This document shows positions 1-64,000 of a stretch of DNA of 64,000 nt, piece after piece. How positions within the stretch are numbered: position 1 is the stretch's first letter; each line of letters begins with the position of its first letter. Source of the stretch: Sipunculus nudus (lineage: Eukaryota; Annelida; Sipuncula; Golfingiida; Sipunculidae); contig CM049306.1 of NCBI GenBank assembly GCA_026874595.1, forward strand, positions 107,777,142 to 107,841,141. Direction: 5' to 3'. The translations under genes were made by a program, and so were the position numbers. Under the pieces are notes generated by a model that made no database searches, was not told where the DNA came from, and worked only from the letters and a program-made list of their open reading frames with translations.

Positions 1-300
1 TCAGAAATCAGTGTGGGCGGGAGATATTTTATTTTTTACCTTTTTTGTATGGTCAATAAAAATGTCAGAAGCATGAAAATAACAGATTTTTTTCCCAAAC
101 AGGTAAGAACACAACATAACAAAAGAAACCTTATCAAAATAGAACTATTACTTCTTGAAAGATGAAAATCAAAATAATTTGATGCGGGGGGTTAAAATTG
201 ACGTGGGCGGTGCCTGAGAACACACTTTTTTTGGCCTTACGTATACAATAAGCCATACCCAAGTTACCTCATCATGTTTTGATTAAGCTGACAAACTGCA
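1..300. repeat. Dispersed repeat copy, homologous to 19430-19735
   Basis: This stretch and 19430-19735 share the same order of landmarks: AAAAATGTCA, a run of T, CAGGTAAGA, a run of C-A-T-A-A-C-A-A, CTTATCAAAAT, a G-rich patch, TGCCTGAGAAC and TTTGGCCTTA. The two copies lie in the same orientation and are clearly diverged. No open frame or terminal inverted repeat is evident. This is probably an old interspersed repeat truncated by the window edge. Confidence 0.6.
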
Positions 301-376
301 CAGCAGCGCCACCATGAGTGCTGCAGAAACACCAACTGTAAGGACAAAAGAGTCATTTTACACTTTCATTGTTTAC

Positions 377-379
<3 letters not shown>

Positions 380-451
<72 letters not shown>
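380..451. repeat. (TA)n microsatellite
   Basis: About 36 uninterrupted TA units. The flanking 453-900 stretch holds no gene signal that I can see beyond ordinary AT-rich sequence. Confidence 0.97.
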
Positions 452-453
<2 letters not shown>

Positions 454-911
454 CAGGAAATGGTTAAGCGATTTAGGAAACAACGTTGACAATGCCAGAC
501 AACTTATTTCTTATGGTTGCAAGGCTCGAAACTCCATCTGAATTATCATCAACGAGTCCTTAACAACTGTGGTCGGCTTGGCCAAACCACAGATGCAGCA
601 TGAAATTATCCATTTCCAATAAGAAATAAACCCTAGCCTTTTTTCAACTTCTTTTAAACTATTTATGGGATAATATCGGAATTGCCCTTGGTTTACTTTT
701 AGTTTTCACTAATTTTAATGCATATATTGGGAAATAAATGTAAGCACTCCTGCAAAACCTTAACGTTTGTTCGTCTTTAATATAATTTAATGTTCAGCCT
801 TTGCTTCAGTGTACAGAAATGTCTTGATATATAAAAAATATATATATATACCTGATACATTGTCTGGTAGATAAATAAATAATGATTGTTAAAGAAAATC
901 CGATTTTATAC

Positions 912-913
<2 letters not shown>

Positions 914-993
<80 letters not shown>
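914..993. repeat. (GA)n microsatellite
   Basis: About 40 GA units with one interruption near 962. It lies just beyond the donor site of the minus-strand mucin-like exon, so it falls in that gene's intron. Confidence 0.97.
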
Positions 994-996
<3 letters not shown>

Positions 997-1010
997 TTGC
1001 TTACATATAC

Positions 1011-1937
1011 CTGGTACTAATTTTGGGACAGAACTGAACATCACTCGAGTACGACCGTCTCGTGACGTCATGGATTTCGAAGTTTGGTTTAGAGAGCCTG
1101 AAGAACCGCTGTTGAATTTCGGGTTATTAATTCCTTCAGATTTTGTGTCGGGGAAATTCGAAGATTCTGGTGTAATAAAATCTGTCCTGGTCTCTGAGAA
1201 AACATCATGTATTTCTGACGTTATATGCGATGACGTGGTAGCATCACTGGGTCGCTTTGAGTCAGGCTGTTGGGTTAATGTTGTCATGTTTACAACATTT
1301 GTAAAATCGTCCACATATCTTGGAGGGTTCATAGATTTTAATTGTGATTCGTCAGTGTTGTAGCTCGTTGTTGAACTCAAGACAGATATTGTAGAGTGTA
1401 AGAATGGACCTTGTGACGTCATATTTATTGACGACACGGAATCTCCAATCGAAGTCTTCGTCGTTGCCATTTCTGTCTCGTTTTTATCAGATACCGTTTT
1501 TGTACCATGCGTAGTTGCTTCCTGGCCGTAATCTGACGTGCTAAGATCCGACACTGACCCCGTCATCACAGAACTAGAAGTCCGTGACGTCATGTTGACT
1601 GATGAATCCGTTCCAATGGAATCCACAGACGCTGACGTCAGTTCCGGTGACTGCGTTGACCCTGCTTCCGTTATCATGCCTGGAGTCATCGTGTTTGGTG
1701 CCGTTTGAAGATCAACTGATTGAATCTCCGTGTCATGTTTCGTTGAGTATTCATTCGTTGAATTACGACCTGGTGTCGTCACTTTCTCCATTTTCGAATT
1801 ATCCCCTGATTTCATGGATGGCGGTTCAATCGACACAATAACTAACCCATCCTGATGACCAAATGATGGGATAGCCCTAGGCTGCTCAGGTCTGTCATGA
1901 TTTGTAGCATTAGCTAATGACGTCACATTTTCCGTTT
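1011..1937 (-). CDS. Internal exon of a Ser/Thr-rich mucin-like protein
   Basis: On the minus strand an acceptor (TATTACAG, up to 1938) is followed by 927 nt of open frame and then a donor (CCAG|GTATATG, exon end 1011). The exon starts and ends in phase 1, so it is a symmetric 309-codon module, a pattern typical of extracellular proteins. The translation is dominated by Ser and Thr, with few hydrophobic residues, no membrane segment, and several N-glycosylation sequons (NAT, NST, NET, NMT, NQT). This is the composition of a mucin-like, O-glycosylated stalk of a secreted or membrane glycoprotein. No conserved domain is recognised. Neighbouring exons are not identified; the gene's 3' side would lie at lower coordinates or outside the window. 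The frame continues past the donor into a GA microsatellite, which would add only a Ser-Leu run and is not coding. Confidence 0.7.
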
Positions 1938-2264
1938 CTGTAATACGAAAAAAAAAATATTAGAATTGTGTAATAAGGATAAAAAATAGTGTGTTGACAT
2001 GGTAAGTACACTCCTGTTCATAAAACAGTATGAATGTAAAAATCTATCGAGAACATAACCTGCAAATCACATTATAAAAAATGACGCCGAACGATACATT
2101 TATATCACAATCACAATATCATAGTGAGAGCTTACAACGTGCCAATGAAGATCCATTCCTGAAACTGTTGTTTAAATAACAGGTTTTATAGTTCGTAAAC
2201 TACTTAAATACGCTTTTGTTCCAATCAGTCGTTTATTTTAAAGGAAAACATGACAGAAAAATGT

Positions 2265-2716
2265 CCTGTATATAGGGTACATAGGGGTAATATGAGCATA
2301 CGGGGAATATGAGCACCCCGGGATAAATATATTTTGAGAGCGTAAACGTGCTGCCCTCTGTTGTATTTTTGTGGCAAACGCCCGGACGAGGTTGATGATA
2401 GCAAAGGCCGAGGAGCTTTAAGACTTGCGAATGAAATTTCCGTTAAAACCAATTTAAGCCCATTTTGCTTAATTGTTGATTTATATTGAAAGCTTCAATT
2501 TGCACATAAGATGCATTAGCACTAAAATATACATTATCACCCCTCACAAACAGTGTCTTACTGCTTGTTTTAAAAGGTTATAGTGAAGGTATATATCGTA
2601 ACATGATTTAACGTTTACATAAATGTGAAACGTGTCGCTTTGGGGAATATGAGCATGCATGGCATAGGGCAATATGAACATATGAATTAGTGGGTGCCCA
2701 TATTTCCCTTGCCACA
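2265..2716. repeat. Region with recurrent GGGnAATATGAGCA phrase, foldback-like
   Basis: The phrase GGGGTAATATGAGCA or close variants occur near 2284, 2306, 2643 and 2668. An inverted version (GGGTGCCCATATTTCCC) lies near 2691-2707 and can pair with GGGGAATATGAGCACCC near 2304. Two further copies occur at 5080-5135. This looks like a short foldback or MITE-type repeat. The interior has no convincing open frame. Confidence 0.4.
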
Positions 2717-2994
2717 GGGAAAAGCCGGAAAAAGCAATTTATATGCAAATAAAGGGTAAAAAAACTGTTTAATAAGGTTGAATATTTAAGTTTAAGATAT
2801 ACATATGGCATCAATTATTTTCACAGTCGCTTAAATTCTTAATTTAAAGGAGTTTAAAAAAAAGATGAAGCTCAGGAGAAATAGAATGTCTGTTAGAGAC
2901 GCAATCTGGTGAACTATGTTTATAGGGGGCGATGGAAATAGGTAAGGTTCCTGTTACTTTAACGAGGAAATGTGTGACCAGCTAAAACAGTATC

Positions 2995-3450
2995 TGTATC
3001 TGGAAAAAAGACGTAGGTTAAATGTCAAAACAAGTGGCCAATGGGTTATGACGCTCACCAGAATTGACAAAGAGTTGATCGACGCCTGCATTAATTATTG
3101 AAGTTATGATCTGGTTAAAATGATTAGATGAAGACCATGAACATATGGGTAGAATGACTTCCAAAGTAATCAGAATCATAATTGTTTGTCCATTGTCCTC
3201 GGAAAATAGGTGACAGTGACCTTATTTACGGTTTCCAAGAAGATTTTAATAGGACCTCCCTGGATGTCAAGTTTGACAAATATAGGGGCAACCGTAAAGT
3301 AATGTGCCCTGCCGGACTGCCAGGATGCTAAAATCATGTTTTCGGCTGGTTATTCGAAAATAAATAGGTCACCGTGACCTAATTTCATTTTCCAAAGTAG
3401 ATTTGCCTAGGACTTCCCTTGATGCACAGTTAGAATTTTCTAGGTCTAAC
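2995..3450. repeat. Dispersed repeat with duplicated GGTGACCnnGACC-type block
   Basis: Two diverged blocks follow one another (about 3205-3300 and 3355-3450). Each carries AAATAGGT, a near-palindromic GGTCACCGTGACC-like core, TTTCCAA, AGATTT, AGGAC, and TTCCC or TCCC. TGACCT/AGGTCA-rich repeats of the same flavour recur at 8.2, 10.0 and 44.5-45.3 kb. Probably non-autonomous mobile sequence; not coding. Confidence 0.5.
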
Positions 3451-3915
3451 GGTTACGGATTACGGTTATATACGCACAGGTCGTCATTTCACGATAAGTC
3501 TAAAATAGAAAATTAGTTCCTTAAAATACATCAGCATATTATAAATATTGGTATATTGTCATATAATTCTATATAGAACCGGTACAGCAGATGTCTGAAA
3601 TTCACTGAATCCACTTTGTACTCTACCTGTGGAATGTTAATCCTCCGAAAATGCACATACACATTCATCTGTATAAAAGACTGGACAAAATACATTATAC
3701 ATATATAAGTATATGTAGGCCTAAATGTGCATTACTTATGTTTAACTTTCCTTGTTTTTTTTGTGCATTTTATTTTTACGAGGTGCATATATAAACCTCA
3801 TCAATGACGTAAATTTATCTTAAAGGGTAGGTGGGGGTGGGAGTGGGGGCGGCAGTATGACGGGCAACCTTTTATTTTTTATGTCACACATTGAAAACAT
3901 ATTACAACATATTAC

Positions 3916-4737
3916 AACTCTAAACTATGGTCTTTCTACCCGATGGTCACAGAGGCATACTCTGACAGCAGAAACTCTAATCTATGGTCATGGTACCCGA
4001 CGGTCACAGAGGCATACTCTGACAGCAGACACTCTAATCTATGGTCATGATATCGATGGTCACAAAGGCATACTCTGACAGCAGAAACTCTAATCTATGG
4101 CCATGGTACCCGATGGTCACAGAGGCATACTCAGACAGCAGAAACTCTAATCTACGAGTTATGGTCATGGTACCGATGGTCACAAAGGCATACTTTGAAA
4201 GCAAAAACTCTAATCTATGGTCATGATACCGAAGGTCACAGAGGCATACTCTGACAGCAGAATCTCTAATCTATAGTCATGGTACCCGATGGTAACAGAG
4301 GCATACTCTGACAGCAGAAACTCTAATCTATGGTCATGGTACCCGATGGTCACAGAGGCATACTCTGACAGCAGAATCTCTAATCTATGGTCATGGTACC
4401 CGATGGTCACAGAGGCATACTCTGACAGCAGAATCTCTAATCTATAGTCATGGTACCCGATGGTCACAGAGGCATACTCTGACAGCAGAAACTCTAATCT
4501 ATGGTCATGGTACCCGATGGTCACAGAGGCATACTCTGACAGCAGAAACTCTAATCTATGGTCATGGTTCCCGATGGTCACAGAGGCATACTCTGACAGC
4601 AGAAACTCTAATCTATGGTCATGGACCCGATGGTCACAGAGGCATACTCTGACAGCAGAAACCTAAATCTATGGTCATGGTACCCGATGGTCACAGAGGC
4701 ATACTCTGACAGCAGAAACTCTAATCTATGGTCATGG
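3916..4737. repeat. 57-bp minisatellite, about 14 copies
   Basis: The unit reads approximately TCTATGGTCATGGTACCCGA followed by TGGTCACAGAGGCATACTC and TGACAGCAGAAACTCTAA. Copies differ by single substitutions and small indels. Because 57 is a multiple of three, long open frames appear on both strands; they are artefacts of the period. Confidence 0.95.
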
Positions 4738-4740
4738 AAT

Positions 4741-7700
4741 CCTGTAGCGGACAAAGACAAGACACTTTCAAGGCCAATAATCAAGTAATAAATTCTGCAG
4801 GAGATAAATATACCAGGGTTTTATGTTCTGGGTGCACACACAGGGATAAGGGCTCTGATGGCTGGCAGAATATATTCAAATTCCTTTTTTGTTTACTTTA
4901 TGATAGTCGAACTTTGTCATGTACACCCAGTTGACCTTAAGTTCTTGCATTAAATTTTTATAAAGATAAAGTATACCTCCATATATATCCATTTATTTGT
5001 TAATTTATGAAAAAAGAACACACTACAGTAGACTATTTAAAACTAAAACAACAGTATAAACTGAATATTAAACATTTCAGGGCAATATGAGCACATATGC
5101 TCATATAACCCAAACAGTGGGGTAATATGGGCACAATTTCAAATTAAAATTTTGTCCTTATTTTGATGAAAACGTTAGAGAATCCATTATTTTTGTCCTA
5201 TTGCCTTTCTATGAGGCCATCTCCTTCCAATCAGACCTAAAACTTGCTGATAACGGCGATTAATTACTTCTGCTTTTCATAGAAAATATCCGCAAGCTAT
5301 TATGTTTTTCAGATACTTTGTCATTGCAGTCTTAATACACCCGTCCTTGTTTAGGTGAAGATGGTTTTCAATGAAAGTACAAAAAAGTGACATTATACCT
5401 GTTGATTATTACTGAAGTTCACGAACGGATATCTTTGCTTTTTTTTCATATTTATAATGTGCACACATTAAAATTCTGAATATTGCATTATTTCTTTGGT
5501 TATAACTGATCATCATAGTGAAGTTTTCAAAATGTATAATAATAAATATATATATATAACACATTATGTGCTCACAATACACAGTTAGTTACTCATGCAG
5601 ACAATAAGCATCCACACCACAAACAGACTAATAATGGCCGCCATTATCCACATTGTTGTCACCATTTATCTTCAGGTCATTAATCATTCTACTGGATGTA
5701 CGGGGGACAGTGGCTGGGAACCGACGGCTACATCTGTACTTCCCATGTACCTAAACTTCCCACGTAGTTCACGCATGTACATGATAAACCGTGGGCTGTA
5801 AGACTCTCTCATAATTTTCTTATTGGTGACTGTCGTCGGCTTCATATTACCTGTGTGAGCAGCTGTATAACACAGCAGTGTCTGTTAATAATACAAGGTA
5901 TTTAAGTTATAAAATTAGACCAGTTACAAACACATAAAATTGTTAGCGGAGTCACACCCACCTAGCACGCAGTTATTAACATTTAATGGTTCGGCAGGGA
6001 ATGGTAATTTGCAGATAATGAGATTATCATTTGATAAATGCATAGAATTTAATAAATACACAGTAAATACAGAGCAGACACAGGAACCCATGTCACGCGT
6101 GCACACACGCATATCTTGGCGCGCGCACACAAACACACCAACTTGTACAAATTGCGTGTTTGGCTGGCGAATAACGTGTACTACGTGTACCACTCTTATG
6201 TGATTACACTAAACCAAACATCATCATATTTATATTAGCAATACCGAATATTGAAAAATATAATTAGGACATCCGATTTAATGATCCTTCAGCGTCTAAA
6301 GTTCTCTGATGTAATAAATCTGCAGACATTGTGAAATGAGCTTATATGGATATTTTAATTATATACGAATCACAAATATTATTTATTTGTTTTATTTAAA
6401 ATGTATATTTCACCAAGATAAATTATTCAGCATAAGCTGTTTTTCTATAGGGTCCTGGGCTAAAAAAAAATTCATAGAATACATGGTTTAACACAAATGA
6501 ACAAAAAATAAATTCAAACATGTGAAATAATGACAAATGTGACACTTTTTACAACAAAAAAACGAATCAAAAACAATTAAATGAATAAAACATATATTAT
6601 TGTATGTTATCCTCTTCGTGCAAAATCTTAGTTAAAACAATGAAACTATCTGAATAAAGTCGTTTTGATTTTGATACACTGTATTCATACTCAGTTCAGA
6701 CAGAAATGCAAGTAAGCAGTAGCGCTAATATCTGTCGATTGTTCGATTCAATGGTGGAGGTTGGAACATCTGTTCGGTATTAATGCCCAACGCATCATTT
6801 AAACATCTAGGGGCGGGACGGGGTGGGGATGGCGTTGCATGTATGGTACTGAGGAAAAACTTTCCAACGACTTAATATCTACAAATAAAATAACAGTATG
6901 AAAAGTAATTTTAAAAACGTCAGTCATGCGTCATTACTGCACATCTTCATCTGCAGGTGACGATTTATACAGGAAAATGAAATTATGAATCATGATTCAC
7001 AATGAATCAAAGATATTAAAGGCCAGCGTATGTTTGTTTGTAAGCCAGCGATTATATATACATAATTATATTCAGTAAATCCTGGCTAAGCTGAGGGTGA
7101 AACTTTATATAAAAACCGCTTTGAGCTTGTTCAAATGCTTAGCCCAACAGTTAGATCGCATTGCTGGTTTATATTAAAAGAACCGCACAAAGGTCAGTTA
7201 AAATATTCATTAAAAAATAAATCTTGCTGTTTTCTTGTGCCACCTACCTGTTGGGTTCGTTTGCAACGTGACCTGTGCCAGCATGAAAAAGATTACGACC
7301 TGAAGCATCGCGTAATGTCAGATTGAGACCTCCCTGGGAGCTGTACCACGCCTGTATAGATCCCGTGACTCTACCGCTATTAGCTAATTTTAGTTGCTTG
7401 TTCACATTTTAATAGCGAGTACATTATTACTGTGACAAATGACCGTCCCTCGAACCATCCCACATTATAAACATTGTGCATTACTGCCACAACTGTTCGC
7501 TTGATTACACTCCTGTAACGGGTTTATCTGAAACTCTGTTGCTGTGCTGCACACGTTTCCCTTAAAACAAATAAAACGTTTATTCTGATGGCTTCTTATT
7601 AATTGTGTGTAATTAAATAGTTGTTCTCAGACAGAGTGCGCTACCGTTCGAGAGTAATTAGTGTCTCCCCTGTCTGCGGCCTGTGTCGGTTTGTTGTCTT

Positions 7701-7760
7701 TTATCTATTGTATGTCTGTTTATTCCTGTCTATCTATCTGTCAACGGTTTCTATCTGTCG
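4741..7760. other. Intergenic, no supported gene
   Basis: AT-rich sequence with stops in all frames at short intervals. It holds two more copies of the GGGnAATATGnGCAC phrase (5080-5135), an imperfect CA/GC-rich stretch near 6100-6135 and nothing else I can interpret. Confidence 0.6.
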
Positions 7761-7768
7761 GTCCGTTT

Positions 7769-7770
<2 letters not shown>

Positions 7771-7818
<48 letters not shown>
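7771..7818. repeat. (CT)n microsatellite
   Basis: About 24 CT units, preceded by an imperfect TCTATCTGTC-rich stretch. Confidence 0.96.
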
Positions 7819-7822
<4 letters not shown>

Positions 7823-8189
7823 ATTTTATACGGAATCGAAATCAAAATAACTGGTCCCCCTAGAAGTACTTGATTGAATATTTTAATTTTTATCATTATT
7901 TTTGTGACATATTACGTTGACAGATTTGAATCTCTTGAAGATTTTTTGGTTTATTATAAATAACGGTAAAGTTAGTTCCTTGTTCGGGGTGCTTCGGAAA
8001 AGTTGGAGCGCTGGAAAAATCAAATGTATTTATATTTTGCGAGGATAGAAAAGTTTGGAGATAACAAGTTATTTCTGCGTCGTGAATATGCTTCACATGT
8101 TATATCTGCTCCGAAAACGCCCGTCCAATCCATGCAGGACTAAAGTTCTTGATTGTAGTTGGCAAGCCAACCTCTAAAAAGTCCTCTAT

Positions 8190-8400
8190 AATTATTTTTT
8201 ACGGCACCGCGTCTTAATAGCAAGCATCCATGTGGGATCTGACCAGTGATAGGAGGTAACAAAGATGTGGGTGGATGCCATCGAAAATTTGAATTTTAAG
8301 GTCATGTTGAAGGTCATCAAGGTCAAAAAGTATAAAACTTCTTTTTTTCCTTGTTTCGTGTAATATAGGCCATATTTTCCATTTAAAATAACCATATATC
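8190..8400. repeat. Dispersed repeat related to the 10.0 kb repeat, inverted
   Basis: It contains AAGGTCATGTTGAAGGTCATC, GGTGGATGCCATC and AGCATCCATGTGGGATCTGACC in an order that is the reverse complement of the repeat at 10010-10375 (GATCTGGCATGGATG, TGACCTTG, GGTGGCATCCACC). Such TGACCTTG-rich sequences behave as dispersed repeats in this window. Confidence 0.5.
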
Positions 8401-8409
8401 AACTTGCTT

Positions 8410-9455
8410 AGTTGATTGCAAATGAAAATTTAATATTGCAAACTGATAAACTTGTGATGAATAAAAAATGTAAATAATTTACTATACAGGACTGTGATTT
8501 TACTGAATTTGTAACCGTGTGTTTGCACTATAAAAAGTACTAAAGCACATTTGACTGCGTATGTATCTCAATTGAAGTCATTATCAAAAGAAACCTCAAG
8601 TAATTTTACAGATTTATCAAAATTATGATTGCAATGTGTTGGTTGTCGAACTGCAAAATTACATTAAAGCCATCCATTACAAATGTCGGAAATTAATTTG
8701 GATCAGCTTATCAATTCTACAAATAAGTAAATTAATGTATAATACATATCATACAGTGATGTATAGGGGGTCCCCTGGACCCCGCTCTACATTTATTGGA
8801 CTACCTATTATCGTACCCCAAGTTTCTTTAATACATTTGGATATTAAGAAAATTGAAAAAAAAGGTTTCAAAATAAACAACAGTATAGTGGTTTCTGATA
8901 ACCATCCATGGATTATACACCCTTTAAACCTAGAGTTATTTAAACATCTTTCAGCAAATAAATAATAGGAAAAGTAACACTGTACCTTAAAAGAGCATCT
9001 ATATAAAACTGTGTACAGGTTACCATCAAAAGATAATTAAAAAGTCTGCTTTTACCATATATAATGGGTATATTGGATACCATCTTGGATTTAATAGGGC
9101 AATTATAATTTTTCAAATTATTCTGGCGTCCAATGACAGTGTAGTGAAACATGAAAAATTTGTTTCCTCGAGTGCCTGGTGCAAGCATTGTGGCATATAC
9201 TGTCTCCGTCTCATCATCTTACCGTCTTATATTGTGTCAAATTCCCTTATGTTAAGAATGAACTGATCCATGGATCAGTTACAACATTCGTGTGGGTGCC
9301 TGAAGAGCTGGTGTTAATGTAAAACATAACATTTATATGTTGTGACTAATATATAATGATAGAAATCGCCTATTTCGTCATTGTGACAGCTATTTTTTGA
9401 GCCATTCTGAATTTTTCAGTATGCGTTTTAACTTTTAATGTGAAACTTCCATCTT
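8410..9455. other. Intergenic, no supported gene
   Basis: AT-rich DNA with only short shadow frames. I see no splice-flanked exon, RNA gene or clear repeat here. Confidence 0.55.
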
Positions 9456-9460
9456 CTGCA

Positions 9461-9666
9461 GAAGCGGATCCAGAGGAGGGGTCCACGGGGTTCCGAACTC
9501 CCCCCCCCCCCCCGCCCAATGTTCAGCTGCCACAACCTTTTTCAAGGGGTTCGGACCAAATTATTTCGGCCTGGAACCCCCTTTTATGGACTTATGGACC
9601 TTATCATTAGTTCTCCTGACTTGCAATGGACCCCTCCTTTTCCTACATCCTGGATCCGCCCCTGTT
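9461..9666. mobile_element. MITE with CAGnnGCGGATCCAG terminal inverted repeats
   Basis: The left end reads CAGAAGCGGATCCAG. The right end, read inverted, is CAGGGGCGGATCCAG. GGGGTCCAnnG-type sequence follows on both arms, giving inverted arms of roughly 30 bp with gaps. TTCTG directly flanks both ends and could be a 5-bp target duplication. The interior (about 175 bp, including a 14-base C run) has no coding capacity. The superfamily is not determined. Confidence 0.65.
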
Positions 9667-10009
9667 CTGATACCCACAACTCGCTTCCAAAACATCATTC
9701 TTATAAGCAAAAATCCGTTATTCATGGACTTTTTATCCTGCATTTTACAAAATGTGGACATGTTTTATTCTTTTATCATTTAAAGTGTATAACGACACTT
9801 TGAGGAACAATTTACACCGCTTCCATATGTCTTGATTCAGAGTAGTAAAAACATTACTGTCTGAACAGAAACACACTTTTAATTGTACTTTTCATACTTT
9901 TAAGTGTAAGAAATTATGAATATTACTTCTACGTGACTTGAGTACGTTGCACTTGACACAAAAATAGCTCTTAAGCTTAAGATTACCGAATATACCTTTG
10001 TTTTATTGA

Positions 10010-10375
10010 TGGAGAAACACTATACCCGTTCAGGTTCAATTTTCTTCGGTTTGACCTTGTTAATGACCTTGAAAATGACCTTAAAGGTGAAATGTAGGAT
10101 GGTATACACCTACACTTTTTCAAACAACTGTTTGTCGGTTGATCTGGCATGGATGTCTGATAATTAACAAACAATGTCCCCAAAGTGAAAAATCGACCTT
10201 GGCTGGCACGTTTTTTTTCAGTTTGACCTTGCAAAATGACTTTGAAATCCAAATTTCAGGTGGCATCCACCATTACGTTTTTTTTTACTGGCTTATTGAT
10301 CTAGCATGGATGCCTATTATTAACAAGCAATGCCCTTAAAGTGACAAAATCAACTTCGGCTGGCCCACTGTTGTG
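10010..10375. repeat. Tandemly duplicated TGACCTTG-rich dispersed repeat
   Basis: Two diverged units follow each other. Each holds TTTGACCTTG, ATGACnTT, a GGTGnnATnCACC box, TTGATCTnGCATGGATG, ATTAACAAnCAATG and CGGCTGGC or TGGCTGGC. Units are about 155-180 bp. The same family is present inverted at 8190-8400. Confidence 0.6.
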
Positions 10376-10668
10376 CCCGTTTATGCATCCCGCCACATGC
10401 ACGGCAATGGCTTCTCTAGCTATATCCCCATATGTCGTGTGACAAACGATTGGTTTATTCAAAATATGCATGGGAAATAACAGAACCTTTTGTCGATTTA
10501 ACCCAGTTTATATCAATTAGCTATCGCTATTCAGTTTTATTTTGTTTCTGCTTAAACTTTAACTTTTCTCAAACTTCATTTTCCTCATAATTGTGTAATG
10601 TCAACGCTCGCCCGTTAGCTTGGTTTATTAAAGCCAAACTCTTTGGTTGACACATGCGGTTTTTGTAC

Positions 10669-10671
<3 letters not shown>

Positions 10672-10725
<54 letters not shown>

Positions 10726-10741
10726 GAGGAGGAGGAGGAGG
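10672..10741. repeat. (GA)n then (GGA)n microsatellite
   Basis: About 25 GA units run directly into about six GGA units. Confidence 0.96.
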
Positions 10742-11587
10742 AAAAGAGACAATAAAAGAGAGGAATGTTTCCGTATCCAAATTTAACAGCAGCAGATATA
10801 GCTACATATAGAATATTTTCATCAGACCTGACGAATCGGTGAATAGTCTCCCAAGTAGTATGGAGTTAATAAATGGGTCCTCGTGAATTGCATGAGCAGT
10901 TGTAATTAATTACTTCACCTATGGTGAGTTTCAATTAGAGGAAGCAGGACCCTATAATTGTATGTTATTTTAGTGTTGATTCTAACTTTTTCAGTTAAAC
11001 GGCGAATTTTATACGTAAAAGATAGGAAATATTTGGGACTGCAAAATTTGTTTAAGTACAGCGAAAAATGTAACTAATCAGATTTCAGTTACATGGAACC
11101 ACTCCCATCATGTGACATGGCGGTTTGATGAGTAATCCACTCAGACATAAACATAACAAAGCTGTGTGCTTAAACTAACAGTTATCCCAATATAATCACA
11201 CAAATAGGTGCATTCATGATAGAAGATAATAAATCGTACTGGTTGTCAAGTAAGATACCACCTAACTTGTACCAATCTATAAAATGACGCCAGATGTCTG
11301 CTTCTGGCCACCCAGCACAGTGCAGCCCTTGAGGGGCTACACGGGTCCCAGCCCTGGATGACATAGCCCGCCGCCTGGATGGCGTCTCTGTAACCACAGC
11401 CATGCTGGTCTGTCACTTGTGTTGCTGAGCAGGGACTCTGTCACCTACAGACCCACCACCTCTCACAATCACCACACCTGTCATTTTACCAGTCCCCGGT
11501 ATATTTATTTTTCATTTATATGATATAATAAAGTGTCTCTCTATAGTCTTGTGCAAAACGGGGCAAACTACAGAAAACTTTCGTGTA

Positions 11588-11613
11588 TATATATATATAT
11601 ATATATATATATT
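11588..11613. repeat. (TA)n microsatellite
   Basis: About 13 TA units. The surrounding 10.75-11.6 kb has no supported gene; the GC-richer minus-strand frame near 11182-11403 is treated under rejected items. Confidence 0.95.
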
Positions 11614-11649
11614 ATGTTTTTTGGGGGGTGGAGTAAGGGTGTGTGTGTT

Positions 11650-12505
11650 ATTAGATTTCAATCAAATAAATTAGAAATTTAATTGCCATGAAATCTTTTT
11701 TCATCATTACACATCTCTGCTAATGAAACAAGGATCGTCGGAGGTACTTATTGGTTGATTGATTGGTTGAGTAATCTTTATACCTCCAGCACTGAAGAGC
11801 AACAATTAAGATTATTTCAATAACGGCTTAGGGGACCACATATAAATAAAACATACAAAGAAAACACAACCCGTAACTATTCGACAACTATACACACACA
11901 TGCAAGTGTGCCCCTTCGACATGGGTATATGTGTACATACACCATTATATAACTACATGCCCGGGAGATGTACACTTAATCATATCATCGACAGTGCATG
12001 GTAAATAAAAACATAGACCTACCTGAATACTAGTATATTCCACCTTTAACAAGTACATGTATAAACACCTACTAAAATATATATATAATATACATCCTGT
12101 GATGCAAGTTTAATACTTCCCTTATCGTTAATACCAGTAAACATTTATATATCTTAGTAACAAGAAATATAGTTCACTTAGCCAAAAGTCCATTATAACT
12201 CATATTACGCTACAGAAATGTGATATCACTCTATATGTAAGAATATCATATGTTCTTCTGGAAGTATATATGAGATATCAGCATTTCTGAAAATATAGAT
12301 ATAAGAATTTTAAATCGTCGCGAGTATGCAGAAATACCCTAACATATACAGAAAGTTTGTCTTAAATAAATGATCCTATTATTTTTAAGTATCTGCGTTA
12401 TTTGATTTGTCATGCTTAGATTTTCAAATAAACAAATTAGAAATTTAGCTGCCATAAGATCTTTATTCACCAATACACGTCTCTAGCTATAAGCAAGGCA
12501 TCCTA
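11650..12505. repeat. Diverged direct repeats about 760 bp apart
   Basis: The stretch 11651-11735 (AAATTAGAAATTTAATTGCC, then ATCTTTTTTCA, CACATCTCT and CAAGG) recurs at about 12418-12502 with substitutions (AAATTAGAAATTTAGCTGCC, ATCTTTATTCA, CACGTCTCT, CAAGG). The DNA between is AT-rich and non-coding. They may be the ends of one element or an old segmental duplication. Confidence 0.5.
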
Positions 12506-12673
12506 TTAAGTATTGAGTATTAAGTTATGCCATAATAAAAGACTAAGAACACTTCATGATATTCCAGAATATCTATTTTTAAGCCTCCCCTGTAGGTTGG
12601 GGAGGCTTACAGGGGCTGATAAGTTTTGTTTCTACATTAATATTTGGATCATAATTTTTGGGGGGTGACTGTT

Positions 12674-14994
12674 CGATCTCTCACCAGGACACAAGCTCTC
12701 GTTGGTCTGATTACACCGGGACATAGGCTCTCGTTGGTCTGATTACACCGGACACAAGTTCTCGTTGGTCTGATTACACCGGGACATAGGCTCTCGTTGG
12801 TCTGATTACACCGGGACATAGGCTCTCGTTGGTCTGATTACACCGGGACAAAAGTTCTCGTTGGTCTGATTACACCGGGACATAGGCTCTCGTTGGTCTG
12901 ATTAAAACGGGACATAGGCTCTCGTTGGTCTGATTACATCAGGACATAGGCTTTCGTTGGTCTGATTACACCGGACACAAGTTCTCGTTGGTCTTATTAC
13001 ACCGGGACATAGGCTCTCGTTGGTCTGATTACATCGGGACATAGGCTTTCGCTGGTCTGATTACCCCGGACACAAGTTCTCGTTGGTCTAATTACACCGG
13101 GACATAGGCTCTCGTTGGTCTGATGACATCGGGACATAGGCTTTCGCTGGTCTGATTACACCGGGACACAAGTTCTCGTCGGTCTGATTTCACCGGGACA
13201 CAAGCTCTCGTTGGTCTCATTACTTCGGGACATAGGCTTTCGTTGGTCTGATTACATCGGGACATAGGCTTTCGTTAGTCTGATTACACCGGACACAAGT
13301 TCTCGTTGGTCTTATTACACCGGGACATAGGCTCTCGTTGGTCTGATTACACCGGGACATAGGCTCTCGTTTGTCTGATTACATCGGGACATAGGCTTTC
13401 GATGGTCTGATTACACCGGACACAAGTTCTCGTTGGTCTGATTACATCGGACACAAGTTCTCGTTTGTCTTATTACACCGGACACAAGTTCTCGTTGGTG
13501 TTTTTACACCGGGACATAGGCTCTCTTTGGTCTGATTACACCGGGATATAGGCTCTCGTTTGTCTGATTACACCGGACACAAGTTCTCGTTGGTCTTATT
13601 ACACCGGACATAGGCTCTCGTTGGTCTGATTACATCGGGACATAGGCTTTCGTTGGTCTGATTACACCGGACACAAGTTCTCGTTGGTCTTATTACACCG
13701 GGACATAGGCTCTCCTTTTGTCTGATTACATCGGGACATAGGCTTTCGTTGGTCTGATCACACCGGACACAAGTTCTCGTTGGTCTAATTACACCGGGAC
13801 ATAGGCTCTCGTTGGTCTGATTACACCGGGATATAGGCTCTCGTTAGTCTGATTACACCGGACACAAGTTCTCGTTGGTCTTATTACACCGGACATAGGC
13901 TCTCGTTGGTCTGATTACATCGGGACATAGGCTTTCGTTGGTCTGATTACACCGGACACAAGTTCTCGTTGGTCTTATTACACCGGGACATAGGCTCTCG
14001 TTGGTCTGATTACATCGGGACATAGGCTTTCGTTTGTCTGATAACACCCGACACAAGTTCTGTTGGTCTGATTACACCGGGACATAGGCTCTCGTTGGTC
14101 TGATTACGCCGGGACATAGGCTCTCGTTGGTCTGATTACATCGGGACATAGGCTTTCGTTGGTCTGATTACACCGGCCACAAGTTCTCGTTGGTCTTATT
14201 ACACCGGGACATAGGCTCTCGTTGGTCTAATTACATCGGGACAGAGGCCTTCGTTGGTCTGATTACACCGGACACAAGTTCTCGTTGGTCTGATCACACC
14301 GGGACATAGGCTCTCGTTGGTCTGATTACACCGGGACACAAGTTCTCGTTGGTCTGATTACACCGGGACACAAGCTCTCGTTGGTCTCATTACTTCGGGA
14401 CATAGGCATTCGTTGGTCTGATTACATCGGGACATAGGCTTTCGTTAGTCTGATTACACCGGACACAAGTTCTCGTTGGTCTTATTACACCGGGACATAG
14501 GCTCTCGTTGGTCTGATTACACCGGGACATAGGCTCTCGTTTGTCTGATTACATCGGGACATAGGCTTTCGTTGGTCTGATTACACCGGACACAAGTTCT
14601 CGTTGGTCTGATTACATCGGACACAAGTTCTCGTTGGTCTTATTACACCGGACACAAGTTCTCGTTGGTCTTTTTACACCGGGACATAGGCTCTCTTTGG
14701 TCTGATTACACCGGGATATAGGCTCTCGTTAGTCTGATTACACCGGACACAAGTTCTCGTTGGTCTTATTACACCGGACATAGGCTCTCGTTGGTCTGAT
14801 TACATCGGGACATAGGCTTTCGTTGGTCTGATTACACCGGACACAAGTTCTCGTTGGTCTTATTACACCGGGACATAGGCTCTCCTTTTGTCTGATTACA
14901 TCGGGACATAGGCTTTCGTTGGTCTGATCACAACGGACACAAGTTCTCGTTGGTCTTATTACACCGGGACATAGGCTCTCGTTAGTTACCTCCA
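12674..14994. repeat. 32-bp minisatellite, about 72 copies, with higher-order repeats
   Basis: The unit is approximately CTCGTTGGTCTGATTACACC followed by GGGACATAGGCT. Variants are GGACACAAGTT and ACATCGGGACATAGGCTTT, and the variant types alternate in a patterned way. A variant block containing TCTCATTACTTCGGG occurs at 13215 and again at 14385, followed by matching variant order, which implies a 1,170-bp segmental duplication within the array. No spacers are present, so it is not a CRISPR array. No exon signals lie inside. Confidence 0.96.
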
Positions 14995-15106
14995 CAAAAA
15001 ATATAAAATGTGTGGTGAAAAAGAGGTTTTGACTCCAGCCGGGACACATTAATTATTATACACATCATTGTCATCTCAGAAAAATCATTTTCTAAGAAGA
15101 TTTTGG

Positions 15107-15604
15107 TACGAAAAGATACATACCACTGATAACAGGAGGGGTTTTATTACGAACAGATACATACCACTGATGACAGGAGAGGTTTTAATACGAACAGATA
15201 CATACCACTGATGACAGGAGAGGTTTTAATACGAACAGATACATACCACTGATGACAGGAGAGGTTTTAATACGAACAGATGCACACCACTTATGACAGG
15301 AGAGGTTTAATACGAACAGATACATACCACTCATGACAGGAGAGGTTTTTATACGAACAGATACATACCACTCATGACAGGAGAGGTTTTTATACGAACA
15401 GATACATACCACTGATGACAGGTGAGGTTTTAATACGAACAGATACATACCATTCATGACAGGAGAGGTTTAATACGAACAGATACATACCATTCATGAC
15501 AGGAGAGGTTTTTATACGAACAGATACATACCACTCATGACAGGAGAGGTTTTTATACGAACAGATACATACCACTGATGACAGGTGAGGTTTTAATACG
15601 AACA
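15107..15604. repeat. 41-bp minisatellite, about 12 copies
   Basis: The unit reads approximately GAACAGATACATACCACTGA followed by TGACAGGAGAGGTTTTAATAC. It starts only about 110 bp after the 32-bp array and shares no sequence with it. Confidence 0.95.
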
Positions 15605-15703
15605 TTGAAATTGCTTATGCATGATTCTGCTTTGAATGCGTGAATAACACAAAACATGATACATAATCGTAAAACTATAAGTTCTTAATTTTTTATTTGT
15701 AAA

Positions 15704-15705
<2 letters not shown>

Positions 15706-15786
<81 letters not shown>
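15706..15786. repeat. (TA)n microsatellite
   Basis: About 40 TA units with one interruption near 15737. Confidence 0.95.
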
Positions 15787-15790
<4 letters not shown>

Positions 15791-16214
15791 ACATATGTGA
15801 TGGTATTTTCACGTAATATATTTCACCCTATCTAGAGCTATGTTTTGTGAAAATTATTTATATTAACATGGGGATGGTATGGGAAGGGTAAATTTTTAAA
15901 ATATGCAATGTAAAGAGGACATAAACGAAAGATTATGAAGATTTTCTGTTCCGCAACTATACTCCTACATGTATTGGAACAATGTATTCAAACTTCAGGT
16001 TGTTGGGCTTTAATATTTATATTTCTATAACATTACGGTATAAATTGGAAAGTCCAAATATTCAAAAGTTCGTAACATGTTAATGTCAATGATGAAATGC
16101 GCGTCTATACATTTATAACTTGCAAAATGTCACTACTAGTATTTAAATGTAGTACTCGTTGTAAAATAATTGATATGTTAAAGTCTTATGACAATCTTTG
16201 CATTTTACCGAATT

Positions 16215-16430
16215 TCGTGATCTGAGAGCGCACATGCAGACTCGGACAGCAGAGCACAGTGCGCGAGTCTGAGTATCAGCCGAGGAGCCGTGAGATTTTT
16301 CAAGGTCGATCCCACCCCGAGCTGAGCTCTGTGGGGAGACCGTGTATGACTCACACGGTACTGCGATGGGGGGGGGGGGGGGGGGGGATGGGGGGGGATT
16401 CCTCGGTGTTATGCTTGCGCCCTCTATGGA
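16215..16430 (+). mobile_element. SINE-like element, copy 1, with internal poly-G tract
   Basis: The body sequence CAGCCGAGGAG followed by GTGAGATTTT, AAGGTCG and CCC, then further on GGTGTTATG, matches in the same order the reverse complement of 31325-31572. In copy 2 a tRNA-like head precedes this body. Here the corresponding head (16218-16275) is more degenerate, with GAGTCTGAGTATCAGCC in the B-box position. A run of G around 16368-16397 is a local expansion. Confidence 0.5.
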
Positions 16431-16439
16431 TGCACCACT

Positions 16440-18091
16440 GAATAATAAATATGGTATAATAAACCCTAATACGGCATTAAAAATACAGTTATAAATTACG
16501 ATGTCATTCAAAATAAAAACAGTAATATATTTTCCATACGTTAAACAAATATGAAAATTCAATATATCCCAGTAGGTCATCGCTGGAAAAAACATACATG
16601 TATCAAATACAAAACGAAATGTCCTTCAATATGTTAGAGTTCTACGATATTTAAAAAAAAAGTTAAAATATATCTTAGAAAAGGTATACAACAGTCCAGG
16701 TAATATATAACATACTAATACATGTGTGATTATAAAATCTTATCGATTTGTATATTTAAGCAAATCATTTTTTTTTTAACTAAAATCAATTCTTTTTCAA
16801 ATTTTAATTCTTTCTTTCAAACTTTTTCAATCTTGATATTTATATATTGAAATTCACTCCTGATGTTTCAACATCACATTTCAACTTCAAATAAATGGAT
16901 ATTTAATAATATTTTAAAGTATATTTGCAACTGATTTCACTCTCAAACGTTATAATATGTGCATGATAAGGGCATGTAAACAGAATGTGCTCCCTTCAAC
17001 TTCGGATTACTGTATACGATTACAAGGATCTCGATAAGAAATTACAATTTTGAATGTAAAATCTTTAATAAATAACCGTATAGAATCTTTATCGACACGT
17101 AAGACATCTGGGGCTTCAAGTAAAAGTCTGTCTAGAGGTGACCTGGTGTCTTAAAGATGCTACGGGATATAGGCATTTTTATTGAACCTGTTGCTCATCT
17201 TTATGATTCATTCCTTGAAATTCCACATAAAAATGATGACACCATGCAATAATGGAACCAAACCGGATTGATAAATCAAGTTAGATATTTACCGCTAAGA
17301 TAAATATTTCAATTAAAAATATTAATTATTCCCATTCTACTTTTGCTGTATAGTAATTTTTTTATCTTTATATAAAAATATTTGCATCTGAATATTCCGT
17401 GTATACTCACTATTTTTATTTGATTCTTATATTTTTATGCTCAGAAACAAAATTAACCGGACTATTATAGGAATTCTCGATACAGAAGTACCGTGCGCTT
17501 TCGGACCCCCTTCTCTCCGGACTTAATAGTCGCTGGTATCAGGTTCTATAAATAAACAGAATTTTTTATATCTATAACATTTGCTCTGTAACAAATTATT
17601 TTTAAACATTTAATGAATTTTTTTGGCTATGCAAAATGTTTTGTTTTATGTTTTATTGATTTTTTTAGTTGACGTATTTTACAAATATATATATATATAT
17701 ATATATAAAGTATAAATGTTTGTGTCCTGTGGTTTTGCAAATTTTCAGAACATTAATTTGATGAATATTGTACCTAACTGCATAAAAAAATATCGATTAT
17801 ATATTGAATCGTTCTGCAAAAACATTTTTTTTTTTTTATATGTTTGTAAAATGTTACAATCGGGATCATATCTATTTACACATGCATTGTGTATTTTTTT
17901 CTGTCAAGGTATTGTTAATGTTTGTGTTTATTTTTAATTTTACAGGATACGTCTGATGAAATCAGTAGCAAACAAATTTTTGTAAAGCATCATGTATATT
18001 ATGCTATTTTGGCAAAATTTCAAAACATGAATTGAAACAGGTTCCATTTACAGCAGGTACATATAGGGGAAAATATCACATTGCAATGTGA

Positions 18092-18135
<44 letters not shown>

Positions 18136-18860
18136 CATACATATATATATAAATGTGTGCAACCTGACCATGAAATGTAAAATATAATTTGGCATAAAAA
18201 GTATTACATAATAGATAAGAGTTTAAGAGATTCATAATCATGATTAAATTTTTTGGTCAATGGAAGAGGAAAAGGTTTTTCAATTGATACATGATAAATA
18301 AAATATTTTGTTCGAAACACCCTTTTTAAAACATTTACTGGACGTTTTGTGGTTCTGTCAAATTATCTGTTTAAGTCTCTATGATATTATCAGGGTTATT
18401 TTTAAAATATTATCAAATCTTTATTTTTTTTTCATGTTTCCACAAACAAAAAATACGGTAACAGCGAAAATATTGATGAGTAATTATATAATCTTGTTTT
18501 ACAATATGAAATAAAATATCAATATTATATATTATAAAAAACAGCATAATTAATGTTACAAAACAGAGTTTATGAAAAATATGTGATATTGAAGAAACTG
18601 AAAATGCTTGACACGTTTGCTGACGACATGATGACCAGTGCATTAGCCATTACTGGCTAGTTTTACACATGTTATTCGGACCATAACCGGGCATTACCGA
18701 GCAAGAAATAGTCTATAACTTCGGATGGATAACTTTGATTTTTTACATAATGATAGAAAAGACCTTATTCTATCAATAAAAATAAAATGGTACTTTCTAT
18801 TTATGTAGTATCATTTTAATTATGCTTCGAATATTGCTTTATTTAAAAAAAATCCTTGCT
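16440..18860. other. AT-rich intergenic region, no supported gene
   Basis: Very AT-rich, with only short frames rich in Ile, Phe, Tyr and Lys. It contains (TA)n tracts at about 17685-17706 and 18094-18150. No splice-flanked exon or structured RNA is recognised. Confidence 0.6.
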
Positions 18861-18898
18861 TCCGACTTCGGACTTCCGAGTTTTACACATAGCCGTTT

Positions 18899-19286
18899 GG
18901 AAATCCCCTACCGGAAGTTATGATTCTCCCGCTGACAGACGTGGAGACGAGTTTTTCGAGTAAAACCAGCCTCGGTATTAAAAAACGTAAGTAAACCGTG
19001 GATGTAATAATTATTATTTTCCCCAACATAATAACGTTACTTTTTGTCTTAACTCAGGAAAATGGCAGTTCGAGAAGTAGATGAAAATGAAAAAGTAGTG
19101 TCAGAAATGGCGTGCACATCTGCACATACTAGAATTGATGCGAACCCAATAGCTTGTACTGTCACCCCATCGTCTCCAGTTCATCTAAAATCGACGTTTG
19201 GGGTGACAAGCTGTCGCTACCACACCACGTGTGAATTATGCAATACAAACTTGCTCGGATATTCTGGACAATTCTGGTTACCATAA
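18899..19286 (+). CDS. Candidate gene start: 5' exon and first coding exon (unknown protein)
   Basis: A promoter-like patch carries a kappaB-like GGAAATCCCC (18899-18908) and an ETS-type CCGGAAGT (about 18911). A candidate non-coding exon ends at 18986 before a consensus donor (AAC|GTAAGTAAA). A pyrimidine-rich acceptor (TGTCTTAACTCAG) ends at 19057, and the first ATG follows at 19062. The open frame runs 74 codons to a stop at 19284-19286. It begins MAVREVDENEKVV, is hydrophilic, and ends with a Cys/His cluster (CRYHTTCELCN) that could be part of a metal-binding site. No family is recognised. Downstream exons were not found, so the gene may be short, decayed, or continue by a donor I could not pick. 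The 5' architecture resembles those of the bZIP genes nearby. Confidence 0.35.
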
Positions 19287-19429
19287 ATCTTATGTTTAAC
19301 CAACCCTACATATTGGCCCTCGGACTCAGGCCAGTGGTTAATGTAACACTTTGAAGCAGCCCATCGCATTGCGTGATGATGCTTCAGTCGCCTACCGGTT
19401 GTTATTAGGCAAAAAAAAAAGGTTTTCTC

Positions 19430-19735
19430 CCCCCCCCCCTCCCCCTCCCTTTCTTTTTTTCCGGTAAAAATGTCAAATGATCAGGGAAAATCATGATAGT
19501 AACAGAATTTTTTTGCTAATCAGGTAAGAGCACTACATAACAAAGGAAATCTTATCAAAATTGTATTATTTTATCTACTTAAAAGAAATGTTCGTGCTTC
19601 TGGAGCTCAAAATTGGTAAGTTTCTATTGAACATCAAAATAAAAATTTTTTTATGGGGGGGGGATTGAAAAACGCGTTGCCTGAGAACCATATCCACTTT
19701 ATTTGGCCTTAAATATACAGTTTATTTTATGATGA
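19430..19735. repeat. Dispersed repeat, second copy of the 1-300 family
   Basis: It shares ordered blocks with 1-300 (AAAAATGTCA, CAGGTAAGA, CTTATCAAAAT, GCCTGAGAAC, TTTGGCCTTA). It begins after a C-rich run at about 19428-19448. Not coding. Confidence 0.6.
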
Positions 19736-20089
19736 TGTTATCTGGCCAGCTAGTAAGTGGGTTACACTCACGATCAGATGTCGCTATCTCGGACATCACA
19801 AAACCACACAGAAAACCTGCAGTGACCGCAGCTTCGTAGCTGATTTCTCATTTGAGCATGACGTGTAGAGTGAGTGAGGGATGATCCAAACTGAAACCTG
19901 ACGCAATGTTGACGCTTACTGGGCAATAATTGAAATAGCAAAGGGTCAACTAAACCTTTCCAGTTAAACTTATAAACAGTACCACTTATTTTCTTTAAGT
20001 TTCATTTTTATTGATGAAAATGGAGGCTTGTTTGTCATAAAAACGAACTATACTTTAAAGGCCATAATAAGATATGTTATGATATCACG

Positions 20090-20360
20090 GATATAATCTA
20101 ACGTAAGGTAATATATTATAATGTCATATAATAATATATGTTATAATGTAATATAATAAAATCTAATATGATATAATAGAATAGGATATGATTCACTCTA
20201 AAGTAATATAATAAATCATAATATATTATAATATAATATAATATAATATATTATAATATGATGTTATTGTATTGCAATGAAAGTAAATTGTATCGTAATG
20301 TTGTATAATAAAATGTATGCAATTTAATATAAAACAAAATAAAAAAATGTAATATGATAA
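20090..20360. repeat. Degenerate TAATATAATA-rich satellite-like tract
   Basis: A purely A/T-rich stretch built of short TAATATAA/ATATTATA words with no fixed long period. It is low-complexity and non-coding. Confidence 0.7.
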
Positions 20361-20489
20361 TTTAGATTAGCGTGACAGCTGTTACTATTCTGCTGTTATT
20401 ATCTTATTTGAATCACTGGATTATTTAGGTACCTTTTCTTCATATTTTTCAAGTGAAAACACATGATTTATATGAAACACATGACCGGA

Positions 20490-20917
20490 ACCATACACAC
20501 GTGTATGGGTCATCGTGACAGTCACGTTCGTCGTGTTAGATAACAGGATCGCGGAAATCCCCTCCTTCTATGTTTGTTTACAAGCTATAAGGCCAAGTTG
20601 ATATGACTGTACTCGTCGTTATTTATAAACAATTTCGGACATCTAACAGGTCAGGTCATGCGTTGTTGATTTCTTAATGACTCCCGATGTGTACTTGGAA
20701 TATCCGTATATTTATAATAACTCTTGTAATAAATGAAACAAACCGCGTGACGATAAAATAGACCGTATATCATATGAACTTATATTATGTACATATTATA
20801 TACATATAGTTGTATAGCAATTGGAATAATAGATTAAGTAGACATTTATATAAATAAAAACATTCATATATACAATCATACATATCGAGTTTAATATATA
20901 TGTATATAATGCAATAA

Positions 20918-21015
<98 letters not shown>

Positions 21016-21157
21016 CCTCATTTCCACAACAACAAGCATGAAGGAATTTAATTTTTCCAATTTTTAATGACTCTAACAAGTCATCCGAATGTAATGTTGG
21101 ATAACACGCTAAGGCTCCGGGATCGTTTTCAGTAAAGCCTAAGTGATGATCCAAAAC
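20490..21157 (+). promoter_or_regulatory. Promoter/first-exon copy 1, paralogous to 23280-23727
   Basis: Ordered blocks are shared with 23280-23727: GTCACGTTC, a kappaB-like site (GGAAATCCCC, 20553-20562), TTTGTTTACAAG (a forkhead-type core), AGGTCnGGTCATG with GTTGATTTC, a run ending in GGATAACACGCTA, and GATCCAAAACGTA with a donor-like GTATGT after 21157. A long (TA)n tract has expanded inside this copy. It may be an alternative upstream promoter and first exon of gene A, or a dead duplicate. Confidence 0.5.
20917..21013. repeat. (TA)n microsatellite within promoter copy 1
   Basis: About 45 TA units with a TG interruption near 20941. The equivalent position in copy 2 (23.6 kb) lacks it. 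Confidence 0.95.
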
Positions 21158-21589
21158 GTATGTACATGCTTATATTTTTTATTACCATGACCAGACATAT
21201 TTAATAGAATAATTTTAAATTTTCCTTATAACGCAAAGATACAAGGAAAATCTATTACTGGAATGTTATGGCAATATTGAGTGAACTGATAGATATAAAG
21301 TTCCCATTACATATTTGTAAAATGCGAAGGGGAATGAAATAAAATCATGGACTCTTTGAGTCTAGTATTGAATTTTAGTAAAAACAGCGGAAACAAGACG
21401 ATTCCATGTACTGTTCTCAACAAAGCATACGTGTGTGTACATGTATGTGCTAGATTATTTTGCGCACTGGGTAGGAATGAGGAAGGGAAGAAAAACTAAC
21501 CCATATATATGTTACCGCCAATGTGCAAAATCAGTCAATTTGTAAAGTAACTGAAATTTTCAGTCAATTTACAATTTTCCTGATTCACA

Positions 21590-22020
21590 CGGCCGAGGGT
21601 GTGTGTAGGGGGTGTCCACCCCCATGCTGTACGAGAAATAATCATAACGTTTAAACAGTTTTGAAGCAAGTTTGATAAAGATTGATAAGGAATAATGTTG
21701 GCTTCAGAACCTAATAAGATATAAAACAGTCACCCTAAAAATTTTTAGGTCACTGAACATCCTCAGTGTTAACCCTCCTCGCCTTTGCCGAGATTCCTTG
21801 TTTGAATTCTCTGAACATGCATGAATTGTTCTATTTTTTCATTATTATCTGAAAGACTAATTTCTGAAAGATTACGAATATTTGATTATTGGGGAATAGT
21901 ATGATACAATTTTAGAAAATACCCCATATTTTTCAAGTTGAAACTGAAGTCTCAGTATATTTTACTGCGAAATGACATGAGTTCATTTGGCAGAATGGAG
22001 GGGGGGGGGGGGGGTTTAGT
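21590..22020. repeat. Remnant of a dispersed GGGGTGTCC / GCTTCAGAACC repeat, with poly-G run
   Basis: The segment containing GGGGGTGTCCACCCCC and later GCTTCAGAACCTAATAAGAT resembles 37625-37790 (GGCGTGTCCCC, GCTTCAGAAACCAACAGGAT). A run of about 17 G lies near 21998-22014. No coding potential. Confidence 0.4.
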
Positions 22021-22854
22021 AATAGTATGTTATGCCCATCCTGTTTGGATAAGTGTATCCTTCCTTGTCCCCAGGAAACGGCGCTCATGTTAAAAAGCTG
22101 ATTACTCAACCAGTATATATCCTTCACAAATCGCTTTATAAATAAAAGATGAAGTTTTATCAAAAGAAGCAAATTATGCTTTGTGAAAATGCCTTTTTCA
22201 TACTAATTAGATATATGAACCAAATGACTATTTATATATAGCGATTCAGTCAATCTGTAAAATAAATCGATTGATTTTTTTTTCAGTTAATTTGCAAAGT
22301 GCCTGATATATTTAGTCATTTCGTAAACTGGCAGAGTGAATAAGGCAATTTATAAATTGACTGAAAATTTTAGGCATTTTAAAACATGGACTGATTTTAC
22401 ACATTGACTGTAACATACCTACACACACACACACACACATATATATATATGTATTAAATCACTGCCTTACAACGGCCGCGTTTTCATACAATACAAAACC
22501 ACTCACTATAAAACCTCCAGCGCCTCAGGTTGGTACATCACGGGCCTCCTCATCTGGTCATGACGAGTTAGTTCAGTGGCCAGTGAGTAAATTAGGAACA
22601 TCAGGCAATGTTTATAGTTAATAGGCGATAACTAAAGTATCAAAAGCCAGCCCCCTTACCCCCTTTACCCCCTTCCTATAAGCCAAATTATAAACTTTCA
22701 CAATCAACTTATATAACCCAGTCTCTTATTCATAATCAAATTACAGATTTTTTGTCAGAATGATTGTACAAATCGGGCTCTGGTACGTTAGTAGGCCTAA
22801 ATTATAGTAAAAGTGGTCAGAAAAGAAAAGAAAAAGAAAAGAAAATACGTAGTT

Positions 22855-23195
22855 ATTCAGGAGATTAATAAATAATAAATATTGTATGTAAAAAAGAAAT
22901 GTTATAAAGTAGAATGCATCATATATCATAATATATTTATTATGACTGGTATGTTATGTTAATCTCCAAGATTAAAAAATAATAAATATTTTATGTATAA
23001 AAGAAATGTTATGAAGTAGAATATATCATATATCATTAGATATTTATTTTTGCTTGGTATGTTACGTAAAACTCCAAGATTAAAAAAATAATAAATATTT
23101 TATGTATAAAAGAAATGTTATAAAGTAGAATATATCATATATCATTAGATATTTGTTTTGACTGGTATATGTTATGTAAATCTCCAAGATTAAAA
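22855..23195. repeat. 108-110 bp tandem triplication
   Basis: The block TCCAAGATTAAAAAAT, AATAAATATTTTATG, AGAAATGTTAT, AAGTAGAAT, ATCATATATCAT and TGnTTGGTAT is repeated with starts at about 22965, 23073 and 23183. A partial earlier copy begins near 22855. It sits immediately upstream of promoter copy 2. Confidence 0.8.
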
Positions 23196-23279
23196 AAAAA
23201 AAAACTGGAAGATGTTAATGCATGGGTTGTGTTGATATTTTTCGAGGAACTAATTGTTATTAATACAATCCTCATGACC

Positions 23280-23727
23280 AGAAACTCCCACACGAGTAGG
23301 TGGTAGTCACGTTCAATGGACTTGATAACAAGATCGCGGGAATCCCCTTCTGATGTATTTGTTTACAAGAGATGACGCCAATACTGTACTTGCTATATAG
23401 CACTTTCACTTTGTTGCATTTTCAATTAAATGTACCCGTGACAGGTCGGGTCATGGGATGTTGATTTCCTCAATGAGTCTTGGTGTGTATCCTGTAATAG
23501 GGTTAAGGTAAAGGCTTATGCATGAAATGACAAGTGGCGTGATGCAAGATAAAGTATTTATAAAGCGTTAGTACGTATACACACTTATTTAAAAGCGTAC
23601 TCCATCTCCTGAAAGGTGAAAGTGTAATTTGTTTCAGAACTTAATATGACGGGCCGGACAATATGTCGGATAACACGCTATAAGATGACGGAATCATTAT
23701 TCAGAGAAGAAATATTTGATCCAAAAC
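23280..23727 (+). promoter_or_regulatory. Gene A promoter and non-coding first exon (copy 2)
   Basis: The segment holds GTCACGTTC, a kappaB match GGGAATCCCC (23338-23347), TTTGTTTACAAG, GGTCGGGTCATG and a TATA box TATAAA (23559-23564). Transcription would start near 23590. The proposed first exon ends at 23727, before a strong donor (CAAAAC|GTAAGTAC). The next acceptor is at 24452 (TTTGCAG), leading into the exon with the gene A start codon. Conservation of the blocks with 20490-21157 supports function. The exon and start site are inferred from signals only. Confidence 0.55.
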
Positions 23728-24194
23728 GTAAGTACTTGCGTTTTTATTGCCAACTCTAGCGTGGGCACCAACATAATTCCATGGAATGTCAAATATGTCA
23801 CTATTCAATTTGTAAACTAAGGTCATCGTAGAGATATTTTATAAAATGATACATAACTTTCTACTTTATTATTTTTGTTTTGACGGATTAACCTTTTTTT
23901 AATATGATAAAACAAGTAAACAAACTTTAAACGCACTTTAAACATAACAAATTTAATATGCTGCATGCTTAACCTGTATAAATTAAACGTCTATATGTCA
24001 AAAAAGACAATTTAAGAAAAATGTGCATTTATATCTGTAGAATAATTCTTGAGCGTTTTTAAAACAATATTTACACAAACGGAAACCTAAAAACCTAAAA
24101 AAAAACAGTTAAAATATATGAGACTGCATTTATTCGTTTATATTCCATAAGCATTTACTTATCCCTGAGTAAAAAGTACTTTCATAACAAGCTC

Positions 24195-24367
<173 letters not shown>

Positions 24368-24452
24368 TCATAGTAAAGTTTCTTTGTTTCCACAAATACT
24401 GTTTACATTTAAACAGTCACCAAGCCAATATATGGTAATATAAACTTTGCAG

Positions 24453-25634
24453 GCAACACTATCATGATTCATTCCAAAGAAGGTGTGGCCTACAGATTGT
24501 TACTCATTGGCTGTTATCAACCACATGAATATTCATGAACTTTGCATCAGCAAGTAAATACGTGTAAAAGACATGGGTAGACTGTGTAAGGAGCTAAACA
24601 GTCGGCTTAAGATTGAGAAGAATCAACCATCAGTTATGGCGAGCTATGTTTATCATCCAGATGAAGTCAGCCTTTGGTTAGACAGAAAGACCTCCCAATA
24701 TGCAGCTGTGTCAAGTAGCCTTCATCGGTTACTGGGAGAAGAGCAAGATGAGGGCAGTTTCACCCTTGAATTGCCCATCTTCCCAAGTTACGGCGGCTGG
24801 ACTTGGGAAGAAGTGACGTCATTGAAGGACTTCCCTAACGAGGACAGCACGCAAGATACAACTTTAGCAGAGAGCCAAGATTATGCGGGTGAATTTTCTA
24901 GAACTGGTACATCATTTTCTACAGGAACAGTTGAACATGTGGACAGAGACATAAGATATGATGATGATGACGATGATGATGTAAATCATAGGACGTTTAC
25001 AGACCTTGATACCAAAAAACTTGTGAGAATGAGGCACGTTCTTCCTCTTCCCGTTAAAAAGAAGGATACTTCGGGTTGCATTACGGCAGAGGATTGTTTT
25101 AATCAGCCCTTTGAATCAACAGACTCAGTGTACTTAGGGAAACTTGAGAATGAGCGCCAAAGACTTGGAGAATATCATTATCATCAGCACTTTTATCAGG
25201 ACCACGCCCACGTGAATAAAGAATATACGACTTTCCAGGCTCGGCCAGATAATGAAAGGGTTATTTCTATGAAGGAAAGTACAGAATGTTCCAGGGATAA
25301 CATTAGCATGTATCAACATTCAGAAACTACGCAATTTAATCAGGAGGTAACTGGTCATAGGAATATTCAGTTCAGACCAAATAAAGAAGTTGGAAATAAT
25401 AATCTTACAGATCGTTGGCTGCCGGTTAAATGCCGGGCCGTGAACGAGTCTTCTCCTATGGTGCTTTTTGAGAAAACTAAAGCTGTACCATTTACAAAAA
25501 GTAGTCTACTGGAAAAAGAAGCGACCTGTAACCAATCACGATCCGAAACAGATGGTCAGATGAATCGCGTGGCTATCAGCGAGACGTGTCACGAAACAAA
25601 GAGAACATGGAAGAAACCACGCCTCACATCCAGA
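24453..25634 (+). CDS. Gene A exon 2: 5' UTR end and N-terminal coding region
   Basis: The acceptor TTTGCAG precedes 24453 and the donor AGA|GTGAGT follows 25634. Coding runs from 24573 for 354 codons, phase 0 out. The product has no recognised domain. It is rich in Ser, Thr, Glu and Asp, with an acidic Asp run and a basic end (KKPRLTSR) that leads into the bZIP exon. It is likely to be the transactivation or regulatory part, by analogy with other AP-1 factors. Confidence 0.75.
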
Positions 25635-28162
25635 GTGAGTAGAAAAGTTGCATTATTATTCCACCTTTACAAAAAAATGATGTCTTTTCATTATCCCTGT
25701 GACGCATTCAGCCAGTAAGATAATTTTTTTAGGTTTTCCTCTCTTATGTTTTTCTGTCTGTCCTTCTTTCGCTCATTGCATTAAGAACCATGCTATAAAC
25801 AGTCATGGACTTTTTCCTACAAGGGAATCAACGCTGTCGAATTACAGCCCATCAGAAATCCTATATGACTTCCAGGCTGTAATTTGGAAATTTATTTCGC
25901 GCAAATTAACTCAAGAACCGGACTGATAATTGCCTTGATTTTATTACCATTTGGTCCCTACATCATTATGTACAGAATAATACTTTTAGGCCCTTATAGG
26001 GATTCCAATGTAGCTGTCAGACAGTCAGTCACAAAATAAAAATACTTAACGCTTTACCTCGAGGATCAGCAAAGAAAATGTGGTGAAATGTTGTTTATCA
26101 ATGGTAACTATAGATTGATGTTTAATTATGGTTACAATAGATGGATGTTTAATTATGGTTACTATAGATGGATGTTAAATTATGGTAACTATAGATGGAT
26201 GTTTAATTATGGTTACTATAGATAGATGTTTAATTATGGTAACTATAGATGGATGTTTAATTATGGTAACAATAGATGGATGTTTAATTATGGTAACTGT
26301 AGATGGATGTTTAATTATGGTAACAATAGATGGATGTTTAATAATGGTAACAATAGATGGATGTTTAATTATGGTAACTATAGATGGATGTTTAATTATG
26401 GTAACAATAGATGGGTGTTTAATTATCGTTACAATAGATGGATGTTTAATTATGGTTACTATAGATGGATGTTTAATCATGGTAACAATAGATGGATGTT
26501 TAATCATGGTTACCATAGATGGATGTTTAATCATGGTTACTATAGATGGATGTTTAATTATGGTAACAATAGATGGATGTTTAATTATGGTTACTATAGA
26601 TGGATGTTTCATTATGGTAACAATAGATGGATGTTTAATTATGGTAACAATAGATGGATATTTAATTATGGTAACAATAGATGGATGTTTAATTATGGTT
26701 ACAATAGATGGATGTTTAATTATGGTAACTATAGATAGATGTTTAATTATGGTTATAATAGATGGATGTTTAATTATGGTAACTATAGATTGATGTTTAA
26801 TTTTAGTAACTATAGATGTATGTTTAATTATGGTTAGTATAGATGGATGTTTAATGATGGTTACTATAGATGGATGTTTAATCATGGTAACTATAGATGG
26901 ATGTTTAATTATGGTTAGTATAGATGGGTGTTTAATTATGATAACTAAAGACGGATGTTTAATTATGGTAACTATAGATGGATGTTTAATAATAGTAACT
27001 AAAGATGGGTGTCTAATTATAGTAACTAAAGATAGGTGTTTAATTATAGTAACTATAGATGGGTGTTTAATCATAGTAACTAAAGACGGATGTTTAATTA
27101 TGGTTACTATAGATGGATGCTTAATTATGGTAACTAAAGACGGGTGTCTAATTATAGTAACTAAAGATTGGTGTTTAATTATAGTAACTATAGATGGGTG
27201 TTTAATCATAGTAACTAAAGACGGATGTTTAATTATGGTTACTATAGATGGATGTTTAATTATGGTAACTAAATACGGATGTTTAATTATGGTTACTATA
27301 GATGGGTGTTTAATTATGGTAACTACAGATGGGTGTTTAATTATGGTAACTACAGATGGATGTTCCCTTTGGGATGGAATCGCCAAATATCAAATATAAC
27401 TGCCAGGCTGCAATCTTGAAAATCCATTTGAATCACTATAAAGTAGGACCTTTCCGGTTAATTCTTTTATCTCCTTTCTGCGTTTACAGAGGGTTGGTCA
27501 AGATGAGAAACATTTACGAAGACGTGCCCAAAACCGAGAAGCAGCAGAACGCTGCCGGAAGCGGAAGAAGGAAAATGCAGAGCAGATGAACAGGGTAAGA
27601 CAAGTACTACACTAGAGTACTGACAGTGAAAAGCTGATCTACTTTGCTTATTTAACAGTTTGAGCATGAAAGTAAATAAATTGATCACTTGAATAACAAT
27701 ATCATTTTATATACAGACTTAAAGTCCTCTATCATCAATAATATTAAAAGATTCATTCAAATGAAATTTTAACACTCGCATCGATTGTAGAAAAGATATC
27801 GTCTGAGGTATCACATCCTTCTGTGATTCTGTGATATTCAGTCACAATTTTTTATTACATTAGATACAATTAACAAAAGTTTGATGTATGTTATAATAAT
27901 TTCAGCGAATCGTTTAATTTGTACAAAATTATCTTTGCGTTTCATAATGATTCAATTGTTTATATTCTTATCACAGGAATATTACCGTGAGTTCAGTCGG
28001 TACACAGAACTCAGAAGTGAAATTGAACAACTGCAGGACACTAAACACAGGCTGGCATGTTTACTGCGACAGCACCAATATACGTGTCTATTACGTGTAC
28101 AGCAGACAGACGCAGCCTTCCAACGGTACAGTCACCATGCAAACGTCCCACATGTCAGGTAA
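24573..28162 (+). CDS. Gene A: AP-1-type bZIP transcription factor (FOS/ATF3/JDP2-like)
   Basis: The CDS is assembled from exons 24573-25634, 27490-27594 and 27977-28162, all joined in phase 0; about 450 residues. The N-terminal 354 residues are polar and unrecognised, with an Asp-rich stretch near residues 130-136. Exon 2 carries the basic region (NREAAERCR followed by KRKK), matching the bZIP signature N-x3-A-x2-C-R. Exon 3 carries the zipper. Counting the signature Asn as 1, heptad positions 19, 26, 33, 40 and 47 are M, E, L, L, L, and the helix ends H-x3-C at 54-58, as in FOS, ATF3 and BATF. The protein is expected to bind AP-1 or CRE sites as a dimer in the nucleus. The ATG is the first after an in-frame TAA (24555). 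The frame ends at 28160-28162 inside a donor-like AG|GTAAG; splicing to 28413 would change only the last residues. A possible poly(A) signal is at 29200. Orthology is uncertain because the zipper is atypical. Confidence 0.85.
26096..27362. repeat. 27-bp minisatellite, about 47 copies, in gene A intron
   Basis: The unit reads approximately ATAGATGGATGTTTAATTAT followed by GGTAACT. Variants replace ATAGATGG by AAAGACGG, mainly in the distal third. It fills most of the intron between the N-terminal exon and the basic-region exon. The nine-codon period creates uninterrupted frames on both strands; these are not genes. Confidence 0.96.
27490..27594 (+). CDS. Gene A exon 3: bZIP basic region
   Basis: 105 nt, 35 codons, phase 0/0. 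The acceptor is GTTTACAG and the donor AACAGG|GTAAGA. It encodes the DNA-contact helix with Asn, Ala, Ala, Cys and Arg at the signature positions. Cys at position 8 matches the redox-sensitive Cys of FOS and JUN. The exon has the same length and phase as the basic exon of gene B. Confidence 0.9.
27977..28162 (+). CDS. Gene A exon 4: leucine zipper and C-terminus
   Basis: It follows the acceptor TTATCACAG. The zipper contains ELRSEIEQL and RLACLLRQH, with TCLLRVQ beyond, closely recalling the end of ATF3/JDP2-type zippers (H-x-x-T-C, hydrophobic pair, R). The C-terminal tail is short, as in ATF3, JDP2 and BATF. Either the frame ends at TAA 28160-28162, or a splice from 28158 to 28413 gives a tail two residues longer. 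Confidence 0.82.
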   Translation, partial: EYYREFSRYTELRSEIEQLQDTKHRLACLLRQHQYTCLLRVQQTDAAFQRYSHHANVPHVR

Positions 28163-28284
28163 GATGGCCAAATTACTATCTTGTGGTCCGCTGATCTCAA
28201 TTATTTTCTCAGTAATTAACTCTCAACAAATATCACTGGGTAAAACTTATATAAAGTTGGATATATATATTATGTATTACACAT

Positions 28285-28318
<34 letters not shown>

Positions 28319-28409
28319 TAATTGATTGAATACACTGTTTTAATGCTAGATTGCTTTTGGTATGTGTATCTTGTTCTTCAAAGCTTCTATCATATCCTGA
28401 TTTTTTTAA

Positions 28410-29100
28410 AAGGATTCAGTGAAGAATATCGTTGAAAACCCATGTAAACCACGCAATAATAAGAACAGCCCTGATCCTCAGAGCAACGCTGATCGTGAAG
28501 GCAACATTGATCATGAGGGCACCTGATCGTGAGGGAGTTACTGATCGGCAAAAAATGGAAAATAACGGCACTGTTCATGAAAGTTAAGTGATCGTGAATG
28601 GGACTAATCAAGACCATCCTGACCTTAACTGATCGTGAAAGTAACTTAAAAGAGAACTGACCATCCGAGAAAATGACAGATAAAGTACAAGAACACCAGT
28701 CTGTCATCAGATCAGCTTATCGTAAAAGAAAACCGTCACAGCACGCTGAAGTAACTGAAAATGAGAGTAACTGGCCGTCACATTAGCACTGATAGGCATG
28801 GCCGTAAGAGCGACTGTTCGTGAGCGTAACTTACTGTCACAACAGCAATGACCATCAGAGCAACTGACAGATAGCGTAACTGATTGTCACAAGCCAATGG
28901 CCTCAGAGCAACTGATCGGGAGCGTAACTGACCGTCACAACAGCTATCATCGTCAGAGCAACTGATCGTCAGCGTAACTGACCGTCACAACAGCAATGAC
29001 CTACAGAGCAACCGTTCGTGAGCAAAGCTGAACGTCACAGGGGCACTGATCGTCAAGCACTGATCGTGAGCCTAAATTATCGTCACAAGCAACTGGTCAT
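28410..29100. repeat. Degenerate about 50-bp repeat rich in CTGATCGTGAG / CCGTCACA words
   Basis: From about 28770 to 29060 there are roughly six copies of a unit of the form CAGAGCAACTGATCG, then AGCGTAACTG, ACCGTCACAACAGCAATGAC. Looser GATCGTGA and GTAACTGA words continue back to 28480. It lies in the presumed 3' UTR or 3' flank of gene A. The first 120 nt (from 28413) keep one open frame but are out of phase with the previous exon. Confidence 0.7.
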
Positions 29101-29199
29101 TAGAACTATTTTAAATTTATATGAGATTTTGACATGTTGCCTTATTTTGGACAGGGAACTTGAGTGGCAAATCATGGATAATGTTAATTACAGAATTTT

Positions 29200-29205
29200 A
29201 ATAAA
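29200..29205 (+). terminator. Poly(A) signal candidate, gene A
   Basis: AATAAA followed by a TTTG/T-rich stretch (29215-29240), about 1.04 kb after the gene A stop. It is the first well-placed hexamer on this strand after the repeat. Confidence 0.4.
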
Positions 29206-29665
29206 TGTTAGCATTCTTTGATGTCGGGTATTCTTTTTTGTTAGTAGAATTATTATATCTAGCATGGATGTGGTCTGGGGGCTGATGGGAAGAAGACTGA
29301 AATAAAAACGGCCCGTGGGGGAAGGTCATGCTATAAAGGAAGGACAGAATGACCGGCGGGGATTTTAACATGAGCGCAAATGTAGACCCGATACGTTTGT
29401 AATGATCATATATGCATCTCGCAGAACAATTTTAAATATTACATCACGCTACCACAGACTAAGTTTTATATTTCAATGGCTTCTCACGTTGTTCTCTGAA
29501 GTCTTGAACACCAATGTGCCGAGTTTAATTTTTGAAAGGCTGACTCGAGTATCAACCTCATAAACCTACATAAATCACATGAATATGTATATGACATTTG
29601 TTCAGTTAAATCTGAAGGTTATCCCTTACGGACTTAAGAAGATACTCACACTTTTTTTTAATATG

Positions 29666-29671
29666 TTTATT
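29666..29671 (-). terminator. Poly(A) signal candidate, gene B
   Basis: AATAAA on the minus strand, about 250 nt after the gene B stop, next to an A/T-rich tract. If both signals are used, the two transcripts end within about 450 bp of each other, tail to tail. Confidence 0.4.
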
Positions 29672-29921
29672 AATATATTATAAAAGAACATCTCATGTTC
29701 ATAACACACAACATCAGTTTACAATAGGGATTTTGTACGGTATGCACCAAACAAAAGGACAAATTTCAAGTGTTTATAAACATGGCGATTCATAACCATG
29801 TGTTTAATCAAGATCACGTGACAGGGGATGATCAAAAGCCGTCTGACTAACATCACTCGAGATCATGTCATGAAACCTGATACTGTAAACAACATCTAGT
29901 TGGGATATGGATAAGTTTTTG

Positions 29922-30059
29922 TTACGGCTGCTGGCGCCATCTGGAGGGACAATTATTTAAATGAGTTTCCCATATCTGTCTGAGGCAAGCCTCCTCCTCT
30001 CTCATACCACGCACCTGTTCTGTCAAGTCTTTGTTACTCGTGACCAGCTCCAGGTACTC
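29922..30059 (-). CDS. Gene B last exon: leucine zipper and stop
   Basis: Acceptor TTTTCAG, then 45 codons and TAA at 29922-29924. It encodes EYLELVTSNKDLTEQV, then the rest of the zipper with WETHLNNC near the end. This short frame was easily missed because it is under 60 codons. Its position relative to the basic region matches gene A residue for residue. Confidence 0.85.
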   Translation of the reverse strand, partial: EYLELVTSNKDLTEQVRGMREEEACLRQIWETHLNNCPSRWRQQP

Positions 30060-30145
30060 CTGAAAACAAAGGAAACTGTGATAATGTTATGTAGCACAAA
30101 CTATAAGCTTGGTCGTGGTGTAGTAAAACACAAATGATATAATAA

Positions 30146-30196
<51 letters not shown>

Positions 30197-33100
30197 ATAC
30201 CATTTATGTTCAGGTTAGGGGTATAGGAGGAACGCACAGTCAAATTTGTCACGACTTGAATATTAATAATGCTTGATAATGTCTTTCATATGCTTTTGTG
30301 TGCAACATCTATACCGCAAACTTATCCACTGGAATCTTAATGTATAGGTCCATGTTTCTAGCATTCATATATTTATATATTAGGAGAGGGCTCGGTGCAA
30401 AATAATCTATCGCCAGCAGTTTACATTTTTATTTACACACAAGTATGTTTTGCTGGGAGCAGTACCTGGTACGTGGCTTCCGTTTTGTCCCGTTTCCGCT
30501 TCCGGCTCCGCTGGGCCGCTAGTCGGTTCTGTTCCCGCCTCCGCTCTCGCCGTTCTTGGTGACCCAGAACCTGAAATAAGGGCTCACGTTTAGTGTCCAT
30601 TATTCTAATTTTAATATCAACTACGAGCAGATTTTTTTCGTGATTGCAAGAAATATGGAAATGGAAATAGAAAATGTTAAGCACAACACCAGATCCTATC
30701 TAAAACTTCAAAGAGTGGCGACTAAAAAGGTTTCAGTTACATATTTATCATCAGAATAATTATCAACTACTTAGTTTCATCCATACCATCATAATTACTT
30801 TGATACCTTGTATAAAGAGGGGACGTCCCGACTTACTAAACCCTTGCCAAATCGTTTAAATTTCCTGGATCTTCTACTTACAATTGCCAATTGTAAGTTT
30901 ACACAAGTCATTTTTCTACTTATTAAACCCTGATGGGTGCCAGATCAGAAAAAAACTGACATTGTGGTCACCGCTGGTGATTTTTGGCGATGATAAACCT
31001 GAATGGAATGAAAGGCTCCTATACACCTGCTGTTGATTATGTAGTCAGGGTCTGCGGTTTGCGCACCGACGTATACATGGGTAAATAATCATGACTGTCT
31101 GACCCACTGACATACATACAGTTTACCAGTTACTCTGTAAAGGATAAAACATTTTTTAAAGATTGTTTTGGTATAGGCAATTAACCGCTTAAATTTGTGT
31201 AACGCTGACTTATCTTATTCTAAGGCTATAAATATTTTATCTTCAGAGTTCCATTGCGGTTTGGAACCAGGTGACATTCGCCAGCATTCGCTTCCTGTCA
31301 TTTTATTTTATATTTCGGTGTCTATCGCATCTGCAGGTCCTGGGTGGGTAATTATCCCTATTTCTGGTTCATAACACCATGGAACCCCCTAAAGACGCAC
31401 TTGATTGTCAGCGGTATACGGCTGTGGGGTACAGCCTTCCCATTAAGCCTGCAGAACGCTCATTCTGGGTGAGGGCCGACCGTGAAAATCTCACCACTCC
31501 TCGGCTGAGATTTGAACTCACGACCTCATGGCTTTGCGTCCTGTGCTTTACCCCTGAGCCACAGAAGCCGGTTATAGAGGATATAACGTTTTATTCACCA
31601 AAGCTTATTCAGAATATTAATATTTCTAAATTAAATTTGTAACCGGATATTACACTGAGTATTCACGCGAAACCTTTGATAGTTTGGATTGTGTACACGG
31701 ATACATCATAAATCTTAACAATGCTCAAAGCCTAACAGATTTCTTGAAATATCACCAAAGCTTATTTTTTACAGCTGTTTATAGATTGAGATAAAGTATG
31801 ATTTGTTATTGATGCATAGCCTTTCAAATCCTTGCTGAAAACACCATTTCTCGTGTTTTGACATATTTTAAACAGATTAAGAAGTGCAAGCATCTGTTGA
31901 AGCCTTGGTCCACAAGGTGTCGCTAATGTACCGTATAGTTAGGTGGTATACCAGTAGACTACAGGCTTGAGTTATTCCAGTGAAAGGAATTCCATTTGTC
32001 CTTATTACGAAAACGTATCGGGCACCATTTCACTGCATCCGTCAAAACTCAAGAAGGAACAATCAAATTTAAAGTCTATTTTTCAGAACTATAGTTGTTA
32101 ATAAATTATATCATACAAACAATTGTTTAAAATGTAGATGGCCACATCACATTAACTTTACTTAAGACATCAAGTTTATACAATGACTGTCATCTAACAA
32201 TGATACTTCGCCTTATTCACTATGATCAATTTTAATTGGCATCAACACCCTGTGATTTAAGACGGTCACATCCGGTCATTTCCGGTCAACACGCATCTCC
32301 TTCTAACTTGCTGGACCAAGAATTTTATAACTCTAGCAAAAGGCGTCTTTTACGACGCGGAAGTGAAGTGACCAATTTGGTTATGAAATCTTTATTACTT
32401 TCTGAATAATATACACATTTAAAAATGTAACGTCATCATTTCGGCTCATCTGTATATAAATCTTTGCTTTTTACAGAACCATGGTTGTTTTCAAACTAAT
32501 ACAGATAAATACAAGGAAGGTTAGATCAGTGGTTACACCCGGCAGTGGAGAATCAGGGGGCCTGGTGTGGGGGACACGTGGGGTTTCGTGACTGCCGTAC
32601 GACAGTTACAAGTCTAGTTTCTTTTGTTTTACATTTATCATATTTTTTATGTCTATATCTGTGTTGTATTAAAATGGCACTCCGATGGATACATAATTCG
32701 GGCGGCTGTAAATCGGACCATTTATATTATATAACCAACCAATAATAAATAAACTAATTAGTGTCTGCTGACTCGTTTGTAGTATGGAGTGTGCTACCAG
32801 TGCTGTACCTATAGCACCTTATAAGTATGATTAGTTTAACAATACCTGATATTGGGATAATTTTTTCTTTGATTTGTGGGGGCTTCTATCTTCTCTTTCT
32901 GAACTAAATGTGTCGTTTATGTCAGACAGAGAACTTTCATTTCCGTTTTCTCTCAGTTCACACACATCATTCAGTAGTTCTGGAAGGAGAGGCAAGCTGC
33001 CGTTTTCAACGATCCCATAGCTTGTACCAGGTTCGAATGATGTTCCATTTTGTTTTTCATTTGTAGAAATATTAACTTCGTGGGATGTCCGTGAATTGAT

Positions 33101-34158
33101 CTCACTCTCTCGTTTATTATAATCAATTTTCATTTTATCATGGCATTCTGCCGATTTTTCTAAAATTGTTGACGGATATTCATCTCCGGATAAAGCTGAT
33201 ATACCTCCATTGACTGTTTCCTTAGTGAAGGAGATACCCGTACCATACATTGCAATTTGTGACGCGTCGGGGCACGAGTCAACTTTCCCGGTGGTCTGGT
33301 TGACTAAATCCTCGGACCACGTGATCAGTGACAAGAGTTCTGTCGTCACGTCATCCGCCGTCCAGTCACTTGACCTTGAAACATCGCTTATGTCTGGCAC
33401 TGTCCGGCAGATGGCGCTAGTGTTAGGGGCTATCGCGGCTACGTCACTATGTGTATTTATGGCTGCGTTTCCAAATAATAGCGATAACGCTGGTCCAATT
33501 GCCTTGTCATTACTCTCCATGAGTTGTGACAGAAATTCATAGTCGGCGGTGTCCACACTCATCATGATGTTTGTTGACTTCGGATCTGGTCTTGAGCTGT
33601 AAAAAATAAGAAAATAATAGGATTTTCATGAGCAAGAACGAATTTTATTTTATTTTTTTTGTAACCGAGCAACCTAAACCAGAAATCCATATTGAGTAAA
33701 TGCAACATACACGTATACCTGCACACGCATACACACACATATATATTTAACGTATCTTAAGTTACCGAGTAAACAAAGTAAAACAAACACTAAATAACAC
33801 ATTAAATACTTTAAAAGGTTACAAGAAATTTCTATATGAACGTCTTGTAAGCTAATAAACTTTATGGAAACATCTCTCGGATGACATAGCACGAACACGG
33901 AGGGCTGGGTCACGTGATATGCTGTCGGTGAGTAATGCTGGAATCATTCGTCTGATTTCATTCTGTAATTACCTGACGACATATCGATCGATATAGGTAA
34001 CCTGTACACAGATGTGTTCGTATATATTTACATATAAATCAATATTTCATACAGAATCTGCCTGTTTCTATAACTCATTCTCTCTCTATCTGGCCATCCG
34101 TCTGTCTCTCTGGGGCCTGTCCAGTTTCTCTGTCTCACACACTATCATTCATTCATTC

Positions 34159-34213
<55 letters not shown>

Positions 34214-34610
34214 CCTCTGTGAAGTGTTTTTTTACTACTTCCTCCCACACGTTTTGGTGTTCCGATCGATGACCTAATTGAACCGAGAAATGCTGGTATC
34301 CGATCAGATTATTATTCACACATTAATTACTGAAGTATTACTCATGGTCCAAGCTTTATATATTGACCCCGCCTTTTCTGTAGGAACCCCTGCTCGTCAT
34401 TAAATATATGTTGTATAAGGGAAAAGAAAACAGAACCGAGTGGCAGTTTTCCGTAGCTTTCTGTGAAATACGGCAGGCACTTATTGTATTTTGTATTCTT
34501 AATTATCGACCAATACCTATATACTTAATCAGTTAATGTAAACGTCATCTAACGTATAATCATTTTATTTGTTAGGATGTATATTCACTGTAGTGCTTAC
34601 AGGTGTACAA

Positions 34611-34691
<81 letters not shown>

Positions 34692-35418
34692 GAGACAGAC
34701 AGAGAGACAGAGAGAGAGAGAGAATGAGAGAGAGGTGAGGATGACATATTCCTGTATATGACACATTTTGGAAATATTAGCCGGGGACTGATTTCCCATA
34801 GTAGGTTGATGTATCGCAGTTTGATTTATCCCGCACTTTAGTTCTATTTATATATGTATATATAACTATTTCGGTGCCGACGTTCATGACATCATTCATC
34901 AATGACTGTTCATAAATCAAGCAACCCCATACAGACATTCTATATTTTATACAGCATAAGTTTAGCTGATACCGTTATTATGACTGCTACTTACAATAGG
35001 AGTTACTATTTAAAGTTCAATTTTAATGACTGCTACGGGAACGCCAAAAGGCTACTTATAGTATCATCAACTCTACCTGTATTACTAGTCTATATACAAT
35101 AACTGCATGCAAACACTACTACTTCTACTTCTCCTAGTACTACTGTTTCTACCACCTCTAAAGCCACTATAGCATTTATATATCTACCAGTAATTTTGCC
35201 GCTACTAAAATTATTACTACTCTTCGAACCAATTTTTTTCTGTTACTACTACATGTACCATTATTACTCTTACTTCCGCTGCTATCATCACTGCTATAAC
35301 TAAAACAACAGATCAACAAATAGTTCATAATCACTTCTACTATTGTTGTTAGAACCGACATTTCTGCTATGAATAATAATAATAATAATAATTATTATTA
35401 TTATTATATTATTTTAAA

Positions 35419-35484
<66 letters not shown>

Positions 35485-37029
35485 GAAAATAAATTCAGAA
35501 GGTACTCCTACCACCACTTCTTATAAAAACTTTCATATTACACGTTCTTGCCTTAGCACAGGTTCCTGCGACTTAGGACCGTGGACGGATTTTCATGGGG
35601 CGAGTTTAAATTGTGATAATAATAATTATAAGAATTTTGTACCTTACGCCTTACGCTAACCCTCGACAAATTGTTATTGAAGTTCCTGGCAGACAAACCA
35701 ACCGACCAACCAAAGGTAAAACATAATACCTTGCCACCTGGCGGACGTACAATAAACGATTTAATGTTTACTTGTACCTGTTGTGTACCCCCTCCCCCGG
35801 ATATAAGTGCGTTTATCATAACAATGGAGAAAGTTATCGATGCCACTTTGTCCTCATACAGTCTTCCTCCTCCTCTATAACAATACATGTGAATGTGATT
35901 GTATTGTTGTGGTCGTGGCGGTGAGTGTAGTGGTGAGTAATACTGGGAATCCCAGATGTTACAGGCCGGGCACGGCATATCTACGAGCAATGACACATCG
36001 ACCCCCGGCAGTGTCTGCGGTATGCATCACCAACTTCACTAGTATTGATCAGATAGTTCAACTTTAAACTTCTTGGCAAATAAGAAACACCTTTACATCA
36101 GTACTATAGAACTCACAGTCAAGAAGCATTCCTGTTATTCCAATAAGGCACAATAACTCGTATATAATTGGGGTTGCTTGTATAAAGGTATATAGCTTGC
36201 GTGGGTGAATATTTGGCGCGTGCATGTACAATGTAAATGTAAATTATAAATAGGGAATTGCATGCGTGAAAACATAAAGAAACAGATACAAATTCCGATC
36301 TTTTGTTTCGCACGAGCAGCTGTGAAACATTCACAATCGTGCAGCACGGAAAAAAAATACAACTGGGCAAATCGTACATGTATAATGTATGCCACGTGGA
36401 CTGCATTAAAGTATATTGTTGAACAGGAACTTTATACATGCAGATAATCAAGTACATTGTAAACCTATGAGATAAACATGTACTTGTGCAGTCTGGTACC
36501 TCATATGTACATAAAATGCTATTGAAGTATCAAAACTGCAATCAGATGATGATCTTTGAACTTATAAAATAAAAAATATACTTTCATTTTATGCTTTCCT
36601 TTTCTCTGTTCTTTTAACAAATTTTATTATTTTATTTGCTTTCTCAAATGGCCATAACAAATGCTATTACCTGAGAAATGTAGTGTTAAAAATTATTTCG
36701 TTTAACCGCACTCATATGCCTGACAAGATGATTTTTTAATATATAGTGATAAGTTTATAAGGCAATATAATTTGAACGAAACAATTAATTATAATTTCTA
36801 TTTTGTTGAAAAGTATTTTGTTTAACGGTATTTTATGCAAATCACACGCTCTCTTAAGCAGAAGGCAAAGCGAAACAGTCCTCCACCCACCTGAAAAAAA
36901 CAGCCACCATGCATGAACATGCATTTAAAAAATGAGTTGAATATAAAACCAATATTACATGAAGGTTCAAAATGTATAGAACTATGTGTAGATTTACCTA
37001 CCTTACCAGCAAAATGTTGCCGCTTGCAT
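29922..37029 (-). CDS. Gene B: AP-1-type bZIP transcription factor (BATF/FOS-like)
   Basis: Minus-strand coding exons are 37007-37029 (start ATG, 23 nt), 32846-33596, 30466-30570 and 29922-30059, about 338 residues. If translation starts at the Met pair at 33565, it is 320. Exon 1 ends in phase 2 and exon 2 completes the codon in frame; the remaining joins are phase 0. The N-terminus after the Met pair reads MMSVDTADYE, which recalls the start of FOS. The middle is acidic and Ser-rich, ending in a Lys-rich KSKKKL. The basic region has NRLAAQRSR followed by KRKR, with Ser in place of the FOS/JUN Cys, as in BATF. Zipper d positions are T, L, L, M, L, with Asn at the a position shared with JUN and BATF (residue 30, signature Asn = 1) and a terminal H-x3-C. 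The C-terminal tail is very short, as in BATF. Expected to be a nuclear dimeric DNA-binding protein acting at AP-1 or CRE sites. Confidence 0.85.
30153..30192. repeat. (GA)n microsatellite in gene B intron
   Basis: About 20 GA units between the zipper and basic-region exons. Confidence 0.95.
30466..30570 (-). CDS. Gene B exon: bZIP basic region
   Basis: 105 nt, 35 codons, phase 0/0. Acceptor TTATTTCAG, donor TACCAG|GTACTG. Arg-rich, with the signature Asn-x3-Ala-x2-Ser-Arg. GC-rich compared with its surroundings. It is identical in length and phase to the gene A basic exon. Confidence 0.9.
31325..31572 (-). mobile_element. tRNA-derived SINE, copy 2
   Basis: Read on the minus strand, the head has a Pol III A box TGGCTCAGGGG (31551-31561) and a B-box-like GAGTTCAAATC (31509-31519). 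The body CAGCCGAGGAG, GTGAGATTTT, GGTCGGCCC follows and is shared with the element at 16215-16430. The tRNA-like part does not fold into a sound cloverleaf, so it is not a functional tRNA gene. It lies inside the long intron of gene B in the sense orientation. Confidence 0.6.
31640..32820. other. Gene B intron, no further feature
   Basis: AT-rich intronic DNA between the basic-region and N-terminal exons. No exon, RNA gene or clear repeat is seen apart from the SINE just before it. Confidence 0.55.
32846..33596 (-). CDS. Gene B exon 2: N-terminal coding region
   Basis: Acceptor TTTTTTACAG before 33596, donor TATCAG|GTATTG after 32846. The exon is open throughout: 31 nt, then a Met pair at 33565, then 240 codons, ending in phase 0. 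The sequence is Ser-, Asp- and Glu-rich with no folded domain recognised, and ends with a basic patch that joins the bZIP exon. Starting at the Met pair is the conservative choice; the exon 1 ATG would extend it by 18 residues. Confidence 0.8.
34161..34218. repeat. (CT)n microsatellite
   Basis: About 24 CT units followed by CCCTCCCTCT. It lies in the proposed long first intron of gene B. Confidence 0.95.
34615..34734. repeat. (GA)n / (GACA)n microsatellite
   Basis: About 32 GA units followed by interspersed GACAGACA units. It sits in gene B intron 1. Confidence 0.95.
35371..35484. repeat. (ATT)n trinucleotide microsatellite
   Basis: AAT units turn into ATT units in an inverted arrangement (AAT then ATT arms), with a TTTTAAAAT interruption near 35411. 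The two arms can form a hairpin. Confidence 0.93.
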
Positions 37030-37190
37030 TTTTCGTAGTCTACCAAACGCACCGCAAACGAGCAATACCGATGTCTGTGTATATAGCACTGACGTCAGCC
37101 AACAGGACACATTTCACCGGCCCAGGAGCCAATCAGATAAGCGCAAGCGGCTTTCACGCCGGGCTGATGAAGTTTGGGATTCCCACCTTA
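37007..37190 (-). promoter_or_regulatory. Gene B promoter and first exon
   Basis: Read on the minus strand, in order: a kappaB-like GGGAATCCC (37176-37184), a CCAAT box as ATTGG (37129-37133), a perfect CRE TGACGTCA (37090-37097) and a TATA-like TATATA (37080-37085). A start near 37055 is expected. A short exon then contains an ATG at 37029-37027 and ends at 37007 before the donor GCTG|GTAAGG. The elements are ordered and spaced as in a compact inducible promoter. The ATG frame runs in phase into the exon at 33596, which supports the link although the intron is 3.4 kb. A CRE in an AP-1 gene promoter would allow auto- or cross-regulation. Confidence 0.6.
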
Positions 37191-37388
37191 TGAATATTTA
37201 TTTTTGAATGAATCATAGTGTCTGGGCATCTGTGTTTAATAATTGTCCCGTACTTTGACTATGTTACGGCGGCAGGGCTGCAGGGTATTATCACGTGTAT
37301 CCCTGACAGATGTAAATGTGCCAGTCACAGCTGTGAAATATCACTATATATACCGCCATCTGTGAAATCTTGTATTAGTAAAAAGTAA

Positions 37389-37800
37389 GTGCGTGGGGGG
37401 GGGGGGGGGGGACTTCGACCCCCTCTCTCTCACACACATAGGCCCTTGAAACGGAATATATCGCCACCACAATTAATGGGCCCCATCCTTTTTTCCAAGT
37501 ATAGTTTACAAAAAATAATAATAATGATGCATGTTATCAGTGGGGTGTGTATGTATGTGAAGGGGGGGGGGGGGGCACAAGCGTTTTCATTGATTCATCA
37601 CTGTGTATTGTGGTTGCCGGCTGAGAGTTTTGGAGGGGAAGGCGTGTCCCCAAAACTGCGGTGCAGGAAGTATTGACATTTTTAATCAAATTTAAATATA
37701 TTGGAAATTGAAGCAATTTGATAATTAAATAACATACAGGGAATAATATCGCTTCAGAAACCAACAGGATGTAAAAATGTTTTCCTTGAAAATTCTCATC
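37389..37800. repeat. Remnant repeat with poly-G tracts
   Basis: Long G runs occur at about 37396-37411 and 37562-37575. The 3' part (37625-37790) resembles sequence at 21590-21750, and part (TATATTGGAAATTGAAG, TTGATAATTAAAT) resembles 56820-56860 inside the 56.7 kb MITE. This suggests decayed members of the same mobile family. Confidence 0.4.
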
Positions 37801-37935
37801 TATAAACCCGCATGATTGTTTTAGTTTAGCGTTTAATGGCTGTGAACCAGTGTCATGGAAACGGTGCACATGGAGTCATGTCATACTATCACTCGTTTTG
37901 CTATTTTATTCATTAAGGAAACTTTGAATTTCATT

Positions 37936-38538
37936 CATATTTTAGGAACTTTGCGACACTGTGACGTGCATATTTTAGGAACTTTGCGACACTGTGACAT
38001 GCATATTTTAGGAACTTTGCGACACTGTGACGCGCATATTTTAGGAACTTTGCGACACTGTGACATGCATATTTTAGGAACTTTGCGACACTGTAACATG
38101 CATATTTTAGGAACTTTGCGACACTGTGACATGCATATTTTAGGAACTTTGCGACACTGTGACATGCATATTTTAGGAACTTTGCGACACTGTGACATGC
38201 ATATTTTAGGAACTTTGCGACACTGTGACATGCATATTTTAGGAACTTTGCGACACTGTGACATGCATATTTTAGGAACTTTGCGACACTGTGACGTGCA
38301 TATTTTAGGAACTTTGCGACACTGTGACGTGCATATTTTAGGAACTTTGCGACACTGTGACATGCATATTTTAGGAATTTTGCGACACTGTGACGTGCAT
38401 ATTTTAGGAACTTTGCGACACTGTGACATGCATATTTTAGGAACTTTGCGACACTGTGACATGCATATCTTAGGAACTTTGCGACACTGTGACATGCATA
38501 TTTTAGAAACTTTGCGACACTGTGACATGCATATTTTT
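37936..38538. repeat. 33-bp minisatellite, about 18 copies
   Basis: The unit reads approximately GGAACTTTGCGACACTGTGA followed by CATGCATATTTTA and is very homogeneous, with mainly CATGCA/CGTGCA variants. The 11-codon period leaves open frames on both strands; these are not genes. Confidence 0.96.
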
Positions 38539-38544
38539 GTAAAC

Positions 38545-39485
38545 AACTTGTATTTTATTTCTAATTGCAGTTAGAGTCTATATTTAACGACAAAATTGCA
38601 CTTTTTTAATTAGCAAAAAAGTTGGGGGGTGGGGGGGGGGGGGGGTGGGCGGTGGACATATTCCGACTGTCAGCATACATCAGTATTAATTAATGCGTTG
38701 CCGTAGATGCAGCCGAAAGGGCGAAAAAGACATATTTTATTGTAGCCGTGAGAAGATGACTCACTAGGCACTTATATTGGGCTTGCAAGCCTTACAACCG
38801 TAAAGCTGGCCTTAAAACTGCCCAGTACGCAGTGTCAAAAGGTCGCAATGGTGCTAAATGTATTTGGGAGTTTTTGCTTTACACAATACAATTTAACAGG
38901 ATTTTTTTTTATTATTTTGCTGCTGTTTGTGTGTGCAAGTTTATTTAATTTGTAATTCATACAAGCTTTACGTCTGTATGTGTGTGTATGTTTGTGTTTA
39001 TAAGTAAACTACTGGCCCCTCGAATCGGCCCAATGTTACAAACACTGTATACCGCGGGACCAGTGCCCGAAAAGTTTTAAATCCAAGGTCTTATAAAATC
39101 ATAAAATCTTAATGATATATGTAAAAATGAAATTGATACGATAGCGGATAGCAATACACACACAGAGTTATATATATATATAATGTCCGTTGCATGTTTA
39201 CTGAACGAGGCGGGGCTTCGTTGGCATGCATGACGGTTGTGTAAATATGGAATGCTGCGTATCATTAATTGGCATTAATCAGCCTATCTGAGGGAAATCA
39301 ACATTCGGCTGGAATTTCCAGGTGTGCCGTATACAGATGAATGACTCATTCTCTCTCTCTCCCTCTCTCTATCTCTCTCCCTCATCTTACTCTGTCTCTC
39401 TCATTAAAAATAATATGATTAAAAACTGAAACATTTAAAAATTAATGTTCAGTCTATATGTGTATATATATGATAACATGATTTT
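38545..39485. other. Intergenic, no supported gene
   Basis: It contains a G-rich run near 38622-38650, a short TA tract at about 39170-39182 and CT-rich imperfect repeats at about 39350-39400. No coding signal. Confidence 0.55.
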
Positions 39486-39488
39486 GAG

Positions 39489-39591
39489 CAGAGGCGTCGA
39501 TTTACCTTCAAGGGTGGTAAGGGGGATTTAGGGGTGTACGTAACGGGAAATTTGTTTAATAAACCCACGGATATTGAATATACTTTTCCGA

Positions 39592-39653
<62 letters not shown>

Positions 39654-40055
39654 GATATGTGTGAAGTCAGCGCTTTTTGGCCCTCTGACATTAGACTTTT
39701 CGACTAGCGTATATACATGTGCTGCATGGTTGTCCTATATACCCAGTCCAATATAAATGCCTCATGAGTCGTGTATGTACGTACGGCTATAGTGTGATGT
39801 ATGGTTGAGATCAAACAAAATAATTTATAACCCGTCTGTTAATGCTGATTCATCAAGAAGAAAGGTAGAAATCGAACAAATGTTTATCATATTAATTATT
39901 CATATATATTTTATCTCCATTATGTTAATCTTATTATCTGAGTTAGCTTAGGGGGGATTACATTGATACCCCCCCCCCGTCCAACATACACTTATATTGC
40001 TACAAAGTGGGGTGGGATGCATACCCCTTGGCTCCAATATTAATTGACGCCTCTG
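39489..40055. mobile_element. MITE with CAGAGGCGTCnATT terminal inverted repeats
   Basis: The left end is CAGAGGCGTCGATTTA and the right end read inverted is CAGAGGCGTCAATTAA. The flanking octamers ATTTTGAG and ATTATGAA agree at six of eight positions, which suggests an 8-bp target duplication as in hAT-type transposons. The interior carries a (TA)n tract at 39592-39652 and no coding capacity. A related element lies at 56719-57085. Confidence 0.65.
39592..39652. repeat. (TA)n microsatellite
   Basis: About 30 TA units inside the MITE. Confidence 0.96.
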
Positions 40056-40520
40056 ATTATGAAGTTAGTGAGACAATTACAATTACGTTTCGACAATATG
40101 TGAGGCAGCTTATTAAAATAACCAGAGGGGGACCTGTAGGGAGGAGACAATGGAATTTTTTAAAGTATCCTTTAGCCGTCCCCGTTTTGGAGCAAAGAGT
40201 TAATTATATATTAGCTCACTGGAGTTTTTTTTTGGCGAACATAACATTTTTGACAACAACGTCCGTTTGTGGAGCAAATGAAAGTTGAAGTATTTTCGGA
40301 TTATCAAGTCGGCAAGAGGCATCGTCCGTCACGCGACGCCCCTCACTCACCATGGCGACAATAATTCGGCGTCTTAAGCTGAAGACGGGGATCAGAGAAT
40401 TCTTGATGCTGAGAAAAAGATAAAGGTCAAAACGCGCGCACGGGAACTGAAAGTCCACTGCTAACGCTTGTACCAAAGGAAAATTATCCAGAACTGTACT
40501 TTTTAACTGTTGGCATTGAT

Positions 40521-40524
40521 GTTA

Positions 40525-40578
<54 letters not shown>

Positions 40579-40620
40579 GGAGTGGTAGTAGTAGTAGTAG
40601 TATTAGTGATAATAATAGTA
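40521..40620. repeat. (TTA)n / (GTA)n microsatellite
   Basis: TTA units to 40578, then imperfect GTA/GTAGTA units. It produces a spurious poly-Leu frame. Confidence 0.95.
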
Positions 40621-40635
40621 GAGTGGAGTTATTAT

Positions 40636-40931
40636 TGTAACCGGACACACAAAAGCGTTCCTACTGGCCTTGCTAGTGAAGCTTGCTTTATTAGTGAAGC
40701 GGTAGAACGTCTAACTTGTGTGTCACAGGTTGCGGGTTCGGGCCAAGTATCTATTTTCAGCCGTTACAAATGGTGGCAGCGGTGGGATCCGAGGAGTCGG
40801 TGTCGTGGCATGATGCCCCAACCAGTTCACGTGTGTGACCCCCGGTTAGATTGCTACGTTCTGGGGACAGAGCGTTCTCGCAGAGGGGTTAATGTAACCG
40901 GACATACTGGTATCTACTTTCACCCGTTACA
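40636..40931 (+). mobile_element. Miniature LTR (TRIM-like) element with tRNA-like Pol III boxes in its first LTR
   Basis: The first terminal repeat (40636-40768) begins TGTAACCGGACA and ends CCGTTACA. Two bases on is TGGTGGCAGCGGTGGGAT (40771-40788), which starts TGG as a tRNA primer-binding site should. A purine-rich AGAGGGG (about 40883) precedes the second repeat (40893-40931), which begins TGTAACCGGACA and ends CCGTTACA but lacks the middle 90 or so bases. The part present only in the first repeat carries an A box TAGTGAAGCGG (40692-40702) and a B-box-like GGTTCGGGCC (from 40735), about 43 bp apart. There is no coding capacity and no clear target duplication. Confidence 0.55.
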
Positions 40932-41363
40932 CTGCTTTTTTCCAATAAAAAAGACTGCTATAAATTGCACCTGCAAGCTGTATGCTATTCAACACGTATT
41001 GCAGACAATAGAAATATCGGAGGGTCCATTTTCCTTTTTGTTGGACTTTTTAAAAAAAAAGGTCTTGCTTGCAAGCAACACATTAGAACTCAAGTGTGTC
41101 GTTCTGGTTTTTTATGATACAGAGAGTTAGGTTTATTGTAGCGCAATTCGTGACAGTAAAACTTCCCCTTTCTCATACTGTGAGGGATGGCGGGGTCTAC
41201 ACAGGAAGTTCCTAGAGCGAGGGGTTATACCTTGGCCCGAGTGTAGATCTGTACCTTGATAACAATTAAAGGTGTAAGTTATGCATTGATCACTTTTATT
41301 TTCGGTAGAAGCAACTATAAAGGAGAAAAGTCGAATAAAGAAGACAGATGAAAGTACAGCAAC

Positions 41364-43835
41364 ATGGAGAGCACAACACGGGGCAGTACCATTCACACCT
41401 ACATGCCGCTGACCCCAAGAGCTTCTAATGTGTCGGTACCTCCCACGTATTTTTTCACTAACTTCCCTATTTTAGTGACCCCTCGTCCCCGCCCTGGGGG
41501 GCTGTCCCCCGGGACGGTGGAGTCGACGGGGCGGGACATCGGAGTCACCCTAGGAGTCACCGTGGCGTGTGTCGCCATGTTGTGTCTACTCACTGTGGTT
41601 CTCGTCTGGCGTTTGAGAGGCCAACGAGTGCAGAACGCTGGAAGGTGAGTAATTCACATGTGTCAATAATATTACATTCCATGGAAAGTTTAACGTATTA
41701 ACCATTTCCCTAACTTGTCAACGGCTTCAAAATGCGCTTCCATGCAAAAAGAATCTACCTGTTATAAATCAACTATTTTCTGAGTCAAAAACATTTGAAG
41801 CTGCGCCCTACAGGAAGTTTACTTGGTGGTTTTTGTAAAGGTAAATTTGTGCAAATCAGCGAGGATAATTAAATTCCACTATAAGGAGTGTACTTGTAAA
41901 TGCATGAAAATCGTCACTTGAATGTTAAGCAACTGCATATAACACACTGATATATTCATATAGACCCATTCATGAGTAAGCTATGGATAAAAGTGGAATA
42001 TATCACATAAGTAACTCCCCTATATACAATTTCATACGTGCAGAATATATGAGCAAAAACAGATAAAAGAATTTTTATTGCCACTTATGGGAGATTAGGA
42101 AGTTGTAGAGATAGATGCCGATTCGCCGTTAATTCCGAGAAATAACATTCTAAACAAATATATCCCATAAGTGACATGTAGTAATTTGATTCCCATGCAA
42201 TAGTAGCAGATGATCGTTAACACTTTTTTTAATGACCTTAACGAATAAATTAAAAAAATTAAATATACGAATTCTCAACAATTTAGCAAGGTAACACATG
42301 CAGACAATAATGGTATATGATATTTAAACGGATTTATAAAATAGAGAGTAAATTGGTCACCTGTAAAAAATTCGATTGAATCCATAATGCGAGTTTAGCT
42401 AGGTATCGAAAATTCAAAGTTGGTTTAGTGTCTTTAAATTCATTTTTATTGTTACAGTGACTGGGGGATTCAACTGGCAGAGTCACGTGATGAGAGGGAC
42501 CGTCGTCAGGGGATACAGGTATGTTACAAGTTACATAATTAAATCAGTCCACCGTTAACATTTAAAAGGAATAATTTCATTGTATGACACTGACTCATTC
42601 AGAATTGTCGACAGGAAATCTTTGTTTCCACTTTTGCGTTTAGAATCACAGTCATACGGCCATTGTGTTTCCACTTACACCTTTGGTCGTGTATGTATCA
42701 CGGCCAAAGTGTGTGTGTGTGTGTTTGTGTGTGTGTATTATATAAAACAAACTTTAAGATCTGATACGTCCTGGATACTGCGCCGTTAAGGTGTTGATCG
42801 GCACCATGCAGGCGCTGTTTTAAAATCTTCTTGCACGGCGCCGCATATTTCACGGTATCAATGTCTGTACAAGTTCTATCTCATGGACACTCCCGACACT
42901 CCTGTTCTGTCACACGTTAGTTCCGACCGTGTCCGTGTTCATGTTCTTATTTCTTTATCCTTGCCTAAAAATGATTGCAACAAACACTTGGTAAACGAAG
43001 TGCTAATACTAGCATAGCCTATCTGTCACAGAAAACTTTAAAAATGTGGAGTCGAATGAATCATAAATGATACAAACGTCTTCTGCAAAAGCTAAAAATA
43101 TTTACATATGTATATTGTAATGACACATAAATAATAGGAAACTATGTTTCATTAACCACCTCAAAGAATATTCTTCGATTAATTAAGGAACTTGTCTTGT
43201 ACCATGAATACACTTAAACTCTTCCGTTAAACTCATGTCAACCCTGACACAACAAGATAACTTTTCATACATTCATTTAAACATCTTAATAATGTTTCAT
43301 TGGATCGATATTTGAATTAACTTTAACAAAAGTGACCTATGTGAAACTCTATCAAAAGATTCGACAAATAAAAACACACAATAAACCACCATTATATATT
43401 GCATAAATATTTCTGGATTATTGCTTGTAGTGTAAACTTTTGATCGGTGGGTGAATGACCTTATCTGTACCGTGCTTGGCATTCATATAATTTGTCTTTG
43501 GCGTATCTTGTAATTCTTGAACAGCGAATTTTATTGAACAGCTTTCTGTTTATATTTAGGAAGGCAATTGCTCTATAGTTACTCATTATATCTTGATTTC
43601 CTGATTTATGTAAAGGTGTATGTCAGTTTGAAAGCTTAAGAGGAAAAAGTAAAAAAATGCAGTTGTGTTCCAAGGATACACACGACGTTCTGAAACAGGG
43701 CAGTGTACTATAAAAAGTAAAGTTTTCCTGGCTAACAGTGTAACAGAAACAAAATAATACATTTTACTTATTATTTTCTCTATCCAACAGGGACCGGTTG
43801 ATATTGACGATGTCCGGATCAGCGGATACTTCTGA
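41364..43835 (+). CDS. Small single-pass membrane protein, three exons (unknown family)
   Basis: Exons are 41364-41644, 42458-42518 and 43791-43835. The ATG is the first after an in-frame TGA 18 nt upstream. Exon 1 ends GGAAG|GTGAGT (phase 2), exon 2 runs from TTGTTACAG| to ATACAG|GTATGT, and exon 3 begins after TCCAACAG and stops at TGA 43833. The product is about 128 residues. Residues 1-60 are Thr-, Ser- and Pro-rich with no cleavable signal peptide. Residues 61-83 form a hydrophobic segment (IGVTLGVTVACVAMLCLLTV) followed by WRLRGQR, a basic stop-transfer patch that puts the charged tail (SRDERDRRQ, VDIDDVRISGYF) in the cytosol. All joins keep frame, which strongly supports the model. No family is recognised. 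It could be a signalling adaptor or receptor stalk, or the 3' part of a longer gene with upstream exons. Confidence 0.7.
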
Positions 43836-43839
43836 CAGC

Positions 43840-44530
43840 GACATCTGGTGATCGATCTTAATAGTTCCTGGGACCACTGAACCTAAACATCCGCACCTGA
43901 TTGAGTCATCTTATCGCGTCTACACAGTTTATTTAATGGTCCGTCTCGCCATCTCTAACTACAAGGATTAAGAAAACAGCAACGTCTTCAAGTATCCGAG
44001 AAAATGATTTCCACAGACAAAACCAACATCAAACAACTGAAGAAACAGAAATGGTTTGTAAACAGTTCCCATCAATGTACACAGATGGCGCTACCCACAA
44101 TACAAAAACTGATGTTGGTTTTTAATCTTCTGCAGCGTGCCTTTCATATATCTGTTGAACCAAAGGAGGGGATTTCCTTGCTTTTATAATTCTTATTGTT
44201 CTGGTACATGGTTAATTTCTTGAAAAAAAGGGAACTTGAATATGTTTATGGAATGCGTAAAAATGTTCATAAAATAACAAGTAAAATCTAATAATATGAA
44301 CACAAAACGTAATCGTGTCAACGATGTAGCCATTTAGGGGGAGTTTAGGCCATACAAATATATATTTGCTCTATGGAATCACCGTTTATGTATTTCAAAA
44401 AACAATCTTTAAGGATCAGTGAGTACAACGATCTCGGTTTGAATCTTGCTTATTTCTGTTCTCTCCATAATCCTTTTGACGATGGTGCAAAGATTTAAAG
44501 AAACCGTTGATATAAGAATAAACTACTCTG
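43840..44530. other. 3' flank of the membrane-protein gene
   Basis: No coding signal; probably 3' UTR and intergenic DNA. I could not pick a confident poly(A) signal. Confidence 0.5.
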
Positions 44531-44539
44531 TTCACACAT

Positions 44540-45340
44540 GAGTACATCTGTTTATGTTTGTCTGGTGTCCAGAGGTTGTCGCATCGCACCTTAAGGGGAA
44601 TGCCGAACGGGATAATAATTTCAAAGAATGTAGAGATTTCACAAGAAAACAAGAACAGAGCAAGGGTACATCATTCGCCTGTCGTATGTCTTGTGACTTC
44701 TTATCAAATTAAATATGCATGGATTCAGCGAGAATTTAATTCAGGCGAGATATTATATTGGTTAATATTTCTGTTGCGTTTCATCAAAATGCACCATATT
44801 CCTGGTAATTTATCGCGGCGTCACCACAAAGTAGCCTGGTGACCTCTGACCTAATTAATTTGCCTATAATCGAACTCTGGAGAGATAATCTATTATTAAG
44901 TAGCTATGGTGAGTTTCGTGAAATCACTCTGATTTTTAGAGAATCATCATAGTGCCCCTTAACTCTGGTGACCTCTTACCTCAGGTACATGGATATCGCC
45001 GGGAATCAAAATTAGGCCAAATATCAAATTGGTTAATATTTCTGTTGAATTTCGTCAAAAAACCTCATATTCCTGGTAAGTAGTCTAGGCGACAGCATAA
45101 GTTAGCCTGGTGACCTCTGACCTTATTAAAATTGCGTGGATTTTGTACTAAGGCTGCTAAAGGGGAATGCCGAATTGGATTAAATGATGTGACAAGAAAT
45201 ATTGAGACGGTGCCAAAAGTCTCAATATGGAGATTCACAAGAAACATGGACACCGCAAGGGCACATAATACGCCCGTCCTTTGCCTTGTGACCTCTGACC
45301 TAAAATATGTGGACACGGTCCCCTTTCTCGGGGCTAAGCT
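44540..45340. repeat. Nested diverged repeats with GGTGACCTCTGACC boxes
   Basis: AATGCCGAAnnGGAT, TCACAAGAAA, CATnnTnCGCCTGTC and CTTGTGACnTCT occur at 44600-44705 and again at 45167-45300. ATTGGTTAATATTTCTGTTG, TTTCnTCAAAA, ATATTCCTGGTAA and TAGCCTGGTGACCTCTGACC occur at 44757-44860 and 45028-45130. The GGTGACCTCTGACC-like box occurs at least three times. Together they look like tandem, partly rearranged copies of one mobile repeat. Confidence 0.6.
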
Positions 45341-45374
45341 TTAGGAAGCAAAAGTCGGGGTATTCGGTCACTAT

Positions 45375-45520
45375 ATGGTCTCAAGGAAAGTTCTGTGTCC
45401 CGATTACGATGGACCTGCCATTCTGAGACTTGACTGTACAGTGCCCACAGCTGTGTCATTATCAAGTATTATTCTAAGGCAAACAAAGGCACGGCTAGAG
45501 GCCATTCTACAGAAGATTAC
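45375..45520 (+). CDS. Candidate exon, unknown protein (low confidence)
   Basis: An ATG frame reads 51 codons (MVSRKVLCPDYDGPAILRLD at its start, then a basic, Leu-rich helix-like end ARLEAILQKI) and contains a very good donor ACCA|GTAAGTAG at 45520/45521. Composition is more protein-like than its neighbours. No acceptor or family was identified. It is not in phase with the next candidate exon by this donor, so the two need not belong together. Confidence 0.3.
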
Positions 45521-46000
45521 CAGTAAGTAGTTTCACTACAGTTTGTATGACGGATCTTATATATCTTATATTTTCCTGCTAAACATTTATCTTTAAATAC
45601 AGCATTGTATGATTTTTTATCTGTTTCGATTTAAATAAGTTCATATAAAAATTAAAGAATCTTTGAACTCACTTGGTGGGAAGAGCATAGGGAACATTAT
45701 CTAACATTGCTAAGTAATGTCAGTTTGTCTACAAAAAGGGTTTCTTTTCAAGCAGTATGCTTCCTATGGCCTAGCCGTGAATATACGACCAAGTAGGCAT
45801 TTAGACTGGACACTTAAACCTACAAACTTGAGTCATGATACAAGCTATACGGGGGAACGTACTAGTGATGAATTAACACAAAAGATTACATGTGAACGCA
45901 GCTGCACTCAAATTTCTCAGTATCTCATTTGTATTTCATCCTCATGCATAATTAAGAAATGCTAAAACATGAACATTTTTCATTTCAAACAATTTTGTGT

Positions 46001-46180
46001 CCATGTATTAGGATAACTCACATTCAGGACTGTTATTGTAATGCCGTCAGAGATGAAGCGCGCCACCAGCTTACCGAGGGAAATTCAGTTATTGTTCTCA
46101 ATATTAACAGCATGTGGGAAAAATGTAGTAAATTCGCCCATGCATCTGTTACAGAACTCATCAATGTTCTGTATCTTTAA
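46001..46180 (+). CDS. Candidate terminal exon, unknown protein (low confidence)
   Basis: After an acceptor-like CATGTATTAG an open frame reads ITHIQDCYCNAVRDEARHQL, then a mixed hydrophobic/polar stretch with TELINVLYL, and a stop at 46178-46180. Amino-acid use looks like a globular protein rather than AT-rich noise. No homology is recognised. Confidence 0.3.
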   Translation, partial: PCIRITHIQDCYCNAVRDEARHQLTEGNSVIVLNINSMWEKCSKFAHASVTELINVLYL

Positions 46181-46485
46181 GTATTCCTTCCATATTTAAT
46201 TGTTCTTTTTACTTTATAAATATTTTAGCTTTTTCCTCGCGGCACAATATTGAATCAACTGATTTACCTAAAAGGGATCTATTTGAGAACATAGCCGTAT
46301 ATTACCATGCTTTAACCATGTGTAGGCTGAACAACTGGTATCCATGGTTGTAGGATTGGGTGTCCCCTTTCTGTGGTATGGATAATTCCTATAAAAAATC
46401 AGAGTATTTAGTATATAACATATTGTCTAACTACCCTAACCCTAAAAACATGGAAAGATTATAATTTATTAGCACCAGAATTATA

Positions 46486-49400
46486 TCGGTTATTTGATGT
46501 GTTTCCTTTTTGTGTAATATACGCCCTTGGAGAATGATGTCAGTTATTTGATGTTTCCTTTTTGTGTAATATACGCCCCTGGAGAATAATGTAAGTTATT
46601 TGATGTGTTTCCTTTTTGTGTAATATACGCCCCTGGAGAATGATGTCAGTTATTTGATGTGTTTCCTTTGTGTAATATACGCCCCAGCATGGAGAATGAT
46701 GTCAGTTATTTGATGTGTTTCTTGTTTGTGTAATATACGCTCTTGGAGAATGATGTCAGTTATTTGATGAGTTTCCTTTTGTGTGTAATATACGCCCCTG
46801 GAGAATGACGTCAATTATTTGATGTGTTTCCTTTTTGTGAAATATACGCCCCTGGAGGATGATGTCAATTATTTGATGTGTTTCCTTTTGTGTAATATAC
46901 GCCCCTGGAGAATGATGTAATTTTTTTTATGTGTTTCCGTTTGTGTAATATACGCCCCTGGAGAATGATGTCAGTTATTTGATGTGTTTCCTTTTGTAAT
47001 GTATGCCCCAGCATGAAAATGATGTTAGTTATTTGATGTGTTTCCTGTTTGTGTAATATACGTCCTTAGAGAATGATGTCAGTTATTTGATGAGAATACG
47101 CCCCTGGAGGATGATGTCAATTATTTGATGTGTTTCCTTTTTGTATAATATATGCCCTGGGAGAATGATGTCAGTTATTTGATGTTTCCTTTTTGTGTAT
47201 TATAATCCCCTGAGGAATAATGTAAGTTATTTGATGTGTTTCCTTTTTGTGTAATATACGCCCCTGGAGAATGATGTCAGTTATTTAATGTGTTTCCTTT
47301 TTGTGTGTAATATACGCCCCTGGAGAATGACGTCAATTATTTGATGTGTTTCCTTTTAGTGAAATATACGCCCCTGGAGGATGATGTCAATTATTTGATG
47401 TGTTTCCTTTTGTGTAATATACGCCCCTGGAGGATGATGTAAGTTTTTTGATGTGTTTCCTTTTGTGTAATAAACGCCCCTGGAGAATGATGTCAGTTAT
47501 TTGATGTGTTTCTAGTTTGTGTAATATATGCCCTTTGAGAATGATGTTAGTTATTTGATGAGTTTCCTGTTTGTGTAATATACGCCCCTGGAGAATGATG
47601 TCAGTTATTTGATGTGTTTCCTTTTTGTGGAATATACGCCCCTGGAGAATGATGTCAATTATTTGATGTGTTTCCTTTTTGTATAATATATGCCCTGGGA
47701 GAATGATGTCAGTTATTTGATGTTTCCTTTTTGTGTATTATAATCCCCTGGAGAATAATGTAAGTTATTTGATGTGTTTCCTTTTTGTGTAATATACGCC
47801 CCTGGAGAATAATGTCAGTTATTTGATGTGTTTCCTTTGTGTAATATACGCCCCAGCATGGAGAATGATGTCGGTTACTTGATGTGTTTCTTGTTTGTGT
47901 AATATACGCCCTTGGAGAATGATGTCAGTTTTTTTATGAGTTTCCTTTTTGTGTTATATACGCCCCTGGAGAATGATGTCAGTTATTTGATGTGTTTTTT
48001 TTTTTTGTGTGTAATATACGCCCCTGGAGAATGATGTCAGTTATTTGATGAGTTTCCTTTTGTGTAATATATGCCCCAGCATGGAGAATGATGTTAGTTA
48101 TTTGATGTGTTTCCTGTTTGTGTAATATACGCCCCTGGAGAATGGTGTCAGTTATTTGATGCATTTCCTTTTGTGTTATATACGCCGCTGGAGAAGGATG
48201 TCAGTTATTTGATGAGTTTCCTTTTTGTGTAATATACGCCTCTTCATGGAGAATGATGTCAGTTGTTTGATGTGTTTTCTTTTTGTGATATATGTCCCTG
48301 GAGAATGATGTCGGTTATTTGATGTGTTTCCTTTTTGTGTACTTTACACCCCTGGAGAATGATTTTAGTTATTATTTAATATCATTTATATTATTTAGTT
48401 AAAGGTATTATTAGTTTTTTTATGTGTTTTTTTTTTGTGTAATATACCCCCTTCGAGAATGATGTTAGTTATTTGATGTGTTTCCTTTTTCTGTAATATA
48501 CGCCCCTGCAGAATGATGTCAGTCATTTGATGTATTCCCTTTTGTGTAATATACGCCCCTGGAGGACGATGTCAATTATTTGATGTGTTTCTTTTGTGTA
48601 ACATACGCCCCTGGAGAATGATGTCAGTTATTTGATGTGTTTCCTTTTGTGTAATATATGCCCCAGCATGGAGAATGATGTTAGTTATTTGATGTGTTTC
48701 CTGTTCGTGTAATATACGCCCCTGGAGGACGATGTCAATAATTTAATGTGTTTCCTTTTGTGTAATATACGCCCCTGGAGAATGATGTCAGTTATTTGAT
48801 GAGTTTCCTTTTTGTGTAACATACGCCCCTGGAGAATGATGTCAGTTATTTGATGTGTTTCCTTTTGTGTAATATATGCCCCAGCATGGAGAATGATGTT
48901 AGTTATTTGATGTGTTTCCTGTTTGTGTAATATACGCCCCTGGAGAATGGTGTCAGTTATTTGATGCATTTCCTTTTGTGTTATATACGCCGCTGGAGAA
49001 GGATGTCAGTTATTTGATGAGTTTCCTTTTTGTGTAATGTATGCCTCTTCATGGAGAATGATGTCAGTTGTTTGATGTGTTTTCTTTTTGTGATATATGT
49101 CCCTGGAGAATGATGTCGGTTATTTGATGTGTTTCCTTTTTGTGTACTTTACACCCCTGGAGAATGATTTTAGTTATTATTTAATATCATTTATATTATT
49201 AAGTTAAAGGTATTATTAGTTTTTTTATGTGTTTTTTTCTTTTTGTGTAATATACCCCCTTCGAGAATGATGTTAGTTATTTGATGTGTTTCCTTTTTCT
49301 GTAATATACGCCCCTGCAGAATGATGTCAGTTATTTGATGTATTCCCTTTTGTGTAATATACGCCCCTGGAGGACGATGTCAATTATTTGATGTGTTTCT

Positions 49401-49868
49401 TTTGTGTAACATACGCCCCTGGAGAATGATGTCAGTTATTTGATGTGTTTCCTTTTGTGTAATATATGCCCCAGCATGGAGAATGATGTTAGTTATTTGA
49501 TGTGTTTCCTTTTGTGTAATATACGCCCCTGGAGGACGATGTCAATTATTTGATGTGTTTCTTTTGTGTAACATACGCCCCTGGAGAATGATGTCAGTTA
49601 TTTGATGTGTTTCCTTTTGTGTAATATATGCCCCAGCATGGAGAATGATGTCAGTTATTTGATGTGTTTCCTTTTGTGTAATATATGCCCCAGCATGGAG
49701 AATGATGTCAGGTATTTGATGTGTTTCCTTTTGTGTAATATATGCCCTAGCATGGAGAATGATGTTAGTTATTTGATGTGTTTCCTTTATCTGTAATATA
49801 CGCCCCTGCAGAATGATGTCAGTTATTTGATGTATTCCCTTTTGTGTAATATACCCCCCTGGAGAATG
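46486..49868. repeat. 54-bp satellite array, about 60 copies, with higher-order structure
   Basis: The unit reads approximately TCAGTTATTTGATGTGTTTC, CTTTTTGTGTAATATACGCC, CCTGGAGAATGATG. An odd variant with an extra AT-rich block (ACTTTACACC, ATTATTTAATATCATTTATA) occurs at 48341 and again at 49146. The surrounding variant order is conserved, so a segment of about 805 bp was duplicated. A second pattern repeats at about 522 bp (near 46900 and 47421). Minus-strand frames through this region are period artefacts. Confidence 0.96.
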
Positions 49869-50218
49869 AGCGGACTTGTACAGCAGTCCTGATCTTTCTA
49901 TTTTACACATTCGCACTTTATATACAAACAAAATTTGTTTCAAAATCCATATATTTTGCCCCAACCCCTAACTCAGTTTAAATTAATTCAACTGCATGTG
50001 TCTAAGCAATTGATTTAGCTCGAGAGTTTGCGGAGTAGGTAAAAAGAGAGAATGGACCAGTCTATACAAAGACACTGATTAGTCATAGCATATGGAGGTT
50101 GGGTAATAGGGTCCGATAATACAGTCAGTAAGGTCTGTCTCCGCCAGGTAGCGCATCATGATGCACCAACAAAGAATTTCAGAAATACTAATCGTGATAT
50201 TGTTAATAGGAGTCGGGG

Positions 50219-50272
50219 CTGGTGGTGGTGGTGGTGGTGGTGTGTGTGGGGGGGGGGGGGGGGGGGGAGGGG
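50219..50272. repeat. (GGT)n and poly-G tract
   Basis: About six GGT units, then GTGTGT and a run of about 18 G, then GGAGGGGG. Prone to G-quadruplex formation. Flanking DNA (49.9-51.3 kb) has no supported gene; short TA tract at about 50795-50818. Confidence 0.9.
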
Positions 50273-51386
50273 GTAGGGCCGTAGGGGGATGGTCTCTTGG
50301 CAAAATACTGAAATACAATATAAATGGTTCAAAGAAAGGGCTGACTAGTGCATGACATTCTGTTTACCATTCTTTTATAAATCATCGTAAAGGTTACCCA
50401 TTTGTAATACATTCTGTAAAGCATACAACTTCTTATATCACCTATAGTTGGCATTAGTCACATAAACACAAGGTTTACTAACTTGCGCTAAGCGTGTAAT
50501 CTATATATGACCAAATTTAATTCAAGGCAACCTCGCCGGTTAATTAATTTATTAGCTGGCATTTATAAGATCTGTTTAGTGCCGTATCATAACAAATCAC
50601 TACAAATAAGGGGAATTAGTCACAACTGGTCTTGATTAGATAAACTCCACTCGGGTGTCAACAGGACCTGCCTCCATATATTTCCTTTGTTTTCATCAGC
50701 TTACGTTTATTTTTGTCGCTCAGAGAGACATCATTTAGACCTACCTGCAAAGCATATAGCGTACTGTCGTATCGGAAAATTGGATGCAATGGCAAAATAT
50801 ATATATATATATATATATCGTACTTTTATCTTTGTGAATCTGTAATTGATTATTTTTACGTGGAATTAACAGCCCTCGCTGTTATTTGAGTTCAGTGCGT
50901 ACATTTTGACTTCTATAAGAGTCTGTTTACGTCCTATGATAATACGTTAACTTCTAGCTCTTTAAATCAGCATTTATCAATACAATGGACACCGCCATAC
51001 ATCCGTCCTTGTCTGACTGGAGCACGCCTAACGGTACATAGATTGGGATTTACCGTGAATCAGTTGTGATATTATGTTATTATTGGTATTGTTTCTGAGT
51101 GTGGAATCGTCTAACTCTATTACAATATTGACTACAAAGAGAAAATGCTGGTGACAGCACCGTCATGGCATTGCCAACGGTCCTTTAAATATTATAATAC
51201 ATAAGATAGAGCAAGATACATATATTTGAAAAAAAAGACGCCACAAGACAATACTCCTCTCCTGCTGACGTCAACATTGTACAGGTAACCCTTCGGTGGC
51301 AATAGCAATATACCCCAAACATTCCTATTCCTGACACGGTCCTCACAAACACTCCTCTCCTATCACACATTCAGAACCTCATCCCC

Positions 51387-51388
<2 letters not shown>

Positions 51389-51441
<53 letters not shown>
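51389..51441. repeat. (TA)n microsatellite
   Basis: About 26 TA units flanked by CGAT and ATCG. Confidence 0.96.
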
Positions 51442-51444
<3 letters not shown>

Positions 51445-51972
51445 TAGGTAAAGATAAAGAGTGACGCCTTTTAGATAGACTTTTAGATATATACGGTTTC
51501 GGTGAAACACCGTGCATGTGTCAAGGATTTAATTGATATAAAATTAGTTTTGAATGATATAATACGAATAGCTTTGTAATGGTTATAAAATAATATTGAT
51601 TTACATGATACCAGTCGTCAACAGTATTTAGAGACACAACGTAGTTTGATTCTAATCTATTTTAGTATAACAAAGAAAGCCGTCTTATTACATTATTACA
51701 CTATATGGCCGTGCGTGGTTTGACATAATTAGCTCACCCAGATGCGGTCTTGACGGCACCGCTCTGTGTCCACTCTTATCGATATTAGTCTATATATATA
51801 ACTCACTTTATCATATAAAGAGGACCGCGGCCTGGTAATTTGTTAGTCTGTACGCTAGCGGGATCACACACGCACTAGTTTGGCCTATATCCTTTATCCC
51901 CACTGATAAAGCATGTACGACATGGCCCCGTTCTCCACAATCGATGTCTTAATCACGTCCGCATTCGAAACC

Positions 51973-52080
51973 AGGTCACTGCATACTTTTTTAATCTTTG
52001 TTTCTCGGTATAAGTAGGTCAAGCTGAGTCTTTAAGATAAGGTCACTCATTGATATCTGTGACAAACCAGAGATATAAAA
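51973..52080 (+). promoter_or_regulatory. TATA promoter with three upstream AGGTCA half-sites
   Basis: TATAAAA lies at 52074-52080. AGGTCA occurs in the same orientation at 51973-51978, 52016-52021 and 52040-52045, which are nuclear-receptor half-site sequences. A start near 52105 would place the T-shaped hairpin (52114-52175) at the very 5' end of the transcript. Confidence 0.45.
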
Positions 52081-52113
52081 AGCTAGGTCCCTAAGGCTGA
52101 ATCTCAAAGCACG

Positions 52114-52175
52114 AGCAGACGACAGGCCCTCCCCGCGGAGGCGGGCTTTGCCCGGAAGCCCCGTTGTCGTCTGCT
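52114..52175 (+). other. T-shaped (three-way junction) hairpin
   Basis: A perfect 11-bp outer stem pairs AGCAGACGACA (52114-52124) with TGTCGTCTGCT as encoded at 52165-52175 (TTGTCGTCTGCT region). Inside are two adjacent 5-bp hairpins: CCTCC/GGAGG with a 4-base loop (52128-52141) and CGGGC/GCCCG with a TTT loop (52142-52154). The block is strikingly GC-rich in an AT-rich neighbourhood. It could act as a 5' UTR RNA structure or be the end of a foldback element. Confidence 0.6.
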
Positions 52176-52271
52176 GTATTCCCGGAATGCCTAGGACTGC
52201 TGGTGGAGTACTCTGATGTGGCCACGAGGTTGACGGGGTATGATATAGCCGGAGATAACATAAGGATTAAC

Positions 52272-52966
52272 ATGTATTACCGAGGAGCAAAAGAAATAAC
52301 CAAACTGCCCAGGTGTATACTAGAAAACCCCAGTCACTCAGCAATAGATGAGATCGCCTGCACATCGCACGAAGAGATCAAACCGTGAGTTTCCATATCA
52401 TGTTCAAACAGACTTTGGTCATTCTGTTTAATATTATATATATTTAAAGTAAAAGCCCTCTGATCGCAAAATAAATCATAAAAAAGTGGTCCTGTGTCTA
52501 ACCAGTTATGTATATAACCATCTTCAGCGACAACAACCCCGTAGCAAATTCCTGTATTGGTATGGAATTAATCTTGTATCTTGTATCTTGTATAGGGACG
52601 CGATCTTTTTGTCCAAAGTACAAATGAACCAATGAAGGGATAATTATACAACAGACCCCTGTTCACTTGATCATGATTAATTTTTTCGTTTAAACTGTAC
52701 ATGTTTCCGGCCCTAATACTAGTACATGACAAAGTCATTAAGTATTGTCTGTAAACTGGATGAATATAAATGAGGAAAACTTAATATGTCCCCTGAGGAA
52801 GCAGATACAATATCAGATATTTTAGACAACAAATTATTTGCAAGCCATTTATCTTTTTTTTTAATGCTATGAATCGGTAATAATTTATAAATTTGTGAAG
52901 ATACCTTTTGTTTATTATTTCAGAGAAAAATGGCTGTTTGGGTGTGACGTCATAGATATTTTGTAG
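52272..52966 (+). CDS. Candidate two-exon small protein (unknown)
   Basis: Exon 1 codes from ATG 52272 to 52384 (donor AAACC|GTGAGT, phase 2). Exon 2 begins at 52924 after TTTATTTCAG and stops at TAG 52964-52966. The 51-residue product starts MYYRGAKEITKLPRCIL and ends EKWLFGCDVIDIL. The same frame is open upstream without ATG for another 56 codons back to a TGA at 52099, with protein-like sequence (LVEYSDVATRLTGYDIAGDN). So either the true start is non-AUG or this is an internal exon of a longer gene entered by an acceptor such as GCCTAG at about 52193. No family is recognised. Promoter signals lie just upstream. Confidence 0.4.
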
Positions 52967-52969
52967 CCG

Positions 52970-54345
52970 CCGATCTACAATGACCGGCCGAAAGTAAAGA
53001 ATGAAGCACACATTGAAGGTGGATAGTGTGTAGTGACAGACTGTAGCTGGAGGATCCCAGAAGATGAAGGACGTGTGACATATGTAAATTATAAATATCA
53101 TGTGTGTATGTTTATAACTACCTTAGCCCTCGTGCAGCATTATGTACAGATGTGTGAGTAAATTGCTGTTTATATCCAATGTTTATCATCTGATTTTATT
53201 TGCATACAAAAATAGATATTCATCTATAAAATAAGGTTAATTTGTTGATCGGGACAGTGAGTTAATTTGGTTGCATTGCCTAATGCAAATATCTATGATA
53301 TTATTTTGGAGGACACAGCCTACAATGGTTAATTAAGGCACTGATAATATCCGGTTCTAAAACACACCAGGCAGCCTCAGCATTTGCAATAGAATCTGAG
53401 GTGATTTCTGTAACGACTTAACCACATGACTCCTATACAGTTATTCAGATCATAGCAATGTTTACACAGAGGTGCATGTGAAACCTGAAACCAAGAGGAT
53501 GTAATTACACATGCAATATTGGCATGATTGGTTAACTCATGTTGACGCCCAGACCTATTCGTAATGTTAATGTCATTAGATAAAATTATCGGGATCATTA
53601 TAGCGTAGAGAACGTAATGGTAAAAAGGTTAAAGGGCAGAGTTAAAGTCTATGTTGACAAATTATATAAGTGTAGTGTATTTGAGTGGAGATTTGGTGTG
53701 CGGTGAAGGAGGGTAGTATCTCGGTTGCTCGGCGGTGTAAATGTATCGTCGCAGTCTGGACTGCCAAAATGAAATTAGATTTCTAGTGTACATATTCCGT
53801 ATAGCTCTCATGGCACGCAGTTATAAGGTATATATTTGCACCCTTTCTTATACAAGCTTCCAAAGAAACACAGGCCCTTATTTTATAAGCCACTGAACCG
53901 AGCCAAAAGAGGCACGCTTGTTTGTTTCTAATATCCAGGTTAATAAAAACCAATATGTTAAAGTTAAGGATATACAATGCCCAGAAACAAATTGAACCAA
54001 ATTGTCAAATAATTAGATGATTAGTTTCCGAAATTTTCGCTGTATGGCGCTGGTGTATCCGGAGGATCATGCTTGGGCTTGCCCGATATCAAGTTTGGAT
54101 AACTCTAATCTCTCTTTAGGAAAAGTTGTGCTCCACTATGTACCAACTTACGATTTAAGCAATGAGTTAAGAATGTTATATATTTTTCCTTGTATTTATT
54201 GTATATATATGTGGTAACTGAATTACCAATGTGATATTACGCTGTATATACTAAACAGGAATAAAGCACATGATACATCATCATACATATCCTTTTTTTA
54301 ATTTACAATCCATATGCATGATTTAAAAAAAAGTAATAAAAAGAA
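52970..54345. other. Intergenic, no supported gene
   Basis: AT-rich DNA with short frames only. No repeat family or RNA gene is recognised. Confidence 0.5.
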
Positions 54346-54349
54346 ATAA

Positions 54350-54352
<3 letters not shown>

Positions 54353-54386
<34 letters not shown>
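54353..54386. repeat. (CT)n microsatellite
   Basis: About 17 CT units. Confidence 0.95.
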
Positions 54387-54390
<4 letters not shown>

Positions 54391-54739
54391 CCATTTTTAT
54401 TTTTCTTGGGTCGTTTACCCTTTCCAAGGTTACAGACGGAATGTTTAGAGTGATTGTTATAATATACGGCGTTCATTAGATGATTCAGCTCTCTGTGTGC
54501 CTCTGATGCGGAGCCCCGTATACCCTCATCCCCCGATACGGATGAAATTTAGTTTGAAACAATAAGTGTAATCCCTCCAGTGATTTTACTGAAACAATGT
54601 TGATATTCCTGGTCTACTTTCCCCGAAGAAGACCTTTCACGTCAATCTTCACTTTGTGCCCGAGTTGAAAGGTACAAGAAGGATAATCATGGGGTTAGAA
54701 AAGGAAACTATATGTCACATGAAGCTGAAGATTGTATCA

Positions 54740-54890
54740 CAGTCACGTGACCTGTTGCCATGGCGCTTCCCCATGTAACACGGGTTATCAAAATTAAAGT
54801 TTCGTCACGTCACTTGACGCTTGGTCAGCATCACAATTAGGTCACATGACTATCGTTATATCACAGTTACATGTCACGTGATTATCTCTC
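54740..54890. promoter_or_regulatory. Cluster of TCACGTGA / TCACATGA E-box motifs
   Basis: TCACGTGA near 54744, GTCACGTCA near 54804, GTCACATGAC near 54842 and GTCACGTGAT near 54875, each preceded by related TCACA words. This may be a degenerate repeat, an enhancer of bHLH-ZIP sites, or both. No gene start is seen next to it. Confidence 0.3.
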
Positions 54891-55671
54891 ATGACAGCTG
54901 AACACATATCACGGGGTTTTAGATCCATGCTTGTTACTCCTCATACCGTGGCCAGTATTTTTGAAAATTCTGAAAGTACAAGAATAAATGATAAATGTGA
55001 TGCGAAATGACATGATATTATATGTCAACTTTTCTTATACCAATGCCTTTCTGCACTTATTTTGCCGGCCACTGCACCACAGGCAAAGGATATACAGTGA
55101 ACGGCTCCGTCCGTCTGTATGTCCGTTTGTCCATAAACTTTTCAAACTGCGACACGACATCTCAAAAACCGTTACACAGATCACATAATTATACGAACGA
55201 TGAGCGTGCTGTATTGGTCTCCTAACCTGAATAGGTTTTGACCTTGCTTTGATAAGTTTAAGATTTTTCCCACTCGAACTTTATATATAAAACACAATAT
55301 ACGTATCAACAAATGGCCCATGGATCATGACGCTAAGATAAATCTGACACACCACATATGGCAGTATACCGGATACATATATAGTATACCGGATGCAGCA
55401 TCCTAAATTGTACTTAACTGGTCAAAATTAAGAATCAGGTTTACTGCAACTTGCAATTATATTGATTTATTTTATATAAAAACAACTTGAATCCAGGGTA
55501 AAGCTGATAACTTAATTAAAGGAGTTCCAGTAAAATTTAAGATACAAGTGCTTTGTCGTCTTTACTTGTTAACGACTGTCATTGTCACCGTTACGTTTCT
55601 TAATATCAGGCGCAATTCTAACAAAAAGAAGCTATTTCTGTAATTTACATTTCTTTAAAAATAAAAGAAAA

Positions 55672-57008
55672 TCAGCTTACCAATAAAAAATCTGAAAAAA
55701 TTGTAATGACCCTGTACTTCTGTTTGCCTTTAACCACCACATTTGATTTCATTACGACCTCTGATCCTTGAACACATGAACACACTAACCATCAAAGTTA
55801 AGCTTTCCATCACAGTCCAGATCCGCCATCCGTATCATCTCATCTAGCTCCTCCTCCGTCAGACGCTCTCCGAGGTTCAGCATCACGTGACGGAGTTCTG
55901 CCGGCGTCAGGTAGCCGTCGCCATCTTCGTCGAAGATGTCGAACGCCCGCCGGACCTCCTCCTCGATCCCGCTGTCAGTCATCGTCTTACTCATCAACGT
56001 CAGGAACTCTTCAAAGTCGATCTCTCCGTTCCCATCCTCGTCCATCTCATTCACCATCTTCTTCAGCTCGTCGTCCGAGGGGTCAAGGCCGAGTGACCTC
56101 ATCACCGTCTCCAGCTCCTTGATCGTGATGGATCCGTCCCCGTCCTTGTCGAACAGAGCGAACGCTTCTTTGAATTCTGTAGAAGAATGAATAAAGCTTT
56201 CTTATTTTTGGTGACATAGAAAGCACTGAATACAGCATGTATTCTGCATTAGCCTTTAACACACGACTCATTATACATATATACTTGACTGGCAGGCAAA
56301 CTTGATTCGTGATCTCACTCATATAGAGAACTGCACTGCAACGTTCATTCATTCACTTGCACCGACATCACAGTACACAGACAGTAATCCTAAGATTCGA
56401 CATTAAGGAGCAATTAATTTGAAAGTGTGAGTATACAAACCACAGTTTTAATCTGATCTCGAAGGTAACCCGTTTCCCTGCTCGCAGGACATGTGGGCAA
56501 CCACATGTAATACGTATGAGACATGCTCGTATGCGGTCAGAAATTCAAAACACATATAGGAAGATTTACCAATACACTGAGTTCTAATGGAATATTTCCC
56601 TGAATGCATATGTTAGGAAGTACTCAATCACACCCCACGAGTAGTCTAGTTTAAAAATAGAGAAGAAAATATTTGCATGCTCATGGAGCGGTACAGTGCA
56701 GTGCTCGACAAAAGAAACCATGCAGGGACGTCAATTTAGGGGTACGGGGTTTATATCCCCTTTTTTAGGCAGGGGGTTAGCGAACGTAATCATCCCCTAA
56801 TGATATTCAGATAATAATATTTATATATTGGAAATGAAATATATTGATAATTAAATTGTGGACTTTTGTTCCAATTATGAGTTTACTATGAAATATATCT
56901 AAACCTGGTTTCTATAGAATTAACTTATACTGGAAACATAATACTTATTTTTTTAAACCTTTATTTCATTGTAAAATATTTGCAATGTGTTGTACACACG
57001 CTTAAAGT

Positions 57009-57039
<31 letters not shown>

Positions 57040-58468
57040 ATGTGTGTGTCATACCCTCACTTTTGAAGATAAATTGACGCCCCTGAAAGAAAGAATGGCA
57101 CTCTGACAAATACACTCATTGCATTTTCATAGCACTCTTATTTAGCAATTGATAATTAAATTCTAATTGAAAAAAAAAGAATATTTAACTTCTTAAATTG
57201 CAGGCTATAATTGTACGAGGACATGTAGCCCGACAGTATATAGTTGCAGTGAGCCCACTCACTCCAAAAGGAAACCACCTGTCTGAAGTACACGTGCCAT
57301 TGACTTGATCCAGTTTATTGGGAGAACAATTAAAGGGATGGGGGATGGTTTCAAACAGAAAATAATCCCGGACCTTGATTAAACAGGTTTTATATGTTTT
57401 ATTTATTTCCCTGAATATTCCCGAAAACGTATAAAAAACCTTTAACCTGTCGAAGTGAGAAATCTGTAAAACAGGTGAAAACTTACACCGTCCTTGATAA
57501 AGGTTAATATTGGAGTTTAAGTTTTATCATGGAATACAAAATCAAGGCCTAAATAATGATATATTCTCGTATTAGACTTTACAAATGGTAGAAGGTTACA
57601 ATTTTAGATAATGGGAAGAGTCTTGAAATGAAGGGATCACTCCATTTGTCTTTACACAGCACTGGCCCAGTAGAAGGACTACACAATGTGTGTGATATGT
57701 GCATATATATATATATGGGGGAGTGCGTGTGTGTGTTCGTTTAATACATAGGCACGAACAATGATATTGATATAAAGACTCACCGGTAATCTGCTCCTCG
57801 GTCATGTTTTTGGCCGCCTGAAAATACAAACACAAATCAAAGATTAATAGGAATATACCAGTCTGTTCTGGCACACACTAAATTTATAATCAGTCATTCT
57901 AATCCTTTATATTATGCTATCAAAACAGGTGATAAAAAGAGGCTTTCATTATTCAGGAGCACCGATAAGACTGACAATAGGATTCCTGTATTATTTTTAA
58001 GGTTACAGCCAGCCTGCATGTGTACGCCCGCCTTGTAATCTCGCTGTTAAGGTATGAGTTGACTTACAGGGATTTGTCTGAATTTGTATATGAAGAAGTA
58101 CTTCCTTTAAACGACTGCTACAAAATATTATCAAAACAAATAACATACAGTTTTTTTATTTAATACTCTTTCGAATAGGAAGGGCAACAAGCAGTTAAAC
58201 AATCTTTTCTTGATTACTGAACAAACACATTTTGATATGATAGAAAACGCACCATTCAATTATGACAAAAATATGAATATCATATTATACGAAAGTAAAA
58301 CAAAAAAAACATAAGACACGATTTATCGCCGGAAGATTTTTCCGAGGCCTATAACATATTAGTTTTAAGATCACTATGCAATATTGTGTAAACAGATTTC
58401 ACCAGTAAAATATAATAAGTACCAGATATGCAATCTATATAAAATTTAGAATGAATAGAACTTACCAT
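55672..58468 (-). CDS. Calmodulin-like EF-hand calcium sensor, four coding exons
   Basis: Minus-strand exons are 58466-58468 (ATG only), 57784-57817, 55790-56176 and 55672-55691. All joins keep frame and the product is about 147 residues, the length of calmodulin. Placing the first intron directly after the ATG is the classic calmodulin gene arrangement. There are four EF-hand loops: D22-E33, D58-E69, D95-E106 and D131-D142. Loop 4 has Asp instead of Glu at position 12, which usually weakens calcium binding. The N-terminus ([11 protein letters not shown]) and the end (FDDFLLVS) differ from true calmodulin, so this is a paralogue. It should bind calcium and regulate target proteins in the cytosol. 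The last exon is short and its end (TGA 55672-55674) sits beside a donor-like GTAAGC, so a further exon cannot be excluded. A poly(A) signal candidate is at 55466-55471 (-). Confidence 0.9.
55790..56176 (-). CDS. Calmodulin-like gene, main exon (EF-hands 1 to 4)
   Basis: Acceptor TTCTACAG before 56176, donor GATG|GTTAGT after 55790; 387 nt, phase 1 in and out. Contains [24 protein letters not shown] and [12 protein letters not shown] loops in full and loop 4 up to its eleventh residue. The GC content is much higher than in the flanks. Confidence 0.93.
56719..57085. mobile_element. MITE with CAGGGnCGTCAATTTA termini
   Basis: The left end carries CAGGGACGTCAATTTA (56723) and the right end read inverted carries CAGGGGCGTCAATTTA (ending 57085). 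The octamers AAAGAAAC (56711-56718) and AAAGAAAG (57086-57093) flank the element and match at seven of eight positions if four extra bases belong to the left end. Same family as 39489-40055. It lies in the intron between calmodulin-like exons 2 and 3. Non-coding, with a TA/TG tract near 57011-57050. Confidence 0.6.
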
Positions 58469-58700
58469 CGTCGGACGGATTTAGCAGATGTATTTAGCTC
58501 CGAAAATAAAAAAGAACACCGATTTAACCAGTCCAATTAAACCCCTCTAAGCGATGTCACTGCACAGAACAAGTGTTGGTAGGCTACCCCTCGGCGCTAT
58601 GGAGAATCCACCGCCAAACCAATCCAGTCAGGGCTGTGGTTACCCCAACGTTCATTCATGTTTGGCTAACCTACGTGACGCACTATTCCTACTGCAAAGC
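58469..58700 (-). promoter_or_regulatory. 5' UTR and promoter region of the calmodulin-like gene
   Basis: Upstream of the ATG the minus strand has a GC-richer stretch with ATTGG (CCAAT box, near 58620) and GCGTCACG (CRE half-site, near 58676). No clear TATA box. The 5' UTR probably begins within this segment. Placement is by position and motifs only. Confidence 0.4.
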
Positions 58701-58979
58701 CTCTATAGATAGCCAGTGCAGTCAAGCATACAGGAGTGTTTGATCAGACTACATAAGGTAATTATGCTCGCCTTTCACGCAAGGCAGCCACCACGCTTCA
58801 TGAAGTCCAAAGGGTCCGTTATAATGGAGAGTTTACTGAAGCCCTGTTTGACTTACATAGAGCATTTTGCTTGTCGACCCAAGACGGCATGTGCTCGAAA
58901 TTACGCGTCATTTAATAAAATGAACAAACAGCTAATTCTCACAATGAAGCTTATCCAAGGCTGAGCGGCTGATTTTTGC

Positions 58980-61240
58980 ATACGCTCACCGAATGCCCCC
59001 TAATTACCTTTTTAAAACGATTATATTAATATTTGCGCTAGGCTGACTGCTAATACCTCTATAGATAAACTTTCCTTTGTCGTTTAAGTACAATGATAAT
59101 GAAACGGACTAGCACGAATGATTTTACATGTTCTGTGCCCATTAGAATGAAGGGGCCTAAAACTAATGCCCCATTTAAATATATATGTACCCACTGAATG
59201 ATATTGAGCTTTGGTCATAAAAAAAAACATGCAATAATAATGGAGCATGTAACCAAAACGCAATATACTGCCACCTTTGTTGATCACTTTATCTTAAAAT
59301 TAAAGATTTCACTAGATCCATCAAAGACAGAAGGGTTTTATACAAACACAGATATATATTTGATTGATCTTATAATTTCTTTTCTGTGAAAAGATTTATA
59401 AAAAATACAAATGTAATTATGGGATTATAGGATATATGTATAAAGCCTATTTTAAGACAAGGAACTGCAACTAATGCTGACACCTTTCGGGAGATTTTGG
59501 CACTATAAAATACTTATTTCAAGGAACAGATTTTCATTAAATATGAACGGGGTACTGTAAATGTGACTAGTTTTGGATGAGGGATGTATCCTCAAAGAAG
59601 CCATGATGAAAATAACAATGCATTTCCTCGATTCCTTAAAAAAAGATTGCCTAATATAAATGGATATAATATCACAATTGCCCCATTTATTAAAATATGT
59701 ATATGAAATTATGTACATGTATAAAACGCACGTGCTTAGTCCACAGTTTCTTCAAATGAACAATTACTTGTATGGTGTACATCTGCACATTGCATGGTAC
59801 TTTTGTGGGTTCTATGGTTTCTCCGCGTTGCATGTGCTGATATGGCTACGCGGTACAAACAGACTTCTTATAAATTTAGTCAATACATATGGTATATTTA
59901 ACCCAAGATATTAAGGCATTCGAAACTAATACCAGGGTCATTTTAGATATATTTGGTATCCGAAACGGTGATTTGTGAAAAAACAACAAATTGAAGCCGG
60001 TTTCTACCCATAACACATCATTTTCCTGTCCACAGTGCATGCGTGTAATGTTTCCTCTAAAGGGCAGAAATGCTTCTTCATTTTCAGTACTTAAAGCTCT
60101 TAAAAGTTCCCAAGAGCCAGCACATATACTGATGGAGGGACTTGATGTTGTACGGGTAACAGTATTTGATCATTAAAGAGCTCTAGATTCGCCACTTGAA
60201 GGACAGAAATGAAGCAATACGATCTCTCTTAGGGGTGAAGGTGACCTCATAAACAAACACGTGACCTCGCAAACAAACAGGTGAATGGTACACAAACATC
60301 ACGTGACCATTCAGTGTTCATATATACTAATCGACTGTCGTACGTAGTGGCCTGGTATATATGGCTGGGGGTTTAGCAGGCTTTGTGACGTACCGTGAAC
60401 ACGGTCATACTGTTAATGTGCGCGTTTATGAACGTCATGGTTAATTTTATAAGTTCGCCTCGGTCAGGTAGATGTCTTTAGGGTACGACTGGAATGATTT
60501 TTGATCAAGTAAATTCCTTCTGCATACTTACAACGCCTGAAATACAAACACCCAAGTGATGACAAACATTATTACTGCCCCTACTTTAAGCGTGTTAATA
60601 TGGAAAAATTAACAACTGATACACATGAACGCTCATCCTATCACAAATAAAGTGCAGGCAAGGCCAGAGAAATACGTTATAACGCAAGGAAGAAATATAA
60701 AAAATTACACGCTTCCTTTACGAGGTAAAGCTCTGCACATATTCATGCTACAATGAAAGAAAAGCTTATATTGAATTCATGGTTTATAAGTTCATTGAGG
60801 GTATTATGAGGCAAGACATGAAAATCTTTTGATAATTTCTGATGTGGGTTTGTTTTAAATAGACTGTCCCCAGACTAAGCTTATTATTTATTCACCATCG
60901 GGTTGGAGCTTCATATTCTTGTGACCAGAAAAAGAATAATTGTCCCAGAATCAATGGAGTAAGTCTCAAGACTGGTCTTGGTTTCGAGACTGGGTCTGGT
61001 TTCAGGACTCGGGCTCTTTGAATGACAGTTCTGATAAAATTCCGGGGCACTATAGTCTGTCTGAGGCAACAACTCAGGACAATATTAGTCCCAACCAAAG
61101 AAGGAAGCAGTTTTTTAGGCATTTAGTTTATGACGATTGATTCACTAAGAATAGTAAGTTTAAAAAGTGTGTTCTTAATACATGATATCAAAGACCACGG
61201 ACAACACCTGTGCCAGCAGTACTTCTTACCACTTAAATCA
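58980..61240. other. Intergenic, no supported gene
   Basis: AT-rich, with three CACGTGA motifs near 60260, 60299 and 61243 and a short internal duplication (AGACTGGTCTTGG, AGACTGGGTCTGG) at about 60966-61010. No exon or RNA gene is seen. Confidence 0.5.
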
Positions 61241-61440
61241 GTCACGTGATTGGAATGGCACACCGTGCTTTTATTCAAGGTTTTCTCTGGGAGATATTTA
61301 ACTGTATCAGGCTACGAAATTTCTTTTATCGCATTTGATCTACTGCTTCCAATGCAGAAATCTTGTATGATTTCGTTTGAATTAGGTCGATTTCGGCCGC
61401 CGCCCTCAAATCGACCATATCGGCAGCCAGCGCCCAGCGG

Positions 61441-61580
61441 GCAACCATTTCGGCCGCAACTCCGACGGAGCCACTGCTGGACCCTGACTCTGGCCAGTCA
61501 ACCATTTCGGCCGCAGCTCCGACGGAGCCACTGCTGGGCCCCGACTCTGGTCAGTCAACCATATCGGCCGCGACTTGGGC
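61441..61580. repeat. 57-bp GC-rich tandem repeat, about 2.5 copies
   Basis: The unit contains CAACCATTTCGGCCGC, then CTCCGACGGAGCCACTGCTG, then CCCnGACTCTGGnCAGT. CTCCGACGGAG is a dyad that can form a hairpin. It is GC-rich against an AT-rich background. Confidence 0.8.
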
Positions 61581-61766
61581 GCCGGGGCACCATTTTACTT
61601 AAATCCTCATGTTGATATGGTATATATTGATCATATTATATATCGTGGTTATACTGTATGTTAAAAATACGTCTATCAGTACATTGTGCTATTTGTAGAA
61701 TCCATTTGAAATATATACATTTCAACTTCACTAACTTTCTCTGCGATAATTGTTGCTGTGAATAAA

Positions 61767-61825
61767 TGGTCAGTTGCTAGAGCACCCGCCTCTAAGAAGC
61801 CGGCGGCCAACCCGCTGTGCCGTTT
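61767..61825 (+). mobile_element. tRNA-like SINE head (degenerate)
   Basis: TGGTCAGTTGCTAGAGCACC followed by CGCCTCTAAG resembles the D-arm/A-box and anticodon part of tRNA-derived SINE heads. The B-box region (GGCGGCCAACCCGCTG) is corrupted. Too decayed to be a functional tRNA. It lies just upstream of the FLYWCH relic. Confidence 0.45.
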
Positions 61826-61924
61826 CCCTGCTTATTCAGTTTGTACTCGACTTTTATAGTTGGAGCAGTAGGTGAGTAGCGTGAGTATTAGTTAATTGAA
61901 TTAGAGGTGAAGGTGTGATGAACC

Positions 61925-63123
61925 ATGGAACCTCTGCATCTATATACTCTTGACCAACATGACCGTCCATCATTCCTTGAGTCACTGCGCGGTCATCCAC
62001 AATGCCATTCCCGTCCTGCATCGACGGCTCTAAACGTGTTGGGCCTCGAGCACGCGCCCTGCACTGCGACTGCTGCGATGGATGGCAGTTTCCGTCGCGG
62101 ACTATATAGAAGCTATGAAGGATGGTTGGCTGGCATGGAGGTGTCAGCCTTGCCGTCTGACCGAAACATCACCGCCTGAGACTGAGGAGGCCCGTGCAGA
62201 GGTACTTGACAGCCAAACTACTCAGCAAATTTAAGATACTGCTCCACCTGAGCAGGCAGTAAACGCACCAGCAGCCCCTGATGCAACAGTGGAGACTGCA
62301 AATGTTGATGAACCTAGCCTTTACACCACAGAACTCGGTTCCTTCTTGGAACCATCTACACTTGACGAAAGTGATCTGGCACCTCCCGCCCCGCATCGAA
62401 TGGAATCAGGTCCGAGCGAACGACTGAGCTACAAAGTGATAGAATCGGCTTCAAACTGCGGCAAGGTAGGTTGTGAATAACTCTATGAATGTTTACTTTA
62501 TAGTACATTTAATAAGCATATATTAGAAAGCAATCATCTTAATAAAAACATCATGCTATAACTAAAAGGGTATACATTAAAAATATATGTGATATTAAAC
62601 TTTTAATTTTATGTAAGACCCTTGCCAATTTTCTAAGCATAAGCACCATCTGTAATATATAAAACAGAGTTGGATATTGTTCCAGTATATTGTATAATTT
62701 TTATATTATATATAACATATGGGTAATTATATATAGTATGTTTAAATATATATATATATATATAATACATATTATGTACATATAATACGTATTTCGACAG
62801 GACATATGTTGACAACGCGGGCTACCAGTACACCAAGAAAGTGGACAGCCGGCGCCCAATCGTCACATGACAATAATGACAATACGGTGTTAGGAGCAAA
62901 CAAGAACTATAGCCCTTTTAACTCATATCTGACACTTTTTTGTAGCTGTTAACAATTTCTGCGAACACTGATAAATATTTATTATTATTTTCCCCCAGCA
63001 ATTATTGGCCAAGATACCGACTGGGATCTTGCTCAGCACCCAACTATGCCAAAGCCGTATAAGATCGGACGTCAGGCCAATCACAACTACTCTCCCGAGG
63101 CAGCGGAAATCTTGCGCTTCTAA
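61925..63123 (+). pseudogene. Decayed gene with Cys-rich finger and FLYWCH-type domain
   Basis: Three exon-like segments are visible. Segment 1 (61925-62464) encodes, in two different frames, CDCCDGWQF (from 62065) and then EAMKDGWLAWRCQPC (to about 62153), the two halves of a C-x2-C ... W-x-C-x2-C finger separated by a frameshift. It ends with LSYKVIESASNCGK before a donor-like GTAGGT. Segment 2 (about 62801-62870, after TTTCGACAG) reads TYVDNAGYQYTKKVD then a stop. Segment 3 (about 62998-63123) has NYW in one frame and QANHNYSPEA in another, corresponding to the Trp and His residues of FLYWCH. This order (finger, acidic linker, FLYWCH) is what I recall for abundant transposon-related mollusc proteins. 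Frameshifts and stops indicate a dead copy. Confidence 0.6.
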
Positions 63124-63179
63124 AGAAGCAACTGATTTTCACGCTGCCAGCTTGGACCGTTTATGATATATTTAGTCAG

Positions 63180-63720
63180 CAGATGGCGGTTTGTTGTCCA
63201 CTGAAATAAACGTGCGTACGATGTGACAAGCAGCCAATCAGATGCCAATAAACAAACACTCGACAGGCATCCTGGGCCGCCCATTGCCGCGCTTCAAGCG
63301 CCGTTTGATGAGTTTCCGGTCGAATTTAAATTGCTCCTTCTGCATTCTCGCATCATCGACCGATTCGATTATGACATTATGACTGTGTTAGCGTACCCAT
63401 GTATCTGTTGTCTGCAGAACTGAAACCAGCCAGCGAGGTGTGCACGCAGCCTTTGTTGTTACGTTTCGTTTGAATTACAGCTCACCGGCCGAGCATCCTA
63501 TGTGCCCATGGCCCTAAGAAAACCACGTCAGGGGCAATTCTCTCTGAGCCAATGGCCTGCTTAGACGGTTACGCTGGGGGATGAGCTGTCACTCAATAAG
63601 AAATGAATATGATTGGCTCCGTGTATTCCTCGCTTGGCTTTGTCTTCCAGCACAAAGTTTCATCTGATTGGACAAAAGTACAGTGCTCCCCTCTGGTGTT
63701 GCAAAGCAGGATACGAGGTC
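63180..63720. promoter_or_regulatory. GC-richer region with repeated CCAAT/ATTGG boxes
   Basis: CCAAT or ATTGG occurs at about 63233, 63551, 63613 and 63668. Base composition is higher in GC than the surrounding kilobases. This could be the promoter side of a gene mostly outside the window. No start codon or exon could be assigned. Confidence 0.25.
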
Positions 63721-64000
63721 ATAACAAACAGCGCCTTACAATATAGGAAGTAGCCCTATAGGTAAAGCGCTGTGTAAAGAGCGTAAATCACAACAGGAAA
63801 CAGACAAGACCGCGTGCTCATCATGACCTCACGTTCCAGCTGACCATGCATGAGCATCTTCCACAGGGCTTTCTGGAGGCGGATGTCTCCAAAGACGGAG
63901 GACGTCACAGACTCTCAATGATGACCTTACCGGCAAGTGCCCGCACATGTTAAGTTCATGATAATTTCCTCTGTGATAAATAATGCAATTTCTTGTGTAT

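What the first reader, a model, noticed from the sequence alone, without database searches (positions are those of the whole stretch)
24573..33596. Convergent pair of diverged AP-1-type bZIP genes with identical intron position
Two bZIP genes face each other tail to tail. In both, the basic region is on a 105-nt phase 0/0 exon and the next intron falls after the same residue (21, counting the signature Asn as 1). Both end in H-x3-C at residues 54-58. FOS-branch genes have a short basic-region exon of about this size. The two proteins otherwise differ greatly: Cys versus Ser in the basic region, and unrelated N-termini. This suggests an old inverted duplication inside the FOS/ATF3/BATF branch, kept as a linked pair that could heterodimerise.
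Basis: partly seen in the sequence, partly recalled or inferred. Interest (0 to 1): 0.78.

Follow-up and report, generated by a model that had tools for sequence, protein, structure and literature searches.

The report
Two neighbouring AP-1-like bZIP genes
Two genes for AP-1-type DNA-binding proteins face each other tail to tail in what looks like an animal genome; they belong to the same old branch (FOS/ATF3/BATF) and to a locally expanded gene set, but they do not look like each other's closest relatives, so the pair is a fairly ordinary product of gene duplication.

Summary
Gene A (+, 24573-28162) and gene B (-, 33565-29922) are three-exon bZIP genes. Both have a 105-nt phase 0/0 basic-region exon, an intron after residue 21 and H-x3-C at residues 54-58; their N-termini show no similarity. 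Relatives come from the window's own 1.43-Gb genome. There the intron after residue 21 marks the FOS/ATF3/BATF branch: 12 branch loci have a GT donor at that place, and 0 of 20 other bZIP loci inspected break there. Spliced retrocopy fragments show that paralogue D really uses this junction. A groups with C and D (1.9 and 3.2 Mb away on the same contig): support 97-98/91-96 in five trees, shared N-terminal motifs, and a shared Glu in the zipper core. B is Ser-type and BATF-like; its nearest relative is unsure (gene H by identity). Crude zipper scores do not single out the neighbour as partner. Ordinary kind; the expansion is the more interesting part.

The parts
24573..25634 (+). Gene A exon 1: 354-residue N-terminus with a W-x-W-E-[ED]-[VI]...L-x-D-F-P motif shared with paralogues C and D
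   Evidence: local score with C 91 (0 of 500 shuffles) and with D 76 (0 of 500)
26101..27364 (+). 27-nt minisatellite, 46.8 copies, inside intron 1 of gene A (not part of the mRNA model)
27490..27594 (+). Gene A exon 2: 105-nt basic-region exon, Cys type (NREAAERCR)
27977..28162 (+). Gene A exon 3: leucine zipper, H54-x3-C58, short tail, stop
29922..30059 (-). Gene B exon 3: leucine zipper, H54-x3-C58, stop
30466..30570 (-). Gene B exon 2: 105-nt basic-region exon, Ser type (NRLAAQRSR, BATF-like)
32846..33565 (-). Gene B exon 1: 240-residue N-terminus, no relative detected
   Evidence: scores against A, C, D and G1 reached by 125, 54, 100 and 130 of 500 shuffles

Best explanation
A and B are two functional-looking genes for AP-1-type bZIP transcription factors of the FOS/ATF3/BATF branch. 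A is one of three related genes (A, C, D) spread over 5.1 Mb of one contig; B is a Ser-type, BATF-like protein. They lie together because the branch grew by repeated, partly local duplication in this lineage, with one copy inverted. The likely mode of action, inferred: each protein pairs through its zipper mainly with JUN (one JUN gene seen, C4) and binds AP-1/CRE-like sites, and the different N-termini give each dimer a different output. Shown here: gene structures, branch, the A/C/D clade, splicing of the key junction in paralogue D. Inferred: expression of A and B, partners, DNA targets, order of duplications.
For: Gene structures and Pfam matches. Own-genome relatives: C and D, H, an ATF3-like gene E, FOS, JUN and the G array. 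A+C+D 97-98/91-96 in five of five trees. N-terminal homology: A-C 91, A-D 76, C-D 163, each reached by 0 of 500 shuffles. A, C and D have Glu at zipper position d26, the other 17 of the 20 rows scored have Leu. D's exon 2-exon 3 junction appears joined, without the intron, in fragments on C10 and C9 (70 nt, scores 85 and 80; best of 50 shuffles 27 and 28; against the unspliced gene 47 and 51); the two fragments resemble each other and may stem from one event. pN/pS 0.35-0.62 in the six pairs compared. Zipper charge scores A/JUN +2, B/JUN +3, A/B +1, A/A -2; human controls FOS/JUN +4, FOS/FOS -4, BATF/JUN +5.
Against: No RNA evidence for A or B themselves. The bZIP gives only 70 columns and B is a long branch; with other rows its groupings with BATF (p 0.42), with BATF and G (0.45), with H and BATF (0.28) and with H and G (0.24) are all left open. 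In one search C's exon matched B better than H's (E 0.0012 against 0.0078). H's candidate first exon gave its only notable N-terminal score with D (64, reached by 2 of 200 shuffles, one of many comparisons), not with B. Core-position scores favour A/B slightly (2, against 1 for A/JUN and for B/JUN), so the sums are 3, 3 and 4; B/B charge +2 leaves homodimers open.
Confidence: 0.7

Rival explanations
1. One reading: one old inverted duplication made A and B, which have been kept together because they work as a heterodimer.
For: Adjacent, convergent, same branch, identical intron positions. With genes placed at random the chance of B within 10 kb of A is about 1.4e-5 (20 kb in 1.43 Gb, by hand), so the linkage is hardly accidental. 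If A/C/D and B/H are halves of one clade (84/89) the A-B duplication could be the first one. The zipper core score of A/B (2) is above A/JUN and B/JUN (1 each).
Against: A's nearest relatives are C and D, in the bZIP and the N-terminus. A+B: p 0.018-0.029 in the three tests with H, though 0.064 without H. The shared intron positions are common to the branch. Charge scores favour JUN over A/B.
Confidence: 0.2
2. The pair is a remnant of an ancient linked FOS-ATF3-BATF cluster, comparable to the ATF3-BATF3 neighbourhood of vertebrates.
For: A paper on grass carp BATF3 says that the syntenic relationship of BATF3 and ATF3 is highly conserved among its selected species (PMC6479329, passages seen). 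In this genome FOS and the ATF3-like gene E are 216 kb apart on C3. That human ATF3 and BATF3 are convergent and FOS-JDP2-BATF linked is recalled, not tested.
Against: A does not group with ATF3 in the trees; the ATF3-like gene E sits on another contig, with FOS. No other animal genome could be searched.
Confidence: 0.12
3. One or both gene models are pseudogenes or mis-joined exons.
For: No transcript evidence; decayed-looking copies exist in the same branch (C3:90.22 and 90.24 Mb).
Against: Intact frames, canonical splice sites, pN/pS below 1 in the six pairs, and the same junction joined in the retrocopy fragments of D.
Confidence: 0.06

Closest known systems
BATF family (BATF, BATF2, BATF3)
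   Same: B has the Ser-type AAQRSR basic region, Asn at zipper a30 and the H-x3-C end; A, B, C, D and H have a 105-nt basic exon, the length recalled for human BATF exon 2
   Different: Long N-termini (BATF proteins are short, recalled); B differs at two of the three zipper positions recalled as needed for the IRF partnership (20, 28, 42: Y, T, E); a clade with human BATF is neither supported nor rejected (AU p 0.42; 0.28 and 0.18)
FOS and ATF3/JDP2
   Same: Cys-type basic region in A, H54/C58, intron after residue 21 (seen here in the ATF3-like gene E)
   Different: A has Glu instead of Leu at d26 and groups with C and D, not with FOS or ATF3; the FOS of this genome has no intron after residue 21
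Paralogues C (C1:109.69 Mb) and D (C1:104.60 Mb) in the same genome
   Same: As gene A: 105-nt exon, AAE[RK]CR basic region, Y23, E26, N-terminal W-x-W-E motif
   Different: C and D are closer to each other (56% of the bZIP columns) than to A (47% and 43%); A lacks the W-I-K-Q-E motif that both have

Membership tests
bZIP superfamily | Basic region N-x2-[AS]-A-x2-[CS]-R followed by a leucine zipper | tested here: met
   PF00170 above the curated cut-off in both
FOS/ATF3/BATF branch | Tree position with FOS/ATF3/BATF against JUN | tested here: met
   100/100 in five of five trees; JUN was the only outgroup and the human rows were recalled
FOS/ATF3/BATF branch | Phase-0 intron after residue 21 | tested here: met
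   A and B. GT directly after residue 21 at 12 branch loci: A, B, C, D, E, G1, G2, G3, C3:90.25, H, J, C3:95.79. Of 20 other bZIP loci read, 19 run through residue 21 and 1 (ATF6-like) breaks elsewhere. Exceptions in the branch: FOS (no intron), C6:43.36 (GC), C3:90.22 and C3:90.24 (no GT there)
FOS/ATF3/BATF branch | H at 54 and C at 58 | tested here: met
   A and B; in the branch G2 has Y54 and G3 lacks C58
BATF family | Clade with human BATF proteins | tested here: inconclusive
   B + BATFs p 0.42; B + H + BATFs 0.28; A, B, C, D, H + BATFs 0.18
BATF family | Ser in the basic region (AAQ[KR]SR, motif recalled) | tested here: met
   B meets it; A has Cys and does not
BATF family | JUN partnership and IRF co-binding | not testable with these tools
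   only crude zipper scores
A/C/D group | Shared N-terminus, E26 in the zipper, clade | tested here: met
   A meets all three, B none
Inverted duplicate pair A-B | A and B each other's closest relatives | tested here: not met
   p 0.025, 0.018 and 0.029; 0.064 without gene H

The most novel reading that the evidence does not exclude
This animal lineage has built an enlarged AP-1 network: at least 12 FOS/ATF3/BATF-branch loci with both halves of the bZIP seen (A, B, C, D, H, E, FOS, G1, G2, G3, the copy at C3:90.25 and J on C16), in clusters on C1 and C3 and a further set on C16, against nine recalled for humans, including a Cys-type subfamily (A/C/D) with a polar core position in the zipper. 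The A-B junction may be the founder arrangement of the 105-nt-exon class.
Probability: 0.4. Interest if true: 0.5.

Novelty: new member of a known kind. Interest (0 to 1): 0.3.

Why it matters
It shows that identical intron positions in two linked bZIP genes mark the FOS/ATF3/BATF branch in this genome and not a special pair, and that the branch has expanded in clusters there. The lengths of the basic-region exon (105, 108, 111 nt) run with the subgroups in the loci read here and could serve as a rare-change marker where the 70-column bZIP alignment fails.

Tried and rejected
A recent tail-to-tail duplication of A and B: rejected by the A/C/D clade, the N-terminal homology and near-saturated synonymous sites.

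Zipper-only PF00170 hits: those I read (L028, L030, L031, L033 and the loci at C3:97.20, 97.21, 97.22 and 90.08 Mb) look like coiled coils of repeated elements. Most of the 146 matches were not read; the search's control also rang in 6 of 14 prokaryote genomes (over the cut-off in 1), so its weak matches mean little.

Locus F (C3:96.43 Mb) has a donor after residue 21 but no clear acceptor, and no zipper was found within about 2.4 kb; left out of counts and trees. Locus C6:43.36 has GC at the donor place and no zipper was sought; left out of the trees. C3:90.22 and C3:90.24 lack GT after residue 21; C3:95.79 has no zipper seen; C16:27.12, C16:27.15 and C3:90.30 were seen only as hits. None of these is in the count of 12 loci with both halves. 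A C15 fragment like D's basic exon was looked at and not classified.

Neighbour genes that could tell an old syntenic block: 10 open frames of the window scanned with Pfam; one is calmodulin-like, one passed DUF3915 through a simple Arg-Glu repeat, the rest had no match or weak ones only. tRNA and Rfam scans were empty. The molluscan haemocyanin domain PF14830 was not found, but its control rang nowhere; the species stays unknown.

Papers: eight searches, seven with listings, over open-licence papers only; none of the listed titles concerns this locus. Passages were seen of PMC6479329, PMC4736632 (outline and abstract), PMC9857879 and PMC4657243; no paper was read whole.
Full report
WHAT IS THERE. 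The window is C1:107,777,142-107,841,141 of an assembly of 1,426,538,692 bases in 153 contigs; that it is an animal follows from its FOS, JUN and other bZIP genes, by inference. Two three-exon genes face each other. Gene A (+) runs 24573-25634, 27490-27594, 27977-28162; gene B (-) runs 33565-32846, 30570-30466, 30059-29922. All introns are GT-AG and phase 0. Both proteins carry a bZIP domain above Pfam's cut-off. In both, the middle exon is 105 nt, the signature Asn is its residue 15, the next intron follows residue 21, and H54 and C58 close the zipper. The stop codons are 1,759 nt apart. Poly(A)-like hexamers exist for A at 29200 and 29301 and for B at 29808, 29671, 29662 and four further places, so the two 3' ends need not overlap.

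WHAT THE OWN GENOME SHOWS. A search with PF00170 gave 146 matches, 150 of 408 candidates being scored; those of the zipper-only kind that I read are coiled coils of repeats. Protein queries with A, B, D, G1 and H added more. Gene C (C1:109.69 Mb, +) and gene D (C1:104.60 Mb, +) have the same 105-nt exon and AAE[RK]CR basic regions. Gene H (C3:9.63 Mb) has a 105-nt exon and a Ser-type basic region. An ATF3-like gene E (C3:97.40 Mb) has a 108-nt exon; FOS is 216 kb away (C3:97.18 Mb) with its whole bZIP in one exon. A tandem array at C3:90.21-90.32 Mb and a copy on C16 have 111-nt exons. JUN is on C4. The names FOS, JUN, ATF3-like and so on are mine, from recalled motifs and the tree.

THE INTRON IS A BRANCH MARK. 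GT directly after residue 21 was seen at 12 loci of the branch: A, B, C, D, E, G1, G2, G3, C3:90.25, H, J (C16:27.11) and C3:95.79. Exceptions within the branch are FOS, the C6:43.36 locus (GC) and two array copies without GT there. Of 20 other bZIP loci whose frames I read, 19 run straight through residue 21 and one (ATF6-like, C5) breaks elsewhere; none breaks after 21. So the shared intron places A and B in the branch but says nothing special about the pair. Exon lengths run with the subgroups: 105 nt in A, B, C, D, H; 108 in E and, up to residue 21, FOS; 111 in G1, G2, G3, J and C3:95.79. That human BATF has 105 and human ATF3 and FOS 108 is recalled.

THE JUNCTION IS REALLY SPLICED IN A PARALOGUE. 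Two genomic fragments (C10:78.78 and C9:0.66 Mb) match D's exon 2 and exon 3 joined without the 1.35-kb intron over 70 nt: scores 85 and 80, best of 50 shuffles 27 and 28, against the unspliced gene 47 and 51. They look like remains of a spliced transcript put back into the genome; they resemble each other and may be one event copied. This is indirect support for the models of A and B, by homology.

RELATIONSHIPS. In five trees of 18-22 rows and 70 columns the branch stands apart from JUN at 100/100 and A+C+D is supported 97/91, 97/95, 98/95, 98/92 and 98/96. N-terminal exons agree: A-C 91, A-D 76, C-D 163, each reached by 0 of 500 shuffles, while A-B, B-C, B-D, B-G1 and A-G1 are reached by 125, 54, 100, 130 and 228 of 500. 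A, C and D share Glu at the zipper's d26 where the other 17 rows scored have Leu. B is a long branch. It reaches 46% identity with H, 37% with C, 31% with A; yet in the genome search C's exon matched B better than H's (E 0.0012 against 0.0078), and H's candidate first exon gave its one notable score with D (64, 2 of 200 shuffles, among many comparisons), not with B. A+B+C+D+H was recovered at 84/89 and 78/88; with four rows dropped the free search missed it although the held tree was 0.23 log units better. Without H, A+B+C+D stood at 55/76. A+B as sisters: p 0.064 without H, 0.025, 0.018 and 0.029.

ORIGIN OF THE PAIR. Four of the five loci read with the 105-nt exon lie within 5.1 Mb of C1, and B by chance within 10 kb of A has a probability of about 1.4e-5 (by hand). 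Local duplication is therefore the natural source. Synonymous differences are near saturation (pS 0.76-1.04; pN 0.30-0.47; pN/pS 0.35-0.62 over six pairs), so the events are old and the bZIP has been under purifying selection.

HOW IT LIKELY WORKS. Both proteins should act as AP-1-type dimers. A simple count of charges between zippers, in which human FOS/JUN scores +4 and FOS/FOS -4, gives A/JUN +2, B/JUN +3, A/B +1, A/A -2 and B/B +2. The companion score for core positions goes the other way: A/B 2, A/JUN 1, B/JUN 1; the sums are A/B 3, A/JUN 3, B/JUN 4. So the scores do not single out the neighbour as partner, and for A they do not choose. JUN is still the better guess, because the known members of this branch act mainly with JUN (recalled). 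In a scallop heat experiment, JUN was among the differentially expressed genes, and transcripts similar to BATF and to a further bZIP protein were identified (PMC4657243, passages), which suggests but does not show a stress role. One study derives FOS and ATF3 by duplication on the bilaterian stem (PMC4736632, passages).

VERDICT. A correct and careful observation of two genes of a known kind. The wider expansion of the branch in this genome is worth a look.

Noticed in passing
G000 C3:90.21-90.32 Mb (L036, L037, L041, L076-L084): Tandem array of at least five Ser-type FOS-branch bZIP genes or remnants with a 111-nt type basic exon, two of them without a GT donor after residue 21; similar copies on C16:27.11-27.15 Mb, one of three read.
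   Followed up: partly
G000 C10:78783188 and C9:656957 (L065, L066): Spliced retrocopy fragments of gene D, nearly alike in both places; a sign that D was once transcribed in the germ line.
   Followed up: partly
G000 C3:97.18 and 97.40 Mb (L012, L039): FOS and an ATF3-like gene 216 kb apart on the same strand; FOS has no intron after residue 21 although its relatives do.
   Followed up: partly
L071 (G000 C6:43361512): A FOS-branch-like basic exon followed by GCGAGT where a GT donor is expected; perhaps a GC-AG intron or a decayed copy.
   Followed up: no
L072 (G000 C4:38762660): One long open frame with two bZIP-like basic regions, each with a zipper-like stretch, about 400 residues apart.
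   Followed up: no
window 55788-56201 (-): Calmodulin-like exon with four EF hands (Pfam).
   Followed up: no
window 892-1959 (-): Open frame of 356 codons, rich in Ser and Thr, without a Pfam match.
   Followed up: no
window 12682-14983, 46477-49869, 26101-27364: Large minisatellites (units 32, 54 and 27 nt); the last fills most of intron 1 of gene A.
   Followed up: no
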